In this document: positions 1-64,000 of the stretch, one piece after another
Layout of the letters: each line of letters starts with the position of its first letter
Position numbering within the stretch: position 1 is the stretch's first letter
Source of the DNA: Leptospirales bacterium
GTDB taxonomy: Bacteria; Spirochaetota; Leptospiria; Leptospirales; Leptospiraceae
Direction: 5' to 3'
DNA length: 64,000 bases
NCBI GenBank assembly: GCA_013297885.1
Contig: JAAFIR010000003.1
Location: 62,001-126,000, forward strand
The notes under the pieces: generated by a model
The model's database searches: none
Told to the model about the DNA's origin: nothing
The model's input: the letters and a program-made list of their open reading frames with translations, nothing else
Made by a program: the position numbers and the translations under genes

Positions 1-178
1 ATTCATTTTCATAATCAAATATATTCACATGTAGTTCTGTATCTTTAAATTCTTCAATAATACAATTTGTTTTTTTTGATTCTTTGAGATGAATAAAATT
101 ACAATTACTAAAACTAGACTTGGATTCAGCTTTGATTGAAAAAACAAGAAATAGAGTTAATATTAATTTTAATTTCAT
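1..178 (-). CDS. N-terminal part of an exported protein of unknown function (runs off the window)
   Basis: Reading leftward from an ATG at 178, the frame stays open to the window edge for 59 codons. It starts MKLKLILTLFLVFSIKAES, a short signal peptide with Lys near the start, a hydrophobic core and an Ala-Glu cleavage-like end, so the product is probably periplasmic or outer-membrane. The visible mature part contains two Cys and no motif I recognise. The 259 bases between this gene and metG contain a 12-bp palindrome at 302-313 and no other clear signal. Confidence 0.6.
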   Translation of the reverse strand, partial: MKLKLILTLFLVFSIKAESKSSFSNCNFIHLKESKKTNCIIEEFKDTELHVNIFDYENE

Positions 179-437
179 TTTGGAATCCTAAATTGATTAA
201 CGACAGGATTTGTAAAAGTCTGAGTAAATTGAAAAAAATTTGATTGTAAATTACAATTAGGAATTTTTTTGTAATATTCTTTGGGCGAATTTTAATTCAG
301 TTGGTTGCAACCAGTTTTCTAAAGCTTACAAATGCTTAGAGAAACTTTTATTGCAAATAGAAATTAAAATGAATGTATCTTTTTTAAATTAATCAAAATC
401 CTCTTGAGTCAAGGAAGGTTTAAAAAATCTTAGATTC

Positions 438-2453
438 ATGGCACAAAAAAAAAAAATTTTAGTTACAACTGCCCTACCTTATGCAAATGGTCCAATTCAT
501 CTTGGTCATTTATTAGAAGGAATTCAAGCAGATATTTGGGTCAGATTTCAAAAACTTTCAGGAAATGAATGTTACTTTTTTTGTGCAGATGACACTCACG
601 GAACTCCGGTGATGTTAGCTGCAAAAAAAGAAGGTATCAGTCCTGAAGAATTAGTTTCTAGAATTCACAAAGAACATTATAAAGATTTAACCAGCTTCCA
701 TATTGAATATGATAATTATTATACAACTAACTCAGATGAAAATAAATTTTATTCTGAAGATATCTATTTAAAACTAAAAGAAAAAAAATACATCAATGAA
801 AGAGAAATTGAACAAGCTTATTGTGAACATGATAAAATGTTTTTACCTGATCGTTTTATCAAAGGAACTTGTCCAAAATGTGGAGCTAAGGACCAATATG
901 GTGATGGTTGTGAAGTTTGTGGTGCAAGTTATTCACCCACAGATTTAGTTGATTCTACTTGTGCTATTTGTGGAACCAAACCAGTTCGCAAAAATTCTAA
1001 ACATCTTTTTTTTGATCTAAAAAAATTAAAAAATGAAATTTGGTCATGGATAGAAAATCCAAATCATGTTCATGATGGTGTTAGAAATAAATTAAAAGAA
1101 TGGTTTAAAGAAGATTTAAGAGAATGGGATATTTCTAGAGATGCTCCTTATTTTGGTTTTAAAATTCCTGGTGAACTCGAAAAATATTTTTATGTTTGGC
1201 TAGATGCTCCTGTAGGTTATATGGCTTCATCTAAAAATTTTTTTAAAGAAGATTCTATTTTTACTAATTTTTGGGAAAAGGGGATCGGTGAAATTGTTCA
1301 TTTTGTTGGAAAAGATATTTTATATTTTCATACATTGTTTTGGCCAGCGATGTTAATTGGATCTGGATACAAAACTCCTACTCGTGTAAATGTCCACGGA
1401 TTTATAAAAGTAAATGGCGAAAAAATGTCTAAGTCAAAAGGGACATTCATAAAAGCTTCTAGTTTTGCAAAAAATTTGAACCCAGAACATTTTAGATATT
1501 TTTTAGCATCTAAGCTAAATGATAATCTGGAAGATATTGATTTGAGTTTTTCAGAATTTAGTTCCAAAATTAATTCTGGTCTTGTTGGAAATATTATCAA
1601 TATTTTATCTAGGACTTCCACTTCTATTTTAGATAAACTAGATAGAAAAATAGGAAAATTAAATGATGAAGGTAAACAAATTTTATCCTTGTTAGTTTCA
1701 AAAAAATCAGAAATAGAAAAACATTATTCTGAAAAAAATTATATTAAAGTAATAAAAGAAATTGAATTACTTGGTGATTTAGTAAATAAATTTGTAAACG
1801 ATAAAGCTCCTTGGAGTTTAGTAAAATCAAATTTAGAAGAAGCAAGATTTGTAGTTACAACAGCAGTTAATGCTTCTAGAATTTTAGGAATTTATTTACA
1901 ACCAATTTTACCAAATATATCATCAAAGATTTTTAACCAATTTGGTTTATCCGAAAAGATAAATTTTTCTGAAATAGAAAATTTTATAGAAGAAATTAAA
2001 ATTCTACCTTACTCTCTTTTATCTGAAAGGGTAGATGAAAAGGCGATTCAAAAAATGATTGAAGAAAATAAAGAAATAAATATTCCCAAAAAAGAAGAAT
2101 CAAAATCTCTAGATTTGTCTTCAAATGGTTTAATTAAAATTGAAGATTTGAACAAAGTTGAACTCAGAGTTGGAAAAATTTTAGAAGCTAATGAAGTTGT
2201 TGGGGCAGATAAACTTTTAGAATTAAAAGTGGATTTGAGTGAATTTGGATTAAAAAATATTTTTGCTGGAATAAAATCTTCTTACAAACCTGAAGAATTA
2301 CTTGGTTTAAAAGTTGTTGTAGTTGCTAATTTAGAACCTAGAAAAATGAAATTTGGAATTTCAGAAGCTATGCTACTTGCCTCGGGAAAAGATTCCAATT
2401 TATCATTATTTGTTCCTCATAAAGATGCAATTATTGGCGATTTGTTGAAATAA
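438..2453 (+). CDS. metG: Methionyl-tRNA synthetase with C-terminal tRNA-binding domain
   Basis: A class I aminoacyl-tRNA synthetase that charges tRNA-Met and initiator tRNA with methionine in the cytoplasm. The HIGH-type signature is HLGH at residues 21-24 and the KMSKS loop is at 329-333. The connective-peptide zinc knuckles are complete, with Cys at about 145, 148, 158, 161, 175 and 178. From about residue 573 (IKIEDLNKVELRVGKI) there is an EMAP/Trbp-type tRNA-binding domain, as in the longer dimeric bacterial MetG; 671 aa fits that class. A purine-rich AAGGAAGG lies at 411-418 but is too far from the ATG to be a normal ribosome site. ybeY follows 51 bases downstream. Confidence 0.97.
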   Translation: MAQKKKILVTTALPYANGPIHLGHLLEGIQADIWVRFQKLSGNECYFFCADDTHGTPVMLAAKKEGISPEELVSRIHKEHYKDLTSFHIEYDNYYTTNSDENKFYSEDIYLKLKEKKYINEREIEQAYCEHDKMFLPDRFIKGTCPKCGAKDQYGDGCEVCGASYSPTDLVDSTCAICGTKPVRKNSKHLFFDLKKLKNEIWSWIENPNHVHDGVRNKLKEWFKEDLREWDISRDAPYFGFKIPGELEKYFYVWLDAPVGYMASSKNFFKEDSIFTNFWEKGIGEIVHFVGKDILYFHTLFWPAMLIGSGYKTPTRVNVHGFIKVNGEKMSKSKGTFIKASSFAKNLNPEHFRYFLASKLNDNLEDIDLSFSEFSSKINSGLVGNIINILSRTSTSILDKLDRKIGKLNDEGKQILSLLVSKKSEIEKHYSEKNYIKVIKEIELLGDLVNKFVNDKAPWSLVKSNLEEARFVVTTAVNASRILGIYLQPILPNISSKIFNQFGLSEKINFSEIENFIEEIKILPYSLLSERVDEKAIQKMIEENKEINIPKKEESKSLDLSSNGLIKIEDLNKVELRVGKILEANEVVGADKLLELKVDLSEFGLKNIFAGIKSSYKPEELLGLKVVVVANLEPRKMKFGISEAMLLASGKDSNLSLFVPHKDAIIGDLLK

Positions 2454-2504
2454 ACAGTCTAAATATTATATAATTAATTAGAATAATTACAAATGGATTA
2501 CTAG

Positions 2505-2954
2505 ATGTCTTTACTTAAAAATATTTATCTTGAGAACAACTCTGACCAAAAACTAGGCATTACACCAAAAGAAATTAAAATTAATGCTAAGAAAATAATT
2601 GAACATATTACAAAATTAAAAGGTTATGAGTTATCCATTTTGATAACAAATGATGATGGAATTCAAAAATTAAACAAAGAAAAAAGAGGAAAAGATAAAC
2701 CAACTGATGTTCTATCATTTCCCATTTTAGAAAAAGATATTCCTGATGGATTTAAAATTTTGGGGGAAGTAGTAATTTCTATTGATACTATGAGAAAACA
2801 AGCTCGTGAAATTGGTCACACAGATAAAGATGAATTTTATAGATTACTTGTACATGGAACATTACACCTTCTTGGTTACGATCATGAAAAAAGTCCTTAT
2901 GAAGAAAAACGAATGCAACAAAAAGAGGACGAATGTTTAAAGTTGATTGATTAA
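2505..2954 (+). CDS. ybeY: Endoribonuclease YbeY (16S rRNA 3' end maturation, ribosome quality control)
   Basis: A small metal-dependent RNase (UPF0054) that takes part in 16S rRNA maturation. The diagnostic zinc triad is present near the C-terminus as [11 protein letters not shown] (H-x3-H-x5-H). The upstream family block is also clear: KPTDVLSFP, then [10 protein letters not shown]. At 149 aa it is of normal length. It lies between metG and the ABC transporter on the same strand with gaps of about 40-50 bases, so co-transcription is plausible. Confidence 0.95.
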
Positions 2955-2992
2955 TCTGTTTTCATTCTAACTAGTTAAAAAAAAATGTATTC

Positions 2993-3979
2993 ATGATAGA
3001 AGTAAAAAATTTAAGCAAACACTTTGTAATCAAAAAAAGAAAACCAGGAATCCTTGGTTCTATTTCTTCTTTATTTTATTCTGAAAAAGAAACCCTCAAA
3101 GCAGTTGATAATGTTTCATTTGAAATTGCTGCGGGAGAACTTGTTGGTTATATAGGACAAAATGGTGCAGGGAAATCCACAACTATAAAAATGCTTACAG
3201 GGATTTTAACTCCAACATCAGGTATTGTAAAAATTAATGGAATTAGTCCACATGAAGATAGAGAAAAAAATGCACACCAAATTGGAGTTGTTTTTGGACA
3301 AAGAAGCCAACTTTGGCAGGATTTGCCTGTTGAAGAATCTTTTGATTTACTAAGATCGATATATAAAATAGAACAAAAAAAATATGATGTAAAGTTGGAA
3401 TTCTTTTTTGACTTACTTGGACTAAAAGATTTTTTTCACCAACAAGCAAGAAAACTTTCTCTTGGACAAAGGATGAAAGCTGATCTAGCCGCAAGCCTTC
3501 TTCATTCCCCTTCTATTTTATATTTAGATGAGCCAACTATTGGATTAGATTTACTTGTAAAAGAAAAAGTGAGAGAATTCATTAGAGAAATAAATAAAAC
3601 TGAAAAAGTTACAATCATTTTAACTACACACGATATCCAAGATATAGAATTTTTAGCTAGTAGAATCATCATCATAGAAAAAGGAATTAAAGCTTATGAT
3701 GGAAACATCAAAAATTTTAATAAACTACTTGGAAATGATTCTGTATTAAATATTCAATTTGTAGAAAAAGTAAAAACCCTTACTTTACCAAAACCTTTTA
3801 TAGTAAAAGAAAAAATTTCTGATTGGCAATATATTGTTAAAGCTCCAGAAAAAGAACCACTTTCAAAACTGATTCAAGTTCTGCAAAAAAAAGGAATTGA
3901 TATTCAAGAAATTAATCGTGAAAAGCCAGATCTTGGTGAAGCTGTAAAAAAAATGTATGCTAAAGAAGGAAAAATTTGA
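2993..3979 (+). CDS. ABC-2 type transporter, ATP-binding subunit
   Basis: Nucleotide-binding subunit of an ABC-2 exporter. Walker A is GQNGAGKST (about 55-63), the signature is LSLGQRMKADL, Walker B is ILYLDEPT and the H-loop is TTHD. The insertion after beta-strand 1 (ILGSISSLFYSEKETLKAVD) and the C-terminal extension of about 90 residues are typical of the NodI/CcmA-like group that pairs with DUF990-type permeases. The stop codon overlaps the next gene by 4 bases (TTGA), indicating translational coupling. The substrate cannot be read from the sequence. Confidence 0.93.
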   Translation: MIEVKNLSKHFVIKKRKPGILGSISSLFYSEKETLKAVDNVSFEIAAGELVGYIGQNGAGKSTTIKMLTGILTPTSGIVKINGISPHEDREKNAHQIGVVFGQRSQLWQDLPVEESFDLLRSIYKIEQKKYDVKLEFFFDLLGLKDFFHQQARKLSLGQRMKADLAASLLHSPSILYLDEPTIGLDLLVKEKVREFIREINKTEKVTIILTTHDIQDIEFLASRIIIIEKGIKAYDGNIKNFNKLLGNDSVLNIQFVEKVKTLTLPKPFIVKEKISDWQYIVKAPEKEPLSKLIQVLQKKGIDIQEINREKPDLGEAVKKMYAKEGKI

Positions 3980-4764
3980 CTTATTTAAAATTTATCTCAA
4001 AAGCATTTCAACGTTCAATTGCTTATAAACTTGAATATTATATGGGACTTTTAAATGCGTTTTTATATATATTTATTTTTACTTCAGTGTGGAATACAGT
4101 TTCCAAAGAAAGTCCTAGTTCACTAGGATCTTGGACCAGAGATTCTCTCATTTCTTATGCAATTTTATCAACTTTAATAAAAGTTTCTTTTGGTAGAAAC
4201 GAATCTTTATTAACAAACAAAATTAAAACTGGAGATATTGTTTATGATATTTTAAAACCATATAATTTTGTTTTGATGTATTTTTCAGATAGTCTTGGTG
4301 TCAGTCTTTTTCAATTATTTGCAAGAGCAATTCCACTTCTTGTTTTTTCAATTTTCTTTTTTGGGTTAATTCCTGAGATAAGCTATTTGAGTTTTTTTAA
4401 ATTTATTCCTGTTTATTTTATGTCGTTTTTATTATTTATCTGTTTTGGCTTTTTAATTTCTTCTCTAGCATTTTTTTTCACTGAAGTATTCAGTTTTATG
4501 ATTTTGTATTCTGCTTTAGTGACTTTACTCTCTGGTTCAGTTATTCCAACAAATTTATTTCCAGAAGCAATGCAGAAAATTATATTTTGGACTCCATTTC
4601 CTTATCTGTATTATTTTCCAACAACAGTTTTAATTGGAAAAGAATTAGATTTTTCTTATACAGAATTAATATTTAGATATCTACTTGAAGTTTCAACAGT
4701 TGCTACAATTACTTTTTCAATTTATTTTTCAGGAAAAAGAAAATTAGAATTTGCTGGTGGATAA
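3976..4764 (+). CDS. ABC-2 type transporter permease (DUF990/PF06182-like)
   Basis: A 262-aa integral membrane protein with about six hydrophobic segments, translated from a TTG that overlaps the ATPase stop codon. The pattern, with a conserved KTGDIVYDILKPYN block after the first membrane pair and a VIPTNLFPEAMQKI loop, is that of the DUF990 permeases. In that family two different permeases normally follow the ATPase. Here the next intact gene is missing and a decayed transposase begins within 200 bases, so the second permease has probably been lost or displaced. Confidence 0.85.
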   Translation: MTYLKFISKAFQRSIAYKLEYYMGLLNAFLYIFIFTSVWNTVSKESPSSLGSWTRDSLISYAILSTLIKVSFGRNESLLTNKIKTGDIVYDILKPYNFVLMYFSDSLGVSLFQLFARAIPLLVFSIFFFGLIPEISYLSFFKFIPVYFMSFLLFICFGFLISSLAFFFTEVFSFMILYSALVTLLSGSVIPTNLFPEAMQKIIFWTPFPYLYYFPTTVLIGKELDFSYTELIFRYLLEVSTVATITFSIYFSGKRKLEFAGG

Positions 4765-4852
4765 TTTTTTTATTCATTTAGGATAATGTGATAATGATAT
4801 CAAATGTTGCAGATTGGAAAGCTAACAAAGATTCTAATTTAGATAATTTATT
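4765..4852. other. Junction between the transporter operon and the accessory island, no recognised gene
   Basis: This short stretch separates the last intact exporter gene from decayed mobile DNA. It contains the start of a 26-codon frame (ATG at 4794, stop at 4872-4874) with no recognisable product; its 3' half runs into the MITE-like repeat at 4853. I see no trace of a second permease gene. Confidence 0.4.
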
Positions 4853-4954
4853 TATACCGATCAAAAATAAATAGTCATTTTAAACAACAAAATTCAATCG
4901 GGACATACTATTAGCCAAAAGGAATGGGAAATTATTTTTGGTAGCTGGTAGGTA
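4853..4954 (+). repeat. MITE-like element, copy 1
   Basis: About 102 bp beginning TATACCGATCAAAAATAA and ending near GCTGGTAGGTA. It matches, in the opposite orientation, the better-preserved copy at 35725-35827: shared blocks are CAACAAAATTCAATCGGGAC, TAGCCAAAAGGAATGGG and the terminal TATACCGAT. The ends are imperfect inverted repeats. It runs directly into the transposase remnant, as if it had inserted into, or excised with, that gene. Confidence 0.65.
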
Positions 4955-5407
4955 TTAGAGAAATTATTCATTTTAGTTCTACTTTTAATCCAAATCCTAA
5001 TTGGTTAACACAACAAATTAGAAATGCTTTTCAATTTACTAAAAAATCTTCCTACATATTTAATAATGGATAATGATTCTAATTTCTCAAAAGAGTTTTG
5101 TTTTTTTCTTAAAAGATTTGGTATCATTCCCAAAAAAACTGCAATTAAATCTCCTTGGCAAAATGGTGTGATTGAAAGATTTAATGGTACGGTTAGAAAT
5201 GAATTACTAGATCATATCATTCCTCTTTATGAAAATCATCTTGATAAACTTTTAAAAGAATATATTCATTTTTACAACAACTCAAGACCTCATCTGTTTA
5301 GAAATAAAGATTCACCTCTTAAGAGAAAATACGAACAGTTACCTAAAAATCTTCATCCTCCAAGTTCTATTCCCATCCTTGGAGGATTGCATCATGTTTA
5401 CCAATAG
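4945..5407 (+). pseudogene. Truncated, frameshifted IS transposase (DDE integrase core, C-terminal half)
   Basis: The main frame (from 5024) carries the end of a DDE transposase: YLIMDNDSNF around the second catalytic Asp, then SPWQNGVIERFNGT with the catalytic Glu, then YNNSRPHL and the family-typical ending ILGGLHHVYQ. Residues that belong just upstream (IIHFSSTFNPNPNWL, TQQIRNAF) are encoded at about 4954-5060 in a different frame that ends in a stop. This shows one frameshift plus loss of the N-terminal half. The element is inactive. The type resembles transposases of environmental IS elements with a GGLHH C-terminus; I cannot name the IS. Confidence 0.85.
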
Positions 5408-5449
5408 GAAAATGATGACTCTTGAAAACAACACTTTACTACTAATTTT

Positions 5450-5578
5450 TCAATTTTGGCGAGCGACAGCATTTACTCCTTCTTGGTTGTCATAATTAAT
5501 TGTTAATCCTGCACTTAATGGTCCTGGCATTCTATCTCCTGTGCTTGCTACTTCCCAAGATATTCCTGTTGTTGGTTT
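5450..5578 (-). pseudogene. Fragment of a large Leptospira-type surface or toxin protein
   Basis: Downstream of the palindromic repeat at 5579-5708 the same leftward frame continues for about 40 codons (TTGISWEVASTG, then PLSAGLTINYDNQEG) and stops at 5450. This Gly/Ser/Asn-rich beta-like style resembles the repetitive region before the variable C-terminus of the very large Leptospira proteins (TIGR04388 style). The frame opens inside the repeat, so it is a gene scrap and not an independent gene. The family match is from memory and tentative. Confidence 0.4.
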
Positions 5579-5708
5579 GGGCGAATCGGAATACTCAATA
5601 CTCCTGTGTTGCGATACTATCAAGTAACGAGAGTATTCCGTCAGGCTTTCAGCTCTTGTCAAAAATTTGTATTTACAATTTTTTGACACCGCTTCAATCC
5701 TTTTCGCT
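5579..5708 (-). repeat. Structured interspersed repeat, copy F (lies in an open frame)
   Basis: Read on the minus strand it begins AGCGAAAAGGATTGAAGCG, then a hairpin (TGTCAAAAAATTGTA, loop, TACAAATTTTTGACA), then AGAGCTGAAAGCCTGA, then a second hairpin (GGAATACTC pairing with GAGTATTCC) and ends GATTCGCCC. The same blocks recur in six other places in this window. The whole element is open in one frame and would be translated with LTEYSRYLIVS and SIEYSDS, as in copy G. Confidence 0.85.
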
Positions 5709-5742
5709 CGTTTTGGGGAATTTTTCATTGTTGTATCACTCT

Positions 5743-6840
5743 TTATTCTACTCGCCCTAAAATAAAAAAAACAAAATTTGTATCAATCATTAGTTCATTT
5801 TTTTTATTTTGGTATAATTCAAATCTTCTATCATAAAAAAATGATGTTTCCTTCTCAGCGTCAGTTTTTAATGAGCACATTAAAAATATTTCATTACCAT
5901 TAAAGATTTTTAATAAACTATTTCTAAAGGGATTCTTCTCATATAAAAATCCTTCTTTATCAGTCATTTCAATAAATGAAGTAATATCTAGATATATTGA
6001 ATTAATTTGAGTTTCTCTCTCTACTTCTTGCAAAAAAATATTTCTTTCTGAGTCCTTCTTAATACGTTTTTGAAACCAACTTATTAAAATTTCTGAAAAA
6101 ATAATTTTATTTTTTTTTAGATAAATATATTCATTTTGCAATTCTTTATTAAAATCAATTTCTTGAAATTTACTTATTGCTTGTTTAATCCTCCATTTTC
6201 CTGTAAAACTATTAAAATTCATTTCATAAATACTATCTTTTGAATTAATTTTTTTATTCAAATATGGAATAGACTTAATGAACAATTTGTTATTAAGTTT
6301 AAAACACAAATAAGCTATATTTTGAATATTTAATATTAACGAGTTTTCTGATAAGATACTTAGAAATATATTATTATCATTTGGATTTATAGTGTTGATT
6401 TGAACTGAGTAAAAATATTCTCTAAATTCATAAAAATTTCTTGAATTCAAATAATCATTTTCTATACCAATAAGAGGAAATTTAGGTTTTAGTATTTTAC
6501 CGGAATTAATACTAATGTTACCCAAAGTGTATATTGGTAAATTGTCATTTTTATCTATCAATATTTCAGTAAATTTAGAAGGGAGATGCAAAGAATAATC
6601 CCTAAAATTAATTTTTTCATATAAAAATCGATAAGAATGATTGAGACTTGTTCTACTTAAATTTAATGAAATTGGACGAACAATTAACCAATGACTGCCT
6701 TCCAAATGTGATAAAATTTTTTCTCTATCTACTTGAGATGAAAAATAACTATTATTCTTTATTGCTAATTTAATGATTTTATGAACTGAATCTTCTGAAT
6801 AAATTGAGCTTAAAATTAAAAATAGTAAAAATGTTTTCAT
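5743..6840 (-). CDS. Exported protein of unknown function, possible immunity partner of the upstream lysozyme-like protein
   Basis: The 365-aa product starts MKTFLLFLILSSIYSED, a clear signal peptide, so it is probably periplasmic. I recognise no domain in the rest, which is rich in Asn, Ile, Phe and Lys. The ATG at 6840 lies one base after the stop codon of the LysM-lysozyme gene, so the two are almost certainly co-translated. A peptidoglycan-cutting effector followed directly by an exported protein is the arrangement expected for an effector and its periplasmic inhibitor. That role is inference from position only. A chaperone or an unrelated envelope protein is also possible. Confidence 0.6.
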   Translation of the reverse strand: MKTFLLFLILSSIYSEDSVHKIIKLAIKNNSYFSSQVDREKILSHLEGSHWLIVRPISLNLSRTSLNHSYRFLYEKINFRDYSLHLPSKFTEILIDKNDNLPIYTLGNISINSGKILKPKFPLIGIENDYLNSRNFYEFREYFYSVQINTINPNDNNIFLSILSENSLILNIQNIAYLCFKLNNKLFIKSIPYLNKKINSKDSIYEMNFNSFTGKWRIKQAISKFQEIDFNKELQNEYIYLKKNKIIFSEILISWFQKRIKKDSERNIFLQEVERETQINSIYLDITSFIEMTDKEGFLYEKNPFRNSLLKIFNGNEIFLMCSLKTDAEKETSFFYDRRFELYQNKKNELMIDTNFVFFILGRVE

Positions 6841-6841
6841 C

Positions 6842-8407
6842 TTATTTCTTTAAAAATAACTTCGCTTCTTCTTTTCTTCTTCTTGCAAGTCCTGCATTAG
6901 TATCAAATTTCTCCAAATACTTTGCAGCCTCATTAAATTTAAAATCATTAATTAAATCATATAATTGTTGAAATTTAGGATTTCCTTTTGATGGCATTCC
7001 ACCTCTATTATGCATAAAACTTGCTAAAGCATCAAATTGATTTTGAGTTAATGGGACTTTAATTAAGTTATTTATTCTGAAATGGATTTCTTGCATATAG
7101 GAATTATATAATTCTAGTGCTTCCTCGTCTGATATTTTTGTTTCTCCCGTATTTTTGTAGTCTTGAATTAATTCAGAATAGCGCCTCTTACTTTCTTCAT
7201 TAAAAGGATCTTTCAATGACATTCCATACCCTACAGTTAGATTTCCATTAGAATCAGGATAGACGTTATGTATAATTTTTCCTGATTCATCAATTTCAAA
7301 TGTTTGGGGATACTTTCCATCACTACTTTCTTCAGCTCTAAGCTCAAATTCTTTTATGATATTAAATGCAGATTCAGTTGTTGTAAAATCAGCATTAGGT
7401 GAACGAGGTGGTAAAAATAAATTCTGTTCAGAAGGAATCTTTTTTGTTGGATCAAGTCCATTAATTCTGATTAAATCATCTTTATTCACTTTATTATCTT
7501 TTGCAATTTTATCTAAAGAGTCACCACTTTTTATTTTATAAGCATCTAATGTTACCAATTTAAAGTTAATCTCACCATTATTATCAGTATAGTAAACTAA
7601 TTTTTGATTTAAAGGAATTCCATCTGTATATTTTTCTTTAACTCTGTTCTCTAAATTCTCTCTTTCTGTTGCAGACATAAAAGTTGTAGCAGGGGTTTCA
7701 CTCTCAACAATCAAACCTTTTTTCGGATCAAAAATTTGGTCAGATTTTAACTTAGGAACTTGAATTGTCTGTGGTTTTACAGTTTCCCCTCTTTCAGCAG
7801 TTTTCCCTTCTACAGGTGGCTTAGTTTCAATTGGCTTTTTCTCATCTTTTTTGCTATCTTGAACAGTTTCTACTTGATTATTTGAATTATTATTTTCAGG
7901 TATAACTGGTCGTACAACACCATTTTGCGAATCAGTTTCACTATACCCACTATAATCCACTCTAGCATCAGACATGGTTCCATCACCTGCATTAGGATCA
8001 GTTGTAATAACAGTGGTTGAGTTTGCTAATATAATTGGTTTAAAAATTTCAGGTTGGTTAGTCGTTGTTTGATTATTCGCCAAATCACTGTTATGCGAAG
8101 TGGTACCTTCTTGAGTAGCATGTTCACTATTATGATTTCCACCATCCCCATCGCCACTAGTTTGCGTATTATTACTGTTAGGCGACTCATTCCCATCCTC
8201 TGGCTTCCTTCTAACTGGAGTAGGGTTACTCACATTCCCACTACCTTGTGCAGGTCTTTGCGGTGTAGGCAAACTCGGACTTGCCGCACTCCCTGCAAAA
8301 GCAGCAGCAACACTACTCACAGCCCCAGCAGCCAATGTCAACAGCACAGGCAATCCACTATCTATATAGCTCCCACTACTATCGTCTCCCGATTGCTCCT
8401 GTCTCAC
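6842..8407 (-). CDS. LysM plus T4-type lysozyme (GH24) protein, C-terminal part of a broken large polymorphic protein
   Basis: 521 aa. Residues 19-45 are hydrophobic and Ala-rich, about 45-230 is a Pro/Asn/Gln/Thr-rich linker, about 290-335 is a LysM peptidoglycan-binding motif (YKIKSGDSLDKIAKDN), and about 346-521 is a GH24 lysozyme. The catalytic set is visible: Glu355 in KEFE, Asp385 in YPD and Thr391 in LTVGYG. Downstream ASFMHNRGG and GLARRRKEEAKLF match the family. The Glu-Asp spacing is about 21 residues longer than in T4 lysozyme. The GTG at 8407 is probably not the original start: the frame continues upstream without a stop for ten codons, then meets a single TAG at 8438-8440 and runs on into related coding sequence. 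Confidence 0.8.
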   Translation of the reverse strand: MRQEQSGDDSSGSYIDSGLPVLLTLAAGAVSSVAAAFAGSAASPSLPTPQRPAQGSGNVSNPTPVRRKPEDGNESPNSNNTQTSGDGDGGNHNSEHATQEGTTSHNSDLANNQTTTNQPEIFKPIILANSTTVITTDPNAGDGTMSDARVDYSGYSETDSQNGVVRPVIPENNNSNNQVETVQDSKKDEKKPIETKPPVEGKTAERGETVKPQTIQVPKLKSDQIFDPKKGLIVESETPATTFMSATERENLENRVKEKYTDGIPLNQKLVYYTDNNGEINFKLVTLDAYKIKSGDSLDKIAKDNKVNKDDLIRINGLDPTKKIPSEQNLFLPPRSPNADFTTTESAFNIIKEFELRAEESSDGKYPQTFEIDESGKIIHNVYPDSNGNLTVGYGMSLKDPFNEESKRRYSELIQDYKNTGETKISDEEALELYNSYMQEIHFRINNLIKVPLTQNQFDALASFMHNRGGMPSKGNPKFQQLYDLINDFKFNEAAKYLEKFDTNAGLARRRKEEAKLFLKK

Positions 8408-8437
8408 AGTAGTATCCGCATCTTTCGCTGACTTACT

Positions 8438-8736
8438 CTATGCATCAACACCATCTTGCTGATTATTCGCTTCATTTTGTTCTGCTATATCATGTCCGTT
8501 TACTTCACCTAAGAAATTCTCATTCGCTTCATAATTTCCATCTGCATCCACTGTTCCCATTGTGATTCCGCTTTTTTCTTTTTCTTGTGTAAGAAAAAGA
8601 AAAAATGCTCGCAAAAAAGAAAAAGAACCCAAACGCTCGTAATCTTCTCCCTTGTAGCTCGCTAATTTTCCATTTAAATTTTCTGTATTGAAAACTTGTA
8701 TTGAATAATTCCACTCTACATGAAAATTAAGTCCTT
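8438..8736 (-). pseudogene. Upstream remnant of the same large protein, cut off by an in-frame TAG
   Basis: This leftward frame is the same frame as the LysM-lysozyme gene and ends in TAG at 8438-8440. Its end (SGITMGTVDADGNY, then NENFLGEVNGHDIAEQN) resembles the region preceding the variable tail in giant Leptospira proteins. It contains a 15-bp hairpin (8572-8605). Upstream the frame opens inside the repeat at 8737-8920 and meets a stop at 8942-8944, so the 5' part of the gene is gone. Confidence 0.55.
8572..8605. repeat. Perfect 15-bp inverted repeat inside coding remnant
   Basis: TTTTTTCTTTTTCTT, a 4-base loop, then AAGAAAAAGAAAAAA. It lies in an open frame, next to a further AT-rich block (8606-8670) that does not look like protein-coding sequence, suggesting a second kind of inserted palindromic element in this gene. 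On either strand it could also act as a weak terminator. Confidence 0.6.
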
Positions 8737-8920
8737 GCGAATCGGAATACTCAATACTCTTGCCTAGCGATACTATCAAGTAACGAGAGTATCCCGTCAG
8801 GCTACAAAAGGTCCTCCCAACTTCTGTCGAAGTTTCGAGCCAAGCTAATGTCCTTCGGACTTGCTTTCCACCCAAGCCCCATTCTTCGCTTCGCTCGAAT
8901 ACCTTTTGTATCCTTTTCGC
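8737..8920 (-). repeat. Structured interspersed repeat, copy G (lies in an open frame)
   Basis: On the minus strand: GCGAAAAGGAT, a first hairpin closed by ACAAAAGGT and ACCTTTTGT with a long inner arm, AGCCTGACGG, a second hairpin (GGATACTC with GAGTATTCC), and GATTCGC at the end. The 3' half is nearly identical to copy F at 5579-5708, whereas the first hairpin is entirely different. It is open throughout and would be translated. Confidence 0.85.
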
Positions 8921-8956
8921 ATGTTTTGAGAAATACACTCGTTAAACGATAGCATT

Positions 8957-9805
8957 TCACTTGACCTGATTTTTCTTAAAATCTAAAATCTGTTTTTCAG
9001 TTAAACCTGTAACTTTACAAACTTGTTCTAAAGGCATTCCAAAATGAAGAAAATCAATGGCAGTTTCTAACTTACCTTCTAACTTACCTACTATTTTAGC
9101 AGCTGCTACTTGACCATTTAAGACTAATCTTGATTTTCTTCTTGCTTCTATTAAATTTTTATTTTTAGGATTTGATGTATATTCTTTGTATTCATCAAGT
9201 GTCTTTTTTAATTTGGGATTCTTTTTAACTAATGTATTCATTTCTTCCTCCTTCAATTCATGTCCTTTTCTAAATAAATAAAGCCATGTCTCAAAATCAG
9301 TTACTAATTTTGATAATTCTGATTTTATTTTTCTTAATTCAATTATATGAAATTCTAAAGCTTCTGTCAAGATTAATTCTGGATTTTCTTTTTCTCTTAA
9401 TTGAAATACTGAATGGTAATTTTTAGTTTTCAATAAATCAAATTCTAAAAAACTTATTGAATAAATTTTCGGTAATAGAGAATATTCTTCTCCTTTTTTT
9501 AAAGACTTTGTATATATTTTTGATGAATAAAATAATATTCTTTTTTCAAAACCAACTTCCATTTGCGATTGCATTTCAATTGAAAATTTATTCCCTTTTC
9601 TATCTTCAGCATGAATATCTAATACTGATAATTTTTCTAACTCACTAGCTTTTGGTATTTCTGGATTTAATACTTTGATCTTTAAAATCTTTTTATCATT
9701 CTGAAATTCTGGAAATGAATTTAACAATTCTAATAACTGATTTTCATTTTTAGAAAATAATACTTTGAATAAAAAATTATCTGTAAATGGTAAATTTTCT
9801 GTCAT
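8957..9805 (-). CDS. Rpn/PDDEXK_2 family nuclease (transposase-like PD-(D/E)XK protein)
   Basis: 282 aa. The opening (FTDNFLFKVLFSKNENQLLELLNSF) and the core LSVLDIHAEDRKGNKFSIEMQ show the PD-(D/E)XK fold of the Rpn/PF12784 group, with catalytic Asp in LDIHAED and the E-x-Q variant of the last motif. The C-terminal part has helices typical of the family (LEGKLETAIDFLHFGMPLEQVCKVTGLT). Known Rpn proteins are DNA endonucleases linked to recombination and, in some cases, phage defence. It is intact, surrounded by decayed mobile DNA, and probably part of the island's movable content. Confidence 0.85.
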   Translation of the reverse strand: MTENLPFTDNFLFKVLFSKNENQLLELLNSFPEFQNDKKILKIKVLNPEIPKASELEKLSVLDIHAEDRKGNKFSIEMQSQMEVGFEKRILFYSSKIYTKSLKKGEEYSLLPKIYSISFLEFDLLKTKNYHSVFQLREKENPELILTEALEFHIIELRKIKSELSKLVTDFETWLYLFRKGHELKEEEMNTLVKKNPKLKKTLDEYKEYTSNPKNKNLIEARRKSRLVLNGQVAAAKIVGKLEGKLETAIDFLHFGMPLEQVCKVTGLTEKQILDFKKNQVK

Positions 9806-9940
9806 AATTTGAATATCGTGAATATAATTTTTATAAATTAGAAGTTTATTTTTGAGTTGAGAAATTTATTTTACAAAACTCATTCACATCTTGCAAGAGA
9901 TTCTCTTCTTAGTAGAGAAGTGAATCATGAATCAGTAATG

Positions 9941-10259
9941 TCAATTCCTAAAATAGGTATACCACTTTTCGTAGTATGCTTCATTAGGAGTTTTATAATC
10001 TATACTTTGATGAAGTCTTGATTCATTATAAATTTTAATACTTTGCTTAATTGTTTTGTAAGCTAATTCCTTAGTTGGAAATTTATTTAAAAAGAATTCC
10101 CCTTTTAAAATACCATTCACTCTTTCAGCAACAGCATTTTCATAACAATGATTTTCTTCTGTCATGCTTATAATTATATTTTCTCTTTTAAGAATATTTA
10201 TGTAGTCAAAGCAACAATATCGCGATCCGCGATTAGAATGATGATATATAGCTCCCTTT
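9941..10259 (-). pseudogene. IS3-family transposase OrfB, C-terminal fragment
   Basis: The frame reads IYHHSNRGSRYCCFDYINIL, then SMTEENHCYENAVAERVNG and ends YKTPNEAYYEKW. This is the DDE core of IS3-group OrfB with the second Asp region and the catalytic Glu in NAVAERVNG. An open frame with an ATG starts only at 10165, but homologous residues continue upstream to about 10259, where a stop and frame change occur. The middle of OrfB is deleted. Confidence 0.85.
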
Positions 10260-10397
10260 TAATACTTCCTTGATTACTATTTCTTTTTTCTTCTTCTCCA
10301 TTTAATCTTTTTTTCTTTTTATAATAATTGGCTCTACTGTGACCTAGATATTTACTTGTCCGCCTAAACGATATTAAGCGAACATTCTTTGCAGTCT

Positions 10398-10706
10398 CTA
10401 AGGTCTTATTGAAAAGTTTTTTTTTACATCTGTTTTGTAATGCTCATCAACAACTTCAATCAGGGTCTCATATACTTGATTTTTCAAAACTGAATCCGCT
10501 AAAGCAATCTTCAATTTTTTTATTTCTTCTTTTAATTTTTTCTTTTCTTCGACTTCATCTGGCATTTCAATAACCACCTTTTTTGCTAAATCACCTTTTG
10601 TTCCCCACTTCTTCAGCCAACCTTTTACTGTTGCGGATCCTCTTATATCATAATATCTCTTAGAGCCTTCAATTGTAAATTTACCTCGCCTGATTTCTTC
10701 CACCAC
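10398..10706 (-). CDS. IS3-family OrfA (helix-turn-helix, leucine-zipper)
   Basis: 102 aa from a GTG start. The N-terminal helix-turn-helix (SKRYYDIRGSATVKGWLKKWG) is followed by a charged coiled coil (EEKKKLKEEIKKLKIALADSVL) and the LIEVVDEHYKTDVKKNF block typical of IS3 OrfA. It binds the IS ends and partners OrfB by frameshifting. Its partner is deleted here, so it is a relic. Confidence 0.8.
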   Translation of the reverse strand: MVEEIRRGKFTIEGSKRYYDIRGSATVKGWLKKWGTKGDLAKKVVIEMPDEVEEKKKLKEEIKKLKIALADSVLKNQVYETLIEVVDEHYKTDVKKNFSIRP

Positions 10707-10866
10707 TTTTTTCTAATCATTAACCACTAAAAGTGTTCACGTTTTTCTTAAAAAACTGCACACAAACTAATAACTAGGACCATCATTCTTACTCTTTGAA
10801 AATTCCAGACCAAGAAAGAGGGTCATTTAATGCTCTAACTTTTTGGTGGGTAAAACCCTAAAAAAA

Positions 10867-11169
10867 TTATTTTAGTAATTTTAATAAATCACCAATTGTT
10901 TTATGTGATTCCAATTGATGCCGTAAAGAAATTTTATCGTTTATTTTATAATAATTTCTTCTTCCTGTTTTAATTCTTGTTAAAACTTTAGCATTTTCTA
11001 AGTCTTCTACAATTCCAATAACTGCTCTTTCAGTGATGCCAACATTTAAGGCGATTTCACGAAGTAATAGTTCCTGATCTCTGTATAGACAAATTAATAC
11101 ATGAGCATGATTACTTAAAAAAGTCCATTCAGATTTTTTTTGATTTAGTTTATCTATTTGTTTTAACAT
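10867..11169 (-). CDS. Small winged-helix transcriptional regulator
   Basis: 100 aa. After about 20 residues the pattern VLICLYRDQELLLREIALNVGITERAVIGIVEDLENAKVLTRIKTGRRNYYKIN is a winged helix: recognition helix ITERAVIGIVEDL and a basic wing KTGRRNYYKI. It is closest in style to short MarR/ArsR-like regulators. There are no metal-binding Cys, so an ArsR metal sensor is unlikely. It lies just upstream of the left end of the island, 69 bases after the trpD stop and on the same strand. Its target is unknown. Confidence 0.75.
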   Translation of the reverse strand: MLKQIDKLNQKKSEWTFLSNHAHVLICLYRDQELLLREIALNVGITERAVIGIVEDLENAKVLTRIKTGRRNYYKINDKISLRHQLESHKTIGDLLKLLK

Positions 11170-11238
11170 GTTTTAATTTCCAGAATAGATTAATTAAGAA
11201 AAAATGTCAAATGAAAAAAAATTCATGAATTTATTTTC

Positions 11239-12237
11239 TTATTTTAATGAATCGAAATAAGATTTTACATTTCCTGTAAATAGATTTTTTAATGAAATTT
11301 CAAAACCTTCTTCAATTGATTTTGCTTCTTCCATCAAAAATAACCCAACACCTGAATTTAGTGCAACTGCATAAGAACCAGAAAGTTTTTCACCTAATAA
11401 AATTTTTTCTGAAATAGCAAAAGAATCTTCTTTAGATTTAGTAAAAATTTCATCTGGGTTTAATTTTGGCAACTTAAGATTTGAAATTTGAAATTCATGT
11501 TCAGTTACTTTACCTTTTTCAATTAAGATATAATCAGTGTCATCAAAAATCGAAAACTCATCAAAACCATCTTTGGAATGACAAAGAATTGCTTTTTCAA
11601 CTAAATTGGAAAGTACATAAGAAACTTTTGGAAATAAATCTTTCGAATAAACTCCCATAATTTGAAACATTGGACTAAATGGATTTGATAGAGGACCTAA
11701 AATATTAAAAACAGTTTTCATCGCTAATTGCTTTCTAACTTCAACAGCAAATTTCATTGAAGGGTGATAAATTGGTGCAAATAAAAAACAAAAATTTTTT
11801 TCTTCCAAAAGTTTTACTGAATCTTCAACTGATTTTTGGATATTATATCCCATTAAATTCAGCAAATCTGATGAACCTGAATTTGAAGATACTGCTCTGT
11901 TTCCATGTTTAGCAACTTTAAGACCCATAGAACCCAAGTTGATTGCTGAAAGTGTAGAAATATTAATCGAATTTTTTCCATCACCACCTGTTCCACAAGT
12001 ATCTAAAAATTTAAAATTAAATTCTTTATTTGGTTTTAAAGAAGCTTCTCTCATTGCTTTTACAAAACCTAATAACTCTTCTTTAGCTTCACCTCGGATT
12101 TTAATTGAAGTTAAAAATGATGATAATAAAATTTCACTTACATCACCTTTCATGATAGAACTCATAAAAAAATAAGCACCATTTTCTGAAATAGAATTTC
12201 CATTGATTGAATGTTGAAGTAGTTCGTTTAAATTCAT
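11239..12237 (-). CDS. trpD: Anthranilate phosphoribosyltransferase
   Basis: Transfers phosphoribose from PRPP to anthranilate, the second step of tryptophan synthesis. Diagnostic blocks are DTCGTGGDGKNSINIST (PRPP binding), KHGNRAVSSNSGSSDLL and FNILGPLSNP. 332 aa is normal. The ATG overlaps the pgsA stop by 4 bases, so it is translated with a phospholipid gene. No other trp gene is nearby. Confidence 0.95.
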   Translation of the reverse strand: MNLNELLQHSINGNSISENGAYFFMSSIMKGDVSEILLSSFLTSIKIRGEAKEELLGFVKAMREASLKPNKEFNFKFLDTCGTGGDGKNSINISTLSAINLGSMGLKVAKHGNRAVSSNSGSSDLLNLMGYNIQKSVEDSVKLLEEKNFCFLFAPIYHPSMKFAVEVRKQLAMKTVFNILGPLSNPFSPMFQIMGVYSKDLFPKVSYVLSNLVEKAILCHSKDGFDEFSIFDDTDYILIEKGKVTEHEFQISNLKLPKLNPDEIFTKSKEDSFAISEKILLGEKLSGSYAVALNSGVGLFLMEEAKSIEEGFEISLKNLFTGNVKSYFDSLK

Positions 12238-12959
12238 TTTTTTCTCCAGAATAAATTATATAAATTAGTTGGTTTAACTAAATTAAAATTTGTAATTAAA
12301 TACCTAAGCCCAGAAAATACTGTAACGATAGTTGTAATTAGCATCACGTAATAGGGAATAAAACTAGCTGCATGATCTATCCAATTAAAGTTTTGAAACT
12401 CATATTCTTTGCTTGAAAAATTTTTATAATTATGAAAAGCAATTTCAAATCCCGAAGTCCCTAATGCTCTTCCAGTTTCATAAATTTTATTTATAGTATT
12501 TCTTTCTTTTGTAGAAACTGAAACAAATAAAATTAACAAAAGAAAAATTGCTGTCATTTGAAAAGCTGTTTTTAATTTTCCCATCATTGTTGTTCTTAAA
12601 TTACTTCCATGTCGAATTGCGAGCCATCTTAAAGAAGTGATTAACATATCTCTAAAAATAATTGCAAGAACCATCCAGATTTCAATTTGTTCATCTAGTA
12701 GTAAAAAAGTTAAAAACGCTGAAGTGACTAAAATTTTATCAGCAAGTGGATCTAAAAATTTTCCAAATTCGGTTTCTTGTTTCCATTTGCGTGCAAGATA
12801 ACCATCCACAAAATCAGTGATTGAGGCAAATAAAAAAATAAGCATTGCATAAACTTTAAATTGAAATTCATCAATAAATAAAAAATAAATAAAAAATGGA
12901 ACTAAAACCACCCTTAAAATCGTAAGAATGTTAGGGAGATTTAAAATTCTTTGATTCAT
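12234..12959 (-). CDS. pgsA: CDP-diacylglycerol-glycerol-3-phosphate 3-phosphatidyltransferase
   Basis: Makes phosphatidylglycerol-phosphate in the inner membrane. The CDP-alcohol phosphotransferase signature is complete: D-F-V-D-G-Y-L-A-R, eight residues, G-K-F-L-D-P-L-A-D. The N-terminus NLPNILTILRVVLVPFF is typical of PgsA. 241 aa is somewhat longer than the usual 180-200 because of a polar insertion at about 150-190 between the last membrane segments. It overlaps rimO upstream and trpD downstream by 4 bases each. Confidence 0.9.
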   Translation of the reverse strand: MNQRILNLPNILTILRVVLVPFFIYFLFIDEFQFKVYAMLIFLFASITDFVDGYLARKWKQETEFGKFLDPLADKILVTSAFLTFLLLDEQIEIWMVLAIIFRDMLITSLRWLAIRHGSNLRTTMMGKLKTAFQMTAIFLLLILFVSVSTKERNTINKIYETGRALGTSGFEIAFHNYKNFSSKEYEFQNFNWIDHAASFIPYYVMLITTIVTVFSGLRYLITNFNLVKPTNLYNLFWRKK

Positions 12960-14272
12960 TCTTTAATCCAAGTCCCATCCATATCATATTCAGAAAAAGA
13001 AACGATTTTTACTTTTCCAATTTGTCCCATTTTTAAATCTTTATTTTCGATAAATACTACTTCATCAATTTCTGGAGCGTCTTGAAATCTTCTAGCAATT
13101 GCTTTTCCATCTTCAATTTCATCTATGATACAAGGATAAATTTTTCCAATTCGATTTAAATGAATTTCTTTTAAAACTTCTAAATGGGTTTCGCGAACCA
13201 AGTTCACTCTTCTAGCTGCTTCTTTTTTGGAAACATCTGATTTTAAATTATAAGCCTCTGTTCCTTCTTGAGGTGAAAAAGCAAATAAAGCTAATTTTTC
13301 TGGTTTTAATTCTTCAATAAATTTTAAAACTAAATCCACATCTTCAGGCTTTTCACCAGGATAACCAAGTATAATGGAAGTTCTGATTTCTAAATTTTCT
13401 TTTTCTCTAGCTTTAGTAAATAATTCTTTAAAAAAAGAATAAGAACCAGTTCTGTTCATGGACTTCAAAACTTTTTCAGACACATGTTGAACTGGAGATT
13501 CAAAATAAGGTGCAATTTTTTTGTTTTCGATTATTGAATCTAAAAGATTAAAAGTTTTTTTATCAGGATATAAATATAATAATCTTAAAATTTCTAGTCC
13601 ATCAATTTCAGTAATTTGATTAAAAATACTTTTTAGTTTATCAGTATCTTTTCCGTAAAACACAGTGTCTTGAGAAACAATACAAATTTCTTTAGAACCA
13701 GCAAGAATTGCTTTTTTTGTATCTCCAATAATTTGTTCTTCATTTGAATCCTTAAAATTTCCACGAAGATTTGGTATAATACAAAAATGACATCCACGAT
13801 TACAACCATCAGAAACTTTTACATAAGAATACGGTTTATTATTTTTTGGAAAAATTTCTCTATTAGTCAAATAAGAATTAATTTCTTTTAAACTTTCAAA
13901 CTCTTCAGGAAATTGGTCACGAATAATTTTTCCAGCTTCAGAATATTTTCCAGTTCCAAAAACTAAATCAACTTCAGGCATATCAGACTTAATTTCATTT
14001 GGATACCTTTCAGCAAAACAACCAACTACAACTAGTTTCTGATTTTCTTTTCTTTTTATCTTGCCGGCATTTAAAATTGTTTCAATTGTTTCTTCAGTTG
14101 CAGTTTTAATAAATGTACAAGTGTTGATTAAATGAAAATCAGCTTTTTCAGGATTATCTTCTTCTACTAAACCTTCCCCAATTAACGATGAATACATATG
14201 AGTTGAATCAGCAATATTTTTGGGACAACCTAGAGTTGTTATATGAAAACTTTTTACTTTTTCAACATTCAT
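12956..14272 (-). CDS. rimO: Ribosomal protein S12 methylthiotransferase
   Basis: A radical-SAM methylthiotransferase that modifies the conserved Asp of ribosomal protein S12. Domains in order: UPF0004 with three cluster Cys (TTLGCPKN, NTCTF, VVGCFAERYP), radical SAM with CNRGCHFCIIP, and a C-terminal TRAM domain. Absence of the longer tRNA-type linker and presence of GCPKNIADS favour RimO over MiaB. 438 aa is normal. It is the third gene of a tight leftward run with the RodZ-like gene and pgsA. Confidence 0.93.
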   Translation of the reverse strand: MNVEKVKSFHITTLGCPKNIADSTHMYSSLIGEGLVEEDNPEKADFHLINTCTFIKTATEETIETILNAGKIKRKENQKLVVVGCFAERYPNEIKSDMPEVDLVFGTGKYSEAGKIIRDQFPEEFESLKEINSYLTNREIFPKNNKPYSYVKVSDGCNRGCHFCIIPNLRGNFKDSNEEQIIGDTKKAILAGSKEICIVSQDTVFYGKDTDKLKSIFNQITEIDGLEILRLLYLYPDKKTFNLLDSIIENKKIAPYFESPVQHVSEKVLKSMNRTGSYSFFKELFTKAREKENLEIRTSIILGYPGEKPEDVDLVLKFIEELKPEKLALFAFSPQEGTEAYNLKSDVSKKEAARRVNLVRETHLEVLKEIHLNRIGKIYPCIIDEIEDGKAIARRFQDAPEIDEVVFIENKDLKMGQIGKVKIVSFSEYDMDGTWIKE

Positions 14273-14278
14273 AAATTT

Positions 14279-15400
14279 TTATTCACCTGATTCTCGTATA
14301 TTAAACTGTGTGCTATCAAGTGGATTTGGAACTTTTTGGAAAATCTTTTTTACATATCTAGTTGTTTTTCCAAGTTTAGTTTTTTCTTTTCCATTTTGAG
14401 AAATTTCAACAGCAGAACCGTCCATAACTTTTATTTCTAAACGATCTCTTGCTTCTAATTGCCTAGTTTCACCAGCAGGTACAACTCTACTTTCACCAGT
14501 TTGTCCATCTATAATAAATTCAGAAAATGTTGATTTGGAATAATGGAGAATAATTGAAATTGGAACATCACCCATTGTAACAGTACTGGATGTGCCTTGT
14601 TTATTTTGTTCACCCAGTTTGATTAAAATTTTTGCAGAATTATCAGTAACTGCTTGAGTTGTAATTTTAATTTCTCTACCTAAAGAAGCTAATTCAGGAT
14701 TGTTAAAACTTAAAACAGATTCAAGTCCAACTTTTGATTCAAAAAAATAAACTTTTCGTTCTGGGAAAATATTAAAACCAATTGTTGCAATATTTTCTTT
14801 ATCATCAGTTTTTTTTACTGACTTGATAAAAATTTTACATTGTTGGTTGGCTACAGAAAAAGTGAATCCTTGGTCTGGAGTGAGCATAAAAGGAACAGAA
14901 GAATTTTCAGGAACAGATTGATTTACAAAAGTAATTTCAGGAATTGAATCTTTTATTGGCTTTGGTGTTTTTTCTTCTTCAAGATCTTCTTTCACAATTG
15001 TTGAGTTAGAATCACTACCATCATAAAAAATTGCAAATAAACCAATTCCAATAACCAAAACTGAAATGAGGATAATCGGGAGTAATCGATTTTTTTCCAT
15101 TTGAATTGAATGAAATGGTCTAGTTGGATCTAAAATATCTTGTAAAGGTTGAGAGGATTCACTCATTTGTTCACCTTTATATATATTCATTACAGTATAA
15201 GAATCTAATTTTAAATAATCTGAATAAGTTTTTAAAAACCCTACTGTAAATGTTTCACCGGGAAATTGACTATAATCTTCATTCTCTAAAGCAATAACAA
15301 ATTTAATTGCAATATTAGTATCTCTTGCAACATCTTTTATTGATAGACCTTTTTCTTCTCGAACTTCTTTTAATAATTGTCCAACTTTTTTATTCATCAC
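14279..15400 (-). CDS. RodZ-like membrane protein with cytoplasmic HTH domain
   Basis: 373 aa. Residues about 5-70 form a helix-turn-helix of the HTH_25 type (GQLLKEVREEKGLSIKDVAR, then FPGETFTVGFLKTYSDYLKLD). One membrane helix follows at about 105-125 (LLPIILISVLVIGIGLFAIFY) and the rest is periplasmic and beta-rich, ending in a DUF4115-like region. This is the layout of RodZ, which links MreB filaments to the cell-wall machinery. The gene lies between lolA and rimO with gaps of 6-10 bases. Confidence 0.82.
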   Translation of the reverse strand: MMNKKVGQLLKEVREEKGLSIKDVARDTNIAIKFVIALENEDYSQFPGETFTVGFLKTYSDYLKLDSYTVMNIYKGEQMSESSQPLQDILDPTRPFHSIQMEKNRLLPIILISVLVIGIGLFAIFYDGSDSNSTIVKEDLEEEKTPKPIKDSIPEITFVNQSVPENSSVPFMLTPDQGFTFSVANQQCKIFIKSVKKTDDKENIATIGFNIFPERKVYFFESKVGLESVLSFNNPELASLGREIKITTQAVTDNSAKILIKLGEQNKQGTSSTVTMGDVPISIILHYSKSTFSEFIIDGQTGESRVVPAGETRQLEARDRLEIKVMDGSAVEISQNGKEKTKLGKTTRYVKKIFQKVPNPLDSTQFNIRESGE

Positions 15401-15410
15401 CTAACTCCAA

Positions 15411-16109
15411 TTATTCCTTATTATCACTTACTAATGGATTATGAACCATTTTAGAATTTCCACTTATATGATAATTAAAAATCCCGTCTTCAACTTCTGC
15501 ATTTGGAACAAAACTTGTAAATTCAATAGTGGTTTCTTTTCCACGATTATCAGTTCCAATTGATTTTTTTATAAAAAAAGTTTCTGAGTCCACAAACAAA
15601 GTCATATTTTCAAAACCACCAATTTTTTCTCTTTGTTCTAAAGTTAATACAAAATACTTTTTACCATCTGAGCCCATTGCTCTAGGTTGTTCAATTGAAT
15701 CAAATTTATAATGATATTTTCTAAATAGACGGTTGAGTCCAGAGGGTGATGCTGATTGAAAAATTGGTTCTCCAGAGGAATTATTTTTTTGAATTTCTAA
15801 ATCTTGTTTTCCAACTGCATTAATTTTTTGAATATAAATCCAAAGTGTTTTTCCATCGGACACAATTAAATCCCCAAATGGTTCTTGAAATTCGTAACGA
15901 ATTTTTCCGGGATTTTTATACAAGCATTTCCCTTTCATATTAGAAGTTTTTTTATTGTTCACAGTTAGAATTTTAAAATCAGAAGTATAAGTTTTCATAT
16001 CAGAATATTTTTTTTTGATATTTTTTACTACTTCAGATGGTGAATTCCAATTATGTGCTTGGGAAAAATTTGCAAAAACAAAAGCCAAGAACAGGAGAAT
16101 AAATTTCAT
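15411..16109 (-). CDS. lolA: Outer-membrane lipoprotein carrier LolA-like protein
   Basis: 232 aa with a signal peptide ([19 protein letters not shown]). The mature part fits Lol[41 protein letters not shown] and [16 protein letters not shown]. LolA shuttles lipoproteins across the periplasm, which agrees with the many lipoproteins in this window. It is the first gene of the leftward run to trpD. The 200 bases upstream (16110-16308) hold nothing I can identify. Confidence 0.82.
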
Positions 16110-16308
16110 AAATTATACCTAAATATTAAATTAAGTACAATCATTTTTAAATGGCTAAAATTGTTAAGGAATTTATAGGTTTCTTTAGATTAGGAGTTTT
16201 AGTTTTCTTTAAAAATTGTTCAAACAAACAAATAAAAATGAAATTTTATATAAAATAATTTTTAAAATACTAATTCTATCCCAATCTTCTAACTTAAATC
16301 ATTTCTAA

Positions 16309-16436
16309 GGGCGATTCGCCAAAGGCGACCGAGCTATCCGCTACTTCAAAGACATTGGTTTGCAACTGAATAGAAAGTATGCTACACTGCTGTCAGAGGC
16401 TACCACTGTCTTTGAAACGCTTCTATCTCTATCGCT
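16309..16436 (-). repeat. Structured interspersed repeat, copy E
   Basis: Minus strand: AGCGATAGAGATAGAAGCG, a hairpin closed by TTCAAAGACA and TGTCTTTGAA around a loop of about 45 nt, then GTAGCGGATAGCTCGG, a short hairpin (TCGCC TTT GGCGA) and ATCGCCC. The outer helix here is GCGAT/ATCGC, where most other copies have GCGAA/TTCGC. It lies between divergent genes, so it is not simply a terminator. Confidence 0.85.
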
Positions 16437-16540
16437 GGAGAAGTATAAAATTATTAAATCGAATAATTCTCTAAATTAAAAAAAATAAAATTATAAGAAA
16501 AGAATATCCTAAAAAATAATTTTTTTTAACATAAAATTTA

Positions 16541-18553
16541 ATGAATAGTTTCAAGTTCTTTTTGAACAAAAATTTTTTTTCACCTTTATTGGTTTTTATT
16601 TTATCTTTTTCTTATTATGTTTACTGCCTTTGTCCCGGGATTGGATTTGGAGACACAGCAATTTTAATAGATAATATTCAGAGGTCAGTTTTTAATACTG
16701 AAGTGAATACACATCCATTCACAATACTTATTGGAAAAATTTTTATTTTATTACCTATAGAAAATCTTGCATATAAAGCAAATTTAGTTTCTGCTTTTGC
16801 AGGGGCAATTGCTGTTAGTATTTTTTTTAAAGCTGTTCAAGAATACCACCAAAACTATTTTAATTCAATTTTAAGTTCTTTAGTTTTAGGAGTTTCTTAT
16901 TCTTTTTTTTGGCATAGTACATTAGTGGAAAATTATAGCATTAGTTCAATAATTACTTGTTTATCTATTTTATTTTATGTTCGAATTTTAAAATTGAATG
17001 AAGAAAAATGGTTTTATCCTTTATTTTCACTTTTTGGAATTGGGATTTTTAATCATGTTCAAATGGGATTTTTGGGGATGGGAATTGGAGTTCAGTTTTT
17101 AATTTATTTTTATAAATCCAAAAATAAATTTCCTTTTTTTCTAAAATGTTCATTAGGATTTATTTTAGGTTTAATTCCTTGGATTAGTTTGTTTATAAAT
17201 GATTATTTTAAAGCTAAAAATTTTTCTTTAGTTTTAAAAAATGCTTTTATGGGATCTTTTGGGAACATTTTTTTCAACCAATCTTTAGTTGTAGCAATTC
17301 AGGAATTTATTATTATTTATCTTTTTCAATTTCCAAATTTATTTTTTATTTTTCCATCAATTGGAATTTATTTAATGTTCAAAAATAAAAATATTTTTTT
17401 TGGTTTTGTTGGAATTCTAGTCCATTTTTTAACTAATTCAATTTTTTTTGCTTTTTACGGAACATGGGACAAGTTTGCATTTTTATTACAGTCTTTTATT
17501 TTAGTTATTTTTTTTGGCAGTTTCTTTTTGCAATATCTTCAAGAAAAATCTAAATCAATTCAAATTATTACAAATATTTTATTGTTCTTATCTATTATTT
17601 ATGGAATGAATTTTTATTCTTACGTTAATCTTTCTAGCAAAGAAGAAAATGGTTTTTGGCATTATATGTACAATAATGATTATTCAAGCAATCTTTATGA
17701 TCAATCTATTTATGTAGTTGAGCCAAACAAAAGAAATTTTAAAGAAGTAGAAATTTATTGTGATTTAATTTTCGAAAAATTACCTTTAAACGCTACATTA
17801 TTGGATGATGATTCTAGAACATATTATCCACTAGCAGATTATTACCAAAAATATTATAATAAAAGAAAAGATATTCAATTTCTATTGATGAATTCTTGGG
17901 GAATTGCTGGTTGGGGTTTATCTTCTGGAGATCTGATATCTCAAATAAAACAATCGGTTGAAACAAACAAATCATTTTTTATAACTTCTCTATCAAGTCC
18001 ATATACTTCAATTGTAAATACAATATCTTCAGACAATAGTATGTATTTTGAAAAATTTTTTTTATCAGAAAAAAAATGGATTTATCAAATTAAAACTAAT
18101 TATAAAAAAACTAAAAATTCAATTTTTCAAAAAGGAGTTTGGGATTTTAAAATTGCAGATGTTTTTTCTAAAAGTAAAGAGGTAATATCTGAAAGACAAT
18201 TTATGTCAAATTACCAAAATTCTTCTTGGGATAATATTGACCAAATTTTTATTTCTGGAAGAAAAAATGATTTTATAGTATTTAGTTTAAATCATTATAT
18301 TTCTGAAACAAAAAATTTAGAATTAAATCTGACTACTGCTCCAGATTTTGCGATTGTAAATATTTACTGGAACGAAAAAAAAGTTTTAGAGAATATTGAT
18401 CTTTTTAAAAATATAGTTTCTAGAATTTCATTAAATATAAAAAAAGTAAATTTGCTAGCAGGTGAAAATAAATTAAAAATTGAAATCATAGAAAAAAATT
18501 CTGATTCATTTGGATTTAAATTAGGAATTGATTCAGTGAAAATTTTGCCTTGA
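16541..18553 (+). CDS. DUF2723-type multi-spanning membrane protein (glycosyltransferase-like)
   Basis: 670 aa with about ten membrane helices in the first 370 residues and a soluble C-terminal part of about 300. The start (CLCPGIGFGDTAILIDNIQ, then NTHPFTILIGKIFILLP, then KANLVSAFAGAIA) is the DUF2723 pattern, a GT-C-like family that probably transfers sugars from a lipid carrier to periplasmic targets; the conserved Asp is in GFGD. Glycosylation of exported proteins or lipids is family inference. It stands alone. Confidence 0.8.
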   Translation: MNSFKFFLNKNFFSPLLVFILSFSYYVYCLCPGIGFGDTAILIDNIQRSVFNTEVNTHPFTILIGKIFILLPIENLAYKANLVSAFAGAIAVSIFFKAVQEYHQNYFNSILSSLVLGVSYSFFWHSTLVENYSISSIITCLSILFYVRILKLNEEKWFYPLFSLFGIGIFNHVQMGFLGMGIGVQFLIYFYKSKNKFPFFLKCSLGFILGLIPWISLFINDYFKAKNFSLVLKNAFMGSFGNIFFNQSLVVAIQEFIIIYLFQFPNLFFIFPSIGIYLMFKNKNIFFGFVGILVHFLTNSIFFAFYGTWDKFAFLLQSFILVIFFGSFFLQYLQEKSKSIQIITNILLFLSIIYGMNFYSYVNLSSKEENGFWHYMYNNDYSSNLYDQSIYVVEPNKRNFKEVEIYCDLIFEKLPLNATLLDDDSRTYYPLADYYQKYYNKRKDIQFLLMNSWGIAGWGLSSGDLISQIKQSVETNKSFFITSLSSPYTSIVNTISSDNSMYFEKFFLSEKKWIYQIKTNYKKTKNSIFQKGVWDFKIADVFSKSKEVISERQFMSNYQNSSWDNIDQIFISGRKNDFIVFSLNHYISETKNLELNLTTAPDFAIVNIYWNEKKVLENIDLFKNIVSRISLNIKKVNLLAGENKLKIEIIEKNSDSFGFKLGIDSVKILP

Positions 18554-18686
18554 ATACTTGTAATTTTTTTTCTATACTTTTACTTATTTAGAATTATCCT
18601 CCATTTGATAAAAAGTATATACCAAATATTGAACTAAAAAAAATTTATTTTCTTGTAAAAAATTAAACTAAGAATTTTTTATTTGC

Positions 18687-19436
18687 ATGAACAAAAATTT
18701 ATTAAATAAAAATTCAATTGTAACAGGTGGTGCTTTGGGAATTGGAAAAGCTACTTGTTTAAAATTAGCTGAACTTGGATCAAACATCATAGTCTCAGAC
18801 ATCAACGAAGAAGAAGGACAAAAAGTTGTTTCTCTTGTAAAAGAAAAAGGTGTAAAAGCAATATTTGTAAAATGTGATGTGTCCAAGGAAGAAGAAATTA
18901 TTTCTTTAATTGAATCTGTAAAAGATTTTGGAAGACTTGATGTGATGATAAACAATGCAGGAATTGGTGGCAAACCTTGTTTTTTACACAAGCTTTCAAA
19001 CGAAGATTGGCATAAATTAATTTTAGTTGACTTAACTTCTGTGTTCTGGTGTCAAAAATATGCAACAAAACAAATGCTTTCAGATAAATCTTCTGGTTCA
19101 ATTGTAAATATTTCTTCAATAGCCGGACTTGGTGGCTCACCATCTCTCGGTTCTTACTCAGTTGCAAAAGCTGGTGTTGTGGAGTTGACTCTAACAGGTG
19201 CACTAGAAGTCGCAAAGTTTGGCATTCGCATAAATGTTGTTTGCCCCGGTTGGACTGAAACTGCAATTTTAGATAATGCTGGAAAAAAAGGAAGACCCGC
19301 AATGATCGAACAAGTTCCCATGAAAAGACTTGGGAAAGTCGAAGAAGTTGCAAACTTAATTTCTTTTTTGGCATCATCTGAATCTTCTTTTATTACAGGA
19401 TCTATTCACAGGGTTGATGGTGGGATTAGAACTTAA
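18687..19436 (+). CDS. Short-chain dehydrogenase/reductase
   Basis: A 249-aa classical SDR using NAD(P)H. The cofactor motif is TGGALGIG, the structural motif is NNAG, and the catalytic set is Ser in NISSIAG with Y-S-V-A-K. Acidic residues after beta-2 (VSDINEE) favour NAD(H). The ending [11 protein letters not shown] is typical of FabG-like enzymes. The substrate is not deducible. Its stop codon overlaps that of the convergent chemotaxis-receptor gene by two bases. Confidence 0.88.
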
Positions 19437-21118
19437 TTTAATAATTCATTTGTAGAATATTTTAATTTTATTGATTCATCATTTAGATTTGTAGAAACAG
19501 ATTTTAAAGTTTTGGAATAAATATCAAGCTCAGAAGAATTTTTTGTAATTAATTCAATTGAATTTAAAATTAAATCCATGTTCAGTTTTTGGTTTTGCAT
19601 TGAATCTGATAAATATTCTGTAAAATTTTCTAAAGCTGTAGAACGTCTCAATATACTTTCTGTTTCATGATTATGAGATTTTGTTTGTTCTAAAATTTGA
19701 TTTGAATTTTCATCAATTAATAAAATTCTTTTACTTAATAATCCTATTGAATCCACGATTTTTTCAGTTTTTTGATTGCCTTCTTCAATTTTAGTTTGAA
19801 TTAATTTCACTGTTTGTTTTACATCTCCAACTGAAGCTAGAGTGTTTTCTGCAAGTTTTGTGATTTCAGAAGCAACAACAGCAAAACCTCTTCCAAATTC
19901 TCCAGCTCTTGCGGCTTCAATCGAAGCGTTTAAAGAAAGTAAATTTGTCCTATCTGAAATATCAGAAATAATTCCAATAAACTCAGTAATTTTAGAAGAA
20001 ATTAATTTGATTTCATTCATAGATTCCAAAGTTTGTTTTAACTCCAAGTTAGAAATTTCTAAACTATCATTTGAATTTTTTACATATTTTTTTAGTTCAA
20101 TTAAAATTGAATGAATTGCTTCTGAAGAAGAATTAATTGAAATAATATTTTCATGAATTAATTTGATAGATGAATTTGATTTATGAATTCCATCTGAAAG
20201 TTCATTATTTTTTTTGTTAATTTCAGAAATAGTTTTTGATATTTCAGATGTTTGAGATAATTGTTTAAAAGATAATTTTTCAATTTCATTTGATTCAATT
20301 GAGAGTTTAGTTGAACTATTTGAAATTTTATTTTCAGCATCTGAAATAGAATTTACAGATGAATTTAATTTTTTCATCAATTGGTTAAATGCTTTTGCAA
20401 GAGAGCCAAATTCATCTTTCTGATTATCATCTATTTGAAATTTAAAATTGCCATTAATAATTTTTTTTGTACACAAAAGAAGTTCATTCATTGGTTTTGT
20501 AAAAGCAAAATAAGTTTTGTAACCAATAAAAATTGCAATTGCTCCAAGAAAAATTCCAATTAATATAGAATAAAAATTTAATTTTTTTGATTCTTCTAAA
20601 AAACTATCTAAGCTATCATTCACTTGGTAATTTTGTAATTTATAAAATGAGTTTAATAAATCTGAATATTTTTTTTTAGCTAATTTGTATTCTTCACCTA
20701 GTAGTAAATTTTTTGCATTTAAAAAATTTTTATTTTCTAATTCTACAAATACTTTTGATTCTAAATCTGCTAATTTTTGGTTTGAAAGACTTAGTTCATC
20801 AAAAATTTTTTTTTCTTCAGGGTTTGACTTTTTTGATAAAAATAAAATAATTTCATCAAGCCTTTTTAGTTTTAAATCATACAAATCCAAATCTGCTTTT
20901 GGATTTTCGTTTAATACCATTTTTGTGACAATATAAGTGAGTTCAATATCCAATTTTTCCGCTTCAAAACTTAAAGTAAGTGAAGGAATATCATCTGTTT
21001 TAAAAAAAGTAAAATTTTTGATGGTAATGGAATAATTATAAATTCCAAAACCTGATAAAATGATTAAAAGACTGATGCTGATTAAAATTGAAAACAAAAT
21101 TTTAGTTTTGAACTGCAT
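19433..21118 (-). CDS. Methyl-accepting chemotaxis protein
   Basis: A 561-aa transducer. Membrane helix at about 7-27, a helical periplasmic sensor of about 150 residues (four-helix-bundle style), second membrane helix at about 183-205, HAMP domain to about 260, then a signalling coiled coil with the hairpin tip [23 protein letters not shown]. It senses an external ligand and controls CheA. No chemotaxis genes lie nearby, so it is an orphan receptor. Confidence 0.93.
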
Positions 21119-21410
21119 AATTTATATAAATTTTTTTATCTTTTAGATTCAATTAAAATATTTTAAAAGATTCAAAACTTGATTGTAATTTGAAATTTGT
21201 AAAAATTTTTTAGTTTTTTTTCTTGTTGGAATCTTAAACTTTTTCCTTCATTATAAAATAAGTTTCCAATCACCTTTACCTTTTAACTTGGATTGCTAGT
21301 TTGTTTGCAAATTCAAATTTATCTTTACGTTTTAAATATACTTCTGAAGTTTGAGATCTGAAAAATAGTTAAAAAAAAGTTTTTAAACATAATTTTTTTT
21401 TTCAACACTA
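21119..21410. other. Non-coding spacer between divergent genes, nothing recognised
   Basis: AT-rich stretch upstream of the chemotaxis receptor. I see no open frame of note, no tRNA-like fold and no convincing promoter that stands out from the AT background. The following 100 bases are repeat copy D. Confidence 0.4.
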
Positions 21411-21510
21411 AGCGATAGAGACTGAAAATGTCCTAAAAGGAGTCTCAAAGAGACCAAGCATTTTCAGGCTCGGGTCAGTTCTTGAACTGACATCGCAAAA
21501 AAAATTCGCT
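21411..21510 (+). repeat. Structured interspersed repeat, copy D (short variant)
   Basis: AGCGATAGAGA, hairpin closed by CTGAAAATG and CATTTTCAG, GCTCGG, hairpin GTCAGTTC TT GAACTGAC, then ATCGC. The outer helix is GCGAT/ATCGC, as in copy E. It lacks the GATTGAAGCG block of the longer copies, so it is either a minimal or an eroded member. Confidence 0.75.
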
Positions 21511-21683
21511 AAAAATTTATTAACCCAAGAAATTATAATTTATTTAAAAAAAACATAACGAAAATCGTTAAACAAAAATAACATTGAATTTAGGAAATTT
21601 TTTTCTTTTTTTTATAGGATAATCAAAAAAAATGAATTCACATCGAACTATTTTGTAATCTAATGTATAAGGGGAATAAATTT

Positions 21684-21998
21684 ATGGCACTTGCTGAAAT
21701 TACTGATGCTAATTTTAAAACGGAAACAAACCAAGGCTTAGTTCTGGTTGATTGTTGGGCAGAATGGTGTGGACCTTGTAGAATGGTTGGTCCTGTTTTA
21801 GAAGAACTTTCTAAAGAAATGTCAGATAAAGTTTCTATCAAAAAATTAAATGTTGATGATAACCAAAATACTGCTCAAGAATTAGGAATTCAATCTATTC
21901 CAACTTTACTTCTTTATAAAAACGGAGTTATTGTTGATAAAGTGATTGGAGCTTTACCAAAAACTAAAATCAAAGAGTTTATCGACAGAAACGCATAA
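21684..21998 (+). CDS. trxA: Thioredoxin
   Basis: A 104-aa thiol-disulfide reductant for cytoplasmic enzymes. The active site is WCGPC inside DCWAEWCGPCRMVGP, with the cis-Pro loop IQSIPTLLLYKNG. I place the start at the ATG at 21684 because AAGGGGA lies at the right distance before it; an earlier in-frame ATG at 21663 would add seven residues and lacks such a site. It is monocistronic, followed by a hairpin. Confidence 0.94.
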   Translation: MALAEITDANFKTETNQGLVLVDCWAEWCGPCRMVGPVLEELSKEMSDKVSIKKLNVDDNQNTAQELGIQSIPTLLLYKNGVIVDKVIGALPKTKIKEFIDRNA

Positions 21999-22015
21999 AA
22001 TTATTCTGCCTTTCC

Positions 22016-22038
22016 CTAAAGAGCAACTTGCTCTTTAG
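22016..22038 (+). terminator. Hairpin after trxA
   Basis: CTAAAGAGC, loop AACTT, GCTCTTTAG: nine perfect pairs, extended by TTTC/GAAA across a mismatch. There is no uninterrupted T-run after it, so it may be a weak terminator or a 3' stabilising hairpin. Confidence 0.5.
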
Positions 22039-22211
22039 TGAAAGTAACAAAACCAAATTTATTAATAACAATAAAACAAATTAACTAATTTCAAACTTCT
22101 TTTTTTTATTTATTAAAAAATCTCTAACTTAAATTCTATATTTTTCTAATTTACAAGAGCAATTGATTTTTTCAGAAAAATAATTGTAATAAAATCATCT
22201 AAAAAAAATAA

Positions 22212-22240
22212 TTGACAATTTTTAAAATTCTTAATATAAA
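22212..22240 (+). promoter_or_regulatory. Sigma-70-type promoter for the C39-like peptidase gene
   Basis: TTGACA at 22212-22217 and TATAAA at 22235-22240 with a 17-base spacer, the ideal arrangement. The start codon lies about 20 bases downstream, so the 5' leader would be short. It is one of the clearest promoters in the window. Confidence 0.7.
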
Positions 22241-22261
22241 ATTTTTTTAAGAATTTTGAAA

Positions 22262-22864
22262 ATGAAATACAAAAAAAATATTAATATAAAAATAAAATTA
22301 AATTCTCAAATGGATAATGTTGTTTTTAAAAATTTAAACTCAAGTGCACAATGTGGTTATACTTCTTGTGCAATGTTATTATCTATTTTAATACCTGAAG
22401 CAAAAAAAGATAATTTTATTTTTGAAATGATTTCAACTTTTGAAAAATCTTTTTTAGATGGAAAAGATAGACGTTTTGGAACATCACTAGCAAATTACCA
22501 AAAAATTGTAGATTATTATTTAAAAAAATTTAATCTAAATCTAAAATCAAATTTTGTTTCCAATGGATATAAATTAGAAAATGTAATTTCTATTTTAGAA
22601 TCTGGTTCTGCTTTGATGGTTCCAGTCATGACTACAAAATTTGGCCATTTTATTATCATAAATGGTTATAATTTTAAAAAAAATTCTTATATTGTAAAAG
22701 ATCCATTTGGAAAATTTGATTTTGTAAAAAAAGTTTATTTAGATACAAATGGCTTCCAAGGTCTTTATCAAGGAAATGAGCTAGATATTTACATGGAGAA
22801 AAGTTCCAAAACAGTTAGTCCAAAATTTTTTGGAATAAGATGTTTGTATTTTGAAAAAACTTAG
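22262..22864 (+). CDS. Peptidase C39-like (papain fold) protein
   Basis: About 200 aa. The segment SSAQCGYTSCAMLLS carries the Gln and nucleophile-type Cys of papain-like C39 peptidases, GHFIIINGYN has the catalytic His and VKDPFG the Asp, so the triad appears complete. There is no signal peptide, no ABC-transporter domain and no bacteriocin precursor nearby, so the substrate is unknown. The start is ATG at 22262; a TTG at 22256 is the alternative. A strong promoter lies just upstream. Confidence 0.75.
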   Translation: MKYKKNINIKIKLNSQMDNVVFKNLNSSAQCGYTSCAMLLSILIPEAKKDNFIFEMISTFEKSFLDGKDRRFGTSLANYQKIVDYYLKKFNLNLKSNFVSNGYKLENVISILESGSALMVPVMTTKFGHFIIINGYNFKKNSYIVKDPFGKFDFVKKVYLDTNGFQGLYQGNELDIYMEKSSKTVSPKFFGIRCLYFEKT

Positions 22865-22902
22865 GAATAAAAATTTTCATATTATGAATCATTAAAATTT
22901 TT

Positions 22903-22968
22903 TATAAACCAACTTCCAAAAGTAATTACCCATTTTAAAATAGATAGTTATTATTGTCAATCGGTATA
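22903..22968 (-). repeat. MITE-like element, copy 2 (internally deleted)
   Basis: On the plus strand TATAAACCAACTTCCAAAAG, TAATTACCCATT, then ATTATTGTCAATCGGTATA. Both ends match the element at 35725-35827 but the middle of about 35 bp is missing. The terminal TCAATCGGTATA is conserved. Confidence 0.65.
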
Positions 22969-23159
22969 AAGAAATATTTGTTACAGTAACTTTTTTGGAA
23001 CTTTTTTAAATTAAGGATTCTGAATTTAAAATTTTAAATAAAGAATTATCACTACTATTGTTTTATGATAGTAGTAAATGGATTTATTTTCCAATCAAAA
23101 TATTATATTCTTTTGGAATTTTAACTCATTGAAATTTATTAGTTAATCAATAAAAAGTA
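22969..23159. other. Non-coding spacer
   Basis: AT-rich sequence between the MITE-like copy and a membrane-protein pseudogene. One small inverted repeat (CTACTATTGTTTTATGATAG region, near 23050) is visible. No gene recognised. Confidence 0.3.
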
Positions 23160-23705
23160 ATGATTGTAAATAAAAATCCAATTATTAAAATTGGTATTTT
23201 GGAGATAAACCAAAAATCATTAGTTTCATTTTTTTGTTATGTATTGCAGAAATATGTCCAAAAAAAGATAAAATTGCAATTGAATAATAAGGTATAAAAA
23301 AAAGATTCAATGGAAATGAATTGAGTCCAGCCACTCCACAGTAAAAATTTGTGTCTAGTTTTAAAAAATACTTTCCTGTAAAAACTCAGTTAAATGGATT
23401 ATAAAAAATATTGCTAAATAGAAACCTCAACAAATTTGAATTTTTTCAAATAGAGTATTTACAATTCTAAATTTTTTTAAAAACATTTTTAAACCTGAAT
23501 AAATTTGAATTAAAATAGCAATCACCAAGATCGATTCCAGAAAAATATTCCGATAACAATTAATTAACGTATTCATCAATACAATATGTTTATCTGCTCC
23601 AAAAATACTGTTTAAATAATTTAATAAATGAAAAGAAATAAAAGTTAGAATCAATAATCCTGAATAATAATGAAATTTTTTTAAACTCATAAATTTAATT
23701 TTCAT
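23160..23705 (-). pseudogene. Frameshifted multi-spanning membrane protein
   Basis: The first 92 codons (23705-23427) give two membrane helices with His in KFHYYSG and SFHLLNY. After the stop, similar protein sequence continues in other frames: LAIFFIIHLTEFLQ, then KLDTNFYCGVAGLNSFPLNL, then FIPYYSIAILSFFGHISAIH. Together these look like one protein of four or five membrane helices with regularly placed His, perhaps a haem-binding membrane protein, broken by at least two frameshifts. The original family is not certain. Confidence 0.6.
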
Positions 23706-23842
23706 GATTTAGATAATTTGAAAACTATAAAAAATTTAAGTTGAAAAGTAAATTGATTCAGAAAAGAATTTTAATAAAATTTTGGCACTCAAACAGATTT
23801 AATAAACGATCTTTCTATCAACAATCCTCTAGATAAGAAAAA

Positions 23843-24492
23843 TCCTAATCCTGTTCTTTTAATAAGCTTGATTGAATTTAAAGATTTTAAATTTTTTTGA
23901 GAAGTTGTAAAAGGAAAAAAGAGGCGCGGAACAGGGATCGGAGACTGACAAGTCGAGATCAGGACTTTCGAGCGAAGCGGTTAAGAAAAGTCCTAATCCT
24001 GTTCGTTTAATAAGCTTGATTGAATTTAAAGATTTTAAATTTTTTTGAGAAGTTGTAAAAGGAAAAAAAGACTGACAAGTCGAGATCAGGACTTTCGAGC
24101 GAAGCGGTTAAGAAAAGTCCTAATCCTGTTCGTTTAATAAGCTTGATTGAATTTAAAGATTTTAAATTTTTTTGAGAAGTTGTAAAAGGAAAAAAGTGGC
24201 GCGGAACAGGGATCGGAGACTGACAAGTCGAGATCAGGACTTTCGAGCGAAGCGGTTAAGAAAAGTCCTAATCCTGTTCGTTTAATAAGCTTGATTGAAT
24301 TTAAAGATTTTAAATTTTTTTGAGAAGTTGTAAAAGGAAAAAAATGGCGCGGAACAGGGATCGGAGACTGACAAGTCGAGATCAGGACTTTCGAGCGAAG
24401 CGGTTAAGAAAAGTCCTAATCCTGTTCGTTTGATAAGCTTGATTGAATTTAAAGATTTTAAATTTTTTTGAGAAGTTGTAAAAGGAAAAAAA
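23843..24492. repeat. Tandem repeat, about 148-bp unit, four full units and a partial fifth
   Basis: Units start at 23843, 23991, 24118 and 24266, with a partial one at 24414; lengths are 148, 127, 148 and 148. The second lacks about 21 bp (the GGCGCGGAACAGGGATCGG block). The units are nearly identical. Each full unit contains a hairpin (AGGACTTT with AAAGTCCT) and a block resembling the acceptor/T-arm end of the adjacent tRNA (GGCGCGGAACAGG versus GGCGCGGACAGG). The last unit runs straight into the 3' end of tRNA-fMet. Confidence 0.95.
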
Positions 24493-24565
<73 letters not shown>

Positions 24566-24573
24566 GTGTATGA

Positions 24574-24603
24574 CCATAATTTCATAACGACTTACTCTGT
24601 CAA
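24574..24603 (-). promoter_or_regulatory. Promoter of tRNA-fMet
   Basis: On the minus strand TTGACA (24603-24598) and TTATGG (24579-24574) with an 18-base spacer, about 8 bases before the mature 5' end. The -35 is perfect and the -10 is weak. Confidence 0.5.
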
Positions 24604-24713
24604 TTGAAAACAAGTTTTATAGATTTTTTTAAAAAAAATATTTCTATTCTTTATTCTGCTTTAATGAAAATCAATGTTCAATAGTATTGGCTTTTTAGAG
24701 GTAAATATCATAC

Positions 24714-25778
24714 ATGAAAAAAGAAACACAATTAGAAGGTTTAGACCAATTAGAACATTACGAAAAAAAAATATATGAACAGAAACAACTTCTTGAAATA
24801 AGTAAAGCTCTTAATTCGAATCTTGAATACAATATTCTAATTGATGCAATTTTAAATATTTGCCTTGCTCAATTACAAACTCTAAATGCAGCTATTTTTC
24901 TCCCACCTGAAGTAGAGTCTGATCATTTAGTTTTAGATATTTCACCAAAAGGCTTTGATATTACTGATAAAGTAAAGGAAAAACAGTTAAAATTTGATTC
25001 TCCTTTGTTGAATTCATTTTTAGAAAAACCAAAAGCAATCACTATTCAACAATTAAATTTAATTGGAATGGGTGATGATGATTATGTTAGATATTTTAAA
25101 GAACTAGGTGCAGAAATTTTAATTCCTCTATGTGCAAAAAATAGAGTTAACGGATTATTGGTCTTAGGTGAGAAAATGACTATGGGAGAATACATTGATT
25201 CTGAAAAAGAATTTTTAACTATTCTTGCCAGTCTTGCAGGTGTCGCAGTTGAAAATGCTAGGTTATATGAACTTGCTACTGTTGACATGATGACCCAATT
25301 AAAAATTCATCATTATTTTCAGTCGAAACTTAGAGAAGAAATGGATAGATGTAGAAAAAAAGGAACTAAACTTGCCTTGCTTTTTACAGATGTAGATAAG
25401 TTTAAAGTGTTCAATGATACACATGGTCACCAAGCTGGTGATGTGGTTTTAATTGAAGTTGCAAAAAAATTAATTAATTCTGCTCGAAAAAATGATCTTG
25501 CTGCACGTTATGGTGGGGAAGAATTTTGTGTAGTTATGCCTGGTGCAAGTTTGCAAGAAGGTTATGAGATGGGTGAAAAAATTCGCATTGCAGTTGAATC
25601 AACTCTAGTTCAAAATCCAAATGGTGGTGATCCACTTAAAGTTACAATTTCTGTTGGGGTGACTGAATTTTTACCAAACGATAAAAATAATAAAGAAATT
25701 ATTGAAAGAGCAGATAAAGCATTGTACCAAGCAAAACATGGTGGAAGAAACCAAACTGTTTGTTTTAAAACTACTTAA
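24714..25778 (+). CDS. GAF-GGDEF protein, probable diguanylate cyclase
   Basis: 354 aa. An N-terminal coiled segment and a GAF domain (about 30-185) precede a GGDEF domain (about 190-354). The active motif is GGEEF in ARYGGEEFCVV and the metal/GTP site is FTDVDKFKVFNDTHGH, so it should make cyclic di-GMP. No RxxD inhibitory site is obvious before GGEEF. A good AGAGG ribosome site precedes the ATG. Its 3' end overlaps the next gene by about 40 bases. Confidence 0.9.
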   Translation: MKKETQLEGLDQLEHYEKKIYEQKQLLEISKALNSNLEYNILIDAILNICLAQLQTLNAAIFLPPEVESDHLVLDISPKGFDITDKVKEKQLKFDSPLLNSFLEKPKAITIQQLNLIGMGDDDYVRYFKELGAEILIPLCAKNRVNGLLVLGEKMTMGEYIDSEKEFLTILASLAGVAVENARLYELATVDMMTQLKIHHYFQSKLREEMDRCRKKGTKLALLFTDVDKFKVFNDTHGHQAGDVVLIEVAKKLINSARKNDLAARYGGEEFCVVMPGASLQEGYEMGEKIRIAVESTLVQNPNGGDPLKVTISVGVTEFLPNDKNNKEIIERADKALYQAKHGGRNQTVCFKTT

Positions 25779-26655
25779 ACTTTTTCTATTCCTATTTTTA
25801 ATTGGATGTTCCAATTCTCATTTAGAATTATTAATTGAACATCCTAGTCAATCTAGGGAGCTACTTCTAAACAAAAAAAATTCTGTTAATACTGCAAAAC
25901 TTTTTTTTTATAATAAAAAAGATTTTATTCCACTTGAGTTAATAATAGATACTGGATCACCATTTACAATGGTCACTGAGCCAATTGATTTTAAAACATC
26001 TGGAACTAAAAATATGCAGTTTCATTCAGTAAATAGATCATATCAAAAAGAGTTTAGAATTATTTATGCAGATATTTTAGACGATCAAAAAAGATTAATT
26101 TCAATTAACCAAGAAGTTTCTGCAACAAATTTACCAAAAGAAATTTTATATGATGGGATTTTAGGAAATGATATACTATCCAAACAAAATTTATTTTTAG
26201 AAGTTCCAGATAAAATTAGTTTTATAAAAATTTTGAATGAAAAAAAAATTGAAAAAGAATTCCAAAAAATTCCATTTATATTTAATGGAGAACATATTTT
26301 TGTTAAAATGAATTCAAAACAACTCCAAGGTTATTTTATTTTAGATACTGGTGCTGGTGTTTCTTGTCTAAATAATGAGAAGTTTTTAAACGGAAATTAT
26401 ATTGAATATGGAAAAATTAAATTTCATTCTTTTGATCCTGATGAGGAAGAAACAAAACTTTATCTATTTGATAATCTTTGTATAGAAAAATCCTATTGCA
26501 AAAAAAATATAGAATTTATAAGTATGGATTTAAAAGAACTATCAAACAAAAAAGATAAAATTATTTTACTTGGAGTACTTGGTCAAAACTGGATGAAACA
26601 TTATTCAATTTTATTAAATTTTGAAAAACAGGTTTTATATATTAAAGAAAGATGA
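25738..26655 (+). CDS. Retropepsin-like aspartic protease, lipoprotein
   Basis: About 305 aa starting at the ATG at 25738, inside the end of the GGDEF gene. A lipobox LIGC follows a run of Leu/Phe, so the protein is probably membrane-anchored on the outer side. Two aspartic-protease motifs are present, LIIDTGSPF near residue 70 and FILDTGAGVS near residue 205, giving both catalytic Asp in one chain as in pepsin-fold enzymes. The C-terminal LGVLGQNWMKHYSILLNF supports this fold. It overlaps mnmA by 4 bases. Confidence 0.8.
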   Translation: MVEETKLFVLKLLKLFLFLFLIGCSNSHLELLIEHPSQSRELLLNKKNSVNTAKLFFYNKKDFIPLELIIDTGSPFTMVTEPIDFKTSGTKNMQFHSVNRSYQKEFRIIYADILDDQKRLISINQEVSATNLPKEILYDGILGNDILSKQNLFLEVPDKISFIKILNEKKIEKEFQKIPFIFNGEHIFVKMNSKQLQGYFILDTGAGVSCLNNEKFLNGNYIEYGKIKFHSFDPDEEETKLYLFDNLCIEKSYCKKNIEFISMDLKELSNKKDKIILLGVLGQNWMKHYSILLNFEKQVLYIKER

Positions 26656-27788
26656 ATACTAAAGAAAAAATTATTGTAGCTATGAGTGGTGGAGTTGATT
26701 CTGCAGTAACTGCAGGGCTTTTAATTGAACAAGGTTATGAAGTTATTGGAATCAATCTTAGAACATGGGAATATGAAGCTCCTTCATGTGATACAACAAA
26801 AAAATCATGTTGTTCTCCAGAAGATATTCGTGATGCAAGAGACGTGGGTTTAGCATTTAATATTCCTTTTTATGTTTTTAAAATGGAAAAAATTTTTGGT
26901 GAAAAAGTTATAGATCGATTTATTCATGATTATGAAAACGGACTCACACCAAATCCTTGTGTCGAGTGTAATACATTTGTGAAATTTGGTTCACTTTTTG
27001 AAAAAGCAAAACTTTTAGGAATCGAAAAAATTGCTACTGGTCATTATGCTAAAGTTCATTTAACAGACGATGGAAGATATGCTGTTCAGAATGGATCTGA
27101 TATAAAAAAAAATCAATCATATTATTTATATGGATTAAGCCAAGATAATTTAAAAAACACATTATTTCCATTAGGCAATATGGAAAAAAAAGTAGTTAGA
27201 GAACATGCTCATCGATTTGGATTAACAGTTGCAGATAAAAAAGAATCACAAGAAATTTGTTTTATTCCTGAAAATGATTATAGAAAATTTTTAAAGAAAA
27301 AAAATATCAATTTCACTCCCGGCTTTTTTAAATTAAGATCTGGTGCAATAGTTGGAAAACATTCTGGAAAAGAAAATTTTACAATTGGTCAAAGAAAAGG
27401 ACTTGGAATTGCTTGGAAAGAACCTCTTTATGTTTTATCAATTCAAGACGATGGAACTGTTTTACTTGGTGAAGAAACTGAAACATTTGTAGAAAGTTTT
27501 AAAGTAAAAGATTTAACTTATCAAGGGATTGTTCCTTTAAAAGAAAATGAAGAACTTGAATGTAGAGTCCAAATCCGATATAGACATACTCCAGTAAAAT
27601 GTTTAATTCGATTAAAAAATTCTGAGTTAATTATAAAACTTTTAGAAAATGCAACTTCAGTTGCTCCCGGTCAATCAGCAGTTTTTTTTCCGCTTAACAA
27701 TGATTATGTGCTACTTGGAGGAATCATTGAAAAAAATAGCATCATACATAAAAAATATTCGATAGAAAAAGTTCTAGAACATATATGA
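26652..27788 (+). CDS. mnmA: tRNA-specific 2-thiouridylase
   Basis: Adds sulfur at U34 of tRNA-Lys, -Glu and -Gln. The PP-loop is AMSGGVDSAV, the first catalytic Cys is in NPCVECN and the second in SQEICFIP. 378 aa is normal. The ATG overlaps the upstream stop and its own stop overlaps the next start, both by 4 bases, so four genes are translationally linked from 24714 to 30031. Confidence 0.96.
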   Translation: MNTKEKIIVAMSGGVDSAVTAGLLIEQGYEVIGINLRTWEYEAPSCDTTKKSCCSPEDIRDARDVGLAFNIPFYVFKMEKIFGEKVIDRFIHDYENGLTPNPCVECNTFVKFGSLFEKAKLLGIEKIATGHYAKVHLTDDGRYAVQNGSDIKKNQSYYLYGLSQDNLKNTLFPLGNMEKKVVREHAHRFGLTVADKKESQEICFIPENDYRKFLKKKNINFTPGFFKLRSGAIVGKHSGKENFTIGQRKGLGIAWKEPLYVLSIQDDGTVLLGEETETFVESFKVKDLTYQGIVPLKENEELECRVQIRYRHTPVKCLIRLKNSELIIKLLENATSVAPGQSAVFFPLNNDYVLLGGIIEKNSIIHKKYSIEKVLEHI

Positions 27789-30031
27789 TTAGATATAAAG
27801 GAAAAACTCTACTGATTGTTGGTGGAGGTTTATTACAAATTCCAATTATTGAAACTGCAAAATCTATGGGTTTAGTTGTAGTTGTTGGGGATATGAATCC
27901 TGATTCACCAGGTTTTAAAATAGCAGACAAAAAGATTCTCATGTCAACTAAAGACATCGAAGGAATGGTTCGTGAAGCAAAAAAATTTGTTCAAGTAGAT
28001 CCAATTCACGCTGTAATAACAGCTGGAACTGATGCAAGTATGACAGTTGCAGCAGTTGCAAATGCTCTTGGGCTTCTTGGACTAAGATATGTTGATGCAG
28101 AAGCTTGTTCTAACAAAGTGAAGATGCGTAAAAGGCTAAAAGAACATAATGTTCCAATTCCAAATTTTGCTGAAGTGTGGAGTATTGCAGATGCAAGGGA
28201 TGCTTTATCTTATTTAAAATTTCCACTTGTGATGAAACCCTCAGACAATATGGGTGCTAGAGGTGTGATTAAAGTAAACAATTTAGAAGAACTTCACCAA
28301 GCTTTTAAACACTCTAAAAAATTTTCTCCAACTGGTGAAATGATTTTAGAAGAATATATGAAAGGTCCTGAACTTTCAGTAGATGCAATTTCCTATTTTG
28401 GTAAAATCAAAATGACAGGAATTGCAGATAGAATTATTGAAAGAGAGCCTTTTTTTATTGAAACAGGACATACAATGCCAAGCCAACTTTCCAAAAAAAT
28501 TTTGGATGAAGTAGAAGATGTAATGAAACAAGGTATGAAAGCTCTTGGAATTAATTTAGGTGTGGGAAAAGGTGATATTAAAGTTACTGATACCGGTGTA
28601 AAAGTTGGAGAAATTGCTGCAAGGCTTTCAGGTGGTTTTATGTCTGCCTACACTTATCCTTATTCAACAGGAGTAAATTTAAACAAAGCTGCAATTCAAA
28701 TCGCATTTGGTGATGAACCTGAAGAGTTAATAGAAACTAAAAATTTAGTTTCTATTGAAAGAGCCATTATTGCAAGTCCTGGTAAAATTGTTTCAATTAC
28801 TGGGGTTGATGAAGCTTCTGAAATTGATTCAGTAAATCATGTTTTTATGGGGAGTAAAGTCGGAGATATAATTAACGAGCCCACAAATAATATAGAAAAG
28901 TCTGGTCATGTGATTATAACTTCTGAAAGTTTAGAAAAAGCAGAAAAAATTTTTGAAGAAGTAAAAAAAACAATTATTATTGAATCAGATTCTTATTATT
29001 CTTTAACAGAAAAAATTATTAACCAAAATGCTAGGTTAAAATTTGGGAAAGATATTTGTTGGGTTTGTAAAGTATGTGATGGAACAGATTGTGCTTCTGG
29101 AGTTCCTGGTATGGGTGGAATTGGTAAAATGGAAACTTTTAAAGACAATACTATCGCATTACGAGAGTATTCTATTTTACCAAGATACATTCGTGAATCT
29201 GTTACACCAAATACAAAATATATTTTTTTTGAAAAGGAACTCTCTCATCCAATCTTAGCAGCTCCTATGACCGGTGCAGTCACAAATATGAATAATGCAA
29301 TGGATGAATACCAATACTCTTTAACCGTTTTAAAAGGATTTAAAGAATCAGGTTCTATAGCATTTCTTGGTGATGGTGCAACTATTGATAAATATTTAAT
29401 TATTCTAAAAGCGATGGATGAAGTCGGCGGATTTGGTGTACTGATATGTAAACCAAGATCTGACTTTGGTTTATTAAAAGAAAGATTTGAAGAGTCTGAA
29501 CGTCGTTCAGTTTTTGCACTTGGTATGGATATCGATGCATTTAATTTTAAAACTCTTGTTCAAAAAAATCAAAATGCAAATACTCGCACTATTTCTGAAC
29601 TTTCTAAAATTAGAAAATTAACTAAACTTCCCTTTATTTTAAAAGGTATAATGACTTTAGAAGACGCAATTAGTGCTTATGAAGCTGGTGCTGATGCAAT
29701 TGTAGTTTCAAACCACGGCGGTAGAGTTTTGGATGAAATGCCAGGAACTGCAAGAGTTTTACCTGAAATTGCAGAAAAACTAAAAGGGAAAATTCCTGTT
29801 ATCGTAGATGGAGGAATTCGTTCAGGAATGGATGTTTTTAAAATGTTATCACTTGGTGCTAATTCAGTTTTAATTGGAAGACCAATTGCAATCTCTGCTG
29901 TTGGTGGAGAAGTTGCTGGAGTAAAATTTTTGTTAAATCAATTCAAAGACGAATTAATTCAAACTATGAATATAACTGGAGCAAAAAGTTTAAGCAATAT
30001 TACTTATGACTTAATTCTGAGAAAAAAATAG
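27785..30031 (+). CDS. ATP-grasp / FMN-dependent alpha-hydroxy-acid oxidoreductase fusion
   Basis: 748 aa in two enzymes. Residues 1 to about 400 are an ATP-grasp ligase like carbamoyl-phosphate synthase or PurK (LLIVGGGLLQIPIIETAKSM, then KPSDNMGARGV, then EIAARLSGGFMS). From about 418 a Cys-rich entry (CWVCKVCDGTDCASG) leads to an FMN-binding TIM barrel of the lactate-oxidase family (APMTGAV, then VVSNHGGRVLD with the catalytic His, then VDGGIRSGMDVFKML). A coupled ligation and oxidation is suggested but the substrate is unknown. The MnmA gene immediately upstream does not explain it. Confidence 0.85.
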   Translation: MIRYKGKTLLIVGGGLLQIPIIETAKSMGLVVVVGDMNPDSPGFKIADKKILMSTKDIEGMVREAKKFVQVDPIHAVITAGTDASMTVAAVANALGLLGLRYVDAEACSNKVKMRKRLKEHNVPIPNFAEVWSIADARDALSYLKFPLVMKPSDNMGARGVIKVNNLEELHQAFKHSKKFSPTGEMILEEYMKGPELSVDAISYFGKIKMTGIADRIIEREPFFIETGHTMPSQLSKKILDEVEDVMKQGMKALGINLGVGKGDIKVTDTGVKVGEIAARLSGGFMSAYTYPYSTGVNLNKAAIQIAFGDEPEELIETKNLVSIERAIIASPGKIVSITGVDEASEIDSVNHVFMGSKVGDIINEPTNNIEKSGHVIITSESLEKAEKIFEEVKKTIIIESDSYYSLTEKIINQNARLKFGKDICWVCKVCDGTDCASGVPGMGGIGKMETFKDNTIALREYSILPRYIRESVTPNTKYIFFEKELSHPILAAPMTGAVTNMNNAMDEYQYSLTVLKGFKESGSIAFLGDGATIDKYLIILKAMDEVGGFGVLICKPRSDFGLLKERFEESERRSVFALGMDIDAFNFKTLVQKNQNANTRTISELSKIRKLTKLPFILKGIMTLEDAISAYEAGADAIVVSNHGGRVLDEMPGTARVLPEIAEKLKGKIPVIVDGGIRSGMDVFKMLSLGANSVLIGRPIAISAVGGEVAGVKFLLNQFKDELIQTMNITGAKSLSNITYDLILRKK

Positions 30032-30080
30032 TCCTTGACAGTAAAAAATAGTTTTTCAAATTTAAAAAAAGAGGTATTTC

Positions 30081-30350
30081 ATGGAAAAAGAAATTAAAGA
30101 CGCTTTAAACTTTGTAATTGGAGCTGCAACTAGTTTAAAAACTGAAACTGAAAAATTTGCTACAAATTTTGAAGCTGAATTCAAAAAATTAGCTGAAAAA
30201 GGTTCTGCTGAAAATTCAGAAATAGCATTAAACATTAGAAAATATTCTGATGAAGCTTTAAAAGAAATTGAAAAAGTTTTAGGTCAAGCAAATTCAAAAT
30301 TTGAGGAAATCAAAACTCAAGTTAAATCAGCTACTGAAAAAAAAGCATAA
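30081..30350 (+). CDS. Phasin-like small helical protein
   Basis: An 89-aa, strongly charged, almost entirely helical protein with heptad-like spacing (ALNFVIGAATSLKTETEKFA, then IRKYSDEALKEIEKVLGQAN, then FEEIKTQVKSATEKK). This is the character of phasins and related granule- or membrane-coating proteins. A GAGG ribosome site precedes the ATG and a TTGACA at 30035-30040 may be its -35, though the -10 is poor. A clear terminator follows. Confidence 0.6.
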   Translation: MEKEIKDALNFVIGAATSLKTETEKFATNFEAEFKKLAEKGSAENSEIALNIRKYSDEALKEIEKVLGQANSKFEEIKTQVKSATEKKA

Positions 30351-30358
30351 ATTTTTCT

Positions 30359-30397
30359 GAGTTTGGTTCTTTAATTAAAGTTCCAAACTCATTTTAT
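30359..30397 (+). terminator. Rho-independent terminator after the phasin-like gene
   Basis: GAGTTTGG at 30359-30366 pairs with CCAAACTC at 30383-30390; the 16 bases between also pair (CTTTAATTAAAG). ATTTTATTCTTT follows. It separates the convergent phasin-like and YkgJ-like genes. Confidence 0.75.
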
Positions 30398-31086
30398 TCT
30401 TTATTAAACATTTTTTTTATTTCAAAATCGATTTTTTCTCTGCTTTCTACTTCAAAATAATCAATTAATTCTTTTTTATAATTTATTTTTTCTTTAACTT
30501 CCATTTCCAATTCAAATGAAGTAAAATTATTTTTTTTTGTAATTAGATATTCCATTATTAAAATTTCAAAAAAGTTTTTTTGTTTTAAATTTTTTAAATC
30601 AATTTGTATTTCATTTTGGATAAATAAATTCTGAATTTTACTAACAAATATATGATTAGAAGCGATTGATGAATATTCATAATAATCCAAATTCATTTCA
30701 GATAATAATACTTCTAACCAATTTCTTTCTTCTTTATTTTTACAATCATATACAGAACAAATGGAAGCTCCATAAAAAGAATAATTTTGGCTATTTTTAT
30801 CTCCTGTAGAACTAGGATGAATCATACAGCCAATTTTTTTTTCTTCAATAAATCCTAAAAATGGACAATTATAAGTATAAACGTCTTTTTTTGGAAATTC
30901 TAATTCTAGTTCTTCAAATTTTTCTCTGAATTCAATAACAGTTTTTTTCTTGGAGTAAATTACATTTAATTTAAAATCATTTGTTCTAGTTACTAAAATT
31001 TTATGGATTTGTTTTTTATCAACATCCAAGTTAAATATACCACAACAAGCACCACAGGAAGTTTTTTTATTTTGGCAAAGACTCAT
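30394..31086 (-). CDS. YkgJ-type zinc/iron-chelating Cys-cluster protein
   Basis: 230 aa. The start TSCGACCGIFNLDV, then YNCPFLGF, GCMIHP and SICSVYDC reproduce the Cys pattern of the YkgJ/UPF0153 metal-chelating family. Two short Cys-free helical segments end the protein. It is the last gene of the sigma-CHAT operon, its ATG overlapping the CHAT stop by 4 bases, so it is tightly coupled. A metal-dependent partner or target of the protease is possible but is inference. Confidence 0.75.
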   Translation of the reverse strand: MSLCQNKKTSCGACCGIFNLDVDKKQIHKILVTRTNDFKLNVIYSKKKTVIEFREKFEELELEFPKKDVYTYNCPFLGFIEEKKIGCMIHPSSTGDKNSQNYSFYGASICSVYDCKNKEERNWLEVLLSEMNLDYYEYSSIASNHIFVSKIQNLFIQNEIQIDLKNLKQKNFFEILIMEYLITKKNNFTSFELEMEVKEKINYKKELIDYFEVESREKIDFEIKKMFNKE

Positions 31087-32867
31087 TCTAATAAAAAATT
31101 TAAATAATAATTTAAACTTAAGTTTTCTTTATTAGAAAAATAATCTAATGAAATTGGATTTAAATTTAGAATTGAATTTTTAGAAGTATTTAACAAAATA
31201 TACTCTGAAAGTTTATCTAAAGAATTATACCTAGTTTGGTTTGAATTTTTTTTTAGGATTTCAGGTTTAATTCCAGTTAAAATAATAAATTCGTTTTTAT
31301 CTTTAGGGTAATATATAAATTGAAATTTTTCAATCTCAGAAAGTTCAACAAGTAGATTTTCAAAATAATATTCTGAAGTGACTAAATATCCTTCTAAACT
31401 CTCTTCTGAAAGTTCTGCTTTATCAAATTTATCAAACCAGTTTATAATTTTAAAAATAAATTCTCGATTACTAAAGAACACATTAGTCATAGATTCTATA
31501 AACATCGATAGCTGTAATTTTTTGAAATCAGTAATACAATGAAAAATTAAATCCCAAACTCCTCTCAAAGTTTCTACTTTTTCATTAACAAGATGTAAAT
31601 TCAAATCTCTTCCTTTATGTTCATTTAAAATTATATAACTCATAAAAAAGCTAAAACTTTGAAATGAATAAACAAGAGCTTTTAATCTTTCATAAATAGA
31701 AATATCTAAACTAAGTTCCATAAATTTTGAATAAGTATATGCAATTGGAGTTGGGTAGTTTTTTTTAATTTCTTCAGGATCAATAATTTTTGTTTTTGAA
31801 TAGGCTTGTTTAGTTAAAATAGAGTCTGATGGATTACCATACTGAGAATAATTTGCCCACGTTAAATCTAATGTACCATAATTTTTTCTAGCAAATTCTC
31901 TTGCGATGCTTAATGACTCACCTATTGTTTTATCACTAAATAAACTTAAATAAAATCTAATTGTAAAATCAATTGTTTTATCATTATCAACAACTTCCCA
32001 TTTTGTTCCAATAAAATTTTTAATTCCTGATAACAAAAATGAACTTGCAAAATCATGAATAAGATCTGCATTATCCATTTTTAAATTTGCAGATTTTGAA
32101 GAATTACAAGAATTACTAAAAATTAAATTTGTACTAAAAGCAGAATTTTTTATTTCTCTTGCTTTTAAAACTTTTTCTTCAGATAACAACCAACCATTTT
32201 CTAAAGGATCATCTGAAAAAAATAAATGTCCTGCATAATGAATGATATGTTTGTCTCTAATTAACGAAAGAAGTTTTAATTTAGTGATTTGTTTCCCAGC
32301 GATAAATTCAATATGAAGTTTTGAAGGAGAAATTTTTTCTTTGAGAGTCCTAAATATTAGCTCTCCTTCTTTTTGTGCCCATTCTAAATCCTCAGTCGGG
32401 TCAGCTATGATTAACATTTTTAAATGATTTGATGTATTTAAAGATGTATTTGCTTTAGTACCTTTTACCGTTCTACCAATATAAAACCTATCAGATAAAA
32501 AACATTCACCATCATAAAGAAGTTCCCATGGAATATCTGAAAGTGAATTATCTATACTGAAATGTAAAAATTTTTCATTAGTGGATTTTAATTTTTTAGA
32601 AATTGACTCAGGAAAAAACTGTTCATAAAATGTCTCACTAATATTTTTTAAGTCTTGTAGTATTTCAGGTTTAATTTCAAAATTTTTATTTTGATTTCCT
32701 GAAATTTGATTAGATAATTTTGATAAATTAATGATTTCTTTAACATATTCTGAAATTAAATCAGAATCAATTGCAGATTGAATATTTGCTTCTGAATAAT
32801 ATTGCCCAGAATTTAAAATGTTAAAAACATTTACATTGCCGACACGATCAATTAAAATATCAATCAT
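31083..32867 (-). CDS. CHAT-domain (caspase-like) protease
   Basis: 594 aa. The CHAT peptidase fills about residues 85-350: SDIPWELLYDG, then HIIHYAGH with the catalytic His (His214 most likely), then IFSNSCNSSK with the nucleophile Cys254, then KWEVVDNDKTIDF and AREFARKNYG. The catalytic dyad is intact. Unlike many CHAT proteins it lacks TPR repeats; the C-terminal 240 residues are helical and unrecognised, perhaps a sensor. It is third in the sigma-CHAT operon, 9 bases after its upstream neighbour. Confidence 0.85.
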   Translation of the reverse strand: MIDILIDRVGNVNVFNILNSGQYYSEANIQSAIDSDLISEYVKEIINLSKLSNQISGNQNKNFEIKPEILQDLKNISETFYEQFFPESISKKLKSTNEKFLHFSIDNSLSDIPWELLYDGECFLSDRFYIGRTVKGTKANTSLNTSNHLKMLIIADPTEDLEWAQKEGELIFRTLKEKISPSKLHIEFIAGKQITKLKLLSLIRDKHIIHYAGHLFFSDDPLENGWLLSEEKVLKAREIKNSAFSTNLIFSNSCNSSKSANLKMDNADLIHDFASSFLLSGIKNFIGTKWEVVDNDKTIDFTIRFYLSLFSDKTIGESLSIAREFARKNYGTLDLTWANYSQYGNPSDSILTKQAYSKTKIIDPEEIKKNYPTPIAYTYSKFMELSLDISIYERLKALVYSFQSFSFFMSYIILNEHKGRDLNLHLVNEKVETLRGVWDLIFHCITDFKKLQLSMFIESMTNVFFSNREFIFKIINWFDKFDKAELSEESLEGYLVTSEYYFENLLVELSEIEKFQFIYYPKDKNEFIILTGIKPEILKKNSNQTRYNSLDKLSEYILLNTSKNSILNLNPISLDYFSNKENLSLNYYLNFLLE

Positions 32868-32876
32868 GTCGTTAAA

Positions 32877-33548
32877 TTATTCTGAAAGTAAGTTCAAGTC
32901 AAATCTTTTTGAGTTTGATTTTCCAATTAACTCAATATTGTATTTTCCAATTCCAAGTCCTGAAAAAGAAATCTGTCCTTCAAGATCAAAGCTTTTTGAA
33001 TAAATAAAACGATTATCTTTTTTTAAAATCACTTGGTCAAATTTTGGTTTTTCTAGTTCTGCTAGTTTTAAACTTAAATACATTTCTTTTTCATTTTCAA
33101 GGAGAAATTGGTATGATATACCAGAACTTCCATTTTCCTCTAAAACTAAAACTTCATTTTTTGATGAAACATTGGTATGTCTCACTGAAACTGAAGGTGT
33201 TAGAACTTCATTTAAAATTGAGTTTTCAAAAATAGATCCAAAATACTTTATTCCTTCGTTACCTATTTTTACAAAAATTGAATTTTGTGGTGTTGATGAA
33301 AAACTCTCAGATTGAACATAATTTTTTAAATACAATGGCAATTCTAGATTAAATTTTGAAAATAGGGGAAGGTTTGCTTTATGAATATCCATTGCTTCTA
33401 ATTCTGAAGAATCTTGCAATATTAAAGTTTTTAAATAGGATTTGCTGAGTGATTGAATTAAAAAATGAACAGAAGCTTCATTTTTTACATTTTCATGAAA
33501 ATTTTCTTCACTAAGTTTAAATTCTGCATCAAAAAATTTGTGATTCAT
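32877..33548 (-). CDS. Protein of unknown function between sigma factor and CHAT protease
   Basis: 223 aa, no signal peptide and no membrane helix. The N-terminal 90 residues are mostly helical. The C-terminal part (IFVKIGNEGIKYF onward) is beta-rich and ends IGKYNIELIGKSNSKRFDL, like an immunoglobulin-type or carboxypeptidase-regulatory sandwich. I recognise no family. Its place between the sigma factor and the protease makes it the natural candidate for an anti-sigma factor or protease substrate; this is inference. Confidence 0.7.
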   Translation of the reverse strand: MNHKFFDAEFKLSEENFHENVKNEASVHFLIQSLSKSYLKTLILQDSSELEAMDIHKANLPLFSKFNLELPLYLKNYVQSESFSSTPQNSIFVKIGNEGIKYFGSIFENSILNEVLTPSVSVRHTNVSSKNEVLVLEENGSSGISYQFLLENEKEMYLSLKLAELEKPKFDQVILKKDNRFIYSKSFDLEGQISFSGLGIGKYNIELIGKSNSKRFDLNLLSE

Positions 33549-33584
33549 ATTAACCCTCTAATCTTTTGACGAGTAAAGGTTAAA

Positions 33585-34487
33585 CTATATTTCAAAATCT
33601 AGGAATTTTTTTTGAATTTTTTCAATAATTCTTTGCAGCGAAATGCTTATATTATTCTCATGGACATCCAAAAGTTTAGCAATAATTTTGTATGGTGTTT
33701 TAGAAATCAAGTTCCCTTTTTGTTTTTTATCAATTAGTTTTTTTCTTTGTTCCAACTTTTTTTCAATCGCGATTTTTGTTTTATTAATATTTGGTAGATT
33801 ATCTTGAAATTCCTGCATTGGTTCTTTTTTCATTTTTTCTTGTAGCCTAATTATACTCATATAAATTGCAGAAATTTTGTCTTCTAATTCAATATTATGA
33901 ATTTCTTTTTCACTAAGTTCATCTCTAATCTGACTGATTTCAATTACAATTTCTGATTTTGAAATTTTTCTTTTATCAGCTATATATTCTATTTCAGCAT
34001 TACTTAAATTTAAATAAAAAATATACACTGTTTTAAATAAAACTCTTTGATCAATTTTTAAATCATCCAAAATTTCATTAAACACATCTGAAGCACGATG
34101 AGCTTCTTCCATTTTCTCTGGTTTAGTATCAATTTCAGCTTCAACAGTGGAATATTCTTCACCATCAGAATTGATTTTATAACTAGCAACTGTTTTTAGT
34201 TCTTTTTTATTTCTTTGCCAATCAATTAGTAGGTTTCTTAAAACAGTGAACAACCAAGTTTTAAAACCAGCTTTAGCAACAAAAGTTTGAAACCTTTTTC
34301 CTGTTTTTAATCTTTCAAAAGCATAAATAAAAAACTCAGATGCATCATCTTCATCAAGATGAAAGACTCTGATTGGAAAATTGTAAATATCTGTAGAATA
34401 AATCTCAAAAAACTTTTTTAAGGCTTCTGAATTACCTTTTGCACAATCTTGGATAAGCGAAAATATTTCTTCATTAGATAAATTCAT
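33585..34487 (-). CDS. ECF-like sigma-70 family RNA polymerase sigma factor
   Basis: 300 aa. Region 2 is at about 20-105: DDASEFFIYAFERL, then FKTWLFTVLRNLLIDWQRNKK, the promoter-melting and -10 recognition helix. A long charged linker (about 105-255) follows, then a region-4-like HTH (TPYKIIAKLLDVHENNISISLQRIIEKIQ). The linker is longer than in a standard 180-190-aa ECF factor. It is the first gene of the operon with CHAT and divergent from an M23 peptidase gene; only 52 bases separate the two starts. Confidence 0.82.
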   Translation of the reverse strand: MNLSNEEIFSLIQDCAKGNSEALKKFFEIYSTDIYNFPIRVFHLDEDDASEFFIYAFERLKTGKRFQTFVAKAGFKTWLFTVLRNLLIDWQRNKKELKTVASYKINSDGEEYSTVEAEIDTKPEKMEEAHRASDVFNEILDDLKIDQRVLFKTVYIFYLNLSNAEIEYIADKRKISKSEIVIEISQIRDELSEKEIHNIELEDKISAIYMSIIRLQEKMKKEPMQEFQDNLPNINKTKIAIEKKLEQRKKLIDKKQKGNLISKTPYKIIAKLLDVHENNISISLQRIIEKIQKKFLDFEI

Positions 34488-34539
34488 ACTGTAAAAAAAA
34501 TTATCTAAAATTAGTTTGTAATTTAGTCACTAATTTTTT

Positions 34540-35436
34540 ATGAAATATTTTATTTTATTACTTACTTTTTTTAATTCTAATCACTTTACTGAATCCTCTA
34601 CGCCAGAATTCATCTGGGCAATTGATACTGCCAAAATAGAACAAAAGTTATCTTCTTTATTTGGTGAGTCTAGAGGAGATCATTTTCATAATGGAGTAGA
34701 TATTTCTTCAGATAATGAAAAAATTTTATCTATTGCTGAAGGAGAAGTAATATATTCTCGATATAAATCTGATAATCCTTTTGAAAATGAACATGGTAGT
34801 GGAAATTCAGTTTGGATCAAACATAAAGATAAAATTTATTCTGCATATTTCCATTTAAAAGATGGTAGAGAATCAAAATTAGCCTCTACAAATCTTGTTA
34901 AACAATCTGATGTTGTGGGTAAATCTGGTAATTCTGGACATTCGAGTGGTTCCCATTTACATTTTATTACAATGAAAGATAAAAAAATAATTGATCCATT
35001 AAGTATTTTGCCAAAGGTTATTGATTCAACAAAACCACAAGTTAATAAATTGATTTTAACAATTGGTAAAAGCAAAACTTATATTAAAGATGGGGATAAT
35101 TTTAATAACTCAAGCGATTTTCCAATTTCAGTAGAAATTTTTGATGCAGGTGAAAAAAAATCTCAAAGAAGAGGAATTAAGGAATTAGAAATTTATTTTA
35201 ATAAAAAATTATATAAAAAAGCAAGTTTTAATGAATTAGTATTGGAACAAGGAAAATGGAAAACAGAATCAGGACAAAGTTTTGATGAACTTTATTTTGA
35301 AAATGAATATTATATCGGAAACCTTCATTTACTCTCTGGACCAAACACAATTGAGATTAGTGTAAAAGATTTTAGCTTAAATGAAACTAAAAAATCTTTT
35401 GAGTTCCATGTAAACAAAATCAAAAGAAAAGAATAA
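34540..35436 (+). CDS. Exported M23 (LytM-type) metallopeptidase
   Basis: 298 aa with a signal-peptide-like start (MKYFILLLTFFNSNHFTES). The zinc site is complete: HFHNGVDIS (H-x3-D) and GHSSGSHLHF (H-x-H). The C-terminal 120 residues look like beta-sandwich. It should cut peptidoglycan cross-links or act as an activator of an amidase. Divergent from the sigma factor. Confidence 0.88.
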   Translation: MKYFILLLTFFNSNHFTESSTPEFIWAIDTAKIEQKLSSLFGESRGDHFHNGVDISSDNEKILSIAEGEVIYSRYKSDNPFENEHGSGNSVWIKHKDKIYSAYFHLKDGRESKLASTNLVKQSDVVGKSGNSGHSSGSHLHFITMKDKKIIDPLSILPKVIDSTKPQVNKLILTIGKSKTYIKDGDNFNNSSDFPISVEIFDAGEKKSQRRGIKELEIYFNKKLYKKASFNELVLEQGKWKTESGQSFDELYFENEYYIGNLHLLSGPNTIEISVKDFSLNETKKSFEFHVNKIKRKE

Positions 35437-35582
35437 TTTTTTCTAAGTTTATTAACTTAAAAGAATTCTAATTCCATTAAGAACCAAAATATATTTTAAA
35501 ATTCAATGATAGAAAAAAAGTGTCGAAAAATCCCTTTTTTCAAAGTTAAATCTGAGAATTTTTAAACTTTGTTTATGAATAT

Positions 35583-35726
35583 TATACCGATTTTATAATT
35601 AAGCCATTTTTATTGCTTGTGAATTTATATACCATTTACAAAAAGTAATTGCAAATTTAACTCATTACAAAGAATGCTCTTTGATTTTTTGATATTAAAA
35701 AGTGCTTTTCATTTTGAACTGGTATA
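35583..35726 (+). repeat. MITE-like element, copy 3 (degenerate, nested)
   Basis: Starts TATACCGATTTTATAATTAAG and ends GAACTGGTATA. Inside, at about 35626, is another partial copy in the opposite orientation (TATACCATTTACAAAAAGTA). It touches copy 4, so the junction forms the perfect palindrome AACTGGTATATACCAGTT. Confidence 0.5.
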
Positions 35727-35827
35727 TACCAGTTGCCAAAAGTAATTACCCATTACTTTTGGCTAGTTGAATGTCTCGATTGAATTTTGTTGTCTAAAAT
35801 TTGTAATTATTATTTTCAATCGGTATA
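35725..35827 (-). repeat. MITE-like element, copy 4 (best preserved)
   Basis: 103 bp between TATACCAGTTGCC and TCAATCGGTATA (plus-strand reading), with TA at both edges. It contains a perfect internal hairpin CCAAAAGTAAT TACCC ATTACTTTTGG. It matches the copies at 4853-4954 and 22903-22968. The TA edges suggest TA target duplication as for IS630/Tc1-type elements. Confidence 0.8.
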
Positions 35828-35848
35828 AATATAAATTAGGTATAGGTT

Positions 35849-36517
35849 ATGAAACAAATTCTTACAGCCATTTTTATTTTATTTTCATCAAATATTTTTT
35901 CCTCTGATGATTTCCCAACTTTAATTAATTCAGATGGAACATTGAAGTTCAGAGAATTTACAAAAGAACAAAAAGATTCATTTAATTTTTTAAAAAAACA
36001 AATTGATTATTTTCATTCAGAAATATCAAAATATGTTCCCTATTTAATCAGACAAAAAAAAATTAAAAAAAATCAATTCATAAAAGAATTTAGAAATTAT
36101 TCTGAATACGAATTAGGTACTAGAAAAAAACTTCATATCATTGATAGTTTTACCCTTAGACTAAATGGAGACAAAATTCAAGGAATTGATTTTAAAAAGA
36201 TGAAAGCTATAATAAGCACCAATAGAGACCAAGAAACAATTATTAAATCAATCAGCAATGATCTAGTTCAAGATGATTTTGCAAATTTACATTTAAAGAT
36301 TGAAAATTTTGATTCAGATATAGATCCAAAAAAATCTGAAGTTCAAACTTTTGTAATGAAAGATATGATTTCTCCACTTGATAGATTAAAAGTATTACGA
36401 TCTTATCGGAATAAAGTTGAAGAAGCTCTTCGAGAATTAGACAAACAAATTGACCACAAGGCAGTAATGGATAATGCATATATTCAAAATACTTTGAAAG
36501 AAATTGAATTAGAATAA
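35849..36517 (+). CDS. Exported protein of unknown function
   Basis: 222 aa with a signal peptide (MKQILTAIFILFSSNIFSSDD). The mature part is helical and rich in Lys, Asp and Ile, with no Cys and no recognised motif. The last 45 residues (LDRLKVLRSYRNKVEEALRELDKQI) form a likely coiled coil. It is 13 bases upstream of the LemA-like lipoprotein gene, so they are probably one operon. Confidence 0.65.
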   Translation: MKQILTAIFILFSSNIFSSDDFPTLINSDGTLKFREFTKEQKDSFNFLKKQIDYFHSEISKYVPYLIRQKKIKKNQFIKEFRNYSEYELGTRKKLHIIDSFTLRLNGDKIQGIDFKKMKAIISTNRDQETIIKSISNDLVQDDFANLHLKIENFDSDIDPKKSEVQTFVMKDMISPLDRLKVLRSYRNKVEEALRELDKQIDHKAVMDNAYIQNTLKEIELE

Positions 36518-36530
36518 TTTAGGAAAGAAC

Positions 36531-37136
36531 ATGATAAAAATAATTCTAATATGTATTTTTGTTTTAACAAATTGTGGTTATAACCAAATCCAAGTTTTAG
36601 ATGAAAAAACAAAATCAAATATGTCTGAAATTTTAAACCAATACAAAAGAAGAGCTGATTTGATTCCAAATTTAATCAATACAGTTGAAGCTTATTCTTT
36701 ACATGAAAAAGATGTAATAGTAGAAATTGCAAAAGCAAGAATTTCTGTTAATGGACTTGGATTAACTCCTGAACTTTTAAACAATTCTGAAAAATTTAAA
36801 ATTTTTGAAAATACACAAAATACTTTAGGTTCAAGTTTGCAGAAACTTTTAATAGTATCAGAAAAATACCCTAATCTAAAAGCAAACGAAGGTTTTAAAG
36901 ATTTACAAGCTCAATTAGAAGGAACTGAAAATAGAATTACTGTTGCTCGCAGAAATTACATTAAATCGATCGAGGAATATAATATTTTTATCCGCCAATT
37001 TCCGGAAAGTATTACAGCAAAAATTTTTGGTTTCGAGTTAAAATCTTCATTTACAATAGAAAATGAATCTGAAATTAAAAATCTTCCATCATCCATTTCT
37101 AAACCACCAGAAGTCGAATTTGGGAAAAAGAAATAA
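36531..37136 (+). CDS. LemA family lipoprotein
   Basis: 201 aa. A lipobox-like LTNCGYNQ follows a short hydrophobic start. The core is typical LemA: EILNQYKRRADLIPNLINTVEAY, then QAQLEGTENRITVARRNYI, then YNIFIRQFPESITAKIFGF. LemA proteins are envelope-anchored helical bundles of unclear function. The N-terminal membrane anchor normally seen is here replaced by a lipidation signal. Confidence 0.88.
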   Translation: MIKIILICIFVLTNCGYNQIQVLDEKTKSNMSEILNQYKRRADLIPNLINTVEAYSLHEKDVIVEIAKARISVNGLGLTPELLNNSEKFKIFENTQNTLGSSLQKLLIVSEKYPNLKANEGFKDLQAQLEGTENRITVARRNYIKSIEEYNIFIRQFPESITAKIFGFELKSSFTIENESEIKNLPSSISKPPEVEFGKKK

Positions 37137-37223
37137 TTTTTGAAAACGATTTATCAAATTTTGGATTGCAAAAAATTGATAAGTCAAATTAAATGAAATT
37201 ACTATTTACCTCGGAGAAAATAA

Positions 37224-37448
37224 ATGAACCAAACGTTACCAAAATTTTACAAAGAAATGACTGTTGGTGAAGCAATGCAAGTTCACCCAGAATCAGGTCT
37301 TGTTTTTTCTAGTTATCATTTAGGTGGATGTTCTCATTGTTCTATCAATGAAATTGAAACTATTGAACAAGTTTGCCAAGGTTATGGCGTAGAAGTAGAT
37401 GTTTTACTTGATAGCTTAAATAATCTTTTTGCAGATTCTGAAGAATAA
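37224..37448 (+). CDS. DUF1858-like small redox protein
   Basis: 74 aa. The pattern TVGEAMQVHPESGLVF, then GGCSHCSINEIETIEQVCQGYGV matches the DUF1858 group of small proteins with a Cys-x2-Cys pair, often found near redox or Fe-S enzymes. A GGAG ribosome site precedes the ATG. Partner unknown. Confidence 0.75.
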   Translation: MNQTLPKFYKEMTVGEAMQVHPESGLVFSSYHLGGCSHCSINEIETIEQVCQGYGVEVDVLLDSLNNLFADSEE

Positions 37449-37467
37449 ATTTTTATAATTTTTTTTT

Positions 37468-37606
37468 GGCGAATTTTATTTCACATAAGAGAGCTTCCCA
37501 AATAAGGAATCTCACTTATGTGAAATAAAACCGTGCTTTACGCTACTTCTGAATAACCTCTTACTAAAGTCAGAGGTTATTCAGAAACGCTGCAATCACT
37601 TTCGCT
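37468..37606 (-). repeat. Structured interspersed repeat, copy C
   Basis: Minus strand: AGCGAAAGTGATTGCAGCG, hairpin of 15 perfect pairs (TTCTGAATAACCTCT with AGAGGTTATTCAGAA), GTAGCGTAAAGCACGG, a long hairpin (TTATTTCACATAAG with CTTATGTGAAATAA) and AAATTCGCC. Outer helix GCGAA/TTCGC. It is the most complete copy. Confidence 0.92.
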
Positions 37607-37663
37607 TATTTTTTGTAAAAATTATACTTCCAAATAAAATTCTCTACAAAATATATTATCAAA

Positions 37664-38632
37664 ATGAATCCAACTGAAGAAAGAATCTTAAATTTACTAT
37701 TTACATTATATAGAAATCCTAGTGGTTTAAATTTAGAACAAATTAAATCAAAACTTTCCCTTTATTATGAAAATGACAATAAAGAATCTGACCAAAAAAA
37801 ATTAAGTAGAGATATTGAAATTTTAAATGAAATTGGTTTTAATGTAAAATTCAAAAGAACAAATTACCAAAGTTTAGATAAAGATGTTTATGTTTTTGAA
37901 AGAGATTTAAGCCAAAAAAAAATTGATTTTGCTGAAATTGAATTAAAAACACTTTCTGCACTTTTACTAAAAAATTTTGCAAATCAATCCAGTTTAGAAA
38001 TTTATACTGCTTCTCAAAAAATTTTTAAAAAAAATTTAGAACAATTTCCATTTAGTTATAAGAAACCAAAAATTGATGATGATGAAACTGAAGATAAAAA
38101 TATCTTGTCTGATTTACTAAGTGCAATTCAATTTAAAAATCCAATTAAAATTGATTATTATAAAAATAAAAAAAATGAATTTAAAACAATTGAACTAGAT
38201 CCAATTTCAATTACTAAAAGAAGCACTGAAGATATTTATTTAATGGCATATGATCGTAAAGATAATAAAGTGAAAAGATATTTAATTCCCAAAATTTTAA
38301 AAATACATAATTTTAATGAAGAATTTATTTTTAATAGAAAACTGAATGATGAAGAATTAAATTATCATTCTTTAAATTTCCCAAATCATGATAAAGAAAA
38401 ATTAATTTTAGAAATTGATGCAGACCAATTTTGGAAATTAGAAAATTTTCTGTTTCCACATCCATTTAGTATTGAAAATAAAAAATTAATTTTAGAAACT
38501 ACCAATAGAGAATCTTTATTTCCTTTTATTCTAAAAGAACCCACTGCAATTAAAAAAATTAATTCTTCAATTTTTAATGAGGAATTTAAAATTTATAAAA
38601 ATAAAATTTTGGAAAAATATCATGTATTATGA
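37664..38632 (+). CDS. WYL-domain transcriptional regulator
   Basis: 322 aa. An N-terminal winged helix (EERILNLLFTLYRNPSGLNLEQIKSKL, then KKLSRDIEILNEIGF) precedes a WYL-type ligand domain (KNPIKIDYYKNKKNEFKTIELDPISI, then IYLMAYDRKDNKVKRYLIPKI) and a WCX-like C-terminus. WYL regulators respond to nucleotides or other small ligands and often govern DNA-damage or defence genes. The next gene overlaps it by 11 bases. Confidence 0.85.
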   Translation: MNPTEERILNLLFTLYRNPSGLNLEQIKSKLSLYYENDNKESDQKKLSRDIEILNEIGFNVKFKRTNYQSLDKDVYVFERDLSQKKIDFAEIELKTLSALLLKNFANQSSLEIYTASQKIFKKNLEQFPFSYKKPKIDDDETEDKNILSDLLSAIQFKNPIKIDYYKNKKNEFKTIELDPISITKRSTEDIYLMAYDRKDNKVKRYLIPKILKIHNFNEEFIFNRKLNDEELNYHSLNFPNHDKEKLILEIDADQFWKLENFLFPHPFSIENKKLILETTNRESLFPFILKEPTAIKKINSSIFNEEFKIYKNKILEKYHVL

Positions 38633-38939
38633 AAAACATATTTTTGTTTGTGAAAATTTAAGAACTGAAGAAAATGCAAGAATTTCCTGCGGAAAATTTA
38701 ATTCAAAAAAAATCAAAGATTTATTAAAACAAAAATTAAAAGAATCTGGCTCAACAAAAAAAATTAGAATTAACCAATCAGGTTGTTTAGATAGATGCGA
38801 ACTTGGTCCTGTTCAAGTATCTTATCCTGAAGGAATTTGGTTTTCTTTAAAATCAGAATCCGATATAGATTTGTTTTTATCAGAATATATTTTAAATGAT
38901 GATTTAGAAAAAATTAAAACCTTACTTATAGATAATTAA
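38622..38939 (+). CDS. Thioredoxin-like [2Fe-2S] ferredoxin
   Basis: About 105 aa with Cys in FVCENLR, ARISCGKF and SGCLDRCELGPVQVSYPEG, the four-Cys arrangement of thioredoxin-fold 2Fe-2S ferredoxins. I place the start at the ATG at 38622, which overlaps the WYL stop; an open frame extends back to 38577 but lacks family residues. Electron carrier, partner unknown. Confidence 0.85.
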   Translation: MYYEKHIFVCENLRTEENARISCGKFNSKKIKDLLKQKLKESGSTKKIRINQSGCLDRCELGPVQVSYPEGIWFSLKSESDIDLFLSEYILNDDLEKIKTLLIDN

Positions 38940-39314
38940 ATATTCTTTTATTTTTATACGACTTTAAAATTTATTCTTTTGAAAAAAATTAGTTTTTGAT
39001 TATCTTTTTTATATTTTAATTTTATATGAACAAGACATGATTTAAAAAACCTTATTTCAATATTTTAATTCCTAAAATTTCTTTTTATTAGCAGTAAATG
39101 TTCAAGCTTATTATAAAGATTCCAAGTCACTTAAACTTGATGCTAATTGTATTGAAAAGACTTATAAAGTATCATTAGATAATTAGAACTATTATTACAA
39201 CTTTCCAAAACTTAGGACTTTATCTAGTTGAAACTAGTTTAGGAAAAGTAGAATTAATAAGTGGAGAAAATATAAAAATGAAGAGAAAAAAAACCTTAAA
39301 TAATTTTTATTTAT
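38940..39314. pseudogene. Gene-poor stretch with scraps of a decayed coding region
   Basis: Two protein-like scraps are readable on the plus strand: VQAYYKDSKSLKLDANCIEK around 39095-39160, stopped after KVSLDN, then LGLYLVETSLGKVELISG around 39205-39260. They are in frame-broken context with no start or end of a known family. I regard this as a likely but weakly supported pseudogene. Confidence 0.3.
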
Positions 39315-39351
39315 CTATTTAAAATGTGAAAATTTTAAATAGGTTTTTTTT
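39315..39351 (+). terminator. Rho-independent terminator
   Basis: CTATTTAAAA pairs with TTTTAAATAG across an 8-base loop (39315-39342), followed by GTTTTTTTTG. It would end the transcript of the WYL/ferredoxin genes or of the decayed region before it. Confidence 0.75.
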
Positions 39352-39481
39352 GTTTAAAAAAAATAAAATTAAAAATTTCAATTATCCAAAAAATTAATAT
39401 TTAACTTTTTTTATGGATAAATTCATTTTGAATTGACAAATTTTCTGGAATTTGGTTATTAATCTTGAGGTATAAAATAAA

Positions 39482-39892
39482 ATGAAGAAAAAAGTTTTAT
39501 TAGCTATATTTAGTATAGCTTTAGTGGTTTCAACAACAAACTGTGAACAATTTGGGGTATTTGGACAATCTGGTATCAGTGGTAAAGATGCAAAAAAGAA
39601 GATTTTGGATGCAGCAAACATGAATACTTTCATTGCTGGAGCTTTGCTTGGTAGTGTTGGATTTAATGTTGGACCAGCAATTCTTTTCACTATTCTTATT
39701 GATGGTGCGATAGTTCCTAGTTTAGCAGGTGTTTCTGATTCAAAAAAATATAGAGTTGAATCAGTTGATGATTGTGTTAATAAAATTAAAACTACTGGTT
39801 TATTAATTTTAGGAAATAGAATTGCAGCAATTACTTGTGATTTAAAAACTTCTCCAAGCGTAATTGAAATAGGTCCAATAGAACTATTTTAA
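39482..39892 (+). CDS. Small lipoprotein, TRL-like or Leptospira lipoprotein family
   Basis: 136 aa with a lipoprotein signal (MKKKVLLAIFSIALVVSTTNCEQ). A Gly/Ala-rich hydrophobic centre (FIAGALLGSVGFNVGPAIL, then DGAIVPSLAGVSDS) and two further Cys that could form a disulfide (DDCVNK, AITCDL). It recalls small Leptospira-specific lipoproteins; the exact family is uncertain. It has its own terminator. Confidence 0.65.
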   Translation: MKKKVLLAIFSIALVVSTTNCEQFGVFGQSGISGKDAKKKILDAANMNTFIAGALLGSVGFNVGPAILFTILIDGAIVPSLAGVSDSKKYRVESVDDCVNKIKTTGLLILGNRIAAITCDLKTSPSVIEIGPIELF

Positions 39893-39906
39893 TTCATCAA
39901 ACTTTT

Positions 39907-39935
39907 GAAAGAGCTATGTTAGCTCTTTCTTTTAA
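39907..39935 (+). terminator. Rho-independent terminator after the small lipoprotein gene
   Basis: GAAAGAGCTA TGT TAGCTCTTTC: ten perfect pairs with a 3-base loop, followed by TTTTAATTCTTTTT. Confidence 0.8.
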
Positions 39936-39982
39936 TTCTTTTTAAGTATTAAATTTTTAATACCAATTCAATATAAAATCTT

Positions 39983-41395
39983 TTAGTTAGTTTCTATTTT
40001 TTGCATAAACAAATAATTTTTAGTGTTAGTTAATTTTAAACAAAATTTGTATTTAATACAATACTTTTCTGAATCAACTTTATTAGTTAATAAATAATTA
40101 AAATTTTTTGAAAATTCATTTTTCTCATCAAGTTCAGTAGAGAATTTTAAAAATTTATAATTAATTTCTCCAGTATAATTTTTTCCTAAATAAACATAAC
40201 CTCCAAAAGAAGAAAAATTTTCACTTTCTGTCACAAATATTTTTCCATTTTTTAAATTTAATTTTGAAATTTCAAAAAAAATTTCTAAATTTTCTCTACC
40301 TTGATTCCAATTGATCCTTTTAAATGAATTATAATAAGTTGCAATAGTAATTATAAAAATAAGACTTGTAACGAATTTTTTAAATCTAGAATCGATTTTA
40401 TTTATAACAAATTCAATACCTATTAACAAAAAATATCCAAAAAAAGGATAAATTAAAAATATAAATCTTGGTTCTTTGTGCGAGATAATTGAATGTGAAA
40501 CAAAATAAAAGAATAAACCAAAAATAGTTGAATAAAATACTTTTAAAGATTTAAAAATTCCAAAAAAAATAAAAATTAATAAAATTGAAAAATCATTATA
40601 AATTAGTTTTAAAAAAAAATACCATGGCTCTGTTCCAAAGTTTAATGATATTTTTTTTACTAAATTATAATAAACATAATTATAAGTACTAATTAAGGGA
40701 ATTTTATAAGCAAAAAAATCAGTTAGAGCATAAATAACTAAGCCAAGAATTGCTCCAAATAAAAAGCTTATAACTAAATTTTCTTTTTTTGATTGAATTA
40801 ATTTTAAACAAAATAAGGGATAAAATAGAATAAAAAAAAGTCCTGTTTGAAATCTGATTCCATACATTGAACTAAGTAAAATTGAATAAAATAAGATATT
40901 TGTTCTAGTTAATTTATTAAAATTAAGTTCTAATTCTAAAACAATATATACAATTATAGCTGTAGATATACTTTCAGTTAGAGTTCTAAAACCAAAATAA
41001 TAAAGAGTAGGCATCAACCCAATTGTAATAATAAAAAGAAAAGTTGAAAAAAAACTCTCTTCTTTGTTTTTTATAAAACTGAAATAGATTTTTAAAATTG
41101 AAATAAAAAAAATTAATGAGACTAAAATCCTAAAATAAAAATAAATACCTTCAGTAGAGTTTGAAAATAAATAATAGAGAAATAAAAAAAAAGAAATAAT
41201 GTAAGGATATAAAAAACTTCTAGCTTTTGTTCCAAATTCCCAAATTTCTGAACCATTTCCATAAAGGAATTTATGGGCAGGTTCAAGGGTTTGAAAAATT
41301 TCATCAGGCCAGCTAAATCCTCTTGAATAAAATAATGTTATTAAAATTAATAATGGAAATAATATATAAATTAAATATCTAGGTTTAAACCTCAT
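39983..41395 (-). CDS. GT22-like (Alg9/PIG-B type) mannosyltransferase
   Basis: 470 aa with about ten membrane helices. The N-terminal loop GFSWPDEIFQTLEPAHKFLYG, then IWEFGTKARSFLYP closely follows the eukaryotic GT22 pattern HPDE-x2-Q-x-LE-x-AH, WEW-x-RS-x2-P; the catalytic acidic residue is Asp in WPDE. GT-C enzymes of this type use lipid-linked sugars on the outer face of the inner membrane. It may act on surface glycolipids; the acceptor is unknown. Confidence 0.8.
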   Translation of the reverse strand: MRFKPRYLIYILFPLLILITLFYSRGFSWPDEIFQTLEPAHKFLYGNGSEIWEFGTKARSFLYPYIISFFLFLYYLFSNSTEGIYFYFRILVSLIFFISILKIYFSFIKNKEESFFSTFLFIITIGLMPTLYYFGFRTLTESISTAIIVYIVLELELNFNKLTRTNILFYSILLSSMYGIRFQTGLFFILFYPLFCLKLIQSKKENLVISFLFGAILGLVIYALTDFFAYKIPLISTYNYVYYNLVKKISLNFGTEPWYFFLKLIYNDFSILLIFIFFGIFKSLKVFYSTIFGLFFYFVSHSIISHKEPRFIFLIYPFFGYFLLIGIEFVINKIDSRFKKFVTSLIFIITIATYYNSFKRINWNQGRENLEIFFEISKLNLKNGKIFVTESENFSSFGGYVYLGKNYTGEINYKFLKFSTELDEKNEFSKNFNYLLTNKVDSEKYCIKYKFCLKLTNTKNYLFMQKIETN

Positions 41396-41449
41396 AATTA
41401 TTCTAATTTTTCATAATAATGATATTAGCAAATAAGTTTTTCAATACTT

Positions 41450-41574
41450 TGCGAAAGTGATTGAAGCGTTTCTGAATTAACTTTGACTTTGGTCAGAGGT
41501 AATTCAGAAGTAGCTGAAAGCACGGTTTTAAAAAACAAAGGTATTACCAAGCCTTTTGTTTTTTAAAATTCGCC
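41450..41574 (+). repeat. Structured interspersed repeat, copy A
   Basis: GCGAAAGTGATTGAAGCG, hairpin TTCTGAATT...AATTCAGAA, GTAGCTGAAAGCACGG, hairpin TTTTAAAAAACAAAGG with CCTTTTGTTTTTTAAAA, ATTCGCCC. Closely related to copy C but with a different second hairpin. It lies between two divergent genes. Confidence 0.92.
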
Positions 41575-41655
41575 CCTTAAATCAATCTAGAATTTTACTT
41601 GTGGGCAAGGTCTATTTATAGAATTAGTATTTAAAAAGGGAAAATCATTTAGTTT

Positions 41656-44600
41656 ATGTTCAGAAAAACTTTCTATTTGTTCTTTTTCTTTTTTATTATT
41701 CAAAAAGTTTTTTCTCAAGACCAACAAGAATTAATCAAGCTCATAACTCCAGACTCAAATGAATCAAAAAAAACTGAAGCAGATAAAGATAAAGAATTTT
41801 CAGTTTCAGAATCACAAAAAAAATTAATTAGAAAAGTTTTGGATATAATCACTGACAGAGAAGTAGATGATTATTTAAGAGGAATGGGACTTAGCACCGA
41901 GGGTTCCATTTTTGTAAAAAGGCAAAGGCTAAGAGAAGCAGTAAGTCCTCCTGAACAAAAACCAAAAGAAGATTTTTTGGGAATTCAAAATGGTGAAAAA
42001 GAAAAACAATCTTCTTATGTAATTGAAAACGCTTCAGAAGCTGAGTTATTACAAGTTGATAAAACAAAATCTGGAGTTTTGATTCTTCGTGGAAAAGTAA
42101 AATTAAAAATTGGAAATGGAAGTTTACTTGCCGATTTGATTTCAATTGATTCTAACCGAGGAGAAATTTATGCCGAAGGTGGAATTAATTATACCGATAA
42201 ATCTCTTCAAGTTACTGGAGATAAATTTATCTATGATACTAAATACGAACGTGGTGTAATTTACGATACAAAAGCAACTTTATATCCTGCTTATTTTGTT
42301 GGAAAAAAAATCAGAAAAATAGATGAAGATAAATATGCTTTAGACATGGGTCATTTTACAGCTTGTGGAGCAGAAGTTCCTCATTATAAATTCAAAGCTA
42401 AAAAAATTATTGTATATGGTGATAATTCTGTCATTGCAACGAATATGTGGTTACAAGTTGGACAAACAGATTTATTTTGGGTTCCACTTTATTATTCTTC
42501 CAACTTAGGTTCAGGTTGGACAGTTCAATTTGGTAAAAATCGCTCACAAGGTAATTTTGTACAAGGTTATTACCAATGGTCAGATCCAACAGCTGTAACA
42601 AGTGTTCTTCGTCCAATTGGTAGAAGAATTAAATTTGATGCATTTCAAATTACTGGGCAAGCTGCTCAATTGGAATTATGGAAAGTGAGTCCGTGGTTAA
42701 ATTATAATTTAGAATCTGGTGTTGCTTATTATAAATTAAATAGATTTATTGATTCATATGAAAGACAACTAGGATTTCCTTTAAAAAATCAAAGCGATCC
42801 AGTTGGAGATCCTTCACAAATTGTTTCAACAAATCAAGTTGATAAAGGTGATATTTGCTTAAGAAAGGTTGGGGATAATTGTATCATAAATGCAAATCAA
42901 TACGCAAGAATTATTAATCCAAATTTTAATGGAAATATTCGTAATATTGGGGAACAAAATCAAACTTGGAATAAACTCAATTTGAGATTAAATGGAAAAT
43001 CAAACGATATAGGTAAAGATGGGACTAGAAATTTTCAAGCTCTAATAGAAAATTATTCGAACCCTTTTTATGATTTTGAATTTGGTTATAGATATGAACC
43101 TTCGAATACTTTACAATCTCTTTACACAAGACGACAACAAAGAAATCCATTTTTTAGAAACAACCAGACATGGAGTTTTGATTATGCAGAAGTACGTGGG
43201 GATTTATCAGTAAATATTTCTGCAAGAAGAAATTTTATTTATCAAACAACTAGAGATCCAGTTGGGGGGAATAAATATTTTGGATTTTTTCCTGTTTATG
43301 AAGAACTTCCTAGAACTATAATCAAAAATTCATCACAAATTGGTACGATACCTTATTTTGATGCTCCACTTTATTGGGATGTAAATATTACAAATGTTGT
43401 TAAAAGATTTTATAATGCACCAACAAGAAATTCAATCACAACTCCAACTGGAATTTCTGGACTTCCTGCCGGATCAACAATTCGTTATGGTGATATGAAT
43501 GCAGGAGTAGCTAGATCGGAAATTGAAACTATTTCAGAAACTGGATTTAGGACAAATATAAATTTTGGATCGTACGTGAGTTTTGCTCCATCAATTTATA
43601 CTGGATTTCAAAAATATACTTTAGATGTTCCAGGTGGAATTACTGATGCAAATTTATCTAGAGATAGGGAGTTTAGAAGAAATTCTTATTTGTATTCAAG
43701 ACAGAATCATAAATTGAGTATTGGAGTTCCTGCACTTTTATTTTCAACAACATATCGTCACACTGATGGAAGAAGGTCAGAATTAAAAGAAGAAACTTTG
43801 TATCGTGGAAGAGATCGAGTTAGAGAAGCTGAAATTGCAATTGAAAGTAACGCATTTGAAAACGTAGAATTTTCTGTGAGAACAGCTAGAGATTTAAGAA
43901 GATTTGCTGATGGTTATGAAGGAACACCAACTAATCAACAAAGATGGTATTTTACAATTTTTAGAACTGCTGTGTTTTATGATTTTCAAGATGGCTTTGG
44001 AAAAAAAAGACAAACTCTTTTAGAAAGAAGAAGAAGTTTTTATTCTGGAATTTTTTTGAATAATGATTATGTTTATCATACAGCTCAAAATGCTCCACTT
44101 TATAATAATGCAACTATCTCATATAAACTTGGTGGTTTTTCTCTTCCATTTATCCGTAACTTTAAAAATTTTGAAGTTGGTGCATCTTGGTTTCATGTCT
44201 TCCAAGCTTCAAGATTAGAAGAATATGGGGTCTATGGTGGAACTTATAACCAAGCAAGTAGATATTATACAACAAGAAGTCCATACTTAGATTCTTATCG
44301 TTTTTATATTCAATCAGATTTACAAATCACTAGATATTTTGGAACAGAAATTGAACTAGATTCAAGAGTAACACAGCCTTGGAGATTTACAAATGAAATT
44401 GGACCAAATGCTGTTTTTAGAAATTCAAATGATCCAGCATCTTTATCTTCATCTTATACACAATATTTAGATTCAACTTTTAACAGTCCAAATTCTAACT
44501 TTCAACAAACCACACTGCAAAGAGATTTGAGTAATGGGCTTGGATTAAATGGATTAAATCAAAAACAATCTTCGGCATTTAATATTAATCGATTGATTTT

Positions 44601-44853
44601 GGTCGGTAAATTAAATGTACATAATTTTGAATATAGATTAGGTTATTCTATGGATTTGAGAGCAATTTCAGGTGGTTTAAATTTGGATACTCTTATAACA
44701 TTTTATGACCAATCAGTATTCTTTTCAGTGAATTTACTAAATGTAAATTTAACTGGAGATGAACCTTCTGCATCACAATCACGAGCAAGATTATATAGAT
44801 TCAGAAAAAGGGCATTGGATGATTTGGGGCTTAGTGGTGGAACAACTCCATAG
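41656..44853 (+). CDS. lptD: LptD-like outer-membrane LPS assembly protein
   Basis: 1065 aa with a signal peptide (MFRKTFYLFFFFFIIQKVFSQ). An OstA/LptA-like jellyroll at about 135-245 (LILRGKVKLKIGNGSLLADLISID, then TYAEGG-like repeats) is followed by a very long beta-barrel region of alternating aromatic strands. It should insert lipopolysaccharide into the outer leaflet. No LptE or SurA gene is nearby. The gene symbol follows domain order rather than close sequence identity. Confidence 0.85.
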   Translation: MFRKTFYLFFFFFIIQKVFSQDQQELIKLITPDSNESKKTEADKDKEFSVSESQKKLIRKVLDIITDREVDDYLRGMGLSTEGSIFVKRQRLREAVSPPEQKPKEDFLGIQNGEKEKQSSYVIENASEAELLQVDKTKSGVLILRGKVKLKIGNGSLLADLISIDSNRGEIYAEGGINYTDKSLQVTGDKFIYDTKYERGVIYDTKATLYPAYFVGKKIRKIDEDKYALDMGHFTACGAEVPHYKFKAKKIIVYGDNSVIATNMWLQVGQTDLFWVPLYYSSNLGSGWTVQFGKNRSQGNFVQGYYQWSDPTAVTSVLRPIGRRIKFDAFQITGQAAQLELWKVSPWLNYNLESGVAYYKLNRFIDSYERQLGFPLKNQSDPVGDPSQIVSTNQVDKGDICLRKVGDNCIINANQYARIINPNFNGNIRNIGEQNQTWNKLNLRLNGKSNDIGKDGTRNFQALIENYSNPFYDFEFGYRYEPSNTLQSLYTRRQQRNPFFRNNQTWSFDYAEVRGDLSVNISARRNFIYQTTRDPVGGNKYFGFFPVYEELPRTIIKNSSQIGTIPYFDAPLYWDVNITNVVKRFYNAPTRNSITTPTGISGLPAGSTIRYGDMNAGVARSEIETISETGFRTNINFGSYVSFAPSIYTGFQKYTLDVPGGITDANLSRDREFRRNSYLYSRQNHKLSIGVPALLFSTTYRHTDGRRSELKEETLYRGRDRVREAEIAIESNAFENVEFSVRTARDLRRFADGYEGTPTNQQRWYFTIFRTAVFYDFQDGFGKKRQTLLERRRSFYSGIFLNNDYVYHTAQNAPLYNNATISYKLGGFSLPFIRNFKNFEVGASWFHVFQASRLEEYGVYGGTYNQASRYYTTRSPYLDSYRFYIQSDLQITRYFGTEIELDSRVTQPWRFTNEIGPNAVFRNSNDPASLSSSYTQYLDSTFNSPNSNFQQTTLQRDLSNGLGLNGLNQKQSSAFNINRLILVGKLNVHNFEYRLGYSMDLRAISGGLNLDTLITFYDQSVFFSVNLLNVNLTGDEPSASQSRARLYRFRKRALDDLGLSGGTTP

Positions 44854-44862
44854 GAGAAATTT

Positions 44863-46266
44863 ATGTTAAAAGAAAGAAATCAAACTTTTAAAATCATGTT
44901 TATTTTTTTAGATTTTTTTATTGCATTAATCAGTTTTAGTATTTCTTTTTTATTAAGATTTTTATTGGATAAAAAATTTTATTTTCAGACAGAAAACTAT
45001 TTAATCCTTGCAATTTCCATTTCAGTTACTCAAGTTATTGCAAACTTATTAATCGATTTATATCATCCAAGAAGAATCCAAGCTTTTTTTGATGAACTAA
45101 AAGCAATTATTGGAGCAGTAATTTTTAATTTGTTATTTTTACTTTCTGTTTTATTTTTTTTTAGAGGAGAAGTAAGAGCTGAAAATTTTTCAAGACTTGT
45201 TATTGGATATTTTTTGGTTATAAATATAATTTTAACTTCAGTAATTCATTTATTATTTAGAATTATTTTAATGAAGCTAAGAGAAAAAGGTTATAATTTA
45301 AGAAATGTAATTATAATAGGAACTGGAAAAACAGCAAATAAAATTTCTGAGATTATTTTAAAACATAAAATTTATGGATACAAATTAATTGGTCATTTTG
45401 GAGAAACCAAAAAGAAAACAAAATTATTTCCTAAAATGGTTTTGATTGGTGTTATTAAAGATTTTGAAAAAGTTATAAAAAAATTAAAACCAGATTTAGT
45501 GATCTATGCTAAAGATTATTCTGAACATGATGATTTTAAAGAAGTTTTGGATATTTGTGATTTTGAAAATATTGAACTAAAAATTGTTCCTGAATTTGTC
45601 GAATTTATTGCTGCAAAAGGCAGGGTTGAAGGACTTGATGGAATTCCAATTATATCAATTAGAGATATTCCAATTCGAATGGGATATAATCGGTTTATAA
45701 AAAGAAGTTTTGATATATTTTTTTCATTTTTATTTTTAACAATTTTTTCTCCTCTTTTTTTTATAATATCTATTTTAATCAAACTTACTTCAAAAGGACC
45801 CATTTTTTTAAAACAAGAAAGAGTTGGTTTAGATAATAAAAGTTTTAATATGATTAAATTTCGTTCTATGTTAGTTCAAGAAAAATCAGATTCAGATACA
45901 AAATGGACTAAAAAGAATGATCCTCGTGTTACAAAAATTGGAAGTTTTATTCGTAAAACATCTTTAGATGAAATTCCACAATTCTGGAATGTACTAATTG
46001 GGAATATGTCAATTGTTGGACCTAGGCCTGAAAGACCTTTTTTTGTAGATAAATTTAAAAATGATTATAAACAGTATATGAGAAGGCATTCTGTAAAAAG
46101 TGGAATAACTGGTTATGCACAAGTAAATGGATTTCGGGGAGATACGTCTATTGAAAAAAGAATTGAAGCAGACATTTATTATATTGAAAATTGGTCTTTA
46201 TTACTAGATATAAAAATTTGTTTGCTTACTCCTTTTATTGGACTTATTAATAAAAACGCTTACTAA
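44863..46266 (+). CDS. Undecaprenyl-phosphate sugar phosphotransferase (WbaP/WcaJ family)
   Basis: 467 aa. Four to five membrane helices (about 10-130), a Rossmann CoA-binding_3 domain (RNVIIIGTGKTANKISEIIL) and a C-terminal bacterial sugar transferase (KRSFDIFFSFLFLTIFSPLF, then GPIFLKQERVGLDNKSF, then LDEIPQFWNVLIGNMSIVGPRPE). It puts the first sugar phosphate on undecaprenyl phosphate to start polysaccharide or O-antigen synthesis. An AGGAG site precedes the ATG, 9 bases after lptD, so the two are co-expressed. Confidence 0.92.
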   Translation: MLKERNQTFKIMFIFLDFFIALISFSISFLLRFLLDKKFYFQTENYLILAISISVTQVIANLLIDLYHPRRIQAFFDELKAIIGAVIFNLLFLLSVLFFFRGEVRAENFSRLVIGYFLVINIILTSVIHLLFRIILMKLREKGYNLRNVIIIGTGKTANKISEIILKHKIYGYKLIGHFGETKKKTKLFPKMVLIGVIKDFEKVIKKLKPDLVIYAKDYSEHDDFKEVLDICDFENIELKIVPEFVEFIAAKGRVEGLDGIPIISIRDIPIRMGYNRFIKRSFDIFFSFLFLTIFSPLFFIISILIKLTSKGPIFLKQERVGLDNKSFNMIKFRSMLVQEKSDSDTKWTKKNDPRVTKIGSFIRKTSLDEIPQFWNVLIGNMSIVGPRPERPFFVDKFKNDYKQYMRRHSVKSGITGYAQVNGFRGDTSIEKRIEADIYYIENWSLLLDIKICLLTPFIGLINKNAY

Positions 46267-46994
46267 TGAATTTATTAATTTTAGAAGAGTCTGAAAAAAT
46301 TTCTAAAAACCAATTTAAAATCCAAAATAGAAAATTAGAACATTTTACAAAAATTTTAAAAGTAAAAATAGGAGATACTTTAAAAGCAGGAATTTTAAAT
46401 GAATCAATAGGAAATTTTAAAATAACAAAAATTGAAAAAAATGAAATTTTGGGTGAATATGTTTTCCAATCAAATGAAGAATATTCTATCTTTTCAAATA
46501 TCCGTTTTTATATAGCTTATCAGAGACCACAAACTACAAAAAAAATAATTCAATTAGCTAGTAATTTATCAGTAAAAGAAATTTATTTTTTTCCTTGTGA
46601 AAAATCTGAAAAATCTTACCAAGATTCAAAAATCTGGGAAGAACAAAATTTAAAAAATGAAATCATTCTTGGCTTAGAACAAGGAAAAAAAATTTATTCA
46701 CCCAAAATTTATCACATACTTAAATTCCATGAATTAAAAAATTATTTTCAGACCAAAAATCCTTTTATACTTCATCCAAATACTAATGAAGTTGATTTAG
46801 TAAGTTTAAATTTAAACCTAAGTTTTTATGAATTTATTTTGGGATCAGAATCTGGTTTTACTGAAAAAGAAATTATATATTTTGAGAAAAATAATTGTAA
46901 ATCAATTTCAATCTCTGATAGTATTTTGAGAACAGAATCAGCATTTTTGTATTTACTTTCTCAAATTGAATTTAAAAAGAAGTCCCACCAGTAA
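46266..46994 (+). CDS. rsmE: 16S rRNA (uracil1498-N3)-methyltransferase
   Basis: A 242-aa SPOUT-fold enzyme. The knot is formed by FILGSESGFTEKEI, the position normally GPEGGF, and SISDSILRTESAFLYLLSQI, the LG-x-RILR-x-ETA region. GSESGF and SDSILRTES are slight departures from consensus. An N-terminal PUA-like barrel (LEHFTKILKVKIGDTLKAG) is present. Start and upstream stop share one base (TAATG). Its 3' end overlaps the convergent outer-membrane protein gene by 23 bases. Confidence 0.88.
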   Translation: MNLLILEESEKISKNQFKIQNRKLEHFTKILKVKIGDTLKAGILNESIGNFKITKIEKNEILGEYVFQSNEEYSIFSNIRFYIAYQRPQTTKKIIQLASNLSVKEIYFFPCEKSEKSYQDSKIWEEQNLKNEIILGLEQGKKIYSPKIYHILKFHELKNYFQTKNPFILHPNTNEVDLVSLNLNLSFYEFILGSESGFTEKEIIYFEKNNCKSISISDSILRTESAFLYLLSQIEFKKKSHQ

Positions 46995-48588
46995 AAAAAA
47001 TCATTTGTTCATCTTTTGCTTTAAATTGATTCGTGTCCTGATCCAAAATCCATCTTCTTCTATTTTGAATTTGGAAAGTAATCATTCCTAGATTTATAGA
47101 AAGTTCAACTGCTCCTTGGGATTTATCATCTACTTTAAATGCTTCTTGTCTTCTATCAAAACCTTTTTTGATGTAAAAGGCTGAGATTCTAAAGATTTGA
47201 CCAATTGGTAAATAAGCACCAAGAAATACACGGGAATTATTTCTACCTTGGTAGTCTTCATAATTAGCTTCAAAACCTATTTTATAAATATTTAAAATTA
47301 ATGAATGAAAATAACCTTTTATATCTTTTCCTTCAATTGGTTTTTGATTTAGATATTCATATTTTGTATATGGAAAATTGGAATCTAAATTTGTTTGGTA
47401 TCTTTCTATTTCATAAAATGAATCAAAATAAATTGGGATATAATTGGGTCTCATACTTCGATATTCAGGTTTAAGAATAATATTAATATCTCTGCCACCA
47501 ATTTTAGTAATCAAACCATAATGACGACCAAATGAATTATCAATTCCTCTAATTCGATTATAATCTGCATAAGGAGTTAATTCAAAATATTGTGAACTAA
47601 AAATTTTAAACTCCATATCATAACCTTCGATACCAAGTCTTTTTTGTTTTGAAATCTGTGGATTATTATCTTTATCATACCGAATATTTCCTGTTGTATC
47701 TAAGTTCAAAGTTTGTGGAGCTCTTGCATCTGAAGCGTAAGTGTGACCGATTGCAAAATATTTCCAATCAAAAAATTTTGGACTTTTGTTGTCTTCGAAA
47801 GCCTTCCTTTCTTTTTTTGGAGCAGTTTTTTCTACAGCTTTTTTCTTTCCCGTTTCAGGGTCTGTTTCAATTTCTACAAATCTTTCTTCTTCTTTAGTAT
47901 CATCTATTTCTTCACCAACTTTTTTCCTACCAGAATCATCTAAAATATTTCCATTAGCTGCGAGCATTGCTATATCTTTTTTTCCAGAAATTAAATCCAT
48001 TAGTCCATTAATAATTCCAAAGGGTCTCACATAACTTCGAATAGCCGTTACCTCCCTTGTATAAACTGAATTTGCAAATACTTGAAAACCGCCATAATCG
48101 GTGTTTATGTCTGCCATAACTCCCATTTTTGAAACATCCGGTCTTGGGTTATTTACATACCGCCCGATAATTGTGCCGTGACCAATATACCCATCATACA
48201 TCCGCCCAAGAAAAACAGAAATATTAACTTCTTTAGGTTTATAAAGACCGTAAGTTCCATACCATATATTATTAATAATTTTAAAATAATCTGATTTATG
48301 ATCATAATCAAATTTACGGAGTGTGCCGAGTTTTACATCTTGCTGTTTGGGATCAACATCTTTAACTAAAAAATTTAATGGTACTTGAATTGAAAATCCC
48401 CATTTATTTTGAAAATTCATATTCACTCTAGGGTTAATATATAAATAAGAATCTTTATTAAATTGATTTAACCCAAAATCCATTTTAAACGAATCTGAAC
48501 TAGGCCGATCATTTACACCGGGTGGAGTCCAGACTTGAGAAAAAATTTGAGTTGTAAAAATAAAAAAAATAATGGCAAAAAATTTCAC
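46972..48588 (-). CDS. Putative outer-membrane beta-barrel protein
   Basis: 538 aa, signal peptide (MKFFAIIFFIFTTQIFSQV). Repeated amphipathic strand-like stretches with aromatic residues (GFSIQVPLNFLV, VNISVFLGRMYDG, FQVFANSVYTREV) and a C-terminal Phe (FFTGGTSF), the usual end of an outer-membrane barrel. Residues about 220-275 are an acidic/basic charged insert (GEEIDDTKEEERFVEIETD) likely to be a long periplasmic or surface loop. No family name. Convergent overlap with rsmE. Confidence 0.72.
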   Translation of the reverse strand: MKFFAIIFFIFTTQIFSQVWTPPGVNDRPSSDSFKMDFGLNQFNKDSYLYINPRVNMNFQNKWGFSIQVPLNFLVKDVDPKQQDVKLGTLRKFDYDHKSDYFKIINNIWYGTYGLYKPKEVNISVFLGRMYDGYIGHGTIIGRYVNNPRPDVSKMGVMADINTDYGGFQVFANSVYTREVTAIRSYVRPFGIINGLMDLISGKKDIAMLAANGNILDDSGRKKVGEEIDDTKEEERFVEIETDPETGKKKAVEKTAPKKERKAFEDNKSPKFFDWKYFAIGHTYASDARAPQTLNLDTTGNIRYDKDNNPQISKQKRLGIEGYDMEFKIFSSQYFELTPYADYNRIRGIDNSFGRHYGLITKIGGRDINIILKPEYRSMRPNYIPIYFDSFYEIERYQTNLDSNFPYTKYEYLNQKPIEGKDIKGYFHSLILNIYKIGFEANYEDYQGRNNSRVFLGAYLPIGQIFRISAFYIKKGFDRRQEAFKVDDKSQGAVELSINLGMITFQIQNRRRWILDQDTNQFKAKDEQMIFFTGGTSF

Positions 48589-48773
48589 TGGTTTAGGTTA
48601 TAAATTATTTCCAAAACTTCAAGAAAAAAAAAGATTTATAATTATTTCTATAAAGAAAATAAAAGACAAAATTCTAGCTTAACAAAGCTATTTTTAGAAT
48701 CAAAGATTTAGTTGACTACACTAAAAAACTTTCTACCAATTATTAGTAAGCATCAAACAAAATTTAAATAATC

Positions 48774-49826
48774 TCAATCATTCAAAATATCTACTAAAAT
48801 TTCTGTTTTGTCTTCTTCAATAAAATTTACTAACAGAAACTCAAAAGTGAAATCACCTTGGTAATTGGATAAAAGAATTCCTTCACTAAAATAAATAATT
48901 AATTTTTCTGAATCTAAAGTAAATTCTATTTTTTTTAAAATTTCTTTTAAATCTTCATCTTTAAATTCTTCAAAATCTTTTTCAGTTTTTGAAATTAATT
49001 CTTTTTTTATTTTATAAAAAATTTTCTTCTCACCTGATTCTGTAAATAAATCTGTTAAATTGATTTTTTTAAAACCAGTTTTGGCATTTTTATAAAATAC
49101 ATATTTTGTAAAATCAGTAAATGATGAGCTACCTATACTATGATTTCTACAAATGGAAGAAAAAAATTTTGAATTTAAAAAAATTAAATTACATGAACTT
49201 TCATTTGTTGATTCATCATAATAAGTTAAATACTCATCTGGAAAAAATTTTGATTTTTTTTCTTGGTGTAAATAGTATTGTTTTCTAAATTTATAAAGCT
49301 CAAATGCTTTATTAGAAAAATCTAAATTTACTCTTTCATTAAAATCTGAATCAATAAATCCAACTTGAGGAAATTCAACTATTTCTCCGCTTGATAATGA
49401 TAATTTTTTGACATAAGCAAATGAATGGATAATGAATTTTTCTTTTTTGGTTAATTTCTTGTTTTCAAAAAAATATATTTCTAAAATTTTTCCAAGTATT
49501 GGAATATTGACATTTGCAATAAAATGATTATTTCTTTTTGATATAAATTTTAATAGAAACTTTTCTTTTTGAATTGTTTTACAAATATCTTTTTTACCCA
49601 ATAAACAATTTTCTATATTTTTATTTTCAAGAATTAAATTCATTTCTATTGTAATTTTATTTTTTAATAAAATTATTTTTGTTGGAATATCTTGGTGCAA
49701 AAAAACTTGTAATGATTGAAATTGATTTTGCTTTGTTTCAGCAAGGTAATAAAATAAATCTGTTGATTTAGGTAATTCCTTTGTGTGGATAATTAAACTG
49801 AAAAAGAAAAATAGAAGTTTATACAT
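48774..49826 (-). CDS. Exported protein of unknown function
   Basis: 350 aa, signal-peptide start (MYKLLFFFFSLIIHTKE). Lys/Phe/Ile-rich, with Cys pairs near 90-100 (NCLLGKKDIC) and at about 215-230 (SCNLIF, SICRNHS). The C-terminus (LIIYFSEGILLSNYQGDFTFEFLLVNF) is beta-like and resembles a PrsW/DUF3298-style end, but I cannot assign it. It lies 40 bases downstream of the next gene on the same strand. Confidence 0.6.
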   Translation of the reverse strand: MYKLLFFFFSLIIHTKELPKSTDLFYYLAETKQNQFQSLQVFLHQDIPTKIILLKNKITIEMNLILENKNIENCLLGKKDICKTIQKEKFLLKFISKRNNHFIANVNIPILGKILEIYFFENKKLTKKEKFIIHSFAYVKKLSLSSGEIVEFPQVGFIDSDFNERVNLDFSNKAFELYKFRKQYYLHQEKKSKFFPDEYLTYYDESTNESSCNLIFLNSKFFSSICRNHSIGSSSFTDFTKYVFYKNAKTGFKKINLTDLFTESGEKKIFYKIKKELISKTEKDFEEFKDEDLKEILKKIEFTLDSEKLIIYFSEGILLSNYQGDFTFEFLLVNFIEEDKTEILVDILND

Positions 49827-49865
49827 GATTTTTATTGAATAAAATTTAAAGTAAATCGAATAGTT

Positions 49866-50651
49866 TTATTTCAGTTTATCTTTTACATTGATTTTCTCTT
49901 CAAAATTAGGATTGGTAAATTGAATCCTATCTCCAATCCAGTTGGTTATATTTCCAGAACTATCCATAAAAGAAAATTCAACTTGATAATTATTGCTACT
50001 ATCAAAATCAAATGCACCTGAACACATACCATGACCAACTTCAATTTTTTCACCTTCAGGTTCGATATAAAAAATTGTTTCTTTCCCAGTTTTTAAATTT
50101 TTTACTGTTGTTTTAATAATGATTTCTGAATCATCTTTTGAAGGGTTATTAAATTCAACATATTCTTCAGGACCACAACCAAAATACTGGACTGTTTTTT
50201 TGAGCTCTTTTGGTTTTGATAAAACTTCTGGTGGTTTAGTATCTTTTTCTAATGTGACTTTAAAACTTATTGGTTCATATTCTTTTTTTGTTTTGTTATA
50301 TCTAGTGAGACTTTCATATTCAGGTATATTGTTAATATAGAGTTTGTATTCCTGCCCCAAAACTAATTCTGTTTCTGGCTTTAAAACTGCCTGAGTTAAA
50401 TTAAACCCTCCAACTAAAATTTCAGTAACCAAAAGTTTAATTTTCTTTTTTCCAGATATTAAATAAATATTATTTTTTTGATTTAAGTTCAGAATAATTT
50501 CCTGACTTTTAGCATAGCCAGTTAAAACAAAAATTGAATTTTGATTTATATTCTTTTCATTTGGAAAAACAAAAATACCATTTCCCATACACTTAGAATA
50601 GATTTCTTTATAAGAAAAAAAGCAGAAGATAATTAAAAAAAATTGTTTCAT
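49866..50651 (-). CDS. Exported protein of unknown function
   Basis: About 261 aa from the ATG at 50651, chosen because GGAGAAG precedes it and a signal peptide (MKQFFLIIFCFFSYKEIYSKC) follows; an open frame continues upstream to 50705. The mature part has immunoglobulin-like segments (EIIIKTTVKNLKTGKETIFYI, then NNYQVEFSFMDSSGNITNW). Cys in SKCMGNG, FGCGPEE and HGMCSGA. Likely operon with 48774-49826. Confidence 0.65.
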   Translation of the reverse strand: MKQFFLIIFCFFSYKEIYSKCMGNGIFVFPNEKNINQNSIFVLTGYAKSQEIILNLNQKNNIYLISGKKKIKLLVTEILVGGFNLTQAVLKPETELVLGQEYKLYINNIPEYESLTRYNKTKKEYEPISFKVTLEKDTKPPEVLSKPKELKKTVQYFGCGPEEYVEFNNPSKDDSEIIIKTTVKNLKTGKETIFYIEPEGEKIEVGHGMCSGAFDFDSSNNYQVEFSFMDSSGNITNWIGDRIQFTNPNFEEKINVKDKLK

Positions 50652-50735
50652 TTTACTTCTCCACTTATTTTTGTTCAATTTAATGCTAAAAATAAATCTT
50701 ATCACCTAGAAAATTCTTTTTAAAAAATCAATCAA

Positions 50736-51503
50736 TTAACGATTGTTGAAAAAAATAGTTAAATCATCATTCGCATTCTGAATTTCAGGTATGTAAACTT
50801 CGCTAATATTTGTTATGATATCTTGACTAGGATCAGGTCTCTCTAATGTTTTGATTGATGGAATCCAATTAGCTTGGATTGTTGAATAGGAGTTTTCATA
50901 CTTCAAACGTGTAATTTCATTTAAGTTTTTATCAAATACTATAAATTCAGGTTCAACCCTGTGAATTGCATAAATAGGAACTGTACCTAAGGTAAAAATG
51001 CATGGGAGAAATGTTAAAAGATGAGTAAAATAACCAAGATCAGTTTTTCTTTCAAATTCTGGAGTTAATATACCAACGACTAAATAATCAATATCTAAAT
51101 TTTTTAGTTTAAAAACTTGTGGATCAGTGTTGTTTTTTGGGATCTCTATTATTTTATTTAATTCAAGATAAAAATTACTCCCATGATGAGAAAAATTATC
51201 TGTTATAAATTTTTTAATAGTATCCGAGCTAACTTTATCATTATATCCACTAGAATTAAAATCAGTTATGTTTTTTCCAATTTTGAAATATTTTTTCAAT
51301 GAGTTATTAAAATCTAATCCGACTTCAGTTTCTTTTGTTCTACTACTTCTTGTAATCTTAGTAATTCTATAAGGATAAAATCCTAAAGTTGCAATTTTTA
51401 AATCTTTGTTCTTCAGTATAGAATTTATTTTATATTCACGTATGTAATGTTTAATACAAAACAAATTTAACAAACTAATTATTAAAACTAATATTCTCAT
51501 CAT
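50736..51503 (-). CDS. Lipoprotein of unknown function (Lp29-like by character)
   Basis: 255 aa starting MMRILVLIISLLNLFCIKHY; LNLFC is a probable spirochaete-type lipobox. The mature part opens YIREYKINSILKNKDLKIATLGFYPYR and has a membrane-like stretch at about 165-185 (FTHLLTFLPCIFTLGTVPIYA). This combination resembles Leptospira lipoproteins of the Lp29 type, but the assignment is from memory. It stands alone. Confidence 0.6.
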   Translation of the reverse strand: MMRILVLIISLLNLFCIKHYIREYKINSILKNKDLKIATLGFYPYRITKITRSSRTKETEVGLDFNNSLKKYFKIGKNITDFNSSGYNDKVSSDTIKKFITDNFSHHGSNFYLELNKIIEIPKNNTDPQVFKLKNLDIDYLVVGILTPEFERKTDLGYFTHLLTFLPCIFTLGTVPIYAIHRVEPEFIVFDKNLNEITRLKYENSYSTIQANWIPSIKTLERPDPSQDIITNISEVYIPEIQNANDDLTIFFNNR

Positions 51504-51697
51504 TAATACCTCTTCAAATTAAACGAATAATAAATTTATTTTGACATAAAAAAATTTCTACTGAAATAAAAAAATAGTTTCTTCTTTTATTTGATCAAGT
51601 AAGAATTTCCAAAGTAATGATGATGAAAAAAAAATTTAAAACAAAGTAAAATTTTAACAATAATTTTGTTAAAATCAAATTAATTTTCCCCAACTCT
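51504..51697. other. Non-coding spacer upstream of the lipoprotein gene
   Basis: AT-rich sequence without a recognised gene. Together with the repeat at 51698-51789 and 109 further bases it separates the lipoprotein gene from the sdh operon. Confidence 0.4.
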
Positions 51698-51789
51698 AGC
51701 GAAAACGATTGAAGCGGGGTCAAAAATTTGCAGATGCAAATTTTTGACCAGAGCGGAAAGCGTGTTTTTTGCGAAGCAAAAATTCGCCC
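51698..51789 (+). repeat. Structured interspersed repeat, copy B
   Basis: AGCGAAAACGATTGAAGCG, hairpin of 14 perfect pairs (GGTCAAAAATTTGC, loop AGAT, GCAAATTTTTGACC), AGAGCGGAAAGCGTG, hairpin TTTTTTGC GAA GCAAAAA, ATTCGCCC. It is the most compact copy and best displays the conserved core. Confidence 0.92.
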
Positions 51790-51898
51790 ACCTCACCCAA
51801 CTTGATTTGAATTGATAAATTTCAACTTAAAGTCCCGCTCCATTTTTTACAAAACAGAGAGGGTAACTTTATATTTTCTAGTTAATAGAGTAACTTAC

Positions 51899-52642
51899 TT
51901 AAGCAGTAATGTACTCTTTGTTCATTTTTGCGATGAACTTTACTGAAATTTCTTTAGGACATGCAGCTTCACATTCATATTGGTTTGTACAATTTCCAAA
52001 ACCAGATTCATCCATTGCAGCAACCATTTTTTTGACACGCTCTTTACGTTCTACTTGACCTTGGGGTAACATAGCAAGTTGAGATACTTTTGCTGATGTG
52101 AATAACATCGCTGAAGAATTTTTACAAGATGCTACACAAGCTCCACAACCAATACAAGCTGCAGCTTCCATTGCAACGTCAGCATCCACTTTTGGAATTG
52201 GAAGTGCATTTGCATCTGGGGCTCCACCTGTGTTCACAGAAATAAATCCACCAGCTTGGATAATGGTATCAAATGCCTTTCTGTTAACCATTAAATCTTT
52301 GATCACTGGAAATGCTTTTGCTCTCCAAGGCTCTATCACAATTGAATCACCATCTTTAAAATTATGCATATGAAGTTGACAAGTAGTTGTGCCAGCAAGA
52401 TGACCATGTGCTTTTCCATTAATCATCATAGAACACATTCCACAAATCCCTTCTCTACAATCATGATCAAATGCAATTGGGTCTTCCCCTTTTGTAGATA
52501 AGTCTTCATTTACCATATCAATCATTTCAAGAAATGATGCATGTGTGCTAATATCTTTTGCATCGTAATCAACAAATTTGCCTTTATCATTTTTGTCTTT
52601 TTGACGCCAAACTTTTAGTTTTAAATTTAGATTTTCTGACAT
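51899..52642 (-). CDS. sdhB: Succinate dehydrogenase / fumarate reductase iron-sulfur subunit
   Basis: 247 aa. The [2Fe-2S] site is [13 protein letters not shown] with a later Cys in TTCQLH. The [4Fe-4S] and [3Fe-4S] clusters use [13 protein letters not shown] and [14 protein letters not shown]. It carries electrons between flavin and quinone on the cytoplasmic face of the inner membrane. Its start shares one base with the sdhA stop. Confidence 0.95.
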
Positions 52643-54555
52643 TATTTGTAGCTCCTTTGTGCAAGTTTTATGTTCTCAAAAACTAATTCTTCTTTGTGTT
52701 CAACTGGTTTTTGGTTTACACCTTTGTGTTCCCATGCTGATACATAACAATATTTATCATCGTTACGTTTTGCTTCTCCATCTTCTGTTTGGTATTCAGT
52801 TCTAAAATGCCCACCACAAGATTCTGCTCTGTTTAATGCATCGTTGCACATAAGCTCACCAAACTCTAAAAAGTCAGCTACTCGAAGTGCTTTTTCAAGT
52901 GATTGATTGTTTTCTGCATTGATACCATTTACATTTACATTTTTGTAAAATTCTTCTCTGAGTTCAGGAATGAGTCCTAAAGCTTTTTTGAGACCAGCTT
53001 CGTCTCTTGCCATTCCACAATAATCCCACATAATTTTACCTAGCTCACGATGAAAACTGTCCACAGTTTTTTTACCTTTAATATTGAGTAAAGAATTGAT
53101 TCTGGTTTTTACATCTTCTTCTGCTTTTTTAAATTCAGCGTGGTCTGTTGTGATTTTTTCCATTTTATTATTTGCAAAATAATCACCAATTGTATATGGA
53201 AGAACAAAATATCCATCCGCCAAACCTTGCATAAGTGCAGAAGCACCAAGTCTATTTGCACCATGATCAGAAAAATTTGCTTCTCCAATTACATGTAGCC
53301 CTGGAATGCTTGACATTAAATTATAATCTACCCAAAGCCCACCCATTGTGTAATGAACAGCAGGATAAATACGCATTGGAACTTTGTATGGATTTTCATT
53401 TGTGATTCTTTGGTACATATCAAATAGGTTTGCATATCTATCTTTTACCACATCTTCACTTAAACGTTTAATTGAATCTGCAAAATCTAAATACACTCCA
53501 AGACCACCTGGTCCAACTCCAAGTCCTGCATCACAAGCTTCTTTTGCTGAACGAGAAGCAATGTCTCTTGGAGCAAGGTTGCCATAACTAGGATATTTTC
53601 TTTCTAAATAATAATCTCTTTCATCTTCTGGAATTTGATCGGGAGAACGAGTATCTCCTTTTTTCTTTGGAACCCAAATTCTTCCATCATTTCTGAGAGA
53701 CTCAGACATCAACGTGAGTTTAGATTGGTAATCACCAGATTGTGGAATACAAGTTGGGTGAATTTGAGTATAACAAGGATTTGCAAATAGTGCACCTTTT
53801 TTAAATGCTCGAAAAGTAGAAGTTACATTACAACCCATTGCGTTTGTAGAAAGAAAGAATACGTTTCCATATCCACCAGTTCCAAGAACAACTGCATCTG
53901 CTGCATGTGAAGTAATTTCACCTGTTACCAAATCACGAACTATGATTCCTTTTGCATGTCCATTTACTAATACTAGTTCCAACATTTCAGTTCTAGTATA
54001 CATTTTTACATGACCAAGTCCAATTTGACGAGAAAGAGCTGAGTATGCCCCAAGTAGTAATTGTTGTCCAGTTTGACCTTTTGCATAAAATGTTCTAGAA
54101 ACTTGTGCTCCACCAAATGAACGGTTTGACAAATGCCCACCATATTCACGTGCAAATGGAACACCTTGAGCGACACATTGGTCAATGATGTTGCGGCTAA
54201 TCTCTGCTAAACGATATACATTTGCTTCTCTTGCTCTGAAGTCTCCACCTTTGATAGTATCATAAAAAAGTCTATAAACAGAGTCACCATCGTTTTGGTA
54301 ATTTTTAGCTGCGTTAATTCCACCCTGTGCTGCAATTGAATGGGCTCTTCTTGGAGTATCTTGGAAACAAAAACATTTTACATCATAACCAAGTTCAGCT
54401 AAAGTTGCAGCAGCAGATCCACCAGCTAAACCTGAGCCAACAATAATAACAGAATACTTTCTTTTGTTTGCAGGATTTACAAGTTTCATTTCAAACTTAT
54501 GTTTATCCCATTTTTTTTCAATCGGGCCAGATGGTATTTTTGAATTAAGAGTCAT
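52642..54555 (-). CDS. sdhA: Succinate dehydrogenase / fumarate reductase flavoprotein subunit
   Basis: 637 aa. FAD-binding start [21 protein letters not shown], the covalent-FAD His in [15 protein letters not shown], the active-site region [14 protein letters not shown] and [18 protein letters not shown]. The sequence type (with [21 protein letters not shown]) is that of the B-type group shared by Bacteroidetes, delta-proteobacteria and Leptospira. It works in the TCA cycle and respiration with SdhB and SdhC. Confidence 0.96.
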
Positions 54556-54565
54556 ATTTTTTCCT

Positions 54566-55243
54566 TTAAGAAATAATTTTTAATAAAATTGCTGTTGGAA
54601 CAGATGCAAAACCAAGAAATATCCCAAGCCCAACTGCATTGCTAACTAGTTTGAGTTTTGGTTCAATTTTTGGAGAGTTTAGACCAAGTGTTTGAAAAAA
54701 ACTAAAAAACCCATGACTTAGATGTATGCAAAGTAAACCAATAGAAAGTATATAAGCAATTGCGAGTAATGGATTTGTAAAACTTACAACCATCATATTA
54801 TAAACATCATGTCTTCCAAGAGTATCCATCATTCCAGAAAATTCAGGATGAGTTGCTTTAAATGTAAAATGAAGTAAATGATAAATGATGAAGGCTAATA
54901 CAATTAAACCTGAATATTTCATAGTGAGTGAAGCATAAGACGCTTTATTTGTTTGCTGGTTAAAGTATTTTACTGGTCTTGCAGCTTGGTTTTCTAAAGT
55001 TAATTTGACAGCTGTTAAAATATGGACTATGACAATTACCAATAAACCAATTCTTGCAACCCAAAGTAAACCACCTAGATCTTGCAGAAACTTTGCATAA
55101 GCATTGTATTTATCTTGCCCTTGAAACATTAACAAATGCCCGGTCATGTGGGCTACAACGAAGCCATAAAGTAAAATTCCAGATATTGCCATTAGAACTT
55201 TCTTTCCTATTGATGATTGAAAAAAACTCTTTTCAGAGCTCAT
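54566..55243 (-). CDS. sdhC: Succinate dehydrogenase cytochrome b subunit (single-subunit, B-type)
   Basis: 225 aa, five membrane helices. Haem-ligand candidates are His in [35 protein letters not shown] and IHLSHGFFS. The opening [19 protein letters not shown] is typical. It anchors SdhA and SdhB and reduces quinone. A GAGGCG ribosome site precedes the ATG. First gene of the operon sdhC-sdhA-sdhB. Confidence 0.93.
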
Positions 55244-55309
55244 AAACGCCTCTTTTTTTTATGAATAGAATCTAATTATCTTATCTGTATATTAGACGTT
55301 TATGTAAAA

Positions 55310-56068
55310 TCATTTTTGAGGTTCTGGTGAAATTTCTGTAGAATTTGTTCCAAAATTTTGGATTAATTGGTCAATCGACAAATAAGCAGATGCCTCAAAT
55401 AAATCAAAAATTTCTTCATCTATTTTATTAATAGTTTTGTAGGGGGTAATTAAGCCAATACTAGTATGAACTTCTTTTTCTGTTATAATAGACCTATAAG
55501 ACTTGAACCTTATATCAAAACTATTATCTGATATATTTAAGTTATTAATTTCAAAAAAATGCAATTCAAATAAAATACCTTCCATATTTAACTTTTTTAC
55601 AAAATCAGAAATTTGAAAGACAAACTTTTCATCAGCATTTTCTACTTTAAAACTTTCATAATTGAAAATCAAATCTGGATAAAATAAACTAACAGAATCT
55701 TCCAAATGTGGAAATAATCTAAATTCTGTTTGTTTTAAATTATCTTCTAAATTTTGGAACTTGCTAACTTTGATATTAAATTTATTTTCCAATTGAATTC
55801 TTGTTGTATAATGATAAGAAATTAATTTTTCTTCTTTTAAATTTTTTAATGGAATTAATTTTTCTTTAATTCTTTCAATAAAATATTTTTCTTCATCATT
55901 TTTTGGCTCTGGAAAAATTGTATTAGAAAATACAGATTGAAGAATTAAGATTTCTTTTAAGGAAGATGCATTGATTTTATTTTGTTTTGTCTCAATATAT
56001 TTTTGATTTTCAAAACTAGAACACGAATTAAAAATTAAAAACAAAAATAGAATTTTTTTTATTTCCAT
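55310..56068 (-). CDS. Lipoprotein of unknown function
   Basis: 252 aa beginning MEIKKILFLFLIFNSCSSFEN; FNSC is a lipobox. The mature part is mixed helix and strand with no Cys and no recognised motif; FELHFFEINNLNISDNSFDIRF suggests a beta-rich core. It sits between sdhC and the S46 peptidase, all leftward, with gaps of 60 bases, so operon membership is uncertain. Confidence 0.6.
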   Translation of the reverse strand: MEIKKILFLFLIFNSCSSFENQKYIETKQNKINASSLKEILILQSVFSNTIFPEPKNDEEKYFIERIKEKLIPLKNLKEEKLISYHYTTRIQLENKFNIKVSKFQNLEDNLKQTEFRLFPHLEDSVSLFYPDLIFNYESFKVENADEKFVFQISDFVKKLNMEGILFELHFFEINNLNISDNSFDIRFKSYRSIITEKEVHTSIGLITPYKTINKIDEEIFDLFEASAYLSIDQLIQNFGTNSTEISPEPQK

Positions 56069-56131
56069 GTTACTACTCTAAATTAGGAATTAAAAAATCA
56101 ATTCAAATTAGTTTTTAAATTTTGAAGTTTT

Positions 56132-58168
56132 TTACTTATCTAATTCACGTAATAAAGAATTGAATTTATAAAATTTTAAAAGCCCACGAATTGCATTTAC
56201 ATCTACTGAAATTGCTCTACCCCGTAAGTCAGAATAAACATAATTCCAAATATGAGAATGAAAATTTCCATCAAAAATAATTCCAACAAATTCCCCTTTT
56301 TTATTTAAAATTGGACTTCCTGAATTTCCACCAATGATATCATTTGTGCTTATAAAATTTACTGATGTTTCTAAATCCATACTTTTTGATTGTTTTAAAA
56401 ATCCAATTGGTAACTCGAATTCATCTTTGTTATGAAAGCTAGAATTTCTTTCAAACAATCCATAAAAAGTGGTTTTATAAGGAACTAAAATTGAGTTAGT
56501 ATCTTCGTAGCCTTTTACTTTTCCAATAGAAAGTCTTAATGTAAAAGTTGCATCAGGATAAATTTCATTTTTATAAATTTCAAATCTTTTATCTGATAAA
56601 ACTTTTCCTTCTTTTGTGAAAACAGATTCAATTTGTTCCTCATAAAAATCTCTTTCTTGCCTAAGTATTGGTTCTAGTTCTAAAACATATTTTATTAAAG
56701 GATCATTCACTCTGGAAAAATCTTCTTGTTTTAATTCTAATAATTGTTTTCTAAATTCTGGATTGTCTAAATTTGTCTTATCAATAATCTCTTCTAATAA
56801 CTCGTCAATTTGGTTTGTACCAATTGCTTTATTCCTAAAAGCATCTTCTTTTTCTAGATGTTCTGAAGAAATTTCTAGTGTAGTTTTAAAACTTAATTTT
56901 TCTAAATCTTTATATATTGGAGCTTTTGAAAATAACTTTAATTTTAAAGAATCCAAATTTGAGTCTCTAAATTCTTCATATCTTTCTTCGTTTGGCTTTA
57001 ATATTTCTTGTCTATAACGAATAATTTTTAAAGCGATATTTAATAGTTTTGAAGAACCAATACTTCTATAAAAATACTCTTTAAATCTTTGTATCAATCT
57101 ATTTTGAGCATTTTCAATTGATTCAAATGAAGTATTTGATTTATCTTTTTCTTTAATTTGTTTTCTAAACTCGGATTCTTTTTTTTGTAAATTATCTAAT
57201 AGCTCTTTATCTTTTAAATTATGATATTCACCTGTGATTGATTTTAATCCATTTTCCATTCCTAAAATTGAGTCTTTGGCAATTCGTTCATTTTCTTTGG
57301 ATAGTTTTGAAAATTCACGATACATTTTTAATTTATATTCTAAATTTCTGATATAGTTAGGAAAAATATAATCAAAATCAAATTTTATTTGTGAAAAAGT
57401 TTTTTGTCTATCTGTGGAACCGGGATGTCCTGAAACAAAAACTAGCTCATCTTCAACTACAGACTTTTTTGCAAAAGGTAAAAAATTTTGCGACTTAATT
57501 GGTTTGTTATTTTCATAAACTCTAAAAAAAGCAAAATCAAAAACATATCTCGGAAAATTAAAATTATCTGCATCTCCACCAAAAGCAGCTAGACTGATTT
57601 CTGGAGTCATCACAAGTCTTATGTCTGTATATTTTTTATAACGATATAAATAATATTCTCCTCCATCAAAAAACTCAACTACATCTGAACGGAAACCTGT
57701 TTTTTCAAAAGAGTCTTTTTCAATTTTTGAAGAAATTTCTTTTAATTTTTTTAGTCTCAATTTATTGTCTGAAATGAATTTGATTTCAGAAAAAATTTTT
57801 TCCGAAACATTTTCAAAATTTACTAAAATATTAATTTCTAAATCTGTACATTTTATTTCTTCGGATTTACTTTTAGCAAAAAATCCTTTTTTAACATAAT
57901 CATTCTTACTTGTTGAAAGTTTTTGAAGTTGAGACATTGCTACATGATGATTTGTAATAACTAAACCTGAATCTGAAATAAAAGATCCAGAACCACCATC
58001 ATTAAACCTTACTGATGCAGCAATTAAGTTGTCTAAGAATTTTTTAGTAGGAACAAAATTATAATCCTTTTTTAATTTTTCTAAAGGTAAATTGTGAAAA
58101 GTCCACATTCCTTCGTCACCTTGAATTTGGTTCATAAGCATAAAAAATCCTACTAAAATAAGTTTCAT
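56132..58168 (-). CDS. S46-family dipeptidyl peptidase (DPP7/DPP11-like)
   Basis: About 678 aa from the ATG at 58168, chosen because a signal peptide (MKLILVGFFMLMNQIQGDEG) then comes directly before the family start MWTFHNLPLEKLKKDYNF; the frame itself opens at 58264. Catalytic residues are in ITNHHVAM (His), the Asp region AAFGGDADNF and IGGNSGSPILNKKG (Ser). S46 enzymes remove dipeptides from peptides in the periplasm. Length agrees with DPP7 (about 700). Confidence 0.88.
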   Translation of the reverse strand: MKLILVGFFMLMNQIQGDEGMWTFHNLPLEKLKKDYNFVPTKKFLDNLIAASVRFNDGGSGSFISDSGLVITNHHVAMSQLQKLSTSKNDYVKKGFFAKSKSEEIKCTDLEINILVNFENVSEKIFSEIKFISDNKLRLKKLKEISSKIEKDSFEKTGFRSDVVEFFDGGEYYLYRYKKYTDIRLVMTPEISLAAFGGDADNFNFPRYVFDFAFFRVYENNKPIKSQNFLPFAKKSVVEDELVFVSGHPGSTDRQKTFSQIKFDFDYIFPNYIRNLEYKLKMYREFSKLSKENERIAKDSILGMENGLKSITGEYHNLKDKELLDNLQKKESEFRKQIKEKDKSNTSFESIENAQNRLIQRFKEYFYRSIGSSKLLNIALKIIRYRQEILKPNEERYEEFRDSNLDSLKLKLFSKAPIYKDLEKLSFKTTLEISSEHLEKEDAFRNKAIGTNQIDELLEEIIDKTNLDNPEFRKQLLELKQEDFSRVNDPLIKYVLELEPILRQERDFYEEQIESVFTKEGKVLSDKRFEIYKNEIYPDATFTLRLSIGKVKGYEDTNSILVPYKTTFYGLFERNSSFHNKDEFELPIGFLKQSKSMDLETSVNFISTNDIIGGNSGSPILNKKGEFVGIIFDGNFHSHIWNYVYSDLRGRAISVDVNAIRGLLKFYKFNSLLRELDK

Positions 58169-58362
58169 GAGATTACTAAAAATTAGAAAAACGCTATGTA
58201 TAGTTTTTTTTGAAAAAATTTTAATTTTCTTAATAAAATAAAACGAATATTTACTATTTTGCAAAAATAACTGCTTCTTTGACTTTCCTTAAACTTTGCA
58301 GCATTAACATTTCGATATTAAAAAATGCTTTTATTTTTAAGGATTTGTATAAGACTAAAAAT

Positions 58363-59808
58363 ATGAAAAAATTTATTCTTATTTTTTTTAGTTTATTAGT
58401 TTTGGCTGTTTTTGGAATTTTTACTTTTATATATTACTTTCTTTCTAATTTAGATAAAAATTTTGTAGTTAAACAAATTGAATCTAAATTAAATTTGAGA
58501 GCAGAAATTTCTGATTTAAAATTAAATATTTTTAGTTTAAATCCTGAAATTGAATTAATTGATTTTAAAATATCCGAAAGAGATCAGTTTGCAAATAAAG
58601 CTATTCCTGTTTCAGAAAGAGATCCTTTAAAATATTCGATACTTTCTGTTGAAAAAATAAAAGTTCATTTGAATATACAAACTATATTGCAAAAAGAGTT
58701 TAAAATTAAGGAAATAAGTTTTTTTAAACCAAAACTAGATTTAGTACTTTTTGAAAACGGTGGAAATAATTTAAAAAATTTGTTTAGAAAACCTAGATTA
58801 ATAGATGGAAAAGAAAATCCCCAATTATCTGAAGTTGAAAAAAAGAAAGAAGGATCTACTGAACCATTTACTGCAGAAGAACTTCCAATTATAATTTATT
58901 TGGATTCTTTTAAAATTGAAAATTCTTTTATACAAGTTTTTATAGCCAAAAATCAAAATAAAATCGTTTTAAATCCAGCAAATTTTGAAATTAAAGATTT
59001 TAAATTAAATAAAAATGATTTAGAAAATGAAAATGAGCTTTTTTTAAAATTAGATACAAATTTATTTTTAAAAGATTCAATTGGTAAAGATAACTTAGAA
59101 TTAAAATTAATTTCAAATGGAAAAATTAATTTATTTGATAAATCAACAAAATTAATCAATCCATTTTTCATTTATGATTTAACAATTTTAAAGACATCCT
59201 ATTTAACTAGTTTACCAGCATTAGATGTTTTATCAAAAAGACTTCCAATACTTAACCAAATTGGTTTAGAAATTCCTTTTTTATCTGAAAAAATGGAATT
59301 AGAAAATGATGTGAACACAAAAATATCTTATTCATCAGGTGTGATTACTTTTTTAAAAACAGTATTTTTCCCTTTAAAAAAATTTGATTTAGCCATATTA
59401 GAAAAATCCAAACTTAATATTATCACTAATAATCATTATTTTAGAGGATCAAGTATTCTTTCAAAAGAAGAAACCACAAAATCACTATCAAAAGTGGAAG
59501 CCTATATTTCAGAAAAAAATAAAATTCCAGAATTAAATCAACTGAAAGATAAGCTATTTTCATCTTTTGTTGAAAATGAAAGAATTAAATTAGATTTTAT
59601 TTCTGAGGGTCTAATTTCTTCTCCGAAGCTTACTCTTGAAAATCAAATTCCAGATATTAAATCCATGTTAAAAGATATTGCAATTTCAAAAGTCAAAGAT
59701 GTCATTATAAACAAAACGAATGAAAAACTAGATGAAGGCAAACAGAAATTAAACGATAAAATAAAAGACAAATTAAAAGATAAACTACCTATCAAATTAC
59801 CTTTTTAA
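58363..59808 (+). CDS. AsmA-like envelope protein
   Basis: About 481 aa from the ATG at 58363, which is followed by an uncleaved membrane anchor (MKKFILIFFSLLVLAVFGIF); an open frame extends back to 58279 but lacks family residues. The rest (VVKQIESKLNLRAEISDLKL, then VEKIKVHLNIQTILQKEFKIKEI) is the N-terminal AsmA pattern of the family thought to move phospholipids to the outer membrane. The C-terminus is a strongly charged helix rich in Lys and Asp. Stand-alone. Confidence 0.78.
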   Translation: MKKFILIFFSLLVLAVFGIFTFIYYFLSNLDKNFVVKQIESKLNLRAEISDLKLNIFSLNPEIELIDFKISERDQFANKAIPVSERDPLKYSILSVEKIKVHLNIQTILQKEFKIKEISFFKPKLDLVLFENGGNNLKNLFRKPRLIDGKENPQLSEVEKKKEGSTEPFTAEELPIIIYLDSFKIENSFIQVFIAKNQNKIVLNPANFEIKDFKLNKNDLENENELFLKLDTNLFLKDSIGKDNLELKLISNGKINLFDKSTKLINPFFIYDLTILKTSYLTSLPALDVLSKRLPILNQIGLEIPFLSEKMELENDVNTKISYSSGVITFLKTVFFPLKKFDLAILEKSKLNIITNNHYFRGSSILSKEETTKSLSKVEAYISEKNKIPELNQLKDKLFSSFVENERIKLDFISEGLISSPKLTLENQIPDIKSMLKDIAISKVKDVIINKTNEKLDEGKQKLNDKIKDKLKDKLPIKLPF

Positions 59809-61073
59809 ATATTGTATTTTTTTCTTTTTCTCCATAAAGTTGCTGCATCAATTCCCAAAATTCTTGCTGCAACTTTATAATCTGATGTTCTATTCAAAAC
59901 TTTTTTTATATGAATCAACTCAATTTCTTCTAAAGTAATAAGTTCTTTATCGTCTTTTATAGTCAAAAATTGCATTTCTTCTGGTAAATGTAATGGTTCA
60001 ATTGCATCTTGTTTAGAAAGTTTTACAGCTGAATAAATTGTGTTTTTTAACTCAATTACATTTCCTGGCCAACGATATAATTTCAGCAAATGCATTGCAT
60101 CTGAAGTAATTCTTATTTTTTTATTTCCTTGGGCTTCGTGTAAATAATGGTCTATGAGTAAAGAAATATCTTCTGGTCTTTCCTTAATTGATAGAAGTTT
60201 AATTTTGACTTCATTTAATCTATAATATAAATCTTCTCGTAAAATTTTCTCTTTTAAAGTTTCTTCGATATTTGTATTTGTGATGGATATAAATCTTACA
60301 TGATATTTTTTTTCGTTTTGAGAAAGTATCTCATAAATTCTTTCTTGTGAAGATTGTGGTAATGAATTTACTTCATCTAATATCATTGTACCATTTTTTA
60401 CTTCATTAATTTTTGAACTTTCTACTTGTGAATCCAATTCTTTATTAATTGAATCTTCACTAGCCATACAATTTAAAACTACAAGTGGGAAATTTGAACG
60501 TGGAGAATTTAGATGGATTTTTTCTGCTAAAAGTTTTTTTCCAGTACCACTTTCACCTTGAATCAAAACATTTATTTTTGAATCTGCAATACTTAAAGCA
60601 GTCTCTAAAGCTTTCATCATATCAGGGTTATTTGTTAAGAAAAAATCTTTTTTGCTTAGAATGGCACTTTCTCTTAAACTGTTTAATTCAGATTTAATTT
60701 CATGATATTCCCAAGCTTTTTTTGCAAAAAATTGAAGTTCTTTTATTTGAACTGGTTTTTGTAAAATATGGTAAGCACCGAGATCAACTGCTTTTAAGGC
60801 ATCTTCAATTCCTGAATTTCCAGATATAATGATTACTGTAATTTTTGGTTTGTCTGTTTTTATACGTTTTAAGATTTCCATACCATCGATAGGATGCATT
60901 CTTAAATCTAAAAAAACTAAATCATAATTTTTTTCATACAATTTTGCTAATGCTTTTGTTGGGTCAGATATGGCGTCAATTTTGAAATTAATTGCCTCTA
61001 AAGCTACTTTAAATACTTCTAATAAATACTTATCATCATCGACAACAAGTACATCTGGTTTTCTATTTAACAA
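59805..61073 (-). CDS. NtrC-family response regulator lacking the GAFTGA loop
   Basis: 422 aa. A receiver domain (1-120; Asp in LVFLDLRMHP, Lys in ILQKPVQIKE) precedes an AAA+ domain with Walker A GESGTGKKLLA and Walker B GTMILDEVNS, then a Fis-type HTH (LIHIKKVLNRTSDYKVAARI). In normal sigma-54 activators a GAFTGA loop stands about 25 residues before Walker B. Here the segment (LNCMASEDSINKELDSQVES) has no GAFTGA and is shorter. So it probably cannot open sigma-54 promoters and may act as a different kind of regulator. Its kinase is not adjacent. Confidence 0.9.
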   Translation of the reverse strand: MLNRKPDVLVVDDDKYLLEVFKVALEAINFKIDAISDPTKALAKLYEKNYDLVFLDLRMHPIDGMEILKRIKTDKPKITVIIISGNSGIEDALKAVDLGAYHILQKPVQIKELQFFAKKAWEYHEIKSELNSLRESAILSKKDFFLTNNPDMMKALETALSIADSKINVLIQGESGTGKKLLAEKIHLNSPRSNFPLVVLNCMASEDSINKELDSQVESSKINEVKNGTMILDEVNSLPQSSQERIYEILSQNEKKYHVRFISITNTNIEETLKEKILREDLYYRLNEVKIKLLSIKERPEDISLLIDHYLHEAQGNKKIRITSDAMHLLKLYRWPGNVIELKNTIYSAVKLSKQDAIEPLHLPEEMQFLTIKDDKELITLEEIELIHIKKVLNRTSDYKVAARILGIDAATLWRKRKKYNI

Positions 61074-61165
61074 TTCTAAATCCTAAATACATATAAGAAT
61101 GTATAATTTTTTTGTCAAATATTTGTATGACTTGATTTAAAACTTATTAAATAAAAAAAGAATTT

Positions 61166-63091
61166 ATGAAAGGAATTATAAGAATCCAAGCATCTTCTCC
61201 TGAGCTTAAAGTTGGGAATATTGAATTTAATTGTTTAGAAATTATTAAAACGTTAGAATTTGCTTCTCAAAACCAAGTTGATATTGTTTTATTTCCAGAA
61301 TTGTCATTAACTTCATATAGCTTAGCAGATCTGTTCTATGAGGAAAAAATTCACTATGAATCTATTCAAGCTTTATTAAAAATTTCGTTAATAACAAAAC
61401 AACTCCAAATTTCCACAATTATTGGTTTACCAATTTTTATCGACGGGAAAATTTTTAATGTTGCTTCATTTATTTCAAATGGAAAAATTCTTGGCATGGT
61501 TCCAAAAACTTATCTTCCAAACACAAATGAGTTTTATGAAGAAAGATGGTTTGCTTCTGAAAGAAATAGAATACTAGAAGAAATTATTATTGGTACAGAA
61601 AAAATTCCTTTTGGAGCGGATTTAATTTTTTCTGAAAAGAATTTAAATTTAAAAATTGGAATAGAAATTTGTGAAGATTTATGGGTAATTACTCCTCCAA
61701 GTAACGACTTGTCAATTGCAGGAGCAAATTTAATTTTTAATCCATCAGCAAGTCCAGAAATTATTGGAAAATTTGAATATAGAAACGAACTTGTTCGGCA
61801 ACAATCTGCAAGATTAATTTCTGGTTATGTTTATGCCTCTTCAGGTCCAAACGAATCAACAACAGATTTAGTTTATTCAGGTCATTCTATGATTTATGAA
61901 AATGGAAGTTTATTAGCAGAATCAAAAAGATTTAATTTAGAATCTGAATCTATTTTTTCAGATATAGATATTGATAAACTTAATCAGGATAGACTAAAAA
62001 ACTCGAGTTATAAAAACTCTTTTTCTCAAAAAAAATTTAGAAGGATTGAATTTGAATTAATTCAAAATAAAAAGAAAAACTTTTATTTAAAATTGAGTAA
62101 CACTCCTTTTGTCCCAAAAGATTTATCTCTTAGGGAAAAAGTTTCAGATGAAATTATTCAAATTCAAAGTACCGCTTTGGCAAAAAGATTAAAACATACA
62201 AACTTAAAAAAAATAGTTATTGGGGTTTCTGGGGGATTAGATTCAACTCTTGCATTACTTGTATGTGTTTTGGCTTTTGAAAAATTAAATTTAGATAAAA
62301 AAGGAATTCTTGCAATTACAATGCCAGGGCTTGGTACTAGTTCTAGAACAAAAAAAAATGCTATTGAATTAATAGAACAACTCGGTTTAAGTTTTAAAGA
62401 AATTTCAATACATGATTCTGTAATGCAACATTTTAAAGATATTGAACAAGATGAAAATCTTCATGATATAACTTTTGAAAATTCTCAAGCTAGAGAAAGA
62501 ACCCAAATCCTAATGGATATGGCAAATAAAATAAATGGCTTAGTTATTGGAACTGGTGATATGAGTGAGTTAGCACTTGGTTGGTGTACATATTCTGGAG
62601 ATCATATTTCTATGTATGCAGTTAATGTGGGAATACCAAAAACTTTAGTCAAATACTTAGTTGAGTATTTTGCTTTAATTAAATACAAAGATAAAATTTC
62701 AGAAACTTTAAAGGATATAATCGCAACTCCTGTATCACCTGAATTAATACCACCAAAAGATGGTAAAATTTCTCAAATCACAGAGGATCATGTTGGTCCA
62801 TATATTTTACATGATTTTTTTATGTATTATATGTTAAGATATAGGTTTAGTCCAACTAAAATTTTTGAACTTGCAGAAATTGCTTTTAAAGATTCATATG
62901 ATCGAGAAACAATTTTAAAATGGTTAAAAGTATTTTATTCTAGATTTTTTTCACAAGCATTTAAAAGATCTTGTTTACCAGATGGACCCAAAATTGGATC
63001 TGTTGCTGTTTCACCAAGAGGAGATCTCAGAATGCCATCAGATGTTTCAGCAACTTTATGGCTTACTGAGATTGATCATCTAACCATTTAG
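61166..63091 (+). CDS. nadE: Glutamine-dependent NAD+ synthetase
   Basis: 641 aa, two domains. The N-terminal nitrilase-type glutaminase has its triad in FPELSLTSY (Glu), VPKTYLPN (Lys) and [10 protein letters not shown] (Cys). The C-terminal synthetase has the PP-loop [13 protein letters not shown] and [19 protein letters not shown]. It makes NAD from nicotinate adenine dinucleotide and glutamine. Its 3' end overlaps convergent ubiX by 29 bases. Confidence 0.95.
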
Positions 63092-63695
63092 GAAAAAGAG
63101 CTGCATCTATTCCTAATAGATTAAAAATTCTTCCTGCAATAAAATCTCCAAGATCATCAATTGTTTTAGGCATTTGGTAAAATCCTGGAGAAGCAGGTAA
63201 TATAATTCCACCAGCACGATCTAGTTCTAACATATTTCTAAGATGAATTTGGTTAAATGGAGTTTCTCTTGGAACAAGAATTAATCTTCTTCTTTCTTTG
63301 AGAGTTACATCTGCACAACGTTCAATTAAATTTTCAGTTAACCCAGCATTGATAGATGCAATTGTTTTCATAGAGCAAGGTAGCACAAGAGTTGCGTCCC
63401 AAATATTTGAACCAGAAGCAATATCAGAACCAATATCATTAAAATTTTTTAAATGAAATTTATTTTGAATTGTTTCAATCTTGTATATATCAATTAAATA
63501 ATCTAATAGTTCTTTTGGATTTGAAATTTTACAATTAAATTCTTCTCTAAAAATTCGTATTGATGCGGGACTTACGACAAAATGAGTTTCACCTTTTAAA
63601 CTAAGAAGTTTTTTTACAAATCTTGCAAGATAAATTGAACCACTTGCACCCGCAACTCCAAGAACTAATTTTAGCTCATCATTAGAATTTTTCAA
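63063..63695 (-). CDS. ubiX: Flavin prenyltransferase UbiX
   Basis: Makes prenylated FMN, the cofactor of UbiD decarboxylases in quinone synthesis. The family blocks are [53 protein letters not shown] and [16 protein letters not shown] place the start at TTG 63695 because GGAAGG lies seven bases before it; an open frame with GTG at 63725 exists, but it overlaps the ubiA reading frame. It overlaps ubiA by about 14 bases, indicating coupling. Confidence 0.9.
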
Positions 63696-64000
63696 TAATT
63701 GCCTTCCATTGGTCAAACAACACACCTATAAATAAGACTATACTTATAAAAGCATTGATATGAAAAAAAGCAATTGGGAGTTTGGATAAATCATTTTCTT
63801 TAACTAAAATATGTTCTATCAAAAATAAAATTCCTATTATACTTAAGAATAAAAAGTAAGTTAAGCCTAAATTAGCAAAAATCCCAGCATAAACTAAAAT
63901 GGAAAAAGATAATACATGAGAAGTTCTAGCAATAGTAAATGCTAATTTTATTCCAAATTTTGAAGGAATAGAATATAAACCATTTGATTTATCAAATTCT
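63682..64000 (-). CDS. ubiA: C-terminal part of UbiA-like prenyltransferase (runs off the window)
   Basis: Reading leftward from the window edge a frame runs to TAA at 63684-63682. The visible product [20 protein letters not shown], then several membrane helices ([14 protein letters not shown]) is the end of 4-hydroxybenzoate polyprenyltransferase: [14 protein letters not shown] matches the conserved D-x-x-x-G-[IL]-x-S-[IV]-P. Immediately upstream of and overlapping ubiX, consistent with quinone biosynthesis. Confidence 0.9.

Follow-up and report, generated by a model that had tools for sequence, protein, structure and literature searches.

In the type III-E Craspase system, the Csx29 (TPR-CHAT) protease is accompanied by Csx30, which binds and inhibits the ECF sigma factor CASP-sigma (PMC10028731). 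Myxococcus xanthus DdvA is the known anti-sigma factor of the ECF sigma factor DdvS (PMC4374960), and in ECF54 the genes for CHAT, subtilase, and carboxypeptidase proteins lie near an ECF sigma factor without an anti-sigma factor, an arrangement for which proteolytic regulation was proposed (PMC8999054). LIC_10225 of Leptospira interrogans is listed in a 2025 review as an unclassified Leptospira ECF sigma factor, and the cited section of that review names no anti-sigma factor, promoter, or protease for it; a lic10225 transposon mutant exists (PMC5100919).

We analysed a window of 64,000 nucleotides from a Leptospirales bacterium (contig JAAFIR010000003.1), in which a four-gene unit occupies positions 30394-34487. 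The initial annotation had described four leftward genes with gaps or overlaps of -4 to 36 bases, and all four open reading frames were indeed in place, separated by 36 bases (sigma factor and 223-aa protein), 9 bases (223-aa protein and CHAT), and -4 bases (CHAT and Cys-cluster protein). The features discussed below are as follows.

33585..34487, minus strand: ECF-type sigma factor of the LIC_10225 family, 300 aa, with a coiled-coil-like insert of roughly 80-100 aa before the last helix-turn-helix
33567..33571, minus strand: CGTCA, a -10-like element belonging to the conserved ECF-type promoter in the gap that separates the sigma and putative anti-sigma genes
32877..33548, minus strand: putative soluble anti-sigma factor, 223 aa, with a helical N-terminal part and an Ig-like C-terminal beta domain
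31083..32867, minus strand: CHAT caspase-like protease, 594 aa, with a protease region (about 1-355) and a separate helical/beta C-terminal region (about 360-594)
30394..31086, minus strand: YkgJ-like Cys-cluster protein, 230 aa, whose start overlaps the CHAT stop by 4 bases
34540..35436, plus strand: divergent M23 peptidase gene (PF01551), outside the operon

Like Craspase, this operon combines a CHAT protease, a putative sigma-binding protein, and an ECF sigma factor. It differs in having neither Cas7-11 nor crRNA: the operon contains no Cas gene, and none was recognised in the genes around it. No TPR region was detected in the window CHAT, and the genes belong to a core set, not to a defence locus. 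Neither Foldseek nor profile comparison matched the 223-aa protein to Csx30, so that the resemblance is one of functional analogy only. DdvS-DdvA also pairs an ECF sigma factor with an anti-sigma factor, and the solved structure of the latter resembles the window CHAT, but DdvA is one transmembrane protein whereas the putative anti-sigma factor and CHAT of the window are two apparently soluble proteins (PMC4374960). Compared through its published description only, ECF54 shares a CHAT gene in a conserved ECF sigma context (PMC8999054); it is described without an anti-sigma factor, of which the window has a putative one, and its listed model member is actinobacterial, while the orthologue of the window sigma factor, LIC_10225, is listed as unclassified. 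At the L. interrogans locus itself, the M23 peptidase, sigma factor, 223-aa homologue, and CHAT genes follow in identical order, but CHAT is shortened to 403 aa, its C-terminal region missing, and no gene for the Cys protein follows it.

The sigma factor and its putative partner

A search with the TIGR02937 sigma70-ECF model upheld the sigma-70-family assignment of the initial annotation (113.5 bits, cut-off 42.9), while individual Pfam domains scored under their cut-offs and the insert is non-canonical. SigW was the top PDB match for the sigma profile (E 1.4e-9), L. interrogans WP_001054050.1 (LIC_10225) shares 50% identity with the window protein, and the orthologues were aligned class-wide. 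With predicted regions sigma2 and sigma4 alongside the sigma70-ECF match, the protein is assigned to the ECF sigma factors on sequence grounds.

The 223-aa protein is very probably the anti-sigma factor of the LIC_10225-family sigma factor, because its relatives carry an Hx3CxxC motif, its profile weakly matches RsiW, and the conserved CGTC promoter upstream of its gene persists when that gene is unlinked from sigma. These observations, together with the class-wide adjacency of the two genes, favour the role of sigma holder that had previously been proposed for it. A ZAS-type Hx3CxxC motif, usually with an upstream Cys, was located within the first 50 residues of eight of nine relatives from outside the order, against never more than one in shuffled controls. 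The window's own protein has no zinc ligands, which were also lost in several lineages, and two sister genera retain CxxC alone. Among 177,635 PDB sequences RsiW, the partner of SigW, was the best match of the 223-aa profile, weak (E 0.42) but in the right region. The AF2 model of the 223-aa protein returned Ig-like fold matches for the C-terminal beta domain. A homologous sigma/anti-sigma pair whose genes overlap was located in a second class of spirochaetes, and its distant homologue L131 gave a weak zf-HC2 match (E 0.027).

Several searches returned nothing: no Pfam or NCBIfam family was found for the 223-aa protein, class members of its family gave no match to curated anti-sigma or zf-HC2 profiles, a zf-HC2 search of eight genomes had no match at the 223-aa gene, and a PDB search with the N-terminal zinc region alone had none either. 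A full ZAS-only profile compared with the PDB yielded chance matches, for example FGF2, and was discarded. Likeness to SigW-RsiW and other ZAS systems lies in the Hx3CxxC of class relatives and the weak profile match to RsiW; the window protein differs in being apparently soluble, with an Ig-like C-terminal domain in place of the membrane segment, and in the loss of zinc ligands noted above.

The CGTC promoter and a candidate regulon

Inspection of the gap between the sigma and putative anti-sigma genes revealed [AC]GTC[AT] in 26 of 27 class genomes, compared with a mean of 5.0 and a maximum of 10 in shuffles (n=2000). The longer form, TTGTCGTAAA...CGTC, precedes the 223-aa gene even in genomes where this gene is unlinked from sigma. 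The initial annotation had regarded separate promoters between the genes as speaking against its switch; a conserved promoter does separate the sigma and putative anti-sigma genes, yet, being of ECF type, it speaks for a sigma factor that controls its own operon and not for an unrelated unit. We infer that the CGTC promoter depends on this sigma factor. No conserved promoter was seen by eye before the sigma gene itself, and a plain sigma-70 promoter scan showed no excess (28 sites versus 30.2 in shuffles). The sigma/anti-sigma gap of the window also contains a hairpin (-8.3 kcal/mol), which was set aside because the relatives do not share it.

Of 18 genomic matches to TGTYGTA-N16-CGTCW, 12 were intergenic and positioned as promoters, whereas the reversed pattern gave 1 such match among 18. 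It is the placement alone that is informative, since in plain counts the TGTTGTA pattern with spacers of 15-17 had no advantage over the reversed control. Apart from the 223-aa gene there are seven targets, all of which appear to encode exported proteins, and the circuit therefore probably controls envelope proteins, as predicted from these promoter matches. LIC_10225 can thereby be linked to a probable anti-sigma factor, a promoter motif, and a candidate regulon of exported proteins, all three being additions to the initial annotation.

The CHAT protease and the joining of two modules

The window CHAT matched PF12770 with 94.4 bits (cut-off 24), and the His/Cys pair that had been reported as intact was confirmed, His214 and Cys254 being invariant across 17 orthologues. 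Foldseek comparison of its model disclosed Csx29/TPR-CHAT, separase, and DdvA as the best matches, with Csx29 (8eex_B) at the top of the PDB (E 2.9e-9) and the DdvA anti-sigma factor (8rw5, 8rot) at E of about 3e-5. Fold and dyad together identify the protein as a CHAT protease, and its gene is the sole one of its kind in the genome. For the neighbouring Cys protein the YkgJ-like label is weak in Pfam terms, its PF03692 score (16.4 bits) falling under the YkgJ/CxxCxxCC family cut-off of 23, but its orthologues keep the cysteine pattern SCGACCG, NCPFLG, GCMIHP, SICxxYxCxxK.

Comparison of gene neighbourhoods resolved the operon into two old modules, one (A) of the sigma factor and 223-aa protein and the other (B) of CHAT and the YkgJ-like Cys protein. 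Module A is core and single-copy across the class Leptospirae, its genes being adjacent in 35 of 41 genomes, while the Cys protein is coupled to CHAT in two families. Fusion of the two modules into a single operon is confined to the window's family, where the tight four-gene order is kept over five genera (CHAT identity to the window of 45-59%), with the shortened form in L. interrogans. The co-occurrence anticipated by the initial annotation was borne out by seven genomes of this family with the same order and spacing, a recurrence showing that the arrangement is not chance. In the loci examined from sister families the modules lie apart, yet complete genomes almost always have both, with CHAT about 108 kb (G011), 174 kb (G015), or 1.5 Mb (G014) from the sigma pair. 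The Craspase-like set of parts drawn up earlier stands as regards the intact dyad and the Craspase/separase-like fold, but CHAT joins the sigma pair in the window's family only, providing the LIC_10225-type sigma factor with a caspase-like protease partner there.

A proposed switch and its alternatives

Our preferred reading, to which we assign slightly less than an even chance, is that a core sigma/anti-sigma pair controls exported proteins and that in the window's family CHAT cuts the anti-sigma factor and frees the sigma factor. The 223-aa protein would hold the sigma factor in the cytoplasm, as its motif, adjacency, and promoter suggest; an intracellular signal would most likely prompt CHAT to cut the anti-sigma factor, and the freed sigma factor would transcribe the anti-sigma gene from the internal CGTC-type promoter, giving negative feedback. 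As CHAT and its Cys-cluster partner share a unit with the sigma pair in the window's family, the sigma factor would raise them too. The sequences themselves show the gene order and its conservation, the intact dyad, the zinc motif of the relatives, and the conserved promoter; sigma binding by the 223-aa protein, the direction of control, cleavage by CHAT, and the signal are parts that we infer. Such a switch would resemble the Csx29/Csx30/CASP-sigma logic but work free of CRISPR, and the operon composition suggests that CHAT may help to switch on exported surface protein genes. The fuller proposal, a CRISPR-free chromosomal switch, core in the spirochaete class to which Leptospira belongs, in which CHAT frees an ECF sigma factor for surface lipoproteins and secreted proteins by cutting a soluble anti-sigma factor, is a tentative one that may well not hold. 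The earlier idea of a protease-controlled switch is thus partly supported. If CHAT does cut the anti-sigma factor, Craspase logic would be one use of a wider bacterial switching of sigma factors by intracellular proteolysis.

Speaking against the preferred reading are the unlinked position of CHAT in sister families, where no CGTC promoter was evident by eye before the CHAT genes, and the shortened L. interrogans protein, and likewise the window 223-aa protein without zinc ligands and the weak anti-sigma profile matches. CHAT and the Cys protein might instead act downstream of the sigma factor, as stress effectors that cleave other proteins, and a different signal, received for instance by the Ig-like domain, would then release the anti-sigma factor. 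The conserved promoter upstream of the anti-sigma gene reads into CHAT in the window's family, and CHAT works without linkage to sigma in other families, as this reading expects. We nevertheless judge it rather unlikely: in all other families CHAT showed, by eye, no sign of regulon membership, and the coupling of the anti-sigma and CHAT genes is very tight (2-9 bases), suggesting joint stoichiometry. The separation of the modules at the loci examined from the class's other families would also suit a neutral rearrangement, in which CHAT and the Cys protein are co-transcribed in one family while performing an unrelated job; this is improbable given an order and spacing kept over five genera, and partly in Leptospira, at 45-60% identity.

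The Foldseek matches to DdvA, a known anti-sigma factor of an ECF sigma factor, raise the further idea that CHAT is a non-proteolytic sensor forming an anti-sigma complex with the 223-aa protein, in effect a split version of the Myxococcus protein. The match may however reflect just the shared CHAT fold, and the His and Cys are invariant over the whole class, which argues for catalysis; we consider this reading quite improbable. A phage-defence system of Craspase type that lost its CRISPR part would possess equal logical parts, namely CHAT, a sigma binder, and an ECF sigma factor (PMC10028731). Its probability is very low, since the genes are core, single-copy, and kept across the class and no PADLOC family was matched, and the predicted regulon consists of exported proteins; the phage-defence flavour of the initial annotation was accordingly dropped.

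Plasmid-borne CHAT relatives of other bacteria adjoin peptidase, SIR2, AAA, or TerB genes, and no sigma factor is annotated near them in the four regions examined. On the other side of the operon, the M23 peptidase gene is a conserved neighbour in two families, found beside 18 related loci, and hints at a possible link to the envelope.

The four genes and their arrangement

Four open reading frames, separated by 36, 9, and -4 bases, form one operon at the positions that the initial annotation had assigned to them:

33585-34487, minus strand, sigma factor gene (300 aa)
32877-33548, minus strand, gene of the 223-aa protein
31083-32867, minus strand, CHAT protease gene (594 aa)
30394-31086, minus strand, Cys-cluster protein gene (230 aa)

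The sigma factor, of ECF type (TIGR02937, 113.5 bits), is longer than usual; the alignment places a charged insert, probably a coiled-coil, between the first part of region 4 and the last helix-turn-helix. The 223-aa protein matched no Pfam or NCBIfam family. The identity of the third product as a CHAT protease with an intact His/Cys dyad was confirmed (PF12770, 94.4 bits; His-214 and Cys-254 are invariant in 17 orthologues), and this is the sole CHAT gene of the 4.6 Mb, GC-poor source genome. The fourth product, described initially as YkgJ-like, has the conserved cysteine set but scores below the Pfam cut-off for that family. A gene for an 89-aa phasin-like helical protein (30081-30350) lies downstream of the operon in convergent orientation and is kept beside it in several relatives. 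By eye, the N-terminal part of a 748-aa reading frame (27785-30031) is ATP-grasp-like and its C-terminal part resembles an FMN-dependent oxidoreductase.

CHAT is present in 44 of 48 genomes of the class Leptospirae, among them every one of the 30 with completeness of at least 90% and little contamination, and the 223-aa family in 46 of 48; both are thus core genes. Beyond the class, 296 genomes sampled from the phylum yielded the 223-aa family a single time. Named relatives are Leptospiraceae and Leptospirales MAGs, among them UBA2033 and Turneriella. Gene order disclosed two modules. Of 41 genomes from several families, 35 have sigma and the 223-aa gene side by side. The window's family has CHAT beside the Cys-cluster gene, as do 5 of the 6 loci examined in its sister family; there, pdxJ is often upstream. 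The modules are joined only in the window's family: seven genomes, one with a contig beginning inside sigma, share the complete four-gene order, and an eighth carries three on a broken contig. This joined arrangement spans five genera; the three intervals measure 36-49, 2-9, and -4 to 11 bases. In the sister family the modules lie apart, for example by ~108 kb in genome G011 and 1.5 Mb in G014. At sister-family loci L065, L118, and L120-L122, pdxJ is followed directly by CHAT, according to Pfam annotation in L065 and similar sequence in the others.

The 223-aa protein and the promoter before its gene

The 223-aa protein, proposed initially as the holder of sigma or the protease substrate, is very probably an anti-sigma factor, a role favored by its adjacency to sigma, the zinc motif of its relatives, profile matches, a distant gene pair, and the predicted fold. 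Of the 9 orthologues that lie outside the order, 8 contain Hx3CxxC, usually with an upstream Cys, within the first 50 residues; among shuffled controls the count was at most one protein. This is the pattern of zinc-binding anti-sigma domains. Two sister genera retain CxxC only, and the motif is lost in the window's protein and in the Turneriella genus. Against 177,635 PDB sequences, the family profile had RsiW as its top match, at the zinc-motif region (E 0.42, not significant alone), and the top PDB match of the sigma profile was SigW, the partner of RsiW (E 1.4e-9). A distant spirochaete has overlapping genes for a sigma factor and a 223-like protein, the latter with an N-terminus resembling an anti-sigma domain (weak zf-HC2, E 0.027). 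AF2 predicted a helical N-terminal part with modest confidence and, confidently, an Ig-like C-terminal domain. Because curated zf-HC2 profiles matched no class member of the family, the anti-sigma identity is one that we strongly infer.

In the gap before the 223-aa gene, [AC]GTC[AT] occurred in 26 of 27 genomes (2000 shuffles: mean 5.0, maximum 10) and CGTC[AT] in 23 of 27 (mean 1.8, maximum 7). ECF promoters usually have CGTC as their -10 core. In families f3-f5 of the class, TGTTGTA or TGTCGTA stands ~15-16 bases upstream of it. Turneriella-type genomes, with the 223-aa gene apart from sigma, still have TTGTCGTAAA...CGTC upstream of the gene, which ties the element to the 223-aa gene rather than to the sigma 3' end. 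The window contains:

33571-33567, minus strand, CGTCA element, conserved ECF-type -10-like core

If active, this element would drive the anti-sigma, CHAT, and Cys-cluster genes together, and sigma likely drives the anti-sigma gene. An inverted repeat, TTAACC(C)/GGGTTAA, is located at the start region of the 223-aa gene (33549-33584) and is not common to relatives.

Candidate regulon and proposed circuit

Eight genomes were searched with the candidate regulon pattern TGTYGTA-N16-CGTCW, with the reversed pattern as control. The 18 matches did not exceed the control total, also 18, and placement alone differed: 12 were intergenic and just upstream of a same-strand gene (5 at the 223-aa gene, 7 elsewhere), against 1 for the reversed pattern (Fisher p 3e-4; 0.004 excluding 223-aa genes), small counts that imply no ranking of strength. 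The seven other genes all encode a signal-like hydrophobic stretch at the start of their products, and four of these products also have a lipobox-like Cys. Taken with two neighbors of sigma, a divergent M23 peptidase gene (34540-35436, plus strand) and a glutamine-amidotransferase/SIS (glmS-like) gene, the putative regulon points to a link between the circuit and the cell envelope. Two Turneriella-type genomes (L155, L160) have related lipoprotein-like genes (490-503 aa), both preceded by TGTCGTA-N16-CGTC. In several f3-f5 genomes (L051, L053, L054, L056, L103), the glmS-like gene is followed directly by sigma.

In the proposed circuit, the 223-aa anti-sigma factor would sequester sigma, the promoter before its gene would provide negative feedback, and CHAT would be the protease removing the anti-sigma factor. 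We give even chances to CHAT acting within this circuit, and consider its cutting of the anti-sigma factor possible but rather doubtful; these likelihoods, like those for the anti-sigma identity and its control by sigma, are judgements. Structure comparison placed the CHAT model nearest to Craspase Csx29, separase, and DdvA. The Craspase CHAT protease cuts Csx30, an inhibitor of CASP-sigma (PMC10028731), the ECF sigma DdvS has DdvA as its anti-sigma (PMC4374960), and the CHAT genes near ECF54 sigma factors prompted a proposal of proteolytic control (PMC8999054). The gene set behind the CRISPR-free, protease-controlled switch suggested initially is real and conserved, and the initial reading holds in part; with neither Cas7-11 nor a Csx30 homologue the set is not a Craspase member, and its working would resemble Craspase at most by analogy. 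On this evidence, the four-gene operon is not a defence system.

Leptospira interrogans and the CHAT domain border

The L. interrogans locus (NZ_CP092665.1, L132) contains dnaE, the divergent M23 gene, sigma, a 223-aa homologue, and CHAT; the Cys-cluster gene was not found there. Its sigma (WP_001054050.1, LIC_10225) is 50% identical to that of the window, and the 223-aa homologue (242 aa) 39%. A 2025 review lists LIC_10225 (301 aa) among unclassified ECF factors (PMC12655853), and a lic10225 transposon mutant exists (PMC5100919). The 403-aa CHAT (L132:8814-10025) shares 57% over residues 1-384, without the C-terminal region. This short form, and an in-frame TAG between the protease and C-terminal regions of G014 CHAT, place the boundary between the two domains near residue 355-400. 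In G014 (f2, the sister family; L041, L063), the 223-aa gene is also apparently frameshifted and sigma is intact; the two lesions reflect either joint decay or sequencing errors. The L. interrogans CHAT orthologue is absent from the feature table consulted for its record, which is labelled a plasmid yet carries dnaE, gatB, and thiD.
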